Assembly (NCBI GenBank): GCA_030386875.1
Contig: CM059576.1
Span: 65,905,581 to 65,969,580, forward strand
Length of the DNA stretch: 64,000 nt
Source: Morinoia aosen
Lineage: Eukaryota; Arthropoda; Malacostraca; Amphipoda; Talitridae
Direction: 5' to 3'
Position 1 is the first letter of the stretch, and each line of letters starts with the position of its first letter. Positions 1-64,000 of the stretch are shown here, in pieces. The notes beneath the pieces were generated by a model. The model made no database searches and was not told the origin of the DNA. It was given only the letters and a program-made list of their open reading frames with translations. The position numbers and the translations under genes were made by a program.

Positions 1-2610
1 TCAATACTGAAATTCGATAATAATTGTGAACACTAATGAATATGTTGAAACTTGACAGCAAAGGAATTTTCATTTTTCAAGTTTTTATAACAATTTCACA
101 TATACTTTTAGCTGTCGAATTTATAGTTAGAGAAGTCATGTGGTGCGAAACCAAAAACTATTTCGAGAACTACGCTAAAACTTCGCAAAAGTGAACTTAT
201 CATAAGTTTACAGGCTGAGCGGCTCATTGGAGTGTAATGCAACACCGAGACGGCAAAGGTGGGATAGTTGGGCCGCTTGGTTGGGTAAGCCGGGGGTAGC
301 CGTCGTGGCGTCATGGCAGGGTTGTCAGATTGGCCATTTCGTGGCGAATGTACACAGAATTGACCATTTATAAACGACTTGGTAATGAGATCTTCCCTTG
401 GCCACTTTACCAACATCGCACGACCCAAGAAACAGAAGACCTGCAATATATTGAGGAGGCGCTCTCGACACTTGCGTGCTAACACCGGCAAGGTAAATTA
501 TTTACGGGTATCTGCAGATCCACATGTCGTGAACATTCTATTCTCCAACCACACACTCAACATAGCATTCAAAATTAATGTTTTGCTTGCATTCATATTG
601 CCTTTGAAATCATGTCCGCCCGGCTACTTCTCGTCATAACTGCCTAAACTGCTCTGTTTCTTATTGTTATATCAGGGGTAGTTCCACCATCAGATGATTT
701 GGTGACCATTTTCATCGCCGAATTTGTGAAGCAAACATATTTTGCATATTTTAAAGCAAAACTCGGTGATGAAGACAAGAGTTTGTCGAGAGTAAACGAA
801 TGTACACCAAAGGAACACGTCATCAGTTGCCATTTGATAAACCCATGGTTTGGCTTCATCAAACTCATTGCACAAGCTCTTACTTCTGTTCAGTGAAAAC
901 TTCACGATCGAACGAGGTAAACAATAGAAGTAGAGAACATCCTAATCCACCTGCATTAAATGCAAAGCCACCATTCGCACGCCGTGTCCAGCGTTGAGTA
1001 GCATTTATATAGATTGTGAGCGTGAGGTGCGTTCAATATCCCACCGCTCAGGGGACTTGAGGCCGGCTGGAAAGCTCACCTTAGTTGCCAGCAGATATAA
1101 TTACATGAAACTGATTCTCCTTCAGTCTTGGGAACAATCAACGGCTTAAATTTTCATGAGATATGAAGCTCTCATGGGAGTAAATATTGTTGGGGGAAGA
1201 CAATATGGAAATAATCAGGACAAGTAATGATCAAAATTAGTTATGGCCTCTGACCTGGACGAAGGGCGATCATTAGGGAGCTGTGTCCGGCCGTGAATCT
1301 CTCTCCCAGGTCCCCTCACTTCCAAACAACCAGGGCTTCTCAGTCAACCTCTCAACGAGCGAACAATCCAACAAACGATCTAATGCTTCCATCACATGAG
1401 TATACCGAAAATGAATTGAAATACATAACTTAACACTTTGACTGCGGCAGGTAAACTGAAGTTTATTATTCAACTCAAATTCAAAGTTATTTGTAGCAAG
1501 CAATGTTGAAAATCGCAAACATTAACTGGATCGTGCTTTCATTTAGTTTTAATAAAGTATTCAAGAAAATTTAGTTTGTTAAATCTAGTGATTGAGCAGC
1601 ATAATGAAAACTCCGTCAGTGACCACCGGTGTCTCACGTCGCAGCCAAAGTGCTAGGGATAGCCAACGGAGAACGAGGAGACAAAACTGGCGACGCTTGG
1701 TGGCTCCAGCGAGGCATTCCAGCTCACGAGATCACGTCGAGGACTGGGACGCGTCGCTGGTGAGGCGAGCACAGGAGGCTCTGTGAGCCCTGCTGGTAAG
1801 GTCACAAAATGCATTCCTTACTTTGCCAGTACAAACTTAGAGCCTACCCAGCCTCCTCGCCTCCGGCCTCACGTGAGCCTTGAGGTGCACACTGATGAGC
1901 AGGGCACGTAGCGCTGATAGCGCGTGGTCGTTATCAGTAACCGCAAGGGCTAGGATGCCGTGCGTTGTGTCGTTGATGAGGGAGCGGTAACGGCAGGCCA
2001 GGCATCGTCGCAAACACAGCAAATACCTACGTAAATGAAACATTAGTTTGCAGTACTGCACACACGTCGTGTTTCGCTGAAGGTAACGATTTGTAATTTC
2101 CATCAACATAGTTATAATACTCAAAATAACGTAAATTGCAAAAGAATTGTAATCCAAACATTAGCTTAGGCTTCCATTTCAATTTTCATATTTTTTCAAG
2201 AGGCGTTCAGAGATTTCGCTCGCTGTCGACATCACAGAACGATACGCTGCCTAACCTAAACCTACCCACCCAAACTTTGCCAGGCCGTTACCGATCCCCT
2301 TAACTCCAACCTCTAACTTACTCTGTAAGGACGCAGGTATTTTTCACAACATTATTTTATGAGTGCCAAGTTCAAACCCAGTGTCAGATTTGACTGTCGA
2401 AAATTGTTCGACATTTTCTAGGAAGTAAATATAGAAATAAATTAAACAATTACGTAAAAAAAACAAATAAATGAAGTAAACAAATCGAATTTGAATTGAA
2501 ATAAAAAATCCCAAAATCAAAGTTGAAAGTATTACCTTTAATTTCTTTCGTTTCGAATTTAATTTGAACCTTTATTCCCTAAGTGAAGTGACCTCTGGTT
2601 GGGCTGCGGT
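1..2610. other. No recognisable gene
   Basis: Only short open frames on both strands (up to about 127 codons), without recognisable domains or convincing splice structure. Two G+C-richer stretches (about 220-330 and 1600-2000) are the only compositional change. I see no mobile-element termini here. Confidence 0.5.
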
Positions 2611-2611
2611 T

Positions 2612-2706
2612 CGACCTGAGGATTCTTTCCGCTCCCAGGGATTTATTTCCGTTCCCAGGGAAGGATTCTTTCCGTTCCCAGGGAAGGATTCTTTCCGTTC
2701 CTCGTT
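2612..2706. repeat. Short tandem repeat, about 23-bp unit, 4 copies
   Basis: Four adjoining copies of a unit built on ggattctttccgttccca; the first and second copies differ at a few bases. No coding meaning is apparent. Confidence 0.7.
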
Positions 2707-4218
2707 AGAGCTAGTTCCGCAGAGCTGGGGCTGCTTGCTTGTAGTTGTGCTCCGAACCAACTTCGGCGACGTCGGGTGACGTAACTTTCATCATGGTGGG
2801 GTCTTACCAATGTGTCACCTCTGTTCTTCAATCATTCAGTTGACTGCTGTCTACGTCTTGATCAAAGTTACCGTATTACGTGGCGCAGTTTCTTCTGGCA
2901 ACCTTAACTTCCTGTGTTTCATTCTTTCTATTTTTTGGGTTACAGTAATTGGCATTTCTTTCAATTTTCGTTGTGTTGTGTTCTACGCACCAATTTTCAT
3001 CTTGGCGTACTCTATCGATCAAAGTAAATTAAATGAACTCGAATGAATTCAAATCTAATTAAATCAAATCAAATGAATTCGAGTTCAAATCAAATAGAGT
3101 GAATTCGTGTTCAAATCAAATCGAAGTAAATCAAAGTAAATCAAATGAATGCGAATTCACTCGATCAAATTTATAAGTGCTTGGCTCTACTAAAAATGGA
3201 GGTTGACCGTGACCTTCTCATCAGAGCGCAGTGCTGATCAAAGTCTTCCCTAATTTCTATCGAATGCCTCTCGAACTACTTCTATCCTTTTCTCTTCTAA
3301 GATGGAGTGCGCTTCCTCTCGCGATATTTCCCTCAAATACCTTTTCTTATGCCTGAACGTATTCCACTGAAGACTAACATTTTTTAGGTGAGTTGGTCGC
3401 CTAATTCTAAAAATCAAACTATTGCTCTTTCGAATATCGAATATCGTATATCACATATTAAATTCCCGCGCCCCCTTTTTCGCGCTCTAAACTGTCCTGA
3501 TCACGGGCAGTATCAACGTTACTACTGTTCAGTTCTCTCGCTTCGGGTCAGCTACTTCTCGAAAAGCCCTCAGCTTCTTGCAAGGGGGTTAGTTGTAATG
3601 TTCATTGAACTATTGCGATAGTTTGGTCGTACTTACACGTCACTTTTCTACCTGTTATCTAACTGCGCCTTTACTCGTGCAGTCTTAACGTCTCAACGGG
3701 TTCTGTTCCGATTCTATCTCGCTTCGTATTGAGGCCTTTACCTTGGAAGGCCAGGCGTTTCCAGTCGGTGGGTTAATGCTCGAAATATACCCTGAATTAA
3801 TTTGATACCATTGTAGTTCAATACTTGCGTTCATCTCAAAGTTTCACCGTTTGTTTTTTGTTCTACAGCATTGGAAAGCCGACTGGCGTGGTTCTGTATT
3901 ATGACCCCTTCTACCGCGTTCGGTTCTTGCCAAAATGTTCGTTGTAGCAACGGCCACTTCGAAGCGTGCGCTGCTTTCGTTGATCTCACTGGCAGAAGGA
4001 GCGGGGCTTGAAGTCCTCGTGCACCCTGGAATAACTAGGGAACGGAAGATCTCTTGTCACCCTCCACATTAATTTTTGTTGCACACCGTTATCACGCTAC
4101 ACTGTTTTCTGGATTCCTTGCAGACTTCGGTCTGTTTTAAATGTAACGTTCTCTTTAGTTCAAGGAACCTAGCATTTTTTGTTTGTGGAAAGAGACAGTA
4201 ACACTCGTCTTAGGAAAT
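2707..4218. other. No recognisable gene; AT-rich simple repeat at 3035-3160
   Basis: Around 3035-3160 a degenerate simple repeat of the aaatcaaatgaattc kind is present. The remainder holds only short open frames without motifs. Confidence 0.45.
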
Positions 4219-4630
4219 ATTAAATTTTAAACTCCTTCAACTTCAAATTTAACTTAGGCTTTGTTGCCGTTCGAAATACTCTTCAACTTCAAATTTAACT
4301 CTGGCTGATGCCGTTCGAAAAACTCATCAACGTCAAAGTTAACTCTGGCTGTTGCCGTTCGAAATAAAACCTTTCGATTTCAAATTTAACTCGGTTGTGT
4401 GTTGCCGATTGAAATGAACTTCTCAACTTCAAACTTAAATCAGGCTCTGGCCAATCGAAATGAACCCTTGAACGTCAAATTAAACTCAGGCTCTGGGCTA
4501 TCGAAATGAACCCTTGAACGTCAAATTAAACTCAGGCTCTGGCCTATCGAAATAAACCCTTGAACGTCAAATTAAACTCAGGCTGTGGCCTATCGAAATA
4601 ATCTCTTCAACTTTCAAATTTAACTCTTAA
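4219..4630. repeat. 46-bp minisatellite, about 9 copies
   Basis: Units follow the pattern 'cccttgaacgtcaaatt...ctcaggctctgg...tatcgaaatgaa'. The starts at 4465, 4511 and 4557 are exactly 46 bp apart. Copies towards the left edge are more diverged and slightly longer. No gene reads through it. Confidence 0.85.
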
Positions 4631-5146
4631 AGCGTGAAAATTCTCACAATTGAATCTTAGTAAAACTAGTTTTGTTGGGCTTCTGCCTATTCGACCGTGG
4701 GTCGCGTTTATCCGGGTGCGCCCCGTTTGGCGAGTATTTTTGATGTTCACCTCCAAACTACTGAAATATGCTTGAAATAAATATTTAAATGTGGATTTCT
4801 CCTAATTTTCATTCCTGGAAAGGTTAGAGGTTAAGTTCAGGCATTGAAAAATCTCGATGAAATTTCAAATTCCACAAGAAGCGAAAGCATTCATAATTTG
4901 TTTTCGATTTTATTCATTCATCTCATATTGGGAAAATTTATTTTCCAAGTGTTTTAATTGATTTTTCTATCCAACGGTAACTAATTCATTTTCTAGTAGA
5001 GTTAAACGATCACGAGAGAAATGTTCCGTAGGACAACATGCCACCTCTCATTGTAGATGGTATTTGCATTATTTTCACTTCCTATGTTCTTTTACTGCAT
5101 CAATCAGTTCTTTGATGTTTTTTGTCAATATATTCATTAAAATTTT
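4631..5146. other. No recognisable gene
   Basis: AT-rich spacer between two minisatellites. Nothing recognised. Confidence 0.4.
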
Positions 5147-6347
5147 GGTGCTGGTGTAGGTACGGAGCTACATCCCTGGACCTACACCACCACCATAACA
5201 CCACCACCGTACCTACACCACCACCGTACCTACACCAGCACCGTACCTACACGAGCACCGTACCTACACGAGCACCGTACCTACACCAGCACCGTACCTA
5301 CACCAGCACCGTACCTACACGAGCACCGTACCTACACGAGCACCGTACCTACACGAGCACCGTACCTACACGAGCACCGTACCTACACGAGCACCGTACC
5401 TACACGAGCACCGTACCTACACGAGCACCGTACCTACACGAGCACCGTCCCTACACGAGCACCGTCCCTACACGAGCACCGTACCTACACGAGCACCGTA
5501 CCTACACGAGCACCGTACCTACACGACCACCGTACCTACACCAGCACCGTACCTACACCAGCACCGTACCTACACGAGCACCGTACCTACACGAGCACCG
5601 TACCTACACGAGCACCGTACCTACACGAGCACCGTACCTACACGAGCACCGTACCTACACGAGCACCGTACCTACACGAGCACCGTACCTACACGAGCAC
5701 CGTACCTACACGAGCACCGTACCTACACGAGCACCGTACCTACACGAGCACCGTACCTACACGAGCACCGTACCTACACGAGCACCGTACCTACACGAGC
5801 ACCGTACCTACACGAGCACCGTACCTACACGAGCACCGTACCTACACGAGCACCGTACCTACACGAGCACCGTACCTACACGAGCACCGTACCTACACGA
5901 GCACCGTCCCTACACGAGCACCGTCCCTACACGAGCACCGTACCTACACGAGGACCGTACCTACACGAGCACCGTACCTACACGAGCACCGTACCTACAC
6001 GAGCACCGTACCTACACGAGCACCGTACCTACACGAGCACCGTACCTACACGAGCACCGTACCTACACGAGCACCGTACCTACACGAGCACCGTACCTAC
6101 ACGAGCACCGTACCTACACGAGCACCGTACCTACACGAGCACCGTACCTACACGAGCACCGTACCTAAACGAGCACCGTACCTACACGAGCACCGTACCT
6201 ACACGAGCACCGTACCTACACGAGCACCGTACCTACACGAGCACCGTACCTACACGAGCACCGTACCTACACGAGCACCGTACCTACACGAGCACCGTAC
6301 CTACACGAGCACCGTACCTACACGAGCACCGTACCTTCACCAGCACC
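5147..6347. repeat. 17-bp minisatellite bounded by inverted termini
   Basis: About 67 head-to-tail copies of a 17-bp unit (accgtacctacacgagc) fill roughly 5180-6340. Variants are scattered: caccagc, cacgacc, ccgtccc, one gaggacc, one ctaaacg. The first 19 bases (5147-5165) are an inverted copy of the unit end, and 6329-6347 is its reverse complement with one mismatch, so the whole array sits between short inverted termini. Because 17 is not divisible by 3, the array reads open with a 17-residue period (three units); the resulting 348-codon frame is an artefact. Confidence 0.9.
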
Positions 6348-6710
6348 ATAACAACAAATACCACGACGTAACAATAAGAACAAAACGGTAATGTATTGAT
6401 ATTTACATTTATGTAAATGTAAGAAGCGATATAGCATCAACAGTGGAAGTCATCATGTTGTTGTTCAGTGGAATTGAAAAGTAAAGTGGAAATTCCTTCC
6501 TTTTAATTCCAACGACTGACCATAAAAATAAATCAGCCAGGCTTAAAACATGGGTTGATTGTTTTGACTAATTTTGTGTGAATATTACAGAATATATTTA
6601 TTTCTTCGATGAAAAAAAAATTTAGTGCCTCCCAAAGTTTAGAAATACAGAATAATCGATATAACAAAACAATGTCAAGTTATTACTTTTTCTTCTCAAA
6701 TCAATATACG
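6348..6710. other. No recognisable gene
   Basis: AT-rich spacer between two minisatellites with no open frame of interest. Confidence 0.4.
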
Positions 6711-7515
6711 GCAACTGCAGTTGTTGTCTGCCACTAGTTACTGCGTCTGCAGGTGTTGTCTGCTACTAGTTACTGCACCTGCAGGTGTTGTCTGCTACTA
6801 GTTACTGCACCTGCAGGTGTTGTCTGCCCCTAGTTACTGAGTCTGCAGGTGTTGTCTGCCACTAGTTACTGCGTCTGCAAGTGTTGTCTGCCACTAGTTA
6901 CTGCGTCTGCAGTTGTCTGCCACAAGCTACTGCGTCTGCAGGTGTTGTCTGCCACAAGCTACTGCGTCTGCAGTTGTTGTCTGCCACTAGTTACTGCACC
7001 TGCAGGTGTTGTCTGCCACAAGCTACTGCGTCTGCAGGTGTTGTCTGCCACAAGCTACTGCGTCTGCAGTTGTTATCTGCCACTAGTTACTGCACCTGCA
7101 GGTGTTGTCTGCCACAAGCTACTGCGTCTGCAGGTGTTGTCTGCCACAAGCTACTGCGTCTGCAGTTGTTGTCTGCCACTAGTTACTGCACCTGCAGGTG
7201 TTGTCTGCCACAAGCTACTGCGTCTGCAGGTGTTGTCTGCCACAAGCTACTGCGTCTGCAGTTGTTGTCTGCCACTAGTTACTGCGTCTGCAGGTGTTGT
7301 CTGTCACTAGTTGCATCATCAGTTGTCTGCCATTAGTTACTGCGTCTGCAGGTGTTGTTGTCTGCCACTTGTTACTGCGTCTGCAGGTTTTGTCTGCCAC
7401 TAGTTGCCTCATCAGTTGTCTGCCACTAGTTACTGCGTCTGCAGGTGTTTTCTGCCACTAGTTGCATCATAAGTTGTCTGCCACTAGTTACTGCATCAGC
7501 AGGTGTTGTGTTCAC
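6711..7515. repeat. 32-bp minisatellite with 96-bp higher-order repeat
   Basis: About 25 copies of a 32-bp unit (gttgtctgccactagttact then gcgtctgcaggt). Subtypes differ at 'cactagtt' versus 'cacaagct', at 'gcgtc' versus 'gcacc', and at 'caggt' versus 'cagtt'. Between 6971 and 7259 the subtypes recur in a fixed order of three, and the cagttgtt junction falls at 6971, 7067, 7163 and 7259, exactly 96 bp apart. Overlapping open frames of about 150 codons here are by-products of the period. Confidence 0.9.
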
Positions 7516-8164
7516 GGCAGTTGCATTATAAATAACTAACAATTTTGGCCATTATCATCACATTCATCAGCCAATATGTCTTATTGCTTATAACTAAACG
7601 ATGCAATTATGAATTATCATGGAGCAAGTTGCCTTAGAAAACTGTCGGTGAGCTAGCAAAAACTGACTACGGTTTTGTGTTCAGGAAGTCAATCATCGTA
7701 GATGACAAAAAGGCTTACTTAATCAAATATATTTCTAATATTTCAACAGTCATAAATATGTTTCATAACTAAACTTACGGTCATCTACAGATGGCTAATT
7801 AGTACTTGCACATCAAATGGCTTAGGATTCTCAACTCCTGACGAAGGTTAATTATTCAAATCGGCTGCCGGGGCGAGTCTCCGGTGCTACTATAGCGTGA
7901 TGTCTACCCCACTATAGCATGAGATCTACCTCTAGCTAATACTATAGCGTGAGGTTAGGGTAATAATGGATAAACTTATTTAGATACATTTAATGTAGAG
8001 ATAAACACTGAATTTGTACATCCCAAACTGCACCTGGGTAGGCGATACCTAGCGGCAGACCTCACGCTACAGTAATAATGAATAGGTAATAATGAAGGCA
8101 TCTACGGATGCTTTATTTCCAATCAAGCCTGATACATATCACCTTGTACATTGGATTTTCAAAT
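7516..8164. other. No recognisable gene
   Basis: Contains a few copies of an 'actatagcgtgag' motif near 7890-7960, not regular enough to call an array. No open frame of interest. Confidence 0.4.
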
Positions 8165-8355
8165 GCCTTATAACTAACGCCAGGACGCTTTCCCCCGGTC
8201 AAGACCGGTACCCATTTCAGACACCTGGGTAGAGTGGGGTATTGTACTTGGAATTTTTCTCCTATACCCAACAGAGAAAATCGCCATCGCCAGCGCCGAG
8301 TTTCGAGCCCGGGTCTACCGCACGGCGGCAGAAACCTCTAGCCACATGGCTATGG
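8165..8355 (-). mobile_element. Possible tRNA-derived SINE
   Basis: Read on the minus strand, 8355 to about 8295 resembles the body of a tRNA: a D-arm-like gtggctagaggtttctg, a possible anticodon stem, and a B-box-like ggctcgaaactc about 40 bases later. It is followed by a non-tRNA tail containing 'aatgggtaccgg'. The A box fits only loosely and no terminal duplication was found. It could also be a decayed tRNA pseudogene. Confidence 0.4.
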
Positions 8356-8929
8356 CGAGCACATAAGTGAAATAAAGTAGCACCGAGCCCCTGTAGTTGT
8401 CACCGGGGTGTTTAAGAAGGGCCGTTTCTTCCGAGACATCGAGGTTGCCATTGCATGCATAACCCGCTACTAATGAAAGTTTCTCATTGTAGGTTATTTT
8501 TTAGATCGCGTTTCCGGAATTTCTACTGAACTTCGTTTCAATATTGCTTCTTCAGTTTTCATGCTGAAGAGTTCTGACCTTTACCTATTTGAATGTGGTT
8601 TCTTCTTACGAGTGAAAATTTCACGATTCACTTCAGTCTGGGAGCACTTTTTCCACTTCCACGTTTCCTCTTGACGAGGACGTCTCTGTTTTAGTTCACT
8701 TCCGTGCTTGTGCTGAATGAACGAAATAGATGCGATGGAACCCGGTGTAAATGGAACCGATCATTGGAGGTGTCCTTGTCTGCTTCCTGCTTGAGGCCCA
8801 TTATTAATTACGTGACTCAATTCTTTACCTGAACTCAAAAGAAAAAAACGGGCGACTGGCTTACCACAATTCCTGAAGATGACCATCTCACGATTTTTTC
8901 TCTTGGGGATGCTTTGTCTCCAAAATTGA
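8356..8929. other. No recognisable gene
   Basis: Short open frames only; nothing recognised. Confidence 0.4.
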
Positions 8930-9160
8930 TTGAATCTTTTCCATCTAAGCCCCGCCACTAATCCATCACATAAGTTCACCCACTTGTTACTTACCAAAAA
9001 ATGCACCTATCGACTTAAAATTACTCTCAAACGAAAGACTGTTTTAATCTTTCGTTTGAGAGTAATTTGAAGTCGATAGATGCAATATTTCGAAAGTTAC
9101 AAGTGGGTGAACTCACGTGTTGCATTAGTGGCAGGGCTTACATATCTGAAAACGATCCAA
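8930..9160. repeat. Palindrome with about 115-bp arms
   Basis: The core arms 9007-9038 and 9048-9079 are inverted copies with one mismatch and a 9-base loop. Outside them, gttcacccacttgttac at 8974 pairs with 9096-9112, and the similarity continues more loosely to about 8930 and 9160. This looks like a small foldback or MITE-type insertion; no protein is encoded. Confidence 0.8.
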
Positions 9161-9234
9161 TAAATCCTAAGCAGGGTAGAAACTTGTAATTTTCCTCTAC
9201 TGCACAAGCAAGATCTTGTTGTGCTCAGGACTAG

Positions 9235-9590
9235 ATTAGTCATTAGTTTTAGCCTCCCTACCCAGCAACAAATGCGATCCAAAGAGAGGAAGGAGGAAGG
9301 CACCATTTAGTATGGAGTTAAGGAAACGCGGAATCTACTCAGAAAGGCATAGAAACAGTAAGTTGGGAAGGAAGATTATGAAACAAGATCAAAGTTGAAG
9401 GAGACGGTAGTAGGTGCTGAAAAACAGGACAGCAGTGAACCGAAAAAAGGTGGTTCTTAACATAACAAAAACATTTAATTTCAACAAAAAGAAGGCCTAC
9501 CTAACTTTCAGCTCGGGCCCTCACATTGTCCCCCTGGGAGCGCTAGTTCCCATAGATACAATAATTGTATCCCCATCAGGGGGTTGTGCT
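9235..9590 (+). repeat. Dispersed repeat family, copy 1
   Basis: About 350 bp, starting near ttagttttagcctccctacc and ending after a 'ccccctgggagcgctagttcccatagata' type segment and a gggg tract. Related copies, all in the same direction, lie near 19848, 24118, 27085, 27640 (partial), 39225 (split) and 43253. The family has no recognised protein and no clear inverted ends; a SINE or short non-autonomous element is the simplest reading. Confidence 0.75.
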
Positions 9591-10685
9591 CAGGAATAAA
9601 TCCAATGATTTTCAAGTACAGTATTAACTTCATAACTTTAAAAGTCTTCTTGCCCGTCTGGCAACATTTTCTCTAACATCCGATCATACCCCTTATCCGG
9701 TAAAACCCTACATCCCTTCTCGTATCTCTATACTTAGCGCTCGAACAGCACTTGCAGCCTATTCTTAAGTCAAAGATTGTCTAGGTTTCACCCCTCGGAA
9801 CCTATCGATCTTATACACATGAACCCTAAAAAACGTACAATGCACGAAGACAATTGTTGTCCACCCCCCCCCCCCCTCAAGTGTTTGAACAGTTGAAAGC
9901 AATGAAAGGATGAAGATACCACACCTCAATCAAATAATTTCATAAATCTTTCCGTACGAGATTAGTTCTTACTCGAGGTTAGTTTCTGTAAACTCTCTCT
10001 GCGGAAATTTCCTTAATATCTATCATTAGTTAAAAAACTTTTTGGTCTAGCAACACTCGAATATTCACATCGGTGACACAGCGCACACGTTTTGCTTGAG
10101 GCGTTATTGATACTTGTTGCGTGCCATTGCCATAGTGTCGCTTTGCACGACCTAAGGAGTGAATTTCAGTTACCTATTGATAATTTGCTCGCTATGCTCA
10201 TAAAAATCTTGCAGTATAGAAATTAACGTGTATTTCTGGTTAAATTTGTAACGGCCAAGCTGACCCAATAACAGTTTTCAACAGTGGTAGTTGACCTCGT
10301 TAATTCTGGAAGCTCAAAATCCGTATTTTTGCCGACTAAAACACTAAAAAAGGAAAGCACGTTCTCTATTACGATTTCAATCCAGCGGACTGATATATGA
10401 ATTATTTCTTTATACCAGATCCTTTACAAGTAAAATTTTCACGAGATCCTTTCGCATATCACAGCATTTTTCAAAGCGCTGTCTATTTCGGGAAATGATA
10501 GCGAATTTCAGAGTGAAACATTTTTTGAGAAAAGAACTGACACAACAAACGTTGGAATTGATCTTAGTTTAAACCAGGAAATTCTACTCAACTACGCCTG
10601 CCATCAATGTTGGATTAAGTTGAAATCCAACAACATTAAAGTTCCCAAATTTGTCCGTCGATTTTTAAGATTAATTCTAGTCTTA
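9591..10685. other. No recognisable gene
   Basis: AT-rich; a poly-C run near 9866. Nothing else recognised. Confidence 0.4.
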
Positions 10686-11207
10686 AGTAGTAGTAATAGT
10701 AGTAACATGGGTTTGCTAGCGCTTCAGTTACTCAAACTATATCGCACCGAGGATCACATATTTTAATTAGTATCAGACTTTTCCAAATTACCACACAAGA
10801 TGAACATTACTATTATTTGAAACATCAAAATAATGTGAGCATCATGATCATAATTACAACTCAAGATAACAAATGTCTCCCCATTAAAGTTTTTACACAA
10901 CACAGTCCATTCGAAACGGACTGAGCAGCCAAACCCTGTAGGGGGTTTCTGCTGCCCACCCATTTATGGCCGGACGACTTACCCATGCTGAAACCCCCGA
11001 GGTACCAACGCAGCGCGCCCGGCCATATTACAGTTTCTACATCTTCAAACTTCCAAGCCGATATCACGTCTGGCTATAATGCGTTACAGCGCGGCTTCCC
11101 GTTAAATCTCTTCAAGTAGTACAACAAGGAAAACATACATTTTCGAGCACGGAAAAGTACAGACAACAAATACAAAAACGATAGGGATGGTCAAGTGCGA
11201 TCTTCGA

Positions 11208-14200
11208 TCAGATTTCGGACAGCAATTTGCATTTCTCAAGAAACAACACCAGTACATTCACATTAAAAGTTACACGATCGATCTCCGCGAGCATTTTGGT
11301 CAACACCTCATCCACGGCAAAAGAACGGAGGTTTGGAAAGCATACATTTCGGTCAGCAGCGTATCTCGGGCACTCAACAAGGATGTGTTTGACGGTCAGA
11401 GGAACGTGACACCGCTCGCATCGCGGCTGAGGTTGTCGCTCCATTAGATAATAACGGTGGGTCAGTCAGGTATGTCCACTGCGAAGACGGCAGAGCAGCA
11501 CCTCCACCCGGCGGACGCGACACCTCGGCGAGGGCCATTCCAGAACTGTTTGTTTAATAGTTCTCAGTTTGTTGTCCCATTCCTGTTGCCACAGACGCCT
11601 TACAGCGGCCCTGATCACGGGATAGTAATTCCGAAAGGGTACCGTTTGATTTAGAGCTTCCTCATCCCTATCCGCAACTCGCTTCGCCTCCTGGTCAGCT
11701 CTTTCATTACCTGACACCCCCACGTGTCCGGGAACCCAGCACAATTTCACATATTTGTGCTCACGCACAAGCTGCATGAGGGCGATGAGGGAGTGAGTGC
11801 TATCATAAGCCTGAGCAGAGTCAATGACGCTTTTCGAGTCAATAAAAACAGTGAATTTATCATGCGGGTGCTCCTTAACTAGTTGAAGTGCCTCCAAGAC
11901 ACCATTGAGCTCCGCGGTGAAGCTCGTGGTCTCGGGTAGCAATCTTCTAGCCCTCACCCTCACCCCGGAAACAGCAGCACAACCTACAGCTCTTCCTGTT
12001 TTGGAACCATATGTGTAGATCTTAAAAGACTCCCCATGCACCTCCAGCACATGCTCCGTAAAAAAATGCTTGAGAAAGTTAGCTGGCATCGACTCCATCG
12101 ACTCTTTGGCATCCTGCACCCGGGGCAGAAAGTCTCCATTGGTAGGCGCCATGTTGGAGAGTTGTCGAAGAGTACCGGAAGGACTCTCGTGGGTCTTAGT
12201 TGCATCGTGGCTACTAATGTTGGGTAATCTCTAGACGAAAGTAGAAAATATGGGAAAGGAAGGTGCCGTCCAAGGGGTGCGTGTACGCTAACCCACGTCG
12301 GAGGCAGAGGCAGCTGGTCAAGTCGGGCAAGGTACTGCAGCCTCAGCTGTACACGGCGGAGCCAGAGAGGAGGTTCACAACTTTCCACACACAAACTCTC
12401 CGTAGGGAAGGTTCGGAAAGCACCAGTGCAGAGTCTGATAGCGGCATTATGTACGGGGTCCAGTTTTTAGCGCAGTTTCTTTTGCATGTTGGTAGCCATA
12501 ATCCAGCTTACTCCTAATTAGCGTTCGGTATAGTCGGAGCAGCGTGGCACGATCCGCTCCCCAGGATAGACCATAGACAAATTTGAGAAGGTTCATCCTC
12601 CTTGTGCAGTCCGCCTTGAGGGTAGCCAAGTGAGGCTTCCACGATAGCTTGTTGTCAAAAATCATTCCGAGGAGCTTTGCACTGTGCACAAAATTAAGCG
12701 TCACCCTCGAAGCAACAACTGCGGAGGGTCGTGCCGACAGCGGCCTTAAAAAAGAAGAGCTGCGGTTTTGGCAGGAGAAAACCTAAAACCGTTCTGGCCA
12801 GCCCAGTTGTTCACACTGTTTATTGCTAGCTGCATCCGACGTGTCAACGCCGGCAAAAGAGTTGAAGAGGAGTATATTATGAAGTCATCAACATAGAGCG
12901 ACGAGGACACACCAGCTGGCAAGTTAGAAGTGATTCCATTGAGGGCGAGGAAAAGAGCGTACAACTCATCACATTCCCTTGTGGAAGGCCCTCCTCTTGG
13001 ATGTGCAGCGCGGATAGGGCATTTCCCAATTTTACACGGAAAGTTCTCTCCCTTAGGAACTGCTGAAGATATACCGCCATATTACCCGGAGGGCCGCATT
13101 CATGCATACGCTGCAGGATCCCGAGCCTCCAGACAGTGTCGTATGCTTTATAAAGATGAAAAAGACAGTCAGAGTCTGTTTCCGGGCCGCTGCTAACCAG
13201 ATGGTTCTGAAAACGTACATGAGTGTCTGTAGTGCCTCGCAGTTGCCTGTAGCCAAACTGAACCGGGTTTAAAATTTCTTCAAACTCCAACCATCTGACC
13301 AGGCGTACGTTTACAATTTTCTCCATCAGTTTCCCAACGCAGCTTGTGAGGGCGATGAGGCGATAGCTATCAGTGCGAGCATGAGGTTTCTGGGGCTTTG
13401 CAAAAGCGAGGACCGTTGCAGTGTGCCATAGTGTTGGGTACTCATGAGTGCTCCAGACTTGATTGAAGATGAAGAGTAGTTGACGGAAAGCTGAGGAGTG
13501 CATTTTCTTAAGCATTTTGTAATGGATTCCATCAGGCCCAGGCGCGATGTTTTTACATTTCTTCAGGGCACGATAGATTTCACGGATGGTGAGTGGTTCG
13601 TTATAGGAGACAACCTCTTCAACTGTAAAGTTCGGTCTCAGCTGTTCCTGTCTCCCTTTATACACACAGAAAGCAGGAGGGTAGTGTGCGTCACTGCATA
13701 CGGAAGAAAAATTCTCGGCCAGAGCATCCGCCACGCGCTGCGGATCCGCCGTGAGGGAACCTAGGCAAGGCTTGCTGACACTGTAATGCCCCTTCATTTC
13801 TGTAACCCGTTGCCAAATCTTGGACATGGGCGTGTCAGCATTAAGACTGGTGACATACTTGCGCCAAGAGGCTTTGCGAGCTTCATCCTTGACGTATTGC
13901 GCCCTAGCTCTAGCCCTATTGTAGGCTATCTTGTCCGCTAGCTGACTGCTACGCTGGTATCGCCACAGTGCTCGCTTCCGTTCAATATTGGCCACAGCGC
14001 AGTTGTTGGTCCACCAAGAGACGCGGTGTTCGGGAAAACCCCGCGCGACACCGGGATAGCTAAGTTCGCAGCGCTTCTCAGGGTTCTGTTGAACTGTTCT
14101 ACATGCTCATCCACACTCCCATACTCAGCATCCTCGTTCATCTGCGTCATATCCTCATAGGTTTTCCAATTTGCTCGCTTCATCATATATCGTGGCTCCG

Positions 14201-14880
14201 TAGGTATTGGCTCATGCTGCTCCAAATGAATGACTATTGGGAAATTGTCACTGCCGTGAGCATCCTCTAGCACGCTCCATCTCAAGTCCGGGAAGATATC
14301 GCGGGTGCACAGGCTCAAACCTATTGCAGTCGTACTGCCAGTTTGGACATGAAAGTGTGTGGCCGCCCCGTTTTTCGGCAGGCAGGAGTTTGTATTAACA
14401 ATGGAAGAGTCCATCGTTCTACCATGTTGATCACTCTGTACATTGCCCCAAGTTGGATGCTCTGCGTTGAAGTCCCCAACGACAAGGGATTGTTCAGGCA
14501 GTTGACTATACAAGTTTATCAGGTCTGGCAAGAAAACTGGCTCTGCTGGCGAGATGTATGCGTAACAAATTGTTAGAGGTTTGTTCTCAATCCAAATGCG
14601 AAGCGCCATAGCCTGGATTTGGGTATTCAATGCTAGCCTTGCATAGCCCAGATCCCTCCGGATGAGGACGGTCAGTCATGATCCGGGAACCGGGTCGGGC
14701 ACATGGGAGAAAGTTTCTATATTGTTAACCCCAAGAGGTGATGGGGTTAGGTCTCCCAGCATTGTTTCCTGGAGACATATGCATAGTGGTTGATATTGTT
14801 CTATGAGGGTCCGCAAGTCGCCGTAGTTACTCCGGTATCCCCTAACATTCTACTGAATAATGGTTTGTATCAAATGTCAC
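11208..14880 (-). pseudogene. LINE ORF2: endonuclease-RT-RNase H (broken)
   Basis: Domains in minus-strand order. Endonuclease (about 14860-14150): core GDFNAEHPTWG is intact, but the terminal S-D-H motif reads GSDNFPI, so the catalytic His is lost; its start is broken by a TAG near 14850 and another stop near 14677. Reverse transcriptase (13995-12450): APGPDGI, RLIALTSCVGKLMEKI and LPQGNVMS are visible; motif A reads FHLYKAYDTV with the usual first Asp replaced; YVDD survives near 12890 but in a shifted frame. RNase H (12152-11560): the first Asp is lost (YTYGSKT), while TAELNGVL, FIDSKSV and NERADQEAK remain. A TGA at 11466-11468 separates this from a final CCHC segment (11444-11208). The family role is target-primed reverse transcription; this copy cannot encode it. 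Confidence 0.85.
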
Positions 14881-14882
14881 TA

Positions 14883-16575
14883 TTAGGTTTTATCTTCCGG
14901 GTGTTTCTTTTTGGGATATGGTAATTTTAGCAAAGATGGCGGATTATGCTGGCCAGGTTTATTGCCCCACACATGCAAAGGCACTTTGGGAGGGGGCATT
15001 GAGGTAGGTTTTGATGGTGGACAAACTTTTGACAAGTGGGAAGAAACGGCCTCGGGTACGGTGACCACGCGATCCAGCGAACGAACGCGCTGCGCTACGG
15101 AGTCGCGCTTCACGATGGCATCACGGCTCGGTCAGGTGCTATCAGTACCACGACAGGTCAGTGAGTCGTGTCTTACATCAGAACGTCGCGGAGCTGCAGG
15201 ATCCTCATCAGTTCGAGCCACCACCGGGTCCGGGGCACAACCCATGCCACTAGATGGCTGCACGTCCTCCCCAGGCACCGGCGACACGTCGTCGGTCCTG
15301 CCGCTTACCATGCTGTTTCGTTTGTACTGTGGTCGACCTCTATTCCAGACTTTTCCCGTCAAAGCTCTCGCCACTTTTGCTGAGGCAGCGCCAGTAAGAG
15401 GTGACGTTGCGCTCGGGACACGTTTTCTCGAGACAGTAGGGGCAACAGCGCCCGTGAAAAATTCAACATTCGGAAGGCTTGGCTGCAAATCGATCAGAGC
15501 ATCAGCAAAAGAGGGTCTGAGAGTCTGCGCTGGTCAAGTGCCATGCTGTGATCTGTTCATATCAGAGCGGCCCGCAGCACGCAACGAACTGCCCGCAGCG
15601 GCAGTGGGCTCTCGGCTAGCTGCACCAGAGTTTCCATATGGTCCCACTGGGCGCACAGTCGTCAGAACACTTGGTCTTCTCTGAGGGGCCTGCACTCTTT
15701 CAGCGTATGATGTACCACCGGTGATGTACCTGCTGCTAACTAATCGTCTCGCTTCTCCATAACTTAGCATTTGAGTCGTCTGCGTGGCAAGCACCTCCTC
15801 TTCCATTTTGTAATAGAAGCAGTCCCGGGACCCAGCAGAGTGCTGCTTATCATAGTTTGGGCACATTGGAGGTCGGTTGCATGGCGGCTCGTGCTGATCT
15901 TGAGCACAGTTAGCACATACGCTCCACAGAGATCGGCACGTCTTTGCTCCGTGACCATATTTTTGGCCCTTAAAACAACGGCGTGGCTTTGGGATGTACT
16001 GCCGTACACTACACCTCGTCCAACCAATGTCCACCGACTGAAGGAGAGGGCACCGGTCGAAAGTGAGAATGTATATGGGAGTGGAAACTAAAATGCCATT
16101 TTCCAGTCTCTTCATTCGGCAGGGCCTTAACTCCACACTGCTGCAACTCTTCTAAAAGGCGCTCATCAGTGTATTGTGGGTGGTTTGCATTCCAGATGGT
16201 GCCCTTACTTTCATTTAGGCTACCATGTGCAGTCACCTCAATACTCACACCAGCCAATTTACGGATGCACAAGATGGCAAGGCTTTGGTCCTGGTTGTGC
16301 ACCTCCACCAAGAGGCCACCTCCACGAGTCTCCGTGATCTTGGCCGGTCTTCCTCCCAGCCCTCGGCACAGATCACGGTGGGCTACAATAACATCTATAT
16401 GGGTCAAGGACGAGCCGTCGTTAGCTTTGATGTTAAAAAACCGTTTGCATTCTGTCGGAAGAATCGGATCATGGGTGTCAGCAGCCAAGAGGTGCAGTTG
16501 CCTGCTGCGGCGGCCTCCACGGCGAGGCTGGTTTCCCCATCTCCCACCAGGAACATTGGCTGCGTCAGTTTTCAT
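14883..16575 (-). pseudogene. LINE ORF1: gag-like protein with CCHC knuckles (broken)
   Basis: Begins near 16575. An RRM-like gag segment (about 16450-16200, containing GGGLLVEVHNQDQS and HGSLNESKGTI) is followed by a frameshift in the overlap 16009-16136. Then come CCHC knuckles (about 15990-15800) with damaged ligands: CFKGQKYGH has lost its second Cys, and CPNYDKQHS likewise. The rest is a Ser/Pro/Arg-rich tail interrupted by in-frame stops at 15534-15536 and 15132-15134, ending at 14883. All the segments after the frameshift are in one frame. ORF1 proteins of this type bind the element RNA; this copy would not be functional. Confidence 0.8.
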
Positions 16576-17132
16576 AGCTGGCGTTGATAGGGTTGCATTG
16601 TAAGTTCATTGGCATATTGATGTCCGCATGCAGCCCTTCCACTCGCAGGGGGAACTTGCGATGGCAGCTGCGGTAACAGCTCTTGAGAGGGAATTTCGGT
16701 AGTAAGGTTCATTTTAATCCGGGTCGTCAGTGGCGCAGTTTGAGGGGGTTCTTTGAAAAAGATTCTTTAGGTGTCATTCGCACGTCAAGCAGGCAGTCAT
16801 GTTAGGCCTACAACAATGGGATCCCTGAAGCCAGGCACACGCAGTGCCAGCTGGACCACTCTCTCACGCAATATAGCTTCAAAAGCCCACGAATTTAAAT
16901 CGGATGCTGCGCTTGACTAATAGCAGGAACGGGCGCCACTCCGCACTACCACGTTTAAACAGCCACCAACCGACCCCGGGGCTCCCTCGGCTATCCCTGG
17001 CTGCAATTGACTCGATTGAAACTGAAGAAGCCGAGACTAGGTCTCCTCCAGAGTTGTAGTCATTATAGGGGGTGGTCAAAGGAAGATCCAGTTGGGGTCC
17101 AAATCAAAGCCATTTCAACCGATGCCACCCCA

Positions 17133-18052
17133 TTAGTCAGGTCCCTCGGTGCAGGCCCGCCTGACATGGTTGCACCTTGTCAGTTTGCCCTGCACTTCAC
17201 AGGGACGCGCAAGCCCTCCCCCCACGACAAGGACAGGGTGTACAGGGAGGGTTAGTCTTTTTGATTTGTTGAGTTTTGGGTGGGGAAGGACCTTGCACGG
17301 TATTGAGTTTATGTGTGTGATGGTCATGAGTGTTTGGCCTTGGCTCTCGTTTCTTACCTCAAGGGCGAAGCTGTCTATGCCGCTGGTGGTTATGGACTTC
17401 GGTGGCGATTTTGTCAGAGCTACAATTGACTTTTTAATCGAGTAAGGGTCGATTGCACGCTTCGTTTCTGGTGCAAATTTCATGCTGTGAAAGCGCGTGA
17501 ATACTGGCGGTGGTGGCTGTTTTGCAAAATCCAAAGGAATGAACTTGTTTTATCTTTCTGTCTTGGAGAGTTGATTCAGCTCTTCAGTCCTCCAGAGGAA
17601 GATAGGGAGGATATTACATTTGTTATTTCTTTAATGGTATTCTCTAGCTTCTCGATTTTTTCTTCATTGGAGATTAGGCTGGGTGCACCAGAGGCATGGC
17701 TCGTTGTGTTTACCCGAACGACATAACGCTCCGGCAGCACCCCATCCAGGCACTTCATGACTTGGTCGATATTGCTCTCGATATTGGTGATTCAAGCAGA
17801 CGTGTCCCCCTGTTGCTCCCGTTCCCCAATTTGACGGCCCGTGACTGCTGCAGAGGTCGAACAAAGCGATGTGCTGCTTTTGGTTCCACTTGCATGTTCA
17901 GCAACCGGCGTCCTGATCGATTTTATCTCATTGGGTTTGGCGGATGACTTCTTTTGCTCCCTTGCGGACGTCTTCCGATCCCCCGCAGAGTTTCTCTGGC
18001 TGGGTCGCGATCCTTTGCCTCCCCTCGCCATTCTGCTTGATCCTCGGAGCAC
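17133..18052 (-). pseudogene. Second LINE ORF1 fragment, 5' part only
   Basis: Starts at a likely Met (about 18031, MARGGKGSRPS) with a Ser/Lys-rich N-terminus and a coiled-coil-like stretch (EEKIEKLENTIKEI, about 17660). After stops at 17792 and 17576 and a frame change, an RRM-like gag segment follows (IVALTKSPPKSITTSG, then HPKLNKSK) and breaks off near 17255, right where the leader of the other LINE would begin. It resembles the same domain in the neighbouring ORF1 but clearly differs in sequence, so it is a different element, probably invaded or truncated by it. Confidence 0.65.
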
Positions 18053-18595
18053 TGAACACCCGGGACCAGGGTCGTGTGCTTTATTTATAATACTTCATTA
18101 GTTTTAGTTTGCTTTTTTTCTTACAAGATACAGAATGAAAATAAATACGCAAAGCTAAAAAAAAACATATGTTAGTGGGTGCTCCCCACGTTGGTTTTAC
18201 CCACTGACAACACTAATAAATAATCCTATGAGCACTTAGTTATCAATTTTACAGATACTATATGTAACGAGTAGACAACTCCAAGTGGGTATACTAACGG
18301 TACCACCACGGGAAGGTGTGGGTGGGCTAGAGTACTTGCTGAGAGCAAGTAATCTTTATCAAATCCTTGTCTATTAGATGTTCCCTTCACGACGCACAAT
18401 TCACACATAAAGATAATTAAGTTCAGCACCAGTAAAATTGTTCAAGGAAACAGTGAAATTTCCCTTTTGTTGTAAATGTCTAGATAGTTTCGATGGTATC
18501 ATACCTTCATTGGAGAGTATATCTTGACAGATGACACACTCGGGTACTCCACTCCAACGTTTTTTCACCACAAAGGTAAGCCCATATGCAATACA
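18053..18595. other. No recognisable gene
   Basis: AT-rich, no domain-bearing open frame. Confidence 0.4.
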
Positions 18596-18733
18596 TTAGG
18601 AATTATTCTTTCTCAGTTTTGATTTTCTTTTTTTGTACAAACTACTTCTTTTACTTTGTCTTGATGAAGTAGCAGTGGAAACCTTATCTGTCGATTTTAG
18701 TTTTAAAACTTCTGCATCTTCAATTCTCACATT
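18596..18733 (-). CDS. Possible 3'-terminal exon, basic C-terminus
   Basis: On the minus strand a good acceptor (pyrimidine-rich tract then ctcacag, intron side ending at 18734) is followed by 45 open codons and a stop. The product begins NVRIEDAEVLKLKST and ends in a Lys/Arg/Ser-rich tail (YKKRKSKLRKNNS). It begins in phase 0, as does the finger exon at 22612, so it could be an alternative last exon of the zinc-finger gene, joined directly after the exon ending at 38407, or the end of an unrelated gene. No homology is recognised. A chance open stretch cannot be excluded. Confidence 0.35.
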   Translation of the reverse strand, partial: NVRIEDAEVLKLKSTDKVSTATSSRQSKRSSLYKKRKSKLRKNNS

Positions 18734-18739
18734 CTGTGA

Positions 18740-19847
18740 GCAAAAAATGAAGCATGAATGAATATAATTAGTAATTGAGAAGGAACAGAGCAGCATACAG
18801 TTACAGAACATTTAGGCAAACTTGTCAAATATAGTTTTGTCAATTATCAACAACTCATTACCGATATACTACCGATTTTAATATAATAGCAAAATATAGC
18901 GAACGTCATCTGCGTACAATGCGAATGTGTAGCAGCCAGACCGATCAGACAGCCAGAGCCTAAACAGACTTGGGGCCAGAGTGCCGGTCACAAAACTCAC
19001 GATCGTGACAGTTGACTGACGGAGGATCGATGTTGCTACGTCGTAATAAATTTAAATTAAGCTAATGATATTGATTTGAAAATAAGTTACCAAAAAACCT
19101 ACCAATACATGAGCTTTCTTCAACATTTTCACACATACCAAAAACCCACCACACACATTCTGGAAAACATACCACATACACACCGCAGAAGTAAACACAG
19201 TTATCCAATAAAGCCGGAAGCAAAGGGCCAGCCAACAGACCTAAATGAAATATTATGACATATAAAAATGTCATAGAGAAGTGCTGGCTGAATGCACACC
19301 AAAATTTCGATTCCACCTATTATAATGACGAAGAATCAGTGTTGTGCATTTTTCTACATATTGTCTGGATATAATTTTTTCCTTTGTGTCGCAAACCCCT
19401 AGGGCCTTCTCAGGGACCCAAGTTTGAGAACCACTGACATAAAGCATTAGAGAAGGTTGCCAGAAATGTACATTTTCTTACAAGTACAGAAAAAGAACAT
19501 GAAACAATTCAAGATTGTGACCGTCAATCCTGGAATATCAACGAAAAACAAAGAATTTGCAATGCAAGTCTGACAAATGTCACAAGGATGCGACTAGAAA
19601 CACTTCGAAGTAGAATGTGAACGGCTGAATTTCATGCGTCATCCTAAAAAGCCCCTCAGCAACTGAAAGAAAGTTCTCATTTCATTCGAAAAGACACATT
19701 ATAAATTAAAGAAAATTGCGCAGAATAGCACGCAAAATGAAGAATGAATGTTAGGAAGGAAATAAAATTTCGGCTAAAACAACTCAACCGAGGCGTTACT
19801 TACGTTAAATAAGATAGTTCAGACATGTTTAATTATATAAGTGGTTT
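18740..19847. other. No recognisable gene
   Basis: Short open frames on both strands near 19062-19316 without motifs. Nothing else recognised. Confidence 0.4.
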
Positions 19848-20150
19848 TAAAAGAGGAAGGAGAAGACAACATTAAGTAATCACTTAGGGGAATGCAGGGT
19901 TTATGCACATGGTTTATAGAAACAGAACGTTTCACAGAAATTTATGCAACAAGATAAAGTTGAAGGCGCAACGAATAATGAAAAACAAAACTGCAGTAAA
20001 CCAAAAAAAGATGGTCCTTAACAAAACTAAAAACATTTCCACAGAAACATGATCCCCTTAAATTTTGGTTCAGGACCTCACATATTCCTCTGGTGAGCAC
20101 TAACTCCAATGGACACAAAAGTTACATTCTCCAGAGGGAGAAGCCCGTAA
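19848..20150 (+). repeat. Dispersed repeat family, copy 2 (diverged)
   Basis: Shares the aagaggaagga start, the 'ctgcagtaaaccaaaaaaag' segment and the 'cctctggtgagcactaactccaatgga' type end with the other copies. It ends just downstream of the zinc-finger gene and could supply its 3' flank. Confidence 0.65.
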
Positions 20151-20263
20151 GATCTTTGACCACACGGAAGAGCTACAATTTTTGAAGAATGTGAATCGTG
20201 ATGCAGAGATTAGACATTTGAATAGCCCATGAATATGCATTTCATATCTTGCAAGAAAACGCA

Positions 20264-20515
20264 TTAATGTTTGCTTGCTAGGTGTTTTTCAACTTTACCC
20301 TTTCGAGCGGAAGAATAGTTACATAATTCACACTTGAACAGCTGACCTTCACCACGTTTGCTGGCTAGGTGAAGTTTAATTTCACCCCTATGAGCAGAGA
20401 AATATTCGCACAATTCGCAGTTGAACAGCTGACCTTTACCATGTTTGTTGGATAGGTGCAGTTCAACATTTCTCTTTCGAGCCGAGGAATAGTCACATGA
20501 TTCACACTCGAACAG
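20264..20515 (-). pseudogene. Three detached C-terminal zinc fingers
   Basis: In the same frame as the upstream array, directly after the in-frame TAG at 20516-20518. Three more 29-residue finger units follow and end at a TAA (20264-20266). The middle finger has lost its second zinc His (LASKR in place of LASKH). The TAG stands where every other unit has a Gln codon, so a single C-to-T change probably cut the protein short by about 83 codons. Alternatively it is a sequencing error, or the stop has been accepted. Confidence 0.75.
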
Positions 20516-22612
20516 CTAACCTTCACCATGTTTGCTGGCTAGGTGAAGTTTGGGATTACCCCTTCGAGCAGAAGAAAAGTTACATAATTCACACCTGAAC
20601 AGCTGACCTTCACCATGTTTGCTGGCTAGGTGAAGTTTAAGATTACCCCTTCGAGCGGAAGAATAGTTACATAATTCACAATTGAACAGCTGACCTTCAC
20701 CATGTTTGCTGGCTAGGTGAAGTTTAAGATTACCCCTTCGAGCAGAAGAAAAGTTACATAATTCACACTTGAACAGCTGACCTTCACCATGTTTGCTGGC
20801 TAGGTGAAGTTTGAGCTTACTGTTTAGAGCAGAGGAATAATTACATAATTCACACTTGAACAGCTGACCCTCACCATGTTTGCTGGCTAGGTGACGTTTA
20901 AGATTACGTCTATGAGCAGAGTAATATTCACAAAATTCACACTTGAACAGCTGACCTTCACCATGTTTGCTGGCTAGGTGACGTTTAAGATTAACCCTAT
21001 TAGCAGAGAAATATTCGCACAATTCGCAGTTGAACAGCTGACCTTTACCATGTTTGTTGGCTAGGTGCAGTTCAACATTCCTCTTTCGAGCCGAGGAATA
21101 GTCACATGATTCACACTTGAACAGCTGACCTTCACCATGTTTGCTGGCTAGGTGAAGTTTAAGATTACTCTTACGAGCGGAAGAATAGTTACATAATTCA
21201 CACTTGAACAGCTGACCTTCACCATGTTTGCTGGCTAGGTGAATTTTAATTTCACCCCTATGAGCAGAGAAATATTCACACAATTCGCACTTGAACAGCT
21301 GACCTTCACCATGTTTGCTGGCTAGGTGACGTTTAAGATTAACCCTATGAGCAGAGAAATATTCGCACAATTCGCACTTGAACAGCTGACCTTCACCATG
21401 TTTGCTGGCTAGATGAAGTTTAAGACTACCTTTATGGGCAGAGGAATATTCACAAAATTCACACTTGAACAGCTGACCTTCACCATGTTTGCTGGCGAGG
21501 TGAAGTTTAACATTACTCTTTTGAGCGGAAGAATAGTTACATAATTCACACTTGAACAGCTGACCTTCACCATGTTTGCTGGCTAGGTGACGTTTAAGAT
21601 TACCCATACCAGCAGAGAAATATTCACACAATTCGCACTTGAACAGCTGACCTTCACCATGTTTGCTGGCTAGGTGATGTTTAAGATTACTCTTTCGAGC
21701 GGAAGAATAGTTACATGATTCACACTTGAACAGCAGACCTTTACCATGTTTGCAGGCTAGGAGCCATTTAGCATAATCCTTACAAGTAGAGAAATAGTTA
21801 CAGAACTCAGATTTGAACAGTTGTTCTTTCCTATCTTTGCGAGCTTGGTATGGTTCACGTTCGTTTCTAAAAGCAGAGTCATTCACGTTACGCCTGTAAA
21901 ATCGACTTTGAACATGTCTGCTTATTTGAGGTCTTATTTTGCGTTTACCAGACAAACACTGCGTCAAGTTTCCTTCATTTGCTGAAGAATATTCGCATAC
22001 TTCACACTTGTACATTATACTATTGTTTAATGCACCTTTTTTAGGTGAATCAGAACTGGACTTGACGACAAAACAAGAGTTACATAGATCACATTTGCGA
22101 TCTTCCTGACCATGTTTATTACGTGGCTGTTCCCCCGTCATTTTCACACCTGGATATTGGTTACCCTCGGGTAGACCTTCGTACCGGCTGTCATTGTCAT
22201 GCTGCTCCACTACATGCCGCTTCAAAATACTTATGTCCATAGTGGAGTAATCACACAACCCACAATCGAAGTAACATCCTAATTTGTGCCTGACACGAAG
22301 GTGCAGCTCCATAAAGTCCCTCCTCCCAGTGATGTAATCACAATGTTCACACAGTAAGGGCCGTGACATGAGTCTGTCAGCAAGTGCGGCCTCAACACCA
22401 CTGCCGCTACTTGACACATCTGATGGTAACGAGTCAGCGCTCCCTTGAGATGCTGCAGCTGGTCCCTGATGAACAGCACTCGTGATGCAAGCACCAGAGC
22501 TGCCTTCCCTCAACTGGTCCTCTGCTTCTGCGTGCCCTGAACGTGCCTCGGTGCAGTCATAGTCTACTTCCCTCTTGAAAGTAACTGCATGAGAGCCTGA
22601 ACTTGAACTGGC
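20516..22612 (-). CDS. C2H2 zinc-finger protein, main finger exon
   Basis: Starts at an acceptor (cttcctcacag, exon from 22612, phase 0), so the protein reads in from upstream exons. The first about 60 residues are Ser-rich. Two ordinary C2H2 fingers follow (CEHCDYITGRRDFMELH and CGLCDYSTMDISILKRH). Then come three degenerate fingers that have lost ligands. Finally there are 14 regular fingers in 29-residue (87-bp) units of the form C-x2-C-x12-H-x4-H with the linker ASKHGEGQLFK. Spacer and scaffold are almost invariant while the helix positions (ARKSNLK, AHRVNLK, AQKSNVK and others) vary. That is typical of DNA-binding poly-finger proteins acting in the nucleus. The frame ends at TAG 20516. 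No gene name is recognised. Confidence 0.85.
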   Translation of the reverse strand, partial: ASSSSGSHAVTFKREVDYDCTEARSGHAEAEDQLREGSSGACITSAVHQGPAAASQGSADSLPSDVSSSGSGVEAALADRLMSRPLLCEHCDYITGRRDFMELHLRVRHKLGCYFDCGLCDYSTMDISILKRHVVEQHDNDSRYEGLPEGNQYPGVKMTGEQPRNKHGQEDRKCDLCNSCFVVKSSSDSPKKGALNNSIMYKCEVCEYSSANEGNLTQCLSGKRKIRPQISRHVQSRFYRRNVNDSAFRNEREPYQARKDRKEQLFKSEFCNYFSTCKDYAKWLLACKHGKGLLFKCESCNYSSARKSNLKHHLASKHGEGQLFKCELCEYFSAGMGNLKRHLASKHGEGQLFKCELCNYSSAQKSNVKLHLASKHGEGQLFKCEFCEYSSAHKGSLKLHLASKHGEGQLFKCELCEYFSAHRVNLKRHLASKHGEGQLFKCELCEYFSAHRGEIKIHLASKHGEGQLFKCELCNYSSARKSNLKLHLASKHGEGQLFKCESCDYSSARKRNVELHLANKHGKGQLFNCELCEYFSANRVNLKRHLASKHGEGQLFKCEFCEYYSAHRRNLKRHLASKHGEGQLFKCELCNYSSALNSKLKLHLASKHGEGQLFKCELCNFSSARRGNLKLHLASKHGEGQLFNCELCNYSSARRGNLKLHLASKHGEGQLFRCELCNFSSARRGNPKLHLASKHGEG

Positions 22613-23157
22613 CTGTGAGGAAGAACTTTACTCGATTATTACTGGCAAGTGTTCTCGGAAAAAGAACACATTATACGAAAAATTGCAATTAGAAGCAAAT
22701 ATGCACTTGTAACCATGTACTTTAGAGACGAAGTTGTGCTCTTGAACACATGTTCTTACTTTAATCTTGAGCAAATGCGCTCAACTGTTCAAAACAAAAC
22801 AAAAAATTTATGAATATAATACAGGAAGCAAAAAATAAAGAACACACAAAAGAAATTTGAAAAGCACATTCTATCTTCCCAGCCGGTTAATACTTGAATA
22901 TAAAGCAAAAGTTTAACGAAGTATTCATGCAATCGAAAATTACAAAACAAGACTCAATACAATACCGACAGTCAAAGATAGTCATTCTACGTGGTAGAAC
23001 AATTTTTGAAAATAAGGTGTATTACACTAACCACCAATAAGCAATCAAATAGGCAATAAATATCAATTTAACAGAATTGAAACTCGAGAATAATGGAGTG
23101 TGCAGTGAAATTATTTTCTGGAACCAGAGTAAAACATCGCTTAACAGCTGATGAGAT
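22613..23157. other. Intron sequence, nothing recognised
   Basis: AT-rich intron start of the zinc-finger gene; no element termini or domain seen. Confidence 0.45.
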
Positions 23158-23161
23158 ATAT

Positions 23162-23391
23162 TGTAGTGCCCTACCTCAGTTACCCCCCAAATCATATTCT
23201 AGTATTTTTTTTTGTGCTCAGTTATCTTAATATGTTTCAATTTAAATTTATTCACAAAAAAGTTCCAACTCCTCCACTGCGTATCACCGATACCAACCGC
23301 AGGAGGAGCATATAAGTAAGGCTCATCAGCTTCAGCCAATCTTCGCTGCAAATGGAACTCAACTGCTGAAGCAGCAACACCTGGCCTTACT
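23162..23391 (+). repeat. TRIM 5' LTR
   Basis: About 230 bp and clearly similar to the 3' copy, with small indels at T runs. Contains the TATA-like element near 23310. Confidence 0.85.
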
Positions 23392-23854
23392 ATTGGTGAC
23401 CCCAGACGAATCGCCAGCCTCTTTCAAATGGGCACCCTAGCTGCTCCAACAACTGGAGACCCAATAGACTGAGGCTTCAACATCGCTTGCCCCTTACAAC
23501 TCGTGAAGCTAGCAGCTCTCCAGCGGTTTCACCATCGGGCCGGGCCGATGCTTTTACAGTGCCTGCCCCTAACAACTGGTGACCCAAGCAGCACTCATCG
23601 CTGCTCTCCAACGAAGCATCCGATCGCAATGTCCGCTACGTGTTTCTACCATCCAAGAACATTTAACCAAGCGCCAAAACGCACAACCGAGCCGCCAAAC
23701 GCCTACAGCACGGCCTTATCGCTTGGTCTCTTCGCATCGCTCGGCCTCATCGCAACGATCGACTTCATCGCTCAACACCAACGTTCTGGGCATCATTATT
23801 TCAATTTACTAAACTGGATCGTTCGAACTTCTTTCAGTCTAGGGGGAGGATACT

Positions 23855-24070
23855 TGTAGTGCCCTACCTCAGTTACCCCTTAAATCATTTCTAGTCTTTT
23901 TTGTGCTCAGTTCTCTTAATATGTCTCAATGTAAATTTATTCAAAAAAAGTTCCAACTCCTCCACTGCGTACCACCGATACCAACCGCAGGAGGAGCATA
24001 TAAGTAAGGCCGCTGCTTCACTCGCCTCAAACGGAACTCAATGGCCAGAGCAACAACACCAGGCCTTACA
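23855..24070 (+). repeat. TRIM 3' LTR
   Basis: About 216 bp. Divergence from the 5' copy (several substitutions and indels) indicates an old insertion. Confidence 0.85.
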
Positions 24071-24117
24071 ATATTATTATCATTATGATGTAAGAAAGTT
24101 TTCGCCTCCCTTAACCG

Positions 24118-24435
24118 TGACAAAGATGTTTTAAGAGAGGAAGGAGGAAGGCACAATTTAGTATGGAGTTGAGGGAACACAGAATCTATGCACAAAGTGC
24201 ACAGAAACAGTAAGCCAAGAAAGAAGCTCATGAAACAAGAAAAAGTTGAAGAAGAAAGTAGGAGCTGAAAACCAGGACAGCGGTGAACCGAAAAAAGTTG
24301 GTCAGTGTCAGAAAAAAAATCTATTCTATTTCAACAAAAAGAAAGCCTACCTAACCTTTAGCTTGGGCCCTCACACAGTCCCCCTGGGAGCGCTAATTCC
24401 CATAGATACAACAGTTATATCCCCCTGAGGGGTGA
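24118..24435 (+). repeat. Dispersed repeat family, copy 3
   Basis: Starts at agagaggaaggaggaaggca and ends after the ccccctgggagcgctaattcc segment and a gggg tract, close in sequence to the copies at 9235 and 27085. Confidence 0.75.
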
Positions 24436-24689
24436 TGAAATGGTTTAGTAATGAATAAAGCGTATCTAAAGTGAGACGCATTAAATCTTTCATAAAGTAA
24501 TTGGAATATAAAATCCACTGAATGTCAAGTTTGGTCAATTGTGTCAGAAATGCTCAAAACAATAAGAGGTGAAAGCAGTAACAATGATATAAATGTCACA
24601 AAATAGGGGCCAAGAACAAGTAAAAACAGACATCATATAAATTCAAATTTTCTGCGGAATGATAAAAACTCCACTGAAATCAAACGGAG
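24436..24689. other. Intron sequence, nothing recognised
   Basis: AT-rich spacer before the minisatellite. Confidence 0.4.
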
Positions 24690-24847
24690 GCATTCAAGAA
24701 GAAAGTGAGTAACCAATTGGAAACATCCAACAGGAGTGTAAGTAACCATGGGAAACATTGAAGAGGTGAGTAAGCAATCCACAGAAAGCACTCAAGAAGA
24801 GAGTAACGAACCAATCAGAAGCGCTAAAGAGAGTAAGCAACCAATTA
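24690..24847 (+). repeat. Intronic minisatellite, about 31-bp unit (block 1)
   Basis: Degenerate units of the form gagtaagcaaccaattagaa plus gcactcaagaga. Further blocks of the same array are at 31982-32010, 36883-36958 and 38341-38402; the insertions described below separate them. Confidence 0.8.
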
Positions 24848-25094
24848 TGCCGGGGCCACACTACGATTTTTCGTTCGTCAAATGAATGACGGACACTCGT
24901 CATGTCAAACGGCCGTTAAGCAAGTCAGGCCACATTACGACTGTGTGTGGCTCTGACTCAGCTTTGTGATGAGCGTCCGACGTTCATCGAATGTAAACAA
25001 ACCGAAGTACGTACGCGATATGGATGAGCAGGACGTGCGAAAGTGTGTGAGCTCTAGAAATTTGCTGTCGAAGGAACTTTTGTAACCGCAACTT

Positions 25095-26310
25095 TTTATG
25101 AAAGTACAAAAACAGCAAAACCTAAAAGAAGATGTTGGGTAAAATCATGGCAAAATACAGCTAACAATCCGAATCGACTGAGAGAAGATCTGCTTGCTGA
25201 TGTAAACAATTGCAGTTAAGTGAGATTGTTCCTACGTAGAAAATTATTATTTTTGAACGTTTCTTTTAGACGGATCATAAAACATTTTATTTCATTGGAG
25301 TTTAAAATTTTAAATTTACCGCTGAAAATAGCTTGGTAACATGGCTGAGTTGAGCAATGCTCTTTAATACAAGAATGAAAAGGGGATCCAAGAATGTTAC
25401 CAGTTTGATGATTTTTTGCAGGTTTGCTCAGCAACCCTCAGATAGAGCGAATGGGGAGGGATTGAAGTCACTAAACTGTCAAGGTTTCTCCATTTATGTT
25501 TTGCATTTTTGTCTATTGTTATCTGTTGAAATTGTGCAAGTTTTCCTTGTTGAAAATGAGCTTAGGGCATGAAACGTTAAAAAAATTGATTTAAGATAAG
25601 TCTTCTCCATCGCCTGCGTTGAGAATAATATAATGCTTTCTCCGATATATAATTTTGATGTTCGTCATTTATACGTGTTAATACTAACAAGAATTATGCA
25701 AAAGTTTTCTTATTCTTTGCAGAAGGTATAAGACATACTGGGCAAAGTTGGCTCGGAAATCTGCCAGCAAGACACCAAGTTCCAGAAATGCTTCCCTGCT
25801 TGTGATCGACTCGGAATTACCCTCTGATGCCTTGCTACAATTGATCGAGTATCATGACGCAGGAGTGTTCAATAACTCATCCTTTAGGAAATCATTCGAT
25901 TCTAACAGCTTGAACATGCCCCATACTCGTGAACTTCTTGTGACCAACTTCCTTTTTCCGCATGTCATAGCGGTAGATGATGCGTTCCCATTGCCAACTC
26001 GTTTCATGAAGCATTATCCTTGTACTAACCTTCCTCACGACCAAAGAGTTTTCAGCTGGTCTTTCTAGAGCACGAAAAACAGAGACAAAAGCATTCGGCT
26101 GTCAAGTACGTTCAGAGTTTTCCGTACTGATACAAACATCACAGTCAATAGAATCCAGTCGACCACTCTGGCAACTTGCGCTCTTTATTATTACCTAAAT
26201 GATCATAAAGACTTCCGTTACATCAACCCGCTTGCTCTTGAAAAAAGGACATTATCACTGGATCGTGCACAACCCGCAGTTGGTGGGAAAACACTGGACA
26301 TCATTCGGTT
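25095..26310 (+). pseudogene. Harbinger transposase (DDE, DDE_Tnp_4-like), fragmentary
   Basis: A short N-terminal piece near 25110-25200 is followed by non-coding sequence, then an open stretch at 25748-26068. The latter contains HDAGVFNNSSFRKSFDSNSL and VIAVDDAFPLPTRFMKHYP, matching the region around the second catalytic Asp (usually ADDAFPL) of PIF/Harbinger transposases. A C-terminal piece with the ARK..ET.AFG motif, where the catalytic Glu should sit, continues after a frame break at about 26065. The segment with the first Asp is missing. The role in an intact relative would be cut-and-paste transposition; this copy is inactive. Confidence 0.75.
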
Positions 26311-27084
26311 CGTTGTGTTGAGGCGGTTAATCGGCTGTGGCAGCTACTGCCATCAGAGACCAGCTGAAGAACTACTTCACAAGCGGAGGAGCTGTATGCT
26401 TGCTGGATAAAGTGTTGGGACTCCATGCACTAACACTACTGTGGAAATGCGGCCCACAAGTGTTTGAAATATCTGAGAAATATTAGTTCCTAATTATTTT
26501 CTGGTATTACTTGTTGGAATGAATGTATTAGGTCAATCAACAAAATTAATTTTTTCAATAACATCATGTATTTTATTCCAGCTTTTCATCGTTGAATAAA
26601 ACATTGGCAAATCATTATTTGACTTAGGAAGGCTAACTAAAGATCTACATCAACAGGATTTAGGAAATGGAATTACTGCAAACTAGATTACGTGTTAAGG
26701 TTAGGAACATCCATAATCTGAATTCACAATCACGCATTGTCGCAAAATCAATGTGCAGTGTTTCAACAAGAATAAAAAATCCGATTTTTAATAACAAACA
26801 ACGTAAACCAATGTTACCAAATAAACAGTTTTTTTTCCACACTCATATCTAGCTTATAAATCTGCCACTAATTGAAATTGTTTCATCCATTTACTCGTAT
26901 GCCCTACCTTCATGCAGATATGGCGCATAGCTATAGTTCGCATCCTCACAAGTTCAATTGAATAGGTTCTTTGTTCACCTTAGATTAAATTATATTACAA
27001 CTCAACAGCGTATTGAAAAATTTATGCATATGTGTTCTTACAGATGATTACGTGCGCATAGTAACGGCGGAAAATAGATTAGAT

Positions 27085-27390
27085 TAGTCGTTAGTTTTAG
27101 CCTCCCTACCCAGCAACAAATGCGATCCAAAGAGAGGAAGGAGGAAGGCACCATTTAGTATGGAGTTAAGGAAACGCGGAGTCTACGCAGAAAAGCACAG
27201 AAACAGTAAACTGTGAAAGAAGATTACGAAACAAGACCTAAGTTGAAGAGGAAAGTAGTAGGTGCTGAAAAACAGGACAGCAGTGAACCGAAAAAAGGTG
27301 GTCCTTAACGTAACAAAAACATTTTATTTCAACAAAAAAGAAGGCCTGCCTAACTCTCAGCTCAGGCCCTCACATTGTTCCCCTACGGCG
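27085..27390 (+). repeat. Dispersed repeat family, copy 4
   Basis: Nearly the same as the copy at 9235 over its first 250 bp, including the ttagttttagcctccctacc start. It lies inside the Harbinger element. Confidence 0.8.
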
Positions 27391-27639
27391 GATAATAAAA
27401 ATAATTACTAGTTACTATTATAATTATTTACGTTAGTTTAAATCATCTTAGTCACGACAACGACGTGATCAAGAGATGAATAGTAAAGGGACCATCGAGT
27501 ACGGACACGTACTCCGGAAATCCAAGCACAATGTGTGTCTCACACACAGGCCATCCTTGTGTGGTAAAACGAGTGTCTTGCCCCACAAGATCCAATGCGT
27601 ATTTAAACAGGAAGTCGGGAAGAAAATTCAAATAAAATA

Positions 27640-27805
27640 AACATGCAAGAAGGAAGTAGTAGGTGCTGAAGAAAAAGATGGCAATGACCCGAAAAAACAT
27701 GATCACTAAAACACAACCAGAAACACTATTTTAACAAGCTCGTGTCCTACCTTTCTTCTCCTGGAAGCGTTACTTCCCTTATATACAATAGTTATTTCTC
27801 GTGAT
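27640..27805 (+). repeat. Dispersed repeat family, copy 5 (partial)
   Basis: Only the 3' half is recognisable (from agaaggaagtagtaggtgct to the tgatagag end), more diverged than its neighbour at 27085. Confidence 0.6.
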
Positions 27806-28267
27806 AGAGAAACAGAAAATCGGGAAATTTATGAAGTCAATGAAGGTTAAGGGTGAAATATTTGCGATGGAAAAATAAGTCAAAGAGGAGCAAAAATAAT
27901 AGGATGGTCCGTAACATATTATAGAATAGCATTGTACTGTCCCTAGATATGCTATTTTAACACATAAGGTATAACTTAATTGATCCTATCATACATTGAG
28001 ATAAAAGATAGGAACAACTTCACAGTCAGGCAGGGAAGCAATTTATAGATAAGTTCATGATTATTATTAAAGAGGCCAGTAAATGACATCTAACACTTGT
28101 CAATTCTTAAAACAGAGTTTAGCAAGTTTTGACATGAACTTCATTTGTTCTTCACCTGCAAGGCCATTCACTTTATCAGGCACAAGTTCACTGCAAGTTT
28201 GGTAATGTAATCATCATTTCCAGCACTTCTTTATCATGCTAATGAGCTCTCAACATTAAAATAGTTT

Positions 28268-28780
28268 TCATGAAATAACTCTACCGTACTCAATTAAAAT
28301 GCTCTTATCTTTCTTACTCCTTTCACACTTACAAAATCCCCCACTGCCCATGACATCAGTACATGTATCTGCTGCCGGGGAAGGCTTGGTGCAGGCGAGA
28401 CAATTTTGAGGCTTGGATCCACTACTTACATGAACGATATCGTTATCAATTTCGGCTGAAGTGCCCATTAACTCAGTTTCTAAGTATTTTCAAGTTCTTT
28501 CTGAAACCAATCTGTCGACCAACACAACAATACTCTGCATAGGGTTCTTTGATTATTTGCCTTCCACTTGAAATGTGGGTAACAAAATCATCGCTTGAAT
28601 TATTATTCATGCTGCTCATGCTACAGTCTGGGGGCCCATAATCCGAAAAAAAGGCCATAAGGTTAGTGTGCATCCAAGCCTTGCTCTCCACAGCTCCAGA
28701 CCCAGATGGTTTCATCCTTTCAGAAGCAAGGAGCCGCAAGAAATAGAAGCATGGGAGGGATGTCCTCTTCTTTAGGAGAT
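28268..28780 (-). pseudogene. Possible second ORF of the Harbinger element
   Basis: A good acceptor (run of T then cag, ending at 28781) precedes an open stretch on the minus strand to 28473, with segments KAWMHTNLMAFFSDYGP and SSDDFVTHISSG. A second open stretch in another frame (28468-28268) is Cys-containing (CLACTKPSPAADTC). PIF/Harbinger elements usually carry a second gene for a Myb/MADF-like DNA-binding partner, and position and orientation would suit that, but I do not see a clear Myb or MADF domain. It could also be an exon of unknown origin. Confidence 0.3.
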
Positions 28781-28784
28781 CTGA

Positions 28785-30014
28785 AAAAAATAATATCAAT
28801 TAGAATTATTCCTACACCATTGATATAATAGTCCTGTAATAGTTACTAGTAATATTAATTCTCGCAATAGTGTTTGTGACAGACTTGATTATTCAAGTGC
28901 ATAGAACATATTTGTTTGCTCCAGTACATGAGCTTTATTGCAAATGAACATGTTTTGTTAGGGAATAACACAAGAAGTAGTGATATGTGTAATGAAATGT
29001 TGGAAAATTGTATGTTGAAAGAAATATTAGATATTGCTAAAATAATGTTTATAGTACGCAGTCACACAATCTGGCTGACTTTCATCCAACACTGAAAATT
29101 ATTAGCTAATGAAGGAAAAGTTTTCCATGAGTTTCATTGAGAACTTAAATGAGGAACAATAAAAACCTCCACTTTATGTTACAAGAGGGTCACACATGAC
29201 TACAAAGATTCATCTATGTCATAATGATAGTTTTCATAAAACCTCAACTGTATGATCTAAATTAGAAATTGCCCTCCTAGCACAATGTTCACATTGTTGA
29301 GAAGAAAATACTATCAAGCTATGTTTACTTCACTTCTAAAACTGTCAGTAACAAGTGCACACTTTTCCACAAGCTTCTCACCTAAATTCAGAATAGTTTG
29401 CAGAAAATCTCACCCATTTTCAGAATTCTAACTTTTCTGCCAAATACTTTAAAACAAATGTACCAAACTTAATGCCCAAATTCCACTGTCATGCAGCTTG
29501 GCAATAAGACCTCTGTACTAATTTTTACATTTGCAAAAAGGTACAAATTTAAGAGTACAACAACATAGAGCAGACTAATTTCATCATAGCTGATCAGCAC
29601 AAGATAAATAGAATAGTTACTATTCATGAGGTAAAACAACAAATTCAAAATCAACAGCAAAATTTCAGGATCTAATGTGATACAAATAACTGGCAGTTTA
29701 AATAGGTCACCACTAACATTTACACTACTTGCTGAACTCCACAGAACAACAATACCATTACAAACATTATCTAAACTCATAACTTGATGTCAATAATGTT
29801 TGTCTATCAACACTGGTAGGTAATAATGGCCCTACTTATCATTATTGTTGTGTTCAACATTGACATGCTCATGCTCATTGTACAGAACTTAAAAGTTAAA
29901 AATAATTATCTAACACCATTTGCTTAAACATAAGATTATGCAGTAATCCTGAAGGGAAATATTTGACTAATGGGAATCACAAAAAACAGTGGATTTTTTA
30001 AACCCGATCAAGTC
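28785..30014. other. Harbinger interior, nothing recognised
   Basis: AT-rich, short open frames only. No inverted repeats seen until 30015. Confidence 0.4.
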
Positions 30015-30915
30015 ATTGTTAGTTGTAACAGTCAATTTTTACTTTATTGTTGTCAATGATTTTCATAATTTCGTTGCCATAGATAGGTAATACAGTCGAT
30101 TTTAAGACGTTTTACATGAATGACAATGTTATTGCAAAAGCTTGGTTTTTGAGTTATTTAACACGTTCCCTGCGAAGGGACCCACCGGTGGTCCCTTAGG
30201 TGTTTTTCAAAGTGCTGCTGACCCACCTGCAGTCACTAACTCATTGTTTATAAATACTCAATGGAAGCTAAATAAAAGCCCGATCCAGTTTATGTTTGCT
30301 ATTTTCAAAATAGATTACTAGAATTGCATTTAAATTCGAATTGAATGTTGAACTTCAGTTTAACCCTTTGCCGTTAATGTGTTAAGTTTGAAGTTATACA
30401 AGCGCCGCTCCTGTATGACCTTTTTTGCACAATTTCAGAGTTGAAACAGAAGCTAACCCCCTATTACAAAAGTAAAGAGGTTATGTCATGAGGGGTAACC
30501 ACAGTTCTTCTAGTAAAAATTATAAATGAAGGTTTCTAGTGACGTCCGTTTACATTTGCTCCAAGATGGCGGCCGCCATCTTGGGTACCGGGTGGCCATC
30601 ATTGGAGATGATGTAAATGGACGTCACTAGAAACCTTTATTAACAATTTTCACTAGAATAACTGTGGCTATCCCTCCTGACCCAACCTCTTTACGTTTGT
30701 AATAGGGGGTTAGCTTCCATTTTTAATTAAAGTGGCACGCTCGCTTCCCTGGCGCGCACTAGCCAACTTCAAAGTTGAATAATTCGAAAATAACGCATCA
30801 GTGAGCAGAATGTCATTCATGTAAAACGTTTTTAAATGTGTTCCTTTATTGATAATTGGCAACAAAATTATGAAAATCGTTGACAACAACAAAGTAAAAA
30901 TTGGCCGTTGTAATT
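30015..30915. repeat. Nested palindromes inside the Harbinger element
   Basis: Outer arms about 30015-30140 and 30795-30915 are inverted copies (both contain cgttttacatgaatgaca and a 'gtcaatgattttcataattt'-like stretch). Within them a second pair spans 30449-30717, with arms of about 110-130 bp from gaagctaacccccta to its inverse. At the very centre is a 24-base perfect palindrome (30561-30584) built on aagatggcggcc. No protein is encoded. Confidence 0.85.
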
Positions 30916-31981
30916 TCTGCTTAAAGAAAAAGTGCAACATGAATCAAAAATACTTCAAGATATTTTTTGCTAGCATCCGCATTTTCAATTACATGGTTCT
31001 TCTCATTATCTATCCCTATTTGATTTCAGCCAATGTTTAACCCTACATTCTCAAAATGACCTATTTCATTGTTGAGTGAAATAACTGCTCATTTAGAATA
31101 TTTACATAATTAACTCACTTTTAACACCTGCAAAAAAAATAAATGAACTCTTGAGGCATTCTTGCACACCACCACACTTACCTAGAAGTATAAAGCTGAT
31201 TGGTGGTCCCCAAAAACCGTAATACACTCATGATTTTTATTAATCACGATTGTTTTTTAAAGATCTACATAATTAATGCAAGTTTTAAGCTATATCTAAC
31301 TTCTGGTTGTCTAGGATCTGTAAATCAAAAGACATTAAAATTAGATGGAACTTTTTTCATACAACAAATTAAATAAATTTAACACTTTAACATGAAATAT
31401 AATTCTATTCAATTATATTAAAACTTTCAGAATTTAAGAAACAAATAAATTTTATTAAACTGAAAGGAACTGCAATAAAAACGCCTGCAAAACAAGTTGT
31501 TTGACACATTTTTCTGTAAATAGCATTCATGAGCAATGCTAAAAAGTTTCAAAACCAACAGTTTTTCATTCACCGCATAATCATCCATGTAAAACATGTC
31601 GACATTGTTGGAAATGAATGCTAAATTTGATTGGTAACAGGCTACTTGCTTTTTCACTAAACTGCAATACCTAGCACTGAATTTCATTGCTTTACATTTT
31701 GATACCACCACGAAAACAGCTAAAAACCATATTTTATATATATCTCCTGCCAAAATTGGCCACAATCATCATTTAAAGTCAACATAACAGCTACGAAACT
31801 TCTCAACACTGTCCGCCATCTTTGTTCTTCGTAGTTCATTTGATGACTGACAACCTCCGACGACCTTTCACGAAATGACGAGCATCCATTCATCAAATGA
31901 TGACCGAACGGGCCTTCCAGCGTTCATTTGACATACGGAGTTCATTTGACGAACGAACGTTAGACTAGTGTGGCCCCGGCA

Positions 31982-32010
31982 TTAGAAGCACTCAAGAGAA
32001 GAGTAATCAA
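31982..32010 (+). repeat. Intronic minisatellite, block 2
   Basis: One unit left between the Harbinger end and the hAT start. It includes the Harbinger TTA duplicate and the hAT gtaatcaa duplicate (32003-32010). Confidence 0.75.
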
Positions 32011-32520
32011 TATAGACCGACCGGGGTTAAAAATTTGGCCGGTGCCGGGGTCAACAAATTTGTCATGGCCGGGGCCGGGCCGGGGCCGGGGTTATCAAAT
32101 TTACCACGGCCGGGGCCGAGGCCGGGGTTCAGACCGTGTCAGGACGTGACACGACGACGTAATGCATAACGCCGGTTAGTGGCTCAATGCATGTTGAATT
32201 ACGGGTGTGGTTGGTTGTGTATTTATGTCGAGTCAATAAAGTTTTGTAGACTTGCAGTAGCTGTGCTTGTTGAATTAATTAATACAGAAACAACTATAAT
32301 AATTAAATATACCGGGTGTTCCACGTAAATGTCCCCGACTTTTTAATTGATTCTATCTCCGCATTAAATTAACATATTTGAATTGTCTTTTTTCACAATG
32401 TGGTAAATCTTGTTTTCTTTTCGAATAATTTAATCGAATTAATAGGGCGATTTTGGGGAAATCTAATACGTAAAATGAAAAGACGAACCAATATTAAAGG
32501 GAACATTCTTTTAATGGTAA

Positions 32521-32556
32521 ACGTTTCGGAATCTCTGATTCCATCATCAGTGCTGT
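32521..32556 (-). ncRNA. Hammerhead-ribozyme-like core, PLE1
   Basis: On the minus strand ctgatga is followed by a perfect 6-bp stem (ggaatc, loop aga, gattcc) and gaaac. That is the conserved CUGAUGA-stem II-GAAA core of a hammerhead ribozyme, reported for PLE terminal repeats. The cleavage triplet and the outer stems were not resolved by eye. The matching copy at the other end (about 33778-33812, plus strand) keeps ctgatga and most of the stem but has lost the GAAA. Confidence 0.6.
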
Positions 32557-32861
32557 AAAACAAGGAATAAAAAACGATAATGAACGAATTGCGAAAAAGC
32601 TATAAGATATTAATATCACTATACCTACATCGAAAAATAGCTATGCCTAACCATTAAAAATAAAAATACAATTTCTCTTAAACATGGGAAGCCATACGTA
32701 CACATAAACCTAAATTCTAGCAATCAAACCAACACTCAATAACATATACACAAAGTAACAGAACTGCATACACACACACAAGCACAAAACACACACGGAC
32801 ACACACACATTCCAACACACAGTTGGAGCAATATTTAATTTCATCGCACTTTCATCATTAT

Positions 32862-33290
32862 TCAGCTGAGGTCTATGGGTAAAAATGAACAATGATTCCA
32901 AAATTTTAAGGTCAAATTCCACTGCAGTTCTACAAGGTATGGAGAAATTGGAACTTTTGAAAGGGTGGTTTGAACTATGGCAATGATCTCTGATGGCTGA
33001 CTGGGAGAGAGATGAGTATGGATGGCCGATTCTATGGGAGATACCATAGTGTTGGCTTGACGAATCAATTGCAGGAGTGAGGTACTTCCAACATAGGAGT
33101 GCAGGCAGCAATCACATGTATACAAGTAGACACAATCATTTCTCAGGCACTCTTCCAAACGATCTTTTCTACTGAAAAATAAACTTATTTTAAAACTATT
33201 TCTATAAAATGGTAACACGTCAATGAAAGTAAAATGAGAGCGTATCAGAGATAAAAGATCCTTTCTCATCTCCTTGAAAAGATAGCCCAA
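32862..33290 (-). pseudogene. PLE1 GIY-YIG endonuclease
   Basis: Contains VYLYTCDCCLHSYVGST, the Cys-rich GIY-YIG signature of Penelope endonucleases. The Arg-containing helix that follows is only partly preserved. A downstream piece reads in another frame (33111-32710). The role in the family is to nick the target for primed reverse transcription. Confidence 0.75.
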
Positions 33291-33435
33291 GAAAGAGAGC
33301 TCGACAAAAACTTTCTGCTCTGGTGCGGTCAGAATTGTACACGGAGAGGATATTTTTTGTCTAAAAACTTTTTAACCAGATTGTTAATTAAAGATACAGG
33401 GTATTTATTTTGTACAAGTAACTTTGTGACATATT

Positions 33436-33735
33436 TCACTTCGTCATGAAATATTTTATATGAATTTGAAATACAGTTTGCTCTATGCAATAATGTAGTA
33501 GTGACACTTGTTTTACTATAATCCTAGTAAATGCAAGTGAAAAAATTGGTACATAATCCCTTAATGTAGGTTTTCTATAAACAGAGGTGGTGAACGTTGA
33601 ATTAATTTTGTTTACGAGAACATCTAAAAATGGCAATTTATCATTCTGCTTAGTTTCCATTGTCAAATTTATCTCTGCGTGATATCCATTTAAGTAGTCA
33701 AAGAATTTTAAGGCCTCTTCCTGTGAACGATACAT
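33436..33735 (-). pseudogene. PLE1 reverse transcriptase, C-terminal part
   Basis: Contains LPFLDVLVNK and TTSVYRKPTLRDYV, the late RT motifs of Penelope-like elements. The catalytic YxDD part upstream is absent, because the insertion ends soon after, so this is a 5'-truncated copy. Confidence 0.75.
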
Positions 33736-33959
33736 TCACAGTAGGTATTTCACAGTAGGTATTCTATTCCTTGTTATACAGCACTGATGATGGAATCAGA
33801 GATTTTCAAACGTTTGCCATTAAAAGAATGTTCCATTTTATATTGTTTCTTCTTTTCATTTGACGAATAATTTAAGTTTTTGAAAATCGTTTAATAACCA
33901 CTCTACAGTGATCGATTTACTGAAAGAGGCAGATAAACTATTTGTTCAAAGGAAAAGTT

Positions 33960-34180
33960 TTAAAAACAACACTGGTTATCTTCTTCATTTCTCATTACAT
34001 ACTGTGAAGGAACGCGTTTTCAAAACATCAGCTCCATCATTAATAATTCTTCGACAACAAGTTGAAGTGTTTCAAGAACTAAAAGGAAACAGTGAAATGA
34101 TCCGCAAAACTCTTCGTTTGATAGTGGCTGGAAGTAATGCTTGCCTTGAGAGAAATGGAGGGTATGTCGAAGGCTACTAA
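33960..34180 (+). pseudogene. Mariner-like transposase tail
   Basis: A 90-codon frame (from 33908, starting within the inverted repeat) ends in ACLERNGGYVEGY. That resembles the common C-terminal 'C...NGGHFE' end of Tc1/mariner-group transposases. The catalytic domain is missing. Confidence 0.45.
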
Positions 34181-34506
34181 AGTACTTTTTTATTTAAACT
34201 TTATTCAATGTATTGATATGTTACTCTTTTAGGTTTTTGTTTGTTCGGTTTTTTGGAAAGTGCAAAATAAGGAAGAATTTCAATATTGTTTTAAAATGTT
34301 TTCCAACGAAAAATTAGTTTTTCTATCCGTTTCAGTTAATCGATCAATGTAAAGTTGTTATTAAATAATTTTCAAAGAATATAAATCATTCGAAAATGAA
34401 ATAAAATTTACAGCATTGTGAAAAAATGAAAATTAAAATATGTAAATTTAAACCGGAAATATAATCAATTAAAACTCAGTGATATTTTTTTATGACACCC
34501 GGTATA

Positions 34507-35190
34507 ATGACTAAAAGTAGTGCGTCAGCAGTATGGGATTACTTTTCCACATCGGTGAAGAGTTGAGAAATTGAAGTGTGCACCATTTGTGAAGCAAATA
34601 TACGACAAGGAGCGGCTAGTGCATCTTAGAAAACTTTCTCAACCGAATATTTATGGGGCCATCTAAAATCGACACAAAATGATCAATTCCTGGAAGCTGA
34701 AGGAAAACCGAACAACGAAAAAAAATTGAAAAATAGAAACAAAACGAACAAGAAGAAAAACTAAATGTCCATGTATTGAAAACAAACAAAGACAGTTAAG
34801 GCTGCAGCAGTGACAAAACTGCCGATTGTAGCAAGTCGTCTTCGTCTGCTGGCAAACAGCTGACTTTAAAAGAAACATTTACTCAATCTAAAAACTTGGA
34901 GCCAAATAATACTGACCAAATACATAAAGAGAAATTGTTAGTTTACTGGCTTTGTGACGCGCTCAATCCTTACGACCCTACAGAAAAGGAAACTTTTTTA
35001 TTTTGTAAGGTTTTTGAATAAGAAGTTTCACGTTTCATCAGAGAAGGTAATTACAACAAGACTAATTCCGGCCCTCAGTGTCCAAGTTCAGTTTGCTATT
35101 TCAGAGGAAATACAAAAGTAAATTAACGAAAATAGCGTCTTCTCAATAACTGCTGATATTAGGACCTTTCCTTCCAAGTCGAGATTCTTT
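34507..35190 (+). pseudogene. hAT transposase with BED zinc finger, N-terminal part
   Basis: ATG at 34507 begins MTKSSASAVWDYFS, the start of a BED finger. CTICEANIRQG and LWGHLKS follow in the same frame, interrupted by stops at about 34564 and 34627. Further on, KLLVYWLCDALNPYD and KEKETF-like segments (about 34935-35010) and FSITADIRT (about 35140-35170) match the hAT segment leading to the first catalytic Asp. The rest of the catalytic domain and the dimerisation region are missing. Confidence 0.8.
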
Positions 35191-35389
35191 CATGTCAATA
35201 ACTGCACACTGGATTATAATTACACTGGATGGTAGCATAGATACTGCTTTTTCTTCTCAGTGACTGCATGTTCTTCAGGATTGCAGTGAAATCGCAAATC
35301 TCTTGAGAAATCGTTTTAAATTTATTTAAACGACACGTTAATTTTTCGCGTGCGGGTAGCCGAGCACAATACGCTTTATTCACTTCAAA

Positions 35390-36720
35390 TTATTAATCCA
35401 AGTCAAGTTCAAACTAATCCAAATCAACTTCTATTTACTCCAAGCCAAGTTCAAATTAATCCAAGTCAAATTCATATCAATCCAAGTCAAGTTCAAATTA
35501 ATCCAAGTCAAGTTCAAATTAATCCAAGTCAAGTTTAAATTAATCCAGCCCCAAATTGAATTAAGAATCGACTTAAGTCCCTCGTTAACTTGAGCGTTTT
35601 TTGTATTAAAAATGTATCTGTTGGATGTGATGAGCAAGAAAAACGTTTTTCCTTTCAGCAAGGAATACATAAAATTTCTGCAGTATTAAAACAAGCTGTC
35701 GTAAAATTTGCTAAGTTTCCAGCATCAGGAGGCAGAGTGTGATTCAGATCTTTGAGCGGAGTAACTGTTAGAAGTCAATTATAAAAACTTCGTATTATAC
35801 TACACATTAAAATTGTTTTATAATTCTAAATTAGTGGCAGTATGCATCCATTCAAATAATTATGTTCAAAGGTACTTTTATGTTACAGATACACATAGTA
35901 TAAAAGATTTATTTACACTCATTTAAAGATTTACATGCCTGAAATTCCACTTTATCACATTTATGGAATCATGTGTGCATGCAATTACAAACGAATGCCT
36001 CTGGACGATGTGTAGATTTAACCTTTAAAAAAAATGAGCAAATGCGATTCACTGAGTACTTATGTACGATACCATTTGATTACAATTTATATGAGTATAT
36101 TACTACACAGGTATAATCCTGCAATAGCAATAAAAATTATGCCATCCCTTCAAATGAATAGGCCTAGGCAAATGTATCATCTCGATCGATGAAAAAATTG
36201 AAACTTGTTTTACAAAAATCGTTTGAACAAGTGAAAACAGACTTCGTTGCTATATTTCTTTTAAAGGTTAAATCTACATATCATCCTAGGGTAATCTTTC
36301 GTAGTTGCATGCAAATATGACTTTATTTATGTGATAAAACGAAATTTTACGCATATAAATCTCTAGATGAGTAATTAAATCTTCGATACTACTTTGTGTA
36401 TGCGCATGTGTAACATAAAATTGCCTTTGAACATAAATATTTGAATGGATGCACACTGCCATTATGTAGAATTGAAAAACTCTAATGTGTAGTTAATACG
36501 AAGTTTTTATCATTGATTTCTATATGTTACTCCGCTCAAAGATCTGAATCACACTCTGCCTCCTGATGCTGGATACTTAGCAAGTTTAATTTGAATTTAA
36601 CTTGCATTAATTTGAACTTGACTCGGATTAATTTGAACTTGACTCGGATTAATTTGAATCTGATTTGGATTAAATTGAACTTATCTTGGATTAAATTGAC
36701 CTTGACTTGGATTAATTTGA
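35390..36720. repeat. Large palindrome flanked by inverted 21-bp minisatellites
   Basis: Arms of about 370-400 bp (about 35690-36060 and 36220-36600) are inverted copies. Shared markers are gaggcagagtgtgattcaga, gtagatttaacctttaaa and gcatgcaa(t/c)tac. Just outside each arm lies a 21-bp minisatellite: aatccaagtcaagttcaaatt, about 7 copies at 35396-35545, and the reverse complement of that unit, about 6 copies at 36596-36720. The whole block sits inside the hAT. Confidence 0.85.
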
Positions 36721-36882
36721 AATGAAAAAGGTGTAGTAAAAACTAAAAACCCCGGCCAAAACCCCGGTTTAGGGCACTATTTTGCCGGGGCCGGGGTCTG
36801 CAAAAATTTTCAGGACTCGCCAGAGCCGGGGTCAGCCAAAATGGCCGGGGTTGGCCGGGGCCGGGGCCCCGGTCGGTCTATA

Positions 36883-36958
36883 GTAATCAACCAATTAGAA
36901 ACACTCCATAGGATAGTTAGCAACCAATAAGAAGCTCTCAAGAGGGGAGTGAACTATG
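36883..36958 (+). repeat. Intronic minisatellite, block 3
   Basis: Two and a half units (gtaatcaaccaattagaaac and gcaaccaataagaagctctc) continue the array directly after the hAT. Confidence 0.75.
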
Positions 36959-38340
36959 ATGAATACAGTGTACTCACCTCGGTAACAAAGTCGTCTAGAC
37001 ATCATTTCACCACACACTTGAGGTTTGGAGCACGGACGAAGGTGAGATTGTGAACTTGTCCCTAGTTTCAAGCATTATTATTATTGTTACTAATACCATC
37101 CATGCTTTTGCTTCTGAAAGTCAACCAGTGTTACCTGTGCCAGCGGAAGTTACTCTTGGTGCAACGGACGAGTGTTGTGAAGTTTCGTTGGTACTGCCAT
37201 CAAGGCCCACGTTTAGCATGAGGTCAAACATTTCTGTTCATTTTCTGCTGTCTTCACTTTTCTCTTCTACCTGCATTTCATTATTCTGTGACACCTTTTT
37301 CCCTTGGGTGTTCTTAATTATTAATGGGTAACCCAGTAATTATTAACTTATCTTAGCTGTCTTTGAGAGGCGATTATCAACTTACCTTTGCTGTCTTCCT
37401 CGAGAGGCGATTATTAACTCACCTTCGCAGTCCCCTTCAAGGCGCGATTATTAACATACCTTTGCTGTCCTCCTCGAGGGGCGATTATTACGATACAGTC
37501 ATCAGATAGGCTGTCCACAATCTAGCTAGTATCAATTACTTCAAGTTAATATTAAGGCCAACGGGATTTTCTCTTCCATGTTCTGTAGCTTCATTTGAGC
37601 CTTTTGCCTTTCTTATCACTAAAAGAGGAGAAACCTTACTCAGGAAAAATTTTTCAGGTGAGTTCTGATGAACCGTTGAATTAAGACAGTTTCTGAATCA
37701 CATTGACTTCATTACTTCACCTCGCTTCTTGTTATCCATTTTTACGATTAAACCTTTTACAGTATAACTTTACCGCAGAGACCCCCTCCCTGTTGATCCT
37801 GCAAATTCTTTCCTTTTGTCTTGTAATGCAAAGCATTTCGCACCAAACGAGCAGCGTTAATAGTGTATGAGTGCTAATCTCAGTTCTTTTATGTATTTCT
37901 TTTCATTTACGTGTTATTCACCTTCATCCAGTTAATGTGACAAATTAATCAGCTTGACTATTTTCTCCTCTTGCAGTAAACCGTAGTACATCTTCCTTTG
38001 CTGAAGAACAGAGTCAAGACGTCTGGAAAACTTCTTTCCAATCCTTGCTGGCTGAAGGAGAGGGGGACGCGAGAGCACTTAGAAGAGAAGCGCTCTCGCC
38101 TTTGGAGTACAACAAGGTTTCCAACGCTGAGGAACTACCGGCATCTCGAGCTACGAGTCTAAACTATAGTTAAAGACTCACTTTGACGAGCATTATCAAC
38201 CACATTGTGTTAGAGACTTGTATCGTACCTGTTCACGATTTTCCTTTTGACTTCGTTCAAGTTTATTTTAGTTTGTTTGTCTGCCCAGTGCATTAAAATT
38301 AAAAACTTAAACCTGCAGCGCGTGTTATTTGCACGCACCA
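36959..38340. mobile_element. Unidentified insertion between minisatellite blocks
   Basis: The minisatellite breaks off near 36958 and resumes at 38341 with ccaattaaaagcattcaag. The 1.4 kb between has a different, pyrimidine-richer composition and no recognised protein. It contains a 37-bp tandem repeat (37340-37491). A stretch beginning tgtactcacc (about 36970) and ending tgcacgca (38337) has LTR-like TG...CA ends, but I found no duplication to prove it. Confidence 0.35.
37340..37491. repeat. 37-bp tandem repeat, about 4 copies
   Basis: Units of the form ttattaacttacctttgctg plus tcctcctcgagaggcga. No coding meaning is apparent. Confidence 0.75.
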
Positions 38341-38402
38341 ATTAAAAGCATTCAAGAAAAGATCAAGCACTCAATACATAGAAGAGTAAGCAACCAATTG
38401 CA
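38341..38402 (+). repeat. Intronic minisatellite, block 4
   Basis: Last units (aattaaaagcattcaagaaa, gagtaagcaaccaattg) run up to within a few bases of the donor of the exon ending at 38407. Confidence 0.7.
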
Positions 38403-38406
38403 GCAC

Positions 38407-38528
38407 CTGGGGTTCCTGATGCCAGTCAATGGGCTCGTCCTTCACAGTAACGGCCTCCAGCTCAGCGTCAGGCACTTCACTTTTGATGTGAATTTCTTTT
38501 AGATTGCTCCCAGAGCTCGGGCTATCAC
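38407..38528 (-). CDS. Zinc-finger gene, internal exon
   Basis: 122 bp between a good acceptor (cttgcag, ending at 38529) and a donor (ccag then gtgctg at 38406). Two leftover bases are followed by exactly 40 open codons, including IHIKSEVPDAELEAVTVKDE, an acidic KxEVP/VKDEP linker of the kind often found before C2H2 arrays in arthropods. It ends in phase 0, which fits the phase-0 start of the finger exon at 22612; its leading 2 bases fit the single leftover base of the exon ending at 42082. The phase agreement on both sides is strong evidence that these exons form one gene. Confidence 0.75.
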
Positions 38529-39224
38529 CTGCAAGTGACACAAGCTCATTGAGAAAATATGCATTTGAGATAACAAATCTTGTAATAGCTCTTTATGTAT
38601 TAAAATACATATATAATTTCATGATTTTGACAATGTTACCAATTTTGTTAGTATTTCAGCACATGAAAACTGGAATGATCTTGTAGGTTATGAAAAGAAA
38701 TGTAGTAATACTTATAACAGAGAACACAATGCAATTCTTTCACCTAAAAGTTAAGACTTCACAAGCTTTGGAGATTAAATGAGCTTAATCATATTTTAGC
38801 TTACACCAGCATATATAAATGACCATAAGAAGCAAGAAATAAAGTCTTCAGAATAAATAGTACTCACATTTCATAATAAACTAGCAAGCCCAATAAAAAT
38901 TTATATTAAAAAATGTACTTCCCACTTCACTATATTTCTGACGGACATCATGAAGTTTGAACTTGAAATAAGGTAAACCAATATTTGAATTATTCATGAG
39001 GCAATTAGAATAGAATGAAATCCAGTGAGTGACATGTTTTCTCAATTATGAACCATTTCTCAACCTTGTAGGAGGAAGTTTCACACTGAAAACAAAGAAC
39101 AAAACTTGACACAACTCCTTCTACCACTGAAGTCCTTATCTTTAACAGAGCAATACCACAGTTTTTTTTGAAAGTTTTCAACTTGGATTATATGAAAATT
39201 TGAGCCTACTCATCCAACTCAGGT
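38529..39224. other. Intron sequence, nothing recognised
   Basis: AT-rich intron of the zinc-finger gene. Confidence 0.4.
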
Positions 39225-39363
39225 GTTGCAAAGATAGGAAGGATGCAGGAGCCATTTAATATGGTGTTGAGAAAATGGGGAATGTATGCAGAAGGTGCAT
39301 AGAAACAGCAAGTCAAGAAAGCAGTTCATGAAACAAGATTAAACTCGTTGCAGAAAGTATTGA
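39225..39363 (+). repeat. Dispersed repeat family, copy 6, left half
   Basis: The first part of the repeat (aggatgcaggagccatttaa onwards) up to the insertion point of PLE2. The right half resumes at 40635. Confidence 0.7.
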
Positions 39364-39410
39364 TAAAAGGGAAAACCAATGTGGCCAAGAATATCATGAC
39401 AAAAACAAAC

Positions 39411-39445
39411 ATTCTGGATTGTAAAAAATAAATCTTCAGTGTTCT
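39411..39445 (-). ncRNA. Hammerhead-like core, PLE2 left arm
   Basis: On the minus strand ctgaaga is followed by a stem region ending aatcc and then agaa, a diverged form of CUGANGA-stem-GAAA. It is the inverted partner of 40516-40550. Confidence 0.4.
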
Positions 39446-40047
39446 GTAAAACAATAAATTTAAGTATTAAAACATTGTAACTTTAAATCTTCTGAATGAC
39501 TTGGATGTAAGACAATGAAATTTAAGACATGATAAAACATAAAGCTATGCAAAATGTCGACAAACAATTGAAAGTTTCACTGCCATATCACATTCATTTA
39601 TTGATGGACGATTTTTTAAAATGTATTTCCACTCTAAAATGGGGAGATTGGACAAATTTAATGTTGAATCCAAAATTTTAAAATTTGTATTTTTAAAATA
39701 TGGTCTTTCTTAAAACAGCATTCTCTTATAGATGAGTTGGATGGTTTGGTCAGGTTACAGCCAGCGCAAAAGGAGATTCCCCTGTGTTGTGCACACCTCA
39801 CAAACAATTGGACGGAAATTTCTCAAAGAATATTTTTACCACTGAATTACGGAAATTTTTGAGTAGAAAGTTCAGTGCAAAGCCAAGAATTCTTACTGTG
39901 CCAAAGCTAAGGTCGTATTTTCAGTTGCCTTTCATAGGATCTCGAACAGAGGAAATGAAAATGGAAGTAGTGTGAACAGTTGAGAGTTTTTTTAACAAAC
40001 AAATCCTTGCTCATATTTTGAAAACAATAGGAAACTTGAATCATATT

Positions 40048-40325
40048 TTAAGCAAAGGGATACTCCGGATGTGAAGCTGCGCACCTCATTTGTATATCAA
40101 TATACGTGTGACCACTGCAAGTGCTCTTACATTGGCAGCACTGGGCTCCAATTGTTTGTGAGGCGTGCACAACACAGGGGAATCTCCTTTTGCACCGGCT
40201 GTAACTTGACCAAACCATCCAACCCATTTTTAAGAGAACATTGTTTTAAGAAATACCATATTTTAAAAATACAAATTTTAAAATTTTGGATTCAACATCA
40301 AATATGTCCGATCTCCGCATTTTAG
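40048..40325 (+). pseudogene. PLE2 GIY-YIG endonuclease
   Basis: Contains VYQYTCDHCKCSYIGSTG then LFVRRAQHRGIS: the GIY-YIG motif with the Cys/His insert typical of Penelope endonucleases and the catalytic Arg helix. The RT before it is broken by a stop (39973-39975). The C-terminal part runs into the right arm. Confidence 0.8.
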
Positions 40326-40515
40326 AATCAATATACATTTTAAAAAACCATCCGTCAATAAATGAATGTGATACGGTGGTGAAACTTCTCATTGTTTGTT
40401 GACATTGTGTTTGGTTTTTGTTTTATCATGTCTTTTAAATTTCATTGTCGTACATCCAATTTATTCAGAAGATTTATAGTTACAATGTTTTAGTACTTCA
40501 ATTTGTATTACAGAA

Positions 40516-40550
40516 CACAGAAGATGGATTTTTTAGAATCCGAAACGTTA
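40516..40550 (+). ncRNA. Hammerhead-like core, PLE2 right arm
   Basis: Plus strand: cagaaga (one base from CUGANGA), a 5-bp stem (ggatt...aatcc), then gaaacg. Together with the left arm this points to an ancestral intact core. Confidence 0.45.
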
Positions 40551-40634
40551 GTTTTTTATGATGATATTCTTAGCCACGTTGGTTTTCTTTTTATCCTGAA
40601 AATGTGATTTACCAGAAATCAATCTATTTCATTT

Positions 40635-40815
40635 AGAAAGTATTGAATAATGAAAAACCAGACAGCAGCAAACCACAAAAAATGGTCAATAATAAAACAA
40701 AAAATGCATTCTATTTAAAAAAAAGGCCTACCCACTTCAACACAGCACTTCACATATTTCCCCTGGGAGTGCTTATACCCATAGACACAATAATTGTTGT
40801 CCCGTTAGGGGGTGA
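40635..40815 (+). repeat. Dispersed repeat family, copy 6, right half
   Basis: Continues the copy interrupted by PLE2, through cagacagcagcaaaccacaa to the ggggtgatgg end. Confidence 0.7.
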
Positions 40816-42081
40816 TGGTTTTTAAATACTCAAAATTACACTCATAGCCATGGTTCAGCAGACAGGAAGAATAGAAGTGTGATAAGGTTTACTCTGAGAG
40901 TAATTCTTATAAAAATCCATGGTGTGAATGCTAAGGTGGCAGACACTCATAACTGTGTCATGTAAAGGAATAATAAATGTGGGACTCCAATGATCTACTC
41001 CAAACAGTGATTTACATGCAGAATTACACTCCCAAATATTCACAGATCTACAAACATGACTGTGTACACCAAAATGCATGCAAAATGACAGCATAAACCC
41101 AAAAACCAAAGTGGAGGCTAATGTTGAGAACACTAAAACTATTTGTGTCTAGTGTTGCCACATCTCCAGTCACAGCATGGGACTTTCAATTGGGCTATGC
41201 TCCTGATAATGACAAAATGTATGTACCAATTGCATTATGTTCAAACTGCTTCATCTTCTGTATGGCTCAAGAAATTGTATTCAAATCAGAATTGGCTATA
41301 CAGACCATGTAAAATAATAATTGGAGAGAAATATTTTTTGTGTAATTTGGTTTTGATTCTGAACAAAATTTTTGCAAAATAATATTCTATTAGTGTTCAT
41401 GACCTGTCAAGAATGAGGAGATGATATACTTTTCCTACATAAATCTCCCAGATGTAAATGACAAACATCTATATTCATCCTAATAGTACCAGTGATTAAA
41501 ATATTCCTTGTATCACAAATACGGTCAAGTATCCGTAACAGTTGGTAAAACTGAAGCTAAATATTCAACTCAAATTTAATGTCAATAGTAATAGGCAATT
41601 TTGGAACAAGCAATCATTAACTAAATCATACCCTCATCTAGCTTTAACTAACTAATTATGAAAATTGAGTTTGCAACTACTGGTAAGTCGACAGCATTAT
41701 GAAAATCTTATCCGAGGCCACCAGCAGCACACGTTGCAGTCAGAGTGTTAAGAGCATGACAAAGAGATGGACCAACCAAAAAGCAACAACTGTGCATACA
41801 TGTAGAAACTCTGCCAATTTTAATAAAATAGGAGAAATTACAAACTAAAAACATAGAAATTCATTTATTTAAAGAGATACCTGGATCTTTATCACATAAG
41901 GATAATTTAATTTCCTTTGTGACATTTAATGATCTCATAAGCAGCAGGTCTCACCCTCAAACCAGTGGGGAGAGCTTCAATCTTAATACCATTTTAGTTC
42001 ATTTCAACACTATTAAGGCGTAATTTTCTACTTTAAGAACAACTGTCTTTGTCTAACACCCAGACCCCAACTAAGTCTGAC
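40816..42081. other. Intron sequence, nothing recognised
   Basis: AT-rich. Short open frames on both strands near 40855-41380 lack motifs. Confidence 0.4.
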
Positions 42082-42235
42082 CTTGCGTCATGTTCTCCGC
42101 TGCAGCTTCTTGCTTGATGAAATCCTGCCTGCAGCACAGCCTCTCCACTTCAGCATCCGTTAGCTTGTGCACCATAACCACTGCACGCTCCATGCTGGGT
42201 GCTGAGGTACCTGAGCAATGGGATGCTTCTTTGCT
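42082..42235 (-). CDS. Zinc-finger gene, N-terminal coding exon
   Basis: Open from the acceptor gttag (exon from 42235, or from 42233 if the second AG is used) to a donor caag/gtcaga at 42081. A likely initiator ATG at 42193 gives MERAVVMVHKLTDAEVERLC, then an FIKQE segment; the frame is also open for 14 codons upstream of it (SKEASHCSGTSAPS). It ends with one base of the next codon, matching the exon at 38528. The acidic FIKQE/IKSE style agrees with the following exon. Which AG is used decides whether the exon at 44856-44947 is in frame. Confidence 0.7.
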
Positions 42236-43252
42236 CTAACATTTGAGAAAATTGAAGTTATAACTTGAAAAAATTATAAACAAAATGCTGTTCTTCCATC
42301 ATTACAGAAAATAATAAGTGCCCACCCATTTCATTAATGCAAGATAACCATACATCAAGTGGATCGACAATTCAAAATCATTTAATAAAAGAAGAGAGTA
42401 ACATAATTTTTGCCTTGTGTTATAGTATGAACCACTCAAAGATTCTTTAGTGAGAAAAAGTGTGCAGTCAAAATAATTATTTCATTGAAGTGATACCTGT
42501 TTTTTCAATCCTATGGTTTTTCAAATGAAACATGCACTATCGAATTACTTTGTGAGTTAATTCTTTAGTTTTTGCTGTCTGGTTGCTTCATAACAATCAG
42601 CTAGCACAAGATGAGTATATTGATTTTTGGGTCTCAAATAATCAATCAATAATGAATGGTTAACAGAAATTAAAGGTTCATATATCAACATGAACATCAA
42701 GTTGTAGAAATTACTGTCTTCATTAGGGTCTGCCAGTGGTGGGACATCATCAAGTTAGAAGTAAATTAGTTGATGGGCTGACTTCCTCAGAGATGAACTT
42801 CACCTAGATCAAATATTCCTAAATCAAGATTACCTGATTTTTGGCTTTTTTAGGGTTCATTCTTTGACTTCATAACATGAAAAGTATTTTGTATTGCACA
42901 TTGCTCCACTGAAAAACAATGCCAAAAATGTCATTTAATTCATTTACGTTAATACTTTGAAGGATGTTGTAGCACAAATTGATATTTATATTGGTGAATG
43001 TCTTGAGCCTGGTGGTGGTTGTTTTGAAAGCCAAACAGAACAAAATAAAATGTTCAATTTTAGTTTTCTCTATGCAATAAATTTCTTTCAATCTTTTCAT
43101 AACAATTTAAAAATTGGAAGCATTCACAAACTGGCTACACTATTAACAGGCACCTTGTAATCATCAAGGTCAATCCCCTCCACAAAGATAGTCAACTAGC
43201 AGGAATCAGATTCACCCCTATAGTCAAACAACCCACAGATTGAATTATAAAT
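42236..43252. other. Intron sequence, nothing recognised
   Basis: AT-rich. No supportable gene, terminal repeat or domain. Confidence 0.4.
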
Positions 43253-43705
43253 TAGTTGAAGCCTCCCTAACCCCAACAAATGAAAGCCAAAAGGAGAAAT
43301 GAAGAAAACCCTGCTTAGTAAAGAGTTAAAGTATTATACTAGATGTTAGTTTAAGCCTTCCTTTGCCCAACAGAGGTGTTCTAATAGGAAGAAAGTTGGT
43401 GGCACCGTTCAGTTTGGAGTTGAGGCAACAAGGAGTCTACACACACGGTCTGCTGTCACACTGATTTCCCTGCATACAAGAACAGCAAGTAAGGAAAAGA
43501 GTTTAAGACACAAAATTAAAGTTGAAGAAGAAAATTATGGATACAGAAAAAAAAGGAGTAACTGAAAAAATATGACCTGTAACAAAATGAATTTATTCTA
43601 TTTTAATAAAAAGAATAGCTTTTTACTTTAAGCCTGGAATCTGAAAATTCATCCAGGGAGTAATAAATACTAGACACAGAAGTTGTATCCTCCACAGAGG
43701 TCAAT
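43253..43705 (+). repeat. Dispersed repeat family, copy 7 (diverged)
   Basis: Recognisable from taagccttcctttgcccaac, gaagaaaattatggatacag and the final atccagggag and tcctccacagagg segments. Confidence 0.5.
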
Positions 43706-44087
43706 AACTTTCAATTGTTTACTCTATTGCATAGACATCTTTTGAGAGTCTGTTCCACAGCAAGGCCCAACAGCACTATGTGGATTTACTCTTGCAGTTT
43801 TATAAGACTTCAAAAATTCCAGACCTAAAGAATTGACACAATTACATGTCCTATTTACCAAACCTGGGTCAATCCAGCAGGCAAAGAACCTCCAGCCATA
43901 CCCATCATGACAATCACAGTCAGGCACTCACAACCACTATCAACTCATCGTTAACTGTTGGTCATCTTCTAATATACTGGTGCAATGCCCTTTCAACTCC
44001 ATTCATCTTGTTTTTGACTAACCTCTAACATTCCTTCTCCTTGCTTCTGACTTCATTGCTTCCTTCACCAGCAATTTCATTTTAATT

Positions 44088-44282
44088 TCCCCATATGGCC
44101 AAACCACTTCAACAAACAGTAGTTCACACTTTTTGCCATCCTTTCCACATTTGTCATACTCCTCAGCTCATTGATTTACCTATCCCACAATGTCACCCAA
44201 GCCATACTCCTCGGACACTCCATCTGGAGTACGTTCAACTGACTCCTATCAGCCACTTTTGAGCTCCAAGTTTCATATCCAT
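44088..44282 (-). pseudogene. LINE fragment, RT C-terminal region
   Basis: A single minus-strand frame of 65 codons with one stop contains GYETWSSKVADRSQLNVLQM, then ELRSMTNVERMAKSV and LKWFGHMG. This Y.(S/C)ETW ... RSM..VT L.D R ... WFGH pattern is the conserved end of many RTE/CR1-type LINE ORFs. Nothing upstream or downstream is recognisable, so only a scrap remains. Confidence 0.65.
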
Positions 44283-44855
44283 CCAGCATATCAGCCTGAC
44301 ACTCTCATACTGTTAGAACACTTAAATGCCTTCCTTCTCAATACAGAAATGCTAAAGGTTCCAGAAGACCAGTATAGCAGCAACTACAGAGCCAATAATT
44401 TCGGAACACTGACAGCAAGCCTTATGAATGAGCAAAATATAACAGACGATCAAAGAAAACTACAAAATGGTGGTATGGGTAACTTGTTAGCAATCCCAAA
44501 GGCTGCACATGAGAAGACTCAGAAATTTATATCAACAATGGAAATCATCATAGCACAAAATTAAATCAATAAAAAGTAGCAAGTTGAATTATTGATTTTT
44601 GCAAAAATTCAAGATAGCTAAACAAAAAACCTAGGATTCAATTAAAAATCTATAAATAAAATTAAAGAACTGAAAATAACTCAAAGATCTTGAATGATGT
44701 TGCACACGCAATCAAATCTTTAATACAGTTGTCTAAAAATTGAAGACAAGTCAAAACTAAACAAAACTCAAACTATAGAAACAAATGACTAAAAAACCAA
44801 TGAGTCACAGGATTAGAGAGGTATCAAAGAAGTAGAGCAGGCCATGAAGGCTCAC
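44283..44855. other. Intron sequence, nothing recognised
   Basis: One plus-strand frame (44190-44564) overlaps the LINE scrap and has no motif; it is not supported as a gene. Confidence 0.4.
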
Positions 44856-44947
44856 CTGTCAGACTCCAGAAGGCAATCAGTGGCTCCTACACTGCCAGGC
44901 ACTCCAGCCAGCATTAACTCACTGGTCTCCACCTGATCCTCACTGCT
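44856..44947 (-). CDS. Zinc-finger gene, possible upstream exon
   Basis: 92 bp with both splice signals on the minus strand: acceptor tttaccttcag (ends at 44948) and donor gacag/gtgagc (44855). One frame is open throughout (SSEDQVETSELMLAGVPGSV, then GATDCLLESD) and leaves two bases. That joins in frame to the exon at 42233 only if the second of two adjacent AGs there is used; with the first AG the reading is out of frame and this would be 5' untranslated. Acidic composition resembles the following exons. Confidence 0.5.
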
Positions 44948-45842
44948 CTGAAGGTAAACAAGGACAAACAATCATAACCTTCAAAGTTGCAGTATGTCAT
45001 CATCTTACTGTACAACTGCAATAGCAATTTAAGAGGTCACTCATAAATGTTCTTCTAAATTGAAGTGAAAATGTGACTCCTCTGATCTCGACTATATTTT
45101 AACATTGTCACAACAAATAGTTTTATCCTGCAATACATAAGAACTATAGTAATTAGAGACTGGCATCAGAAGCTATCTTTGAATAAAAGATGAATGACTT
45201 ACCTAATGAGAGTCCTGTTCACACAGGATACCTTTTCTTACAGGAAGGCAGGTTTTAAGAGGTTATTCAAGTATTATGTATTTCAATTAAATTTGTATTA
45301 AATAATTTTTCTTTATTGTAAGATAAAGCTGAAAAGAATTAAAAAAGCATTCAATAGAGGAACAGAACTGAATACAATAGAATGAAATATAAATACAAAG
45401 GAGAATTAGCTCCATTCAATGAATGAAACAACAAAATGCCTAATTACCTTAAAGTTCAATTTTTCTAGCATTTATAGTCAGGTAACTTTTCCGCATAGCT
45501 CCTTACAAACTTTCCCATGCTTGTTACCATCTTTTAGTTTTCACCTCATCTTATTCATTATTAGTAGCCCATTGCACTCCCAAATACTACAACCAACTTT
45601 TGATAAACAATTCTTATCTTAATTCTTTTACAACCACCTGAAATCTTTCCATAAGAGACCCCTATGAACACTTATCAGTCTAAAATTTATTTCCATCTTC
45701 GCTAATAATGCTAAAATATAAGCACAGAGTAGCTGCAATGTATTGATGACTGTGCACCTAATCCCCCCCCCCCCCCTCCCCAAAAAAAAAGTCTTGAATT
45801 CATCTGACCAAAAACACTATCTGTATTTAACAAACTCAACAT
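44948..45842. other. No recognisable gene
   Basis: AT-rich; a C-run followed by an A-run near 45765-45790. Nothing else seen. Confidence 0.4.
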
Positions 45843-46355
45843 TGTAACGACCACGAGCCTGATAAACGCTTTGTCATTGGAAGCCGACCCGTCAGGATGC
45901 CGGCCAGACAGGGATCAGCTACTCAGGCTAAATAGCTAGGCCCAGATACTAGGTCAAAGTACGGCACGGACAAATAACGAGTATATATTTAAAAAGGGAG
46001 GTATGATAATTAACAGAACAGACTCAGGGCGCGTCTTGCGGTAGCCGTCTCTCGTACACGAAATCGTAGCTCTACCGCTGACTGAACACCCCGGCAGAAC
46101 ACCTTAAGCGTCACCAAGTAAAAGAGGCTAGGATTCGAGCAAGCACTACAAAGGACACTTACGAACATCAGGCAACCAGCTTTATTGGCCTGTTCGTAGA
46201 CAAGTGCACTCTATGAAGGTCCTAACGCAACTGACCAGCTCCAGTCGAGCAGCCGCCCACTTTAGCTGAAACCAAGCAGCAGCAGGACGGAGCTCTATGT
46301 ACACGCCAGCGGTACCGTTGCGGTATACAATACGTAGTGAAGTATCTTCACTACA
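45843..46355 (+). mobile_element. Solo LTR, 513 bp
   Basis: Begins TGTAACGACC and ends CACTACA (TGTA...TACA inverted termini), flanked by a 4-bp duplication acat (45839-45842 and 46356-46359). It is G+C-richer than its surroundings and carries a TATA-like tatatatttaaaaaggg near 45980. Single-copy LTR with target duplication is what LTR-LTR recombination leaves. The orientation is inferred from the TATA-like element. Confidence 0.7.
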
Positions 46356-46439
46356 ACATCATTACACACGACTGATGCAAACCCACAAGCACTCCACACC
46401 ATTCACTCATTATCCTTTCAGTCCTCACACATGCTCTTT

Positions 46440-48680
46440 CATTATAATAGCTCATAGCTTCAACGCAAACATCCAAGCTAAATCCGGGTTTTTTATTGCT
46501 CTATTTGCCGGAGATATGCTTATTTCGCAAGCTGTCAAATTTGTGGAACGATTTGAGCACCGTAAGAGGAGGAAATGGGGTTTAGAAGAGGGAGAGGGAT
46601 CCAATTAGCAGCCAGTGCCGACCAGCAAGTGCATGTGCCATGCCCCTGAAAATTCTTTTTTTGTAGTTTTATTGCTCTATTCAATACAGAAGTCCTTATT
46701 TTACAAGATAGCAAAGGTTCAGAACGTTCTGGGCTTCATGAGAGGGGGAAACGGGGGGGGGGGGAGGGGGGAGGATTCAAATCAAATAGTGCCGGACAGT
46801 AACTGCATTAGGCAAAAACCAGAAATATCTGGATTTTGTTTTGTTGGTTTATTCGACACAGAAATCCTTGGTTTACAATCTAGCAAAGCTACACAACTTT
46901 CTTTGCTCTGTGAGATCGGAAAACATAGGCGAGAAAGGGTGTTGAGCGTCGAGGATGCCGCAGCATGCGCACCTGGAGCTGAGGTTCATGTCAGTGACGC
47001 CAGCTCCATGCATATCTGTGATGCCTGTGGTACCAGTTCATTCGAAGAACAACAAAAAACTTACATGAAAATAAATTCAAATGTTCAGATAGCTTTCAGA
47101 ACATCAACAGAGTCAATTTTTTCAAGTAATATAGCTTGCAAAGGCAAATATGAAAAACTGTAGAAAAATGCACTTCCAGAACAATTGAAGGTAAAAGTTC
47201 AAAATCTATCTCCTCTGAAAGTTATTATCGTAATGATTCAAGTCTCATTGAATACGTGAAATGTTGCTGCATAACTAGATGCGGGTTCCCATTGAAATTC
47301 ACAGTTATTTTTTGGTTACATACATAGAAAAATCTACAGAAAAATGAAAGATAAAAAAAATTTCATATATAACAAACAGCAAATTTCATAACAAGCCCAC
47401 ATCCAGCTATGCAGCAACATTTTGCACATTCAATGAGACATAAATCATTGCTCCACAATAACTTTCGAAGGAGATAGCTATTGAAAATATCCTATTTTTT
47501 CACTCATTTTTTCCTATTATCTCAGTAATTAATTTGAAAGTTGAAAAAAGTTTGGGATACGCACCTATGACTCTAAGAAGAATACATGCCTATGCCAAAT
47601 TTTATATAACTAGTTCCCATACAACTAACTTCAATCAAAAAAATGGCTGTCACTTTTGTTGCATGGGAACTAGATCTATGAAATTTTGTATACATGTGTA
47701 TTTTCGATAGGGTTACAGGTGCGTATCCCAAAATTTTTTCAAGTTTTGTACTAATTACTATGATAATGGGTAAAATGTGGTGAAAAAGTTTGGTATTTTC
47801 CAAAGCTATCTCATCTGAAAGTTTCCATTGTAGAGCAATGATTCAAGTCTCTTTGAATGTGCAAAGAATTGCTGCATGGCTGGACAAAGAATGGATTCAA
47901 AATTTGTGAAAGTTTAGTTTTCATGATAATACAATTTTTCTTTTCAAAGGTTATGGTTTTTTCCATAGATTTTTCAATGTAACTAAAGAAGTACAATGAA
48001 TTTCATATTGATTCTCCGTCCAGCCATTCAGCCACTCTTTGCACTTTCAATATCTAAATCACACGTCTCCAAGATAATAACTTTCGGAGATAATAGCTTT
48101 TGGAAATACCCTATTTTCCTATTTTCAAATGTTCAGAGAGAACATTTTCTAAAATGTTACTTTTTTTCATATGCAAGCTATATTGCTTGGAAAAATTGAC
48201 ATGGTTGATGTTCTGAAAGCTATCTGAACATATGTATAGTTTTTCATGAAAGTTTTTTTTTTGTTCCTAGAAGGAACTTGCACCAGAGGTATCAAGAGAC
48301 ATTTAGAACTGGTATCATAGATTCATATCACCGCACCAGGAGTGCCCACGCTGCGTCCTCCTTGATGCACTCCTACCCTTCCCACCTTCGTTTTCCCTCT
48401 CAAGCAGCAAAGAACGTTGTGAAGCTTTGCTAGATTGTAAACTAGGGAGTACTGTGTCAAATAGACCAAAACAACATAATCTAGATATTTCTAGTTCATG
48501 TCTAATGCAGTGACTATCTGGCACTACAAGCTGGATTCAAAACCACCCCCTTCCCCCTCATTTCCCCCTCTCACAATGCACAAAACGCTCAGCATATTTG
48601 ACAGCTAGTAGAGTAAGCATGTCTCTGATGAATAAAGTTATAAAACAAAAACCAGGAATTTTCCAGATTCTGGGTATACG
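46440..48680. repeat. Large foldback mosaic
   Basis: Outer arms of at least 370 bp (about 46790-47160 and 48150-48530) are inverted copies, sharing tttacaatctagcaaagct and aaaaattgac/gtcaatttttt stretches. Similarity continues outward to about 46440 and 48680. The left arm carries three direct copies of a roughly 160-190 bp segment (marker: gaaatcctt...tttacaa..tagcaaag). Between the arms, a second sequence (marker: tctgaaagtt...aatgattcaagtctc) occurs four times in alternating direction, at about 47205, 47410 (inverted), 47810 and 48020 (inverted). No transposase or RT is seen. Confidence 0.75.
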
Positions 48681-48699
48681 TTCCCCTTCAGAGAATCAA

Positions 48700-49260
48700 A
48701 CAATTTGACCCAATAATATATTAGAAAATTTATGCAAATACTTCATGAGTGAAATAAGCTCTAATGTATTCACATGTTTATAACATTCGAATAGACATTT
48801 ATGGCCATAAAGTTTTTGGAATTTACCCATATCTCTTTTCTCCCACTTCCTCCCCCAGAGGAAAATTTCTTTAAATTGCTATTTTCAGCCAAGATTGTGC
48901 AGAGATTTTTTTTTGTTAGATTTACAATAGACATATCTACAAAATTAGGATTCATTGTTTTTATATTGCATCAGAAATATTGTAGCATATTTTTCCATTT
49001 TTTAAACATTTTTCCTGATTCAGCAAGAAAAAATCAATAAAAAAAATTCAGAATCAAATGATCAACAAATTACCTCTCAATTTTATAGTACTCTCCTTGA
49101 TCTTAACAATGCAAAAAATATCCTTGATCTTTACAACTTTTTCTCCTTACCTTCAAAACTGTAGCAGAAATAAAGTGGCAAAGTTGAAAGTGTTTTAGAG
49201 AAAATGGCATTCGAAGTTACCGAGCACCAGAGCGCATATGACACTGTTTCATACCATTGT
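48700..49260. repeat. Direct repeat, copy 1 (flanks PLE3)
   Basis: About 500 bp, similar in the same direction to 50070-50560. Shared markers: the tattcaca(t/gca)tgtttata stretch, tttttggaattt and aca(t/a)tatctaaaa. Function unknown. Confidence 0.65.
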
Positions 49261-49410
49261 TTTCCGCCAAAACTTACAAACTAAAAAACTACCAATAAGT
49301 CTAAAAGATTTTAGATAAGTCTTCCATACTTATAATAAATCAGTAAAACTTGTAAAACTAAGGCAGGTATAAACATCTTTCACAAAATCTCACGATGTAT
49401 TTTAAAAATA

Positions 49411-49446
49411 GAGCTTTCGAGCATATCCACACTCATTTTCAATATC
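49411..49446 (-). ncRNA. Hammerhead-like core, PLE3
   Basis: On the minus strand ttgaaaa is followed by tgag...ctc (stem II) and gaaagctc. This matches the GAAA side and stem II of a hammerhead; the CUGANGA side has two differences, so activity is doubtful. Confidence 0.4.
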
Positions 49447-49532
49447 TGGAATAATAAATTGAAACATGGCAAATACAGTACATGAATACAAATTGTTAAT
49501 GGAAATTAAATGAAAAAATTAGGACAAGATAT

Positions 49533-50048
49533 TTAGATTTGCAAAGATGACATATCATTGAGACTTGGTTTAAATTGATGAATTATGATACTTTGTAATA
49601 ACTTAAGGCTATGTTTATTACAAGTTGAGACTATTTTGAAATTATCCGTGCGGATTGGATGGTCAGATTCTAATGCGTGATCTCTTGTACTGCTGTGCAA
49701 TGGGATTGACACTTTATTTCCCGTACGGACTGACACCCCCTTGTGCTCAGCTATGCGTGTTGCAAAATGGCGAGCAGTCTCACCATAATAAGTGGCCTCC
49801 ACACTGGCCACACGCATATCTATAGACCACGCAGCTAAGCAACAGAGTGGGCATCTTATCGCCGTACCGGAAAAAACTGCCAATGTTGAAAAAATTCCGG
49901 AAAGTAATGCGTATGTCAATTTGCAGATAGAACTTATTACATAAATTACGAATTTCACAAGAAATTTTCTGATTTTGCGACCGTGAGATGGAGGGCAGAG
50001 TGAAATATAATAAATCACTTCCACTAATGTCACTAGTACTTGCTGCAT
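49533..50048 (-). pseudogene. PLE3 GIY-YIG endonuclease
   Basis: Residues from about 80 onward contain YYGETARHFATRIAEHKGVS, then HALESDHPIRTDNFKI and LQSIIIHQFKPSLN, the typical order of a Penelope GIY-YIG domain: Y-G-T, Arg helix, EH, conserved tail with a Q/E-S-I-I motif and KP.LN. The N-terminal 75 residues read as scrambled sequence, so the frame is broken before the domain. Confidence 0.75.
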
Positions 50049-50069
50049 CTACAGAGGGATCTCAACAGT

Positions 50070-50560
50070 TTATCCCAATGAAATCTTCAAGAATTTTTAA
50101 AAAATACTTCTAGAGTGATATAAACTCTGAGGTATTCACAGCATGTTTACAACATTTATAGCCGATAGAGTATTTGGAATTTCCCCCTGAAGCAAATTTC
50201 ATGAAATTATAATTTCTCAGCCAATTTTGAATTTGAGACAATTTTTTTGTTTGATTCACAATGAACATATCTAAAAAAAATCAGAAACAGTTTTTTGATA
50301 TTGCTTTAGACATAATTGAACAGAATTCTATTTTTAAAATCCAATTTTTATTTTCTCTGCAATAAACAAATTTTTAATAACCTAACCAAAAAAGTACCCT
50401 TAAATTTATAGTGATCACCTTCATCTTTACGATGTAGGAATGATCTCCATATATGAAAAACTGTAGCTGGAATTGCCCCTCAAAGTTGAAAAGCGTCTTC
50501 AGCCATAGCGGACTGCTGCATTTGATATTCTAGGCATTTTACCACTGTTTCAACCACTTC
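50070..50560. repeat. Direct repeat, copy 2 (flanks PLE3)
   Basis: Counterpart of 48700-49260 on the other side of PLE3, diverged by substitutions and small indels. Confidence 0.65.
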
Positions 50561-51689
50561 ACCATTTGTTTCACTGCTAAAATCAGATCCATACACCCTC
50601 TATCCTACCAAAAACTGAACAGCTTGTCTCCTATTGGCGTTTTTTTTCTTCTTTCATATGATTCAACAATACTCTGCCATACAGATTACCAACTATGCTC
50701 AATATACTCATACTTGATGAATTGGAGTTCTCAAACCTACCCTCTTACTTTTATATATTTGAATCACAACACACATTCTTCAAATGAATCAGCAATGTAC
50801 CAACAACAACAAAAATTCAGCAACTAAAACAATCTATCAATGTCACCCATCATTTCATTGAATGCTCAGATGCCCCTCTGTATAATTCCAGTGCTTTATC
50901 CTAAAGTGTTTTTGCCAGTGTAGACTTCAACTTCTACTCTCTTGACCATTCATCTTTGGATGAATTGTTTTCTCTAATTTTCACTGGCATAATCCTGCCT
51001 TTTATGGAGTTTAATTTCGGAAAAATAAAATTGTTCCAAATGATGCTTTCCAATTTTATTCAGCGTAAATCTGAAGACACTAAAACGCACAGCGCAAACA
51101 AAATACTTTTTTTTACCCAACATTATAAGTTTATTCAGATATTCAAGTTCAAAGCCTTCTGTGACAATCAATTACTAACAAATAGTGCACACGATCTGCC
51201 AAAAAGCAACATCCTAAAAGTTTAAGTAAGCGCTGAGAAAAACTTTTACGAGGTATACAAATATTAAATAATTTTTCTTATAAAATCATTGCGTTCAAAT
51301 GATGAGCTTGTAATGACTAATCATTTTTCAATTCTTCCCATCTAAGCCCTACGCATGCCCAAATGAAACTACGATATTCATCTCGATGATGCCCTCGATG
51401 AATATGATTCATATGGTAGTAAGGTAATGGAACTTATTTCAATATTAAGCTAATGAAATGTTATAACTTGTAACAAAAGAAAAATTTTCAGCTACACAAC
51501 AATAATGATTACGAAATTCTCTATATATACCACAAATGTCAAGTGTATGCATTTTGTTAACAGCATTCCCATTAAACTAGCAGGACCCGTGGAAATTCCA
51601 CGGACAAAATAATCAATAAGCTTTGGGGACCCGTGAGAAAATTCTGTCAACATTACTTAAGAAATTTGAAGATAAGTTAGGTTACGATA
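50561..51689. other. No recognisable gene
   Basis: AT-rich, short open frames without motifs. Confidence 0.4.
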
Positions 51690-52135
51690 GGATGGTATAG
51701 GTTAGATTAGAATATGATAGGTTAGGATATGATAGGTTAGTATCTGATAGGTTAGGATCTGATAGGTTAGGATATGATAGGTTAGGATATGATAGGTTAG
51801 GATATGATAGGTTAGGATATGATAGGTTAGGATATGATAGGTTAGGATATGATAGGTTAGGATATGATAGGTTAGGATATGATAGGTTAGGATATGATAG
51901 GTCAGGATATGATTGGTTAGGATATGATTGGTTAGGATATGATAGGTTAGGCTATGATAGGTTAGGATATGATTGGTTAGGATATGATAGGTTAGGATAT
52001 GATAGGTTAGGATATGATTGGTAAGGATATGATTGGTTAAGATATGATAGGTTAGTATAGGATACGATAGGCTGTGGTAGGATAGGTTAGGATAGGATAG
52101 GCTGAGATATTTTAGGTTAGGATAGGTTATGTAAT
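51690..52135. repeat. 15-bp minisatellite, about 25 copies
   Basis: Regular units gatatgataggttag from about 51720 to 52060, then degenerate. Each contains ttagg. Since 15 is a multiple of three the minus strand reads as a pentapeptide repeat (ILTYH); I regard that as an artefact. Confidence 0.9.
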
Positions 52136-52769
52136 GTTGACGGAACTTTTTCATGGGTCCACGTTTTTCATGTTTGACATTTCATGTTAGGTTCGGTTAG
52201 CATAGGTCAGGAAGAGATAGGTTATGATAGCTTAGATTACAATGGGTTATGGGTTATGGTTAAAAACCTATCAATGGCTTTTCTAACCTGTGCAATTTTC
52301 TCATCACTCAAATATAAATGAATTCATTGATGAAACCTCTGCTTTGAAAATTGTCCCAGTGACAACCCACAATGCAACAGAGGAAGCCAATGCGTGTCAG
52401 TCAGCGAATGATGGTTGAGAGGCTAGGGGTAAGTTGCAAGGCAAGGGCTAAAAATTTATAGGGCCAAATATATATAGGGCTGAACAAGGAAGCCAGTAAA
52501 GTGGACTCAATTATCAAATTCACTGCAAAATTTCAATGCCTAATGTTTAATAAAGAATAAGCTTTTCCTAGAAAGCTCCTGCAATTTGAAGTCACAAAAC
52601 AGAATAATAAGACAGGAGTGTTCAATGTTAGAATGGAAAATAGCCATTTAATTTTCCAATCAATCACAACAGAATAATATAAAATTTATATATTTCTATG
52701 ACTGAATATTGTTAAACAGAGAAACTAGAAATCAGTAACAGAATTGATATTTTTTAGAACTAGTGATGC
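52136..52769. other. No recognisable gene
   Basis: Degenerate continuation of the 15-bp repeat to about 52260, then AT-rich spacer. Confidence 0.4.
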
Positions 52770-54560
52770 AAAAAACGGTTTTATTTGATGGCAGTTTTTT
52801 TCCAAAAAAAACATGTTTTTTTGCATACACCCAAATTTATTGAAGTATATGTCTGTTTTTTCTTGGTCACATAGAATATATTAATATCTATGTTTTTCAA
52901 ACATGATTTTTTTATAATAAAAACATCAAAAGTAAACCATGCAGTAAAAGTGGTGGCAAATAACCCACAATTACCTAGAGGAGTCTAAAAGGAACAGTAG
53001 GGGCCACAGAACTTATATTGATGGAGTCAAAATTCAGAGCTTACTATCTCTACTATGTCTGACTTTATTTTTATGTGCCAATAAAATCAGACATAGAGAT
53101 TGTAAGCTCTGAATTTTAACTCCATCAATATAAGTTCTGTGGCCCCTACTGTTCCTCTTAGACTTCTCTAGGTAATTGTGGGTTATCTGCCACCACTTTT
53201 ACTGTTTGGTTTCCTTTTGATAACTTTATTATAAAAAATCATGACTAAAGAACATGGATAATACTATATTTTGTGACTGAAACAAAACCATGATGTTTTT
53301 TTAAAACATTTTTTTACTAAAAATTCATGACTAAAAAAATGGATAGTAAACTTTATGTGGCCAAAAAACCATGCTGTTTTATTTTAAATGTTTTTTTTTA
53401 CAAAAAAATCTTGATTTTACAAAATATCTCGATTATACAAAAAATCTTGATTTTTTGAAATCATGTTTTTTTAAAAACTTATCAAAAGTAAAAATCATGA
53501 ATATTAATATATATTATATGACAAAAAACTCACTGTTTTTTTATAAACATGTTTTTTTAAAAAAAATCATGACGAATAAACATGACTATTAATATGTATT
53601 ATAGGACCATAAGAAACCAATGCTGTTTTTTTTAAACATATATATATTATTTAAAAAAAATCATGACTAAAATATCCTGATAAAATTTTTTATGTTACCA
53701 AAAAATCATGGTTTTTAAAAAAAATTTTATAAAAAAAATCATGGTCAAAAAGTTAAAAAATGTGGACATTACTATATTTTACGTGACCAAAAATTCATGT
53801 CATTTTTATAAAAAAATATTTTTTAGGCAGGATTTTTTGTATGAATATGATTTTTAAAAAAACAGCATGATTTTATGGTCACATAAAACATATTAATATC
53901 CACTATTTTAGTCATGATTTTTTAGTGAAAAAGAGGTTTATTCACAAAACAGCATGGTTTTTTAGTCAAAAAATATATTAATATATGTACTTTTTAGTCA
54001 TGATTTTTTTGTGAAAAATATGTTTTTTGAAAAACAAGCATGATTTTTTTGGCACACAAAATATATTAATATCCGTGTTTTTAGATAATAAATTTTTCTT
54101 ACATAAAACATGTTTTAAAAATAACAGCATAGTTTTTTTTGGTGCCATAAAATATATTAATATTCATGTTTTTTAGTCCTGATTTTTTGTAAAAAATTTT
54201 TTTTTTAAGAAAGCAGCATGGTTTCTTGGTCACATCTCTATCAATCACCATAAGTAAAGATATATCATTACAACATACTATTAGGGAAGTTGAAGGTGAT
54301 TCACATGCATTGTAAAATAAATGAAATATCAAAACATGAGAGCACAGAAAATGAAAAATTTCATACAACCAAAGAAAACCATGAATCAAGAAGTGTGCTG
54401 TTTTATTTTATAATCTGATATGAAAAACAATGTAATGTAGTTCTTTTCCTTGCTGAGTTATCTTCAAACAAAATATTTAAAAAAATCTAAAATATCCACA
54501 TTTTTTTAGCCATGTTTTTTTGTTAAATAATTTTTTTTAAAACAGCATGGTTTTCAAGTC
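52770..54560. repeat. A/T-rich palindromic repeat block
   Basis: At 52913-53235 a long palindrome has arms of about 155 bp and over 90 percent apparent identity (marker: acctagag(g/a)agtctaa and aggggccacagaacttat), with its centre near 53075. The same inverted symmetry continues outward into A/T-rich sequence. To the right, a degenerate unit of roughly 80-100 bp recurs to 54560 in both directions (aaaacagcatggttttttgg, cacataaaatatattaatat, agtcatgattttttgt). Confidence 0.75.
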
Positions 54561-55169
54561 ACATCTCTATTCAGAACAAATTGAATTTGGAAAAAGAAAC
54601 TATTTTAATGATTGATTGGAAAAATCTTAGAACTTCTTTTCCTGACATATTATTAACTCATTAGTGCCTATGCATAGACTTTTCTACCCTCTATAAAATT
54701 GTGATAAATTTACTCAAACCTAATTTTATGGTTTCCTACAAGTCTATGCATGCATTATAGACTTGTGCTAGCTAAGAATGCATTTCAAACGCGTTCTGCA
54801 GATGTTTTTTACACAAGCAAACAGTGCATGCAACATAGCCGCTGCACGTTCCAGCACAACTCACTCGTGAGTTATTTTAGGTATTTCTCACAATATGACC
54901 ATTTTTTGTCTAAGTGTGTATAATCAAGAAAAAGTTAAATGATTAGTTTACAAATCGGAATGCATCTTTACCATAAAAAATTACGAAGTGAAGGGGAAAT
55001 TTCCATTCAAAGTTTTCACATAGATTTTTCTACGCCCAGGCACTACGGCATGTTAAGTTCAGCAGAATTGCAGCTCGGAATTCTCTGAGCTAGTGCGTAT
55101 TTAATTACTCCAAGCAATTATGCCATGATTAGCTTTATGTAGACATTTATGTTAATATTTATGTTTCTG
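54561..55169. other. No recognisable gene
   Basis: AT-rich. Nothing recognised. Confidence 0.4.
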
Positions 55170-56404
55170 TGTTAGGAATGCTTTTATGTCATTGTGGAGG
55201 ATTGGCCTGATATGTTCCTGTATTGTTCATGTGCCTGCCACCATATTCATTACCCCTTGTTTCTTTTTGTTTTAGATTTCTTATGCTAAATCCTATAAGC
55301 TCTTCTGTTCCTAGTGTCATCTCTTGCCTTTTTCTATGCACCTGCTTGAGACGCTAATCCTAAGATCCACTGCTTGACCTGCCACCTTGAATCATCCTGC
55401 CATATTTTGAGCCTGGTTCTTCCTTTCCTGGTTGCTCCTTTAGGGTAAGTCAGAGTATGCATGCTCATTTGACCTTTGTGAACTAAGATTGCTTAAATGT
55501 ATTTCAGTGTGCCTTGTGCTTCTTGTTTACTTACTTTACTGTCCAATACCTGCATATAGTGCTAATACTATATTTCAGCTTTATTTGTTGTATCTCTATC
55601 ATTAGTTTTATGTTCAATATCCATCATTTTTTGCTTGTGCTTCAGTTCTTTTGCCCCTGTGTGCTGCTCTGCTTTTGTGTTAAATACTGTTTCCTCAACT
55701 TTTTTCCTCAGCAGCTTCTGCTTCTTGTGGCTAGCTGAGATGCTTATGACCCGTGTTTCTCCTTTTAGAGCAGCGAGTCTGGGACTCTTGCCACTGGCCC
55801 GACTCAGAGCTACGTTGAGCAGCCAGATTGGGTAATGTACCCACCGGCAGTTTGTGACAGGATCCTCCACCATCTGATTCCCTTCTATGTAGCAGCACAA
55901 GTTCTTGGAACATTATTTGCAAACTTGATTCATTCCAGTTTAGACCCCTTTATTGATTTATGTACCATTTGTTCAACCTTGCTTGCCTAATTGTATTGTG
56001 CCAGCTTGTTGTTTGCCTCTTATGCCTTAGACATCTGTGTATTTATATATGTGCTTAGGTATAGTCTGTCCGTCTTTTGGGCTGTAATTCTTCCTTCCCT
56101 ATCTAACCATGCTAACCCCTTTGACCAAACCAATTGTCAGTTACAGCCAATGGATTCATTGTATTTGTGATTGTTCCAGTATATGTAGTGTGTTCATGAA
56201 AGTTTAATTTATACCCCACTGAATGAGTTAGTCTGGAATTCCCCCTCTTGAGTTTCTCATATTCAGTCTAAGCTCTCCCCCCTTGCCTGTAGCTCCCATC
56301 ATTTTAGTATTTTCTTCTGCCACTTCCACTTGAGAAGTGGAATAGCGAGTCCTGCCAGTCTCCTACTATAAGGGCCTTACCTGGTCAACAGTTATCCCCC
56401 AACA
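55170..56404 (+). repeat. Candidate 5' LTR of the gypsy-type element
   Basis: The 3' edge is placed at cccccaaca (56404) because a primer-binding-site-like tggtgcccagacccgggaac follows six bases later. The 5' edge is a guess: TGTTAGG at 55170 would give inverted TGTT...AACA ends and an LTR of about 1.2 kb. No second copy is inside the window, so the LTR cannot be confirmed. Short open frames within it (55514-55922) have no motif. Confidence 0.35.
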
Positions 56405-56410
56405 TATTTA

Positions 56411-56430
56411 TGGTGCCCAGACCCGGGAAC
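56411..56430 (+). promoter_or_regulatory. Primer-binding-site-like sequence
   Basis: tggtgcccagacccgggaac begins with the tgg expected opposite a tRNA 3' CCA end and lies directly downstream of the presumed LTR. The matching tRNA could not be determined by eye. Confidence 0.55.
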
Positions 56431-56671
56431 AAAAAAAAATGTTCATATATACCTATTGATTAGCCTAAATCCATTGGCTGAGCTGCTGGTCTCTCCCATT
56501 TCCAACTGTTATTATACCCAGGTAATTGTCATTTCTAGTGAATTGATAATATTATTAACGGGAGCGGAGGAGTCTGTAAACGTCTATCTTGTGAGCATAG
56601 CTCCCATTGAATAATTTAAGTTGCAATTGCATTGTGTTTGCTTGGATTTGTCTTTTTGTTGGCTCAGCAAA

Positions 56672-58495
56672 ATGAATTCAGCATTAGATGCACTTGCTAC
56701 CAATGGCAGCTCTGCAAGGGCAGCTTTGGGGTTGGCTTTACCCGCTGCTGGACAGGCTGGAGGTTTTGTCTCTGTGGCGCCTGCTTCATCGCATCAAGGG
56801 ACTGAGCCTGCCTTATCTCAGTTGCTGGGACCTCCTTGCATGACTGATGTAACAATTAAACCATTGACTTTCAAATCCATTCTTGCACCAACATCTGGTG
56901 CTGCAGCTGGTGGTGAGGCCATTAGCCAAGCTGACAATGACCAAACAGATGTGGTTCTGGAGCTCTGCAGCCATGTGGAGCGTATTATGCAGCAAATGGA
57001 GTCTGGCAAGGCTGAGGCTCTGTCTTCTCGTGCTCGAAAGGCCATCTCACGAATGAAAGGGAAAATGATTCTTTTCGCCAGTTCCGCTGAGGATGAGCTT
57101 AGACACCTCTCAGCTTCAGGCCATCAGAGGGATGATTGTGACTCATCTGAAGTGGAGCCGCTATCACCGCGTATTGCGAGCGATGATCATAACTCGTCGG
57201 AAGTGGAGCCTGTGTCTGAGAGTGATTCTGATAGTTATTGTCCCTCACTGGGTTCAAAGCCAGTTAAGTTTCTGCTTAAAAGTGGAGGCCAGAGGAACAG
57301 GTTATTGCCAAATATTGCTTCTGCTGGTGCTTCTCTTGAAGAACGCTTTATACATGCTTTGGAATGGCTGGATACCCGTGTTGTCCCAGCTCCTGAGCCC
57401 TTTGACCCTGCAAGTGGGCAATCTTTCCCCTCTTTCCTGGAATCGTTTGAAGAGTACTGCCAACACACTTTTCGTGGAAGAGATAGGTCATGTGTTTCAG
57501 AACTTGGCCGTCATCTGAGAGGAAACATGCACGAGGCTTTCCTGGCACACCGAGCTCAAGCAGACTCATACTCTGCAATTAAGAAGAAGCTGTTGGCTTG
57601 GTTTGGAGAGTCAAAGGCCAAGCACACTGCTGGGGGTAGAGCTATGTTTGCCCAGGCATCATTGCAAGCCAAAGAGTCAATCAGGCTCTATGCATCACGT
57701 CTGAAAAACCTCTTTAAACTAGCCTATCCAAGAAAATCGACTGAACACAGCAAGACGCTGCAGGACAAGTTCTTCAGCACAATTCCAAGAAAATACAGGA
57801 TCCAAGTTCGGAGTGCTCTCTCTGTGTCCAAGACCCTCGAGGGCAGAAGCCTGGGATGGTCTCGCATTGTGACATTAGTTGGTGCCCTTGAGGAGGCCCT
57901 TTCAGAGCCAGATGTTGTTGAGCTTGCTTCACCAGCTGCTCTTAATGTTGTGGATCTCTGGCATTATCAAGATGTTTCTGCAATGCATGATGCAGCTACC
58001 CAGTGTGGCCCATCAGTTGATTTTCAACCATCATGTAGTTATGTTGTGCAGCCAAATCAAAGTTGGAGTGCAAGACAAGCTACAGTCAGGGACAGAGGAA
58101 TTCCACGGTTTGAGAATCTGTCAACCACCGAGCAGGAGTTATCTCGCACCTGCCACTACTGTGGTCGCCTGGGGCACACCCAACGTGTCTGTCGTCGCCG
58201 TCTTGGACTCTGTCTGGCTTGTGGATCCAGAGACCATTACCTTGATCAATGTCAAGCTCGTTCTCCCCGTCGCAGTTTTGTGCGTCGAGTCAGCGCTGGC
58301 GATGACAGAGTTGACAGAACTCTGCGTTGGGACGAGTCAGCACGCGCACGTTCTTCCCAGCCAAGGCGGTACCGCAGTCAGGCAGATAATCGTGTGACCG
58401 ATGCAATTCCTGTGGATAATGTTGAAACTCAGGAGAACCAGTTCTCATTAAACCGGCTTGCTCCGAGGACAAGGGGGCAACCTCGGAGCTATTAG
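56672..58495 (+). CDS. Retrotransposon gag (capsid and two zinc knuckles)
   Basis: 607 codons from the first in-frame ATG (MNSALDALATNGSS); the frame itself is open from 56621. An N-terminal acidic/Ser-rich region is followed by a capsid-like segment (about residues 235-400; FPSFLESFEEYC and KKKLLAWFGESKAK) and two CCHC knuckles near the C-terminus (CHYCGRLGHTQRVC, CLACGSRDHYLDQC). The product would build the cytoplasmic particle and package the element RNA. It ends at TAG 58493-58495, overlapping the pol frame by about 68 bases; pol lies in the -1 frame. Fully open, no lesion seen. Confidence 0.85.
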   Translation: MNSALDALATNGSSARAALGLALPAAGQAGGFVSVAPASSHQGTEPALSQLLGPPCMTDVTIKPLTFKSILAPTSGAAAGGEAISQADNDQTDVVLELCSHVERIMQQMESGKAEALSSRARKAISRMKGKMILFASSAEDELRHLSASGHQRDDCDSSEVEPLSPRIASDDHNSSEVEPVSESDSDSYCPSLGSKPVKFLLKSGGQRNRLLPNIASAGASLEERFIHALEWLDTRVVPAPEPFDPASGQSFPSFLESFEEYCQHTFRGRDRSCVSELGRHLRGNMHEAFLAHRAQADSYSAIKKKLLAWFGESKAKHTAGGRAMFAQASLQAKESIRLYASRLKNLFKLAYPRKSTEHSKTLQDKFFSTIPRKYRIQVRSALSVSKTLEGRSLGWSRIVTLVGALEEALSEPDVVELASPAALNVVDLWHYQDVSAMHDAATQCGPSVDFQPSCSYVVQPNQSWSARQATVRDRGIPRFENLSTTEQELSRTCHYCGRLGHTQRVCRRRLGLCLACGSRDHYLDQCQARSPRRSFVRRVSAGDDRVDRTLRWDESARARSSQPRRYRSQADNRVTDAIPVDNVETQENQFSLNRLAPRTRGQPRSY

Positions 58496-59964
58496 ATCAG
58501 ACCCCCACGCCCGCAAACTTGCCTGATGAGCTCAGTTTTCAGGAGAGGACTTGTTGCTCTGATGCTGGTGGACTAGTCGATGCTGCAGAGACACGGTGCG
58601 ATGACCCCGCTGGGCCTTTTCAACCAGTAGTTGCTGAGACTGATAACTTTGTTCCACCTCTTGCTGTCAATGTTGCTTCTCTTGAGCCGGCTGAGCTACT
58701 CATTCTCCAAGTTGACCTTGAAGGCCGTAAACTGTGTGCTCTTATTGACTCAGGGGCTTCTGCCTCTCTTATCCGGTCCAGGTGCCTTCCTGTTGGTATT
58801 TTTCCCCAGGATGAGTCTTTGAGGATTGTGGGACTTGGAGGAGGTGTCAGTGTATTGGGTAGTGTCTGTCTTCAAGTTTCTTATCCTGGGTTGACCTTGA
58901 AATCATCCCAGTTTCTGGTTGTCGATGATGAGGCTATCAAGTATGATGTTATTCTGGGTGTGGACTTTTTGACTATTAATAAGTTAGTTGTTGATTTTTG
59001 TAGACAAGCATTGAAGCAATCTTTAGCTGTGGGCTTTGTTGAAGTTTATCTTGCCTTGAATAACACCCTAGACCAAGTGATTTACAGAAATATTCCTGTG
59101 TATGCTCAGGAAGATGTCAAGCTTCAGACCGGTACTTTGTGTTCAGTGCCAGTTACCGGTGCAGCAGAGTCATCCGCTGACTTGTATTATGATGGTTTCA
59201 TTGGAAAACCCGCGCGTGTGTTTGGTGTGGAAGGTGTGATTGGCATAGAAGGTGGAATTGGATCTGTGCTTGTGACCAGAGATGCTCTTGGTACCCATTC
59301 TAGAGACACTATACAGAAGGGAATGCAAGTGGGTACGGTCTCTTCTGTTGTAGACTTGCCTGCGGAAGTTGACCCTGTTGGTGACTCATGGAGTTTGGCT
59401 AGATTAAAGAAAGAATTTCCTTTAACTGGATTGTCTGAGTGTGAAGTTTGCATGGTACATGACATGATGTTGCACCACAAGGGAGTATTGAGCTGTGATG
59501 AGTCAGATGTTGGTCGCATTGGTGCTACTGCACAACGAATTGAATTACATGACAGCACTCCAATTCGTCAAAAGCCTCGTCGCTTTCCTCAGCCTATTGC
59601 AGAGGAAATTGAGAGACAGTGTGTTGACTTGAAGTCACTGGATATCATTGAAAACAGCAACAGCCCATGGTCCTCACCTGTGGTGCCTATAAGAAAGAAA
59701 GATGGTACCATCCGTTTATGCATTGACTACCGCAAATTGAACTCTGTCACTAAACCAGACAGGTTTCCGATGCCTAATGTCACTGATCTTGTATTCAGCT
59801 GGCATGGCATGAAGTTCTTCACTACCCTGGACCTTGTCAAGGGCTACTATCAGATCCCCCTTGAACATTCAAGTAAAGAACTCACTGCTTTTTCAACTCC
59901 CTCCAATCATTATCAGTTCAAGCGTCTCAGTTTTGGCCTTAGAAATGCTCCAGCAGCTTTTTAA
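58430..59964 (+). CDS. pol part 1: protease 1 and reverse transcriptase N-terminal half
   Basis: Open in the -1 frame relative to gag from about 58430, with no obvious own start, so expression would need frameshifting. Retropepsin 1: ALIDSGASASLI holds the catalytic Asp (codon at 58747) and YDVILGVDFL the second conserved motif. Reverse transcriptase from about 59560: WSSPVVPIRKKDGTIRLCID, the motif A region FFTTLDLVKGYYQIPL, and FGLRNAPAAF. It stops at TAA 59962-59964, immediately after that motif, in the middle of the RT domain. RT continues in other frames after the break. Confidence 0.85.
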
Positions 59965-60346
59965 CAAGAAATGCAGACCATCCTGAATGGGTTCCTAATA
60001 AAGAAGTAATTGTATATATCGATGACATCCTCATTATGTCTCAATCATTTGAACGTTATTTGCAGCTCGCTGGCCAGGTACTGAGTGCTTTCAATGAACA
60101 TGGAGTGAAGGTGAAGCCCAATAAGTGTTGCTGGTTTCAGAGTAGTGTACCATTTCTGGGTCATGTTGTCAGTGAGGCAGGCTTACAGAAAGCTCCTGAG
60201 TATGTGGAAAAGGTCTTGAACTTCCCACAGCCTGAAACTGTGCATCACCTAAGGCAATTTTTGGGCCTGGTAAACTTCCAGAGGAAGTTCTTGCCACACT
60301 GTTCTGAGGTGGCCCTAAGAACCATAAGTTAAATTGGACAGAATCA
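59965..60346 (+). pseudogene. pol part 2: remainder of the reverse transcriptase (broken)
   Basis: The YIDD catalytic motif is visible near 60014-60025, in a frame shifted relative to the part before it. An open stretch at 60036-60332 carries the thumb/connection region (PFLGHVVSEAGL, LRQFLGLVNFQRKFLP). The frame changes again near 60305, where it no longer joins the RNase H frame. So this copy has at least three separate breaks within 350 bases of the RT, while everything on both sides is open. Confidence 0.8.
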
Positions 60347-63142
60347 ATGGCAGTTGCTTTTGTTAAGTTGAAGGAGATGATGGCCCATGACATCTTACTT
60401 GCTTTCCCTGATTACAGCCCTGGTGCCTGCAAGCCTGAATTGTTTGTTGATGCATCTGGTAGTGGTGCTGGTGCATGTCTGACACAGGTCCAGAGTGGTG
60501 CAAGGAAGGTTATTGCCTATAATTCTATGACATTTTCTGCCCCTCAACGTAAATACTCCACGATTGACAGAGAGCTAGCTGCAATAAGATGGGGTATTAA
60601 GTGTTTCCGTCCATTCTTGTTTGGAATTCTTTTCATTTTGTTCACGGACCACAGACCATTGATCTATATGCACAACATGTCCAGTCAGAATTCACGTATT
60701 GCTCGTACCCTTCAGGAACTTGCTGAGTTTGATTTTGAATTACGATATTGTAAAGGAAAAGATAACTTTGTGGCTGATATTCTCTCACGACTGCCTGGGG
60801 CCATAGATGTACTTGAGTCGTCCACTCCAGATCCGGCATATCTTCCTTCTGGTTTGAAGCTGATTTGTAAAGTTGATGGAGGAGGTGACTGCTTGGTTGA
60901 AAGCCTCATGCATGTATTGGAGCATCATCAAGCTCATGTCAACCCTGAGATTGCCTTACCAGGGTCCACCACTGCCTTGAGAAAGTTGCTGGTGGATGAG
61001 CTGTTAGCAAATGGAGCTAAATACAATTTGAAAATTCCTCCTACTGTGAGACGTGAATTGTGTATGATGCGCCAACCAGGACAACTTCTTATGGAGAGTG
61101 CATTGTTGGCTTTCACTGTTCTTTTTGATCTAGAGGTTTGGGTGCACTGTGGGATGGAGATGCCTATTATTCATTCTTTATCTCCTGTTTCTACACCGGA
61201 TCCATGTAAGCGTGTTCATGTACAGTTGCTTGCTGGTTGTCATTATAACCCTGTCTGTGAAGGGAAGTTGTATGCACCCCCACCCCTGGAATCACTGCCT
61301 GAGCCTCTGCTGCGTGATGATTTTAATTCTTCTGGAGAGTTAAGTGATGGGGAAGACACAGATGTTGTGGCTCAACTAGAAGCATTGAATGTCATGTGTT
61401 CCTGTCCTAAATCTATTTGTACCTTTGCCACTGTTCAATTTGGAGATGCTACCTACTGTTCATTACTGGATACGGGTGCCCAAGTCAGTATGCTGTCTCG
61501 GGATGTGTGGAATGCCTTGCCTGCTGCTGTTAAGTCCTCCACTGAGATTGACAATGAGGGTTTTGAGCTTCATGGAGTTGGAGGTCATCCTTGTAAGGTT
61601 GATTTTGTTGTTCACTTGAGATTTAAGTTTATGGGACAGGACATTGAGTGTGATTTTCCGTTTGCTGTAGTACCCAGACAGGTTTCGCCAGTATGTGTTC
61701 TGTTAGGGGCCAATTTCCTTAAGAGATTTCAAGCATGCTTGGATTTTTCTCAGGGACTGGTTAGTATACATCTTGGGGGCTCAAGGTTCTCATTTTGCAC
61801 TAGACTCAAGGAACAACCTGTTACAGGGATGTACTTCTGTTTCCAGCATGTCTTGGTGTCTGAGCCTCCAGTGTTTCAGTTGGCCAGTGAAGAAAGTTTG
61901 CGGTTGCTTCAGTCTCAGGATGAAGCATTGAGTCTTCTGAAATCCAAGGTTGTAGAAGGTATTGATCCTAAGCTTTGGAACAGTCCAGGCTTGGGGAGGT
62001 TTGGTAGATTCTCAGACCGGCTGACTGTCTTACATGACTTGTTGTGGTTCAAAGGTCCTCTCAAATCAGTCCCTGTTGTGACTTTTAAATTCTTGGTTGA
62101 GGTTATGGTTACCATTCACTTCCAAATGGCCCATTTAGGGAAACACAAGTTAATTGATTCTACTTTGAAACAGGTTTGGCATCCTGACATTTATTCAATA
62201 GCTAATGATATTTGCACCTCTTGCATCAAATGCCAATTCTGTAAGGTCTCTTCGCAACCTGTGAGTCCACCAGTCCTGAAAATAGTTACCACTTTGCTTT
62301 TTGAGTTAGTCTCAGTTGATCTTGTTGACTTCCCTCTAACAGCACGAGGCCATTGCTCGATCTTGATGGTTGTGGACCACCATTCTAAATGGTTGATGGC
62401 TGTGCCATTGAAAGACAAAAGGGGAACAACAGTTTCTAATGCTTTTGAACACCGCGTTCTTCCTGCTCTTGTGCGCTTGCCTGATCGACTTTTGTCGGAT
62501 AATGGACCGGAATTTAGGAGTGCTGTCTTTAATGATGTGTTGGAAAAATTTAGTATTGACCATACCTACTCTACTCCTTATTGCCCAGCCTCCAATGGAG
62601 GTGTTGAGAGAGTTAATCGCACTATAAGTGAGATTTTGCGCACTCTGGGTGACAAAGCTGGTGAGTGGGATCTGATTTTGCCCCGAGCAGTAATGATCTA
62701 TAACACTACCATACACCGGGAGATTGGCATGTCTCCCTCAGAATACATAATGTCTAAGGCTCACAATGTGACACAGAAGCCTCTGCTTGACAACCGTGAA
62801 AAAAAGTGTTGGTCTGATGGACATCCTCGATTTCTCCCATTTAAGCTCGGACAGCTTGTGTTGCGCAGGATACCCTATCAAAGTAAAACCTGTGTGAGTA
62901 AATTGCTCCCTAAATTTGATGGTCCCTTCAAAGTAATAAATGTTCAAAATAATGGGGTGACCTATGTCATTGAATTGATTGGCGGTAAGAATTCTGGTCT
63001 TACTAAAGCGGTACATCACAGACAGCTCAAAAGATTTTGTACGCCCCCAAACTACTCGAGTGAAAGAGCTGGATTTGATGTAAATCAAGCTCCTCCATCT
63101 GGTGGGTCTTTTGAGCTAGATTATAGGCGTGGCCCCAATTAG
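60347..63142 (+). CDS. pol part 3: RNase H, OTU-like protease, protease 2, integrase
   Basis: 931 open codons; the ATG is only the first Met after the last break. RNase H (residues about 30-150): ELFVDASGSGAG, DRELAAI, FTDHRPL. OTU-like cysteine protease (about 170-305): VDGGGDCLVESL with the candidate nucleophile Cys182, LRKLLVDELL, and VQLLAGCHYNPV with the candidate His299. Retropepsin 2 (about 350-470): SLLDTGAQVSML with Asp375 and VCVLLGANFL. Integrase (about 585-800): an HHCC zinc site (HFQMAHLGKH...CTSCIKC), then the D-D-E core (VSVDLVDF, LSDNGPEF, NGGVERVNRT), and a C-terminal region with PKFDGPFKVI. All catalytic residues named are present. It ends at TAG 63140. Confidence 0.9.
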   Translation: MAVAFVKLKEMMAHDILLAFPDYSPGACKPELFVDASGSGAGACLTQVQSGARKVIAYNSMTFSAPQRKYSTIDRELAAIRWGIKCFRPFLFGILFILFTDHRPLIYMHNMSSQNSRIARTLQELAEFDFELRYCKGKDNFVADILSRLPGAIDVLESSTPDPAYLPSGLKLICKVDGGGDCLVESLMHVLEHHQAHVNPEIALPGSTTALRKLLVDELLANGAKYNLKIPPTVRRELCMMRQPGQLLMESALLAFTVLFDLEVWVHCGMEMPIIHSLSPVSTPDPCKRVHVQLLAGCHYNPVCEGKLYAPPPLESLPEPLLRDDFNSSGELSDGEDTDVVAQLEALNVMCSCPKSICTFATVQFGDATYCSLLDTGAQVSMLSRDVWNALPAAVKSSTEIDNEGFELHGVGGHPCKVDFVVHLRFKFMGQDIECDFPFAVVPRQVSPVCVLLGANFLKRFQACLDFSQGLVSIHLGGSRFSFCTRLKEQPVTGMYFCFQHVLVSEPPVFQLASEESLRLLQSQDEALSLLKSKVVEGIDPKLWNSPGLGRFGRFSDRLTVLHDLLWFKGPLKSVPVVTFKFLVEVMVTIHFQMAHLGKHKLIDSTLKQVWHPDIYSIANDICTSCIKCQFCKVSSQPVSPPVLKIVTTLLFELVSVDLVDFPLTARGHCSILMVVDHHSKWLMAVPLKDKRGTTVSNAFEHRVLPALVRLPDRLLSDNGPEFRSAVFNDVLEKFSIDHTYSTPYCPASNGGVERVNRTISEILRTLGDKAGEWDLILPRAVMIYNTTIHREIGMSPSEYIMSKAHNVTQKPLLDNREKKCWSDGHPRFLPFKLGQLVLRRIPYQSKTCVSKLLPKFDGPFKVINVQNNGVTYVIELIGGKNSGLTKAVHHRQLKRFCTPPNYSSERAGFDVNQAPPSGGSFELDYRRGPN

Positions 63143-64000
63143 TTTTTTTGTTTGTCTGTATTATCCAGCATGCATCAGTCTGAATTTGTTCTGTTTTCTC
63201 CAGTCTTTTGAGTGATTTTATATGTTAAGTGTAGAGTGTAAAGTTTAAAAGTGTTTAAATGTGTGTTTTTAAATGTTCATTGGTTGATTTGTGTTCTTGA
63301 TTTTGCTGTGTTTTTGTGTCTGAATTGTTTCTTAATGCACTGTCTTTCTTTCATTTCCAGTCACTCAGATTTACAGTAAAACCAGTGTAATATTATTTAT
63401 TGGCAGAGCTATTCCTTCACCTTATAGAACCAAGTGTTGATCTGGTGAGTGTTGCTTATTGTACAGTTTGCTTTGCTTGTATATATTTTTTGTTGCTTTA
63501 GGCTAAGATTTACTTTATGTTGAGCATGATGTTTTCTTTTGGCATATTGGTTCTTTTATTTCTTTTTGTTGAAAGATCAAGTTTTTCAGTTTGCTAGATT
63601 TCAAGACCATTTTTTGTAATAATATTTTTTCTGAGTTACTCATTTGAGTTTTGTTGTTGAATGATTTTATTTGAGTTTAATTTCATTCATATTCATTTCA
63701 TAGTCCATTTTTTCAGTTGCTTTGTTTCATTTTTAGTTAGTGCATTTACTTTATTTAGCATGAATTCATTTTCAGCATGGTTTATTTAGTTCTGCTTCTT
63801 ACTTTATTTTGAAGTTCAATTTTGAGGAATCCCAAAGGAATGGGTATGGTTTATTTTCTTTTTTCCTGCATTTTTAATTTTGTTTTATTTCTGTTTTCAG
63901 GGCTTTTTTTGGTTGTACTGGCTTCTGATTTATCTTCACTGTTTCTGAGCCCTGTCACTTGTTGTTGCATGTACAATCATCTGTTCCACAATAAACTATC
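63143..64000 (+). other. T-rich non-coding tail of the gypsy-type element
   Basis: No open frame and no copy of the candidate 5' LTR. A purine-rich cccaaaggaatgggtatgg at about 63832-63850 is a possible polypurine tract, but what follows does not obviously match the left side. The 3' LTR is probably beyond the window. Confidence 0.5.

What the first reader, a model, noticed from the sequence alone, without database searches (positions are those of the whole stretch)
60860..61270. OTU-type cysteine protease domain inside a gypsy-type pol
Between RNase H and integrase, where Ty3/gypsy elements normally have only a short spacer, lie about 135 residues with the features of an OTU (ovarian tumour) deubiquitinase: DGGGDC with candidate Cys182, a conserved L-R-x-L-V middle segment, and a GCHYNPV His motif 117 residues later. 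Motifs, order and spacing fit the family. If active it could remove ubiquitin from element or host proteins, or act as an extra polyprotein protease; that role is inference. I do not know of a described gypsy lineage with this arrangement.
Basis: partly seen in the sequence, partly recalled or inferred. Interest (0 to 1): 0.88.

Follow-up and report, generated by a model that had tools for sequence, protein, structure and literature searches.

The report
Retrotransposon carrying altered OTU-type protease domain
A group of retrotransposons carries, inside its main enzyme chain, a domain shaped like a ubiquitin-removing enzyme whose key cysteine is usually a serine, next to a second copy of the viral-type protease, which raises the question of whether the domain cuts or only binds ubiquitin.

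Summary

The interpretation needs a change. Among 114 pols the nucleophile is Ser in 100, Cys in 8, Thr in 3, Ala in 2, gap in 1; His is kept in 114 and Asn/Asp at His+2 in 114; the Asp of DGxxC is Gly in 112. On an RT-RH tree Cys rows lie scattered among Ser rows, so the window's Cys is probably derived. Activity is open: reports on Ser-type OTUs conflict. I read it as a conserved, ubiquitin-engaging OTU domain of pol, catalysis unproven. New variant of a known kind.

The parts
55193..56036 (+). 5' LTR of the window copy, as far as seen (at least this stretch)
   Evidence: blastn: L009 418-1261 matches the 3' LTR stretch of L010 at 96.0%; L009 position + 54775 = window position
56615..58495 (+). 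gag frame (stop to stop); two weak zinc-knuckle matches
   Evidence: Pfam zf-CCHC_5 E 0.033, zf-CCHC E 0.19, both under cut-off
58705..58974 (+). PR1, first aspartyl protease domain (DSGA) of pol
   Evidence: Pfam RVP E 1.2e-5, residues 94-183 of frame 58426-59964
59689..60167 (+). reverse transcriptase, in two frames in this copy (frame break near 59950)
   Evidence: Pfam RVT_1 E 3.7e-14 and 1.5e-10; frames 58426-59964 and 59943-60332
60437..60730 (+). RNase H domain
   Evidence: Pfam RT_RNaseH E 1.9e-25, residues 44-141 of frame 60308-63142
60782..61285 (+). OTU-fold domain; Cys codon 60890-60892, His codon 61241-61243, Asn (His+2) codon 61247-61249
61397..61783 (+). PR2, second retropepsin-like domain (DTGA at 61469-61480)
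   Evidence: Pfam gag-asp_proteas E 1.2e-4, under its cut-off; profile A2 to ASPRV1 E 8e-9; model pLDDT 79.8, Foldseek best hit human DDI1 RVP domain E 4.1e-6
62099..62248 (+). integrase zinc-binding domain (H2C2)
   Evidence: Pfam Integrase_H2C2 E 7e-6
62303..62587 (+). integrase core (rve); a GPF motif follows downstream in the frame
   Evidence: Pfam rve E 9.3e-11; GPF read in the translation
63122..64000 (.). insertion of about 982 bases that interrupts the 3' part of pol in this copy and runs past the window end
   Evidence: blastn L009 against L010: alignment breaks at L009 8346 and resumes at 9329

Best explanation
The element is a Ty3/gypsy LTR retrotransposon of a lineage whose pol order is PR1-RT-RNaseH-OTU-PR2-integrase. 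Shown here: the inserted domain has the OTU fold, it is at the same place in every pol examined, its active-site His is invariant and Asn (rarely Asp) is kept at His+2, and its nucleophile position is held as Ser (sometimes Cys or Thr, twice Ala). Inferred: the domain was acquired once, before the lineage radiated, with Ser as the lineage's ancestral state; the window's family changed Ser to Cys. Inferred, mechanism: the domain is kept because it engages ubiquitin or a ubiquitin-like protein through the OTU substrate cleft, as a part of the pol polyprotein that travels with integrase or is freed by the retropepsins. It would shield element proteins from ubiquitin-dependent turnover or tether them to ubiquitinated host factors, either by slow hydrolysis or by binding alone.
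For: Fold and homology. Same place in the genome: 19 fetched copies with open pol frames plus the window copy all have OTU then PR2; one search found 150 scored copies of 607 candidates by the OTU segment alone. Wider: 94 further pols, all with OTU and PR2. Active-site constraint: His 114 of 114; Asn 111 and Asp 3 at His+2; nucleophile Ser 100, Cys 8, Thr 3, Ala 2, gap 1. All four TCN Ser codons occur among the loci read in this genome (22 TCA, 9 TCG, 8 TCC, 7 TCT), so Ser is kept through silent change. In 62 rows under 80% alike, His is 62 of 62 and the first Gly of the GGG loop 61 of 61. OTU dN/dS 0.076 and 0.058 in two pairs. Cys rows are scattered among Ser rows on the RT-RH tree: 4 rows, at least 3 changes.
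Against: No ubiquitin contact was tested. The DGxxC Asp is Gly in 112 of 114. Two pols have Ala at the nucleophile position. dS is near saturation, so the dN/dS values are rough, and in four of the six pairs the OTU value could not be computed. The tree is unrooted and of the quick kind, so Ser as ancestral state is a parsimony reading. Both successful protein searches used an OTU+PR2 query, so pols with one of the two are under-sampled.
Confidence: 0.5

Rival explanations
1. The domain is a catalytically dead OTU used only as a structural or scaffolding module of pol, for example as a spacer that places PR2 and integrase; the active-site residues remain for fold stability.
For: In PMC4654579 (passages read) the Ser-type OTU proteins CG3251 and Otu cleaved no ubiquitin chains, and CG3251 showed no significant chain binding. 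The Asp of DGxxC is Gly in 112 of 114, and two pols have Ala.
Against: His and His+2 Asn/Asp kept in 114 of 114, and Ser/Thr/Cys in 111 of the 113 that can be read; a pure spacer needs neither. PMC12263153 (passages) detects deubiquitinase activity of Otu purified from S2 cells.
Confidence: 0.3
2. One reading: in the window's family the domain is a working cysteine deubiquitinase, regained from a Ser ancestor.
For: Of 16 family copies 14 keep Cys (TGC), one has an Asn codon and one was not read. On the tree Cys also arises in P0036 and in P0086/P0088, apart from the window's family; P0058 has Cys too but was not on the tree. Cys, His and Asn are all present.
Against: The Asp of DGxxC is missing and no activity was measured. 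In PMC4654579 Cys alone was not enough in two other Ser-type OTUs.
Confidence: 0.15
3. The domain is a serine (or Cys/Thr) hydrolase of OTU fold that cuts the element's own polyprotein.
For: Nucleophile-capable residue in 111 of 113 readable rows, with His and Asn or Asp.
Against: Two retropepsin domains are already there; no cleavage sites were looked for; the OTU-PR2 linker is poorly conserved.
Confidence: 0.04
4. The motif is a chance resemblance and the domain is not an OTU.
For: The window sequence alone matches no Pfam OTU, NCBIfam or PDB entry.
Against: weakly.
Confidence: 0.01

Closest known systems
OTUD3 and OTUD5 OTU domains (PDB 4bou, 3pfy)
   Same: Fold, and His motif with Asp or Asn at His+2
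   Different: 23% and 16% identity; Ser for Cys in most of the lineage and Gly for the Asp of DGxxC; carried in a retrotransposon pol
Drosophila Otu and CG3251 (Ser-type OTU proteins, PMC4654579, passages)
   Same: Ser in place of the catalytic Cys, His kept
   Different: Host genes; CG3251 keeps the Asp (D37) three residues before its Ser (S40), where this lineage has Gly
Ginger1 DNA transposons (PMC2836005, passages)
   Same: Gypsy-type integrase and an OTU domain in one mobile-element protein
   Different: OTU lies after the integrase, with TIRs; here OTU lies before the integrase inside an RT-bearing pol with LTRs
Helentron/Helitron OTU proteins (PMC6431247, PMC4067079, passages)
   Same: Mobile element that carries an OTU-like domain
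   Different: Rolling-circle DNA transposons; PMC4067079 states that all residues required for function are conserved there
Non-LTR element L069 of the same genome
   Same: Retroelement of the same genome with an OTU domain (ORF1, PF02338 E 3e-7)
   Different: OTU at the end of ORF1 with GDGHC and HYS motifs; the gypsy OTU profiles score this one copy at -0.9 and -0.2 bits, so probably a separate acquisition

Membership tests
OTU superfamily (fold) | OTU fold | tested here: met
Pfam PF02338 OTU | Score over the curated cut-off | tested here: not met
   Window: no match; 12 of 16 A1 members match, best E 0.0012, bit scores not shown
OTU cysteine deubiquitinases | Catalytic Cys | tested here: inconclusive
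   Met in the window and 14 of 16 family copies; not met in most of the lineage, Ser 100 of 114
OTU cysteine deubiquitinases | Catalytic His, and Asn/Asp at His+2 | tested here: met
   114 of 114 each
OTU cysteine deubiquitinases | Asp three residues before the Cys (DGxxC) | tested here: not met
   Gly 112, Ser 1, gap 1 of 114
OTU cysteine deubiquitinases | Ubiquitin or UBL cleavage | not testable with these tools
   Needs an assay
Ty3/gypsy LTR retrotransposons | LTRs and gag, then pol with PR, RT, RH, then integrase with GPY/F | tested here: met
   LTR pairs of 572-914 bases, 99.1-100% alike, in 9 of 20 stretches; Pfam order; GPF read by eye in translations
Ty3/gypsy LTR retrotransposons | Position within the gypsy RT tree | not tested
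   No named reference elements were placed on the tree
Ginger1 transposons | TIRs and OTU after integrase (PMC2836005) | tested here: not met
   RT, RH and LTRs present; OTU before integrase

The most novel reading that the evidence does not exclude
An old and widespread retrotransposon clade encodes a true serine-nucleophile OTU hydrolase (Ser-His-Asn) that acts on ubiquitin or a ubiquitin-like protein, paired with a second retropepsin as a dedicated module in front of integrase; Cys forms such as the window's are occasional switches of the nucleophile.
Probability: 0.2. Interest if true: 0.88.

Novelty: new variant of a known kind. Interest (0 to 1): 0.64.

Why it matters
OTU domains are known in DNA transposons and Helitrons, but an OTU inside an LTR-retrotransposon pol, with a second retropepsin beside it, was not found in the six paper searches aimed at it. 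The lineage offers many diverged Ser-type OTUs with an otherwise conserved active site, a natural set for the disputed question whether a Ser-type OTU can be a deubiquitinase, and a new handle on how retrotransposons deal with host ubiquitination.

Tried and rejected
Viral contigs: no relative by P0001 or A1. Phage tblastn: only chance-level hits, best E 3. First protein search with the window frame, residues 150-350: none at E <= 1 among 2159 candidates; the later query L023 worked. Idea that PR2 is specially Ddi1-like and so ubiquitin-directed: rejected, because PR1 matches Ddi1 better (E 2.9e-11) than PR2 does (6e-5). Idea that the OTU came from the non-LTR element of the same genome: not supported, -0.9 and -0.2 bits for the one copy tested. 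No clear terminal inverted repeat was seen at the ends of the insertion in the window copy. Nearest gypsy elements without OTU in this genome: one RNase H query, not answered, not repeated. The regex for the active site failed on 3 of 64 loci (L036, L045, L061); the 64 leave out L001, L002, L003 and L005, which duplicate longer stretches, and about 86 of the 150 scored places were not fetched. Tree rows dropped for short RT: 9 of 101. The first tree script stopped with an error and was run again. Paper searches were about Ser-type OTUs and 92 about non-LTR elements, not about OTU in gypsy.

Full report
What is there. The window is G000:C21:65905581-65969580 of a 1.99-Gb genome in 29 contigs, by size and content an animal's (inference). 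At 55.2-64 kb it holds a damaged copy of a Ty3/gypsy-type LTR retrotransposon. Gag is in frame 56615-58495. Pol is split over frames 58426-59964, 59943-60332 and 60308-63142, while sister copies such as L010 have one open pol of 1821 residues that overlaps gag. An insertion of about 982 bases breaks the 3' part of pol after 63121. Pfam finds PR, RT, RNase H, then a weak second aspartyl protease, H2C2 and rve.

Same place in other copies. The OTU segment alone finds 150 scored places of 607 candidates in this genome, 131 of them without a stop by my count of the rows. I fetched 20 long stretches: window family A (4), B (4), C (3), D (7), E (2); B to E are about 55%, 37%, 38-43% and 35-36% identical to the window's OTU. 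Nine of the 20 show LTR pairs of 572-914 bases at 99.1-100% identity, which suggests recent activity; five show only 74-81 bases of a second LTR at the end of the stretch, and six none, probably because the 10-kb stretch ends before it. Five open pols scanned with Pfam give PR1, RT, RNase H, a gap where OTU sits, H2C2 and rve; four of the five have two aspartyl-protease stretches, L014 one. A PR2 model built from seven of these loci hits behind OTU in 75 of 75 pols and 114 of 114 (PR1 or PR2 model). PR1 is seen in 93 of 114. In the other 21 the OTU starts at residue 2-684, and PR1 elsewhere ends 603-660 residues before OTU, so these are probably cut short at the N end. PR1 and PR2 profiles are related (hhalign 99.8%). 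The PR2 motif is D[TSC]G[AS] in 113 of 114 and DTEA in one. The PR2 model has pLDDT 79.8 and its best PDB fold hit is the DDI1 retropepsin domain, E 4.1e-6.

Spread. Two protein searches gave 55 proteins among 7560 candidates and 50 among 2618, 39 of the latter new, 94 in all. Few carry a name; P0023 is labelled Hirondellea gigas, an amphipod (recalled). Both queries covered OTU and PR2, so pols with only one are under-sampled; one search used OTU alone, and the 20 long stretches fetched from it all have PR2.

The nucleophile. In 114 pols: Ser 100, Cys 8, Thr 3, Ala 2, gap 1; His 114; His+2 Asn 111, Asp 3; position -3 Gly 112, Ser 1, gap 1. The eight Cys are the window, L010, L011, L012 (one family), P0036, P0058, P0086 and P0088. 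In this genome 61 of 64 loci could be read: 14 TGC and one AAC, all in family A, and 46 Ser codons of all four TCN kinds in the other families. OTUD3 (Asp) and OTUD5 (Asn) carry an acid or amide at His+2 in the alignments, so that part of the active site is kept. On the RT-RH tree (92 rows of 101, quick method) four Cys rows need three changes, and L010 pairs with Ser-bearing P0049 at SH-aLRT 96. Ser is thus most simply the lineage's older state and Cys a recurrent change; the tree is unrooted.

Constraint. OTU dN/dS is 0.076 and 0.058 for two pairs, with dS 2.0 and 2.5; in four other pairs dS was saturated. The OTU-PR2 linker is less conserved than OTU in all six pairs. Among 62 rows less than 80% alike, the columns without any variation are a Gly of the GGG loop, the Arg of L-R, and the His; the nucleophile column ranks 13 of 168.

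How it may work. Ser-type OTUs are disputed. PMC4654579 (passages) found CG3251 and Otu inactive. PMC12263153 (passages) reports deubiquitinase activity of Otu purified from S2 cells and cites earlier work for it. Because the His, the Asn or Asp, and nearly always a Ser/Thr/Cys are kept together over deep divergence, I favour a domain whose substrate cleft is in use, for ubiquitin or a relative, as hydrolase or receptor. That step is inference.

Against what is known. OTU domains occur at the C end of Ginger1 transposases and in Helitrons (PMC2836005, PMC6431247, PMC4067079; passages). The rotifer and ostracod LTR-element papers do not contain the term OTU in their main text (PMC5408684, PMC7998251). 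Six paper searches aimed at it listed no paper whose title, abstract start or passages read show an OTU in an LTR-retrotransposon pol; most listed papers were not opened, one search listed 12 of 454, and Repbase was not at hand.

Noticed in passing
L069 (G000:C2:8241300-8246100), ORF1 363-2786, ORF2 from 2787: A non-LTR retrotransposon of the same genome carries an OTU domain with the usual motif (GDGHC ... HYS, PF02338 E 3e-7) at the end of ORF1, followed by an endonuclease-RT ORF2. One search lists 150 scored of 1842 candidate OTU places in this genome, many in frames of about 806 residues like this one; only this one was read.
   Followed up: partly
61397-61783: Second retropepsin domain between OTU and integrase, related to but distinct from PR1; whether it pairs with PR1 or with itself is open.
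   Followed up: partly
L017, L020, L023, L028: C-terminal end of pol: Long extension after the integrase that ends near a [V/I]-Q-x-x-x-L-E-Y-K motif in these four and in P0023; L010 of the window's family lacks it.
   Followed up: no
20516-22627 (-): Open frame of 703 residues made mostly of similar C2H2-type zinc-finger repeats.
   Followed up: no
5116-6391: Tandem repeat open in all three forward frames.
   Followed up: no
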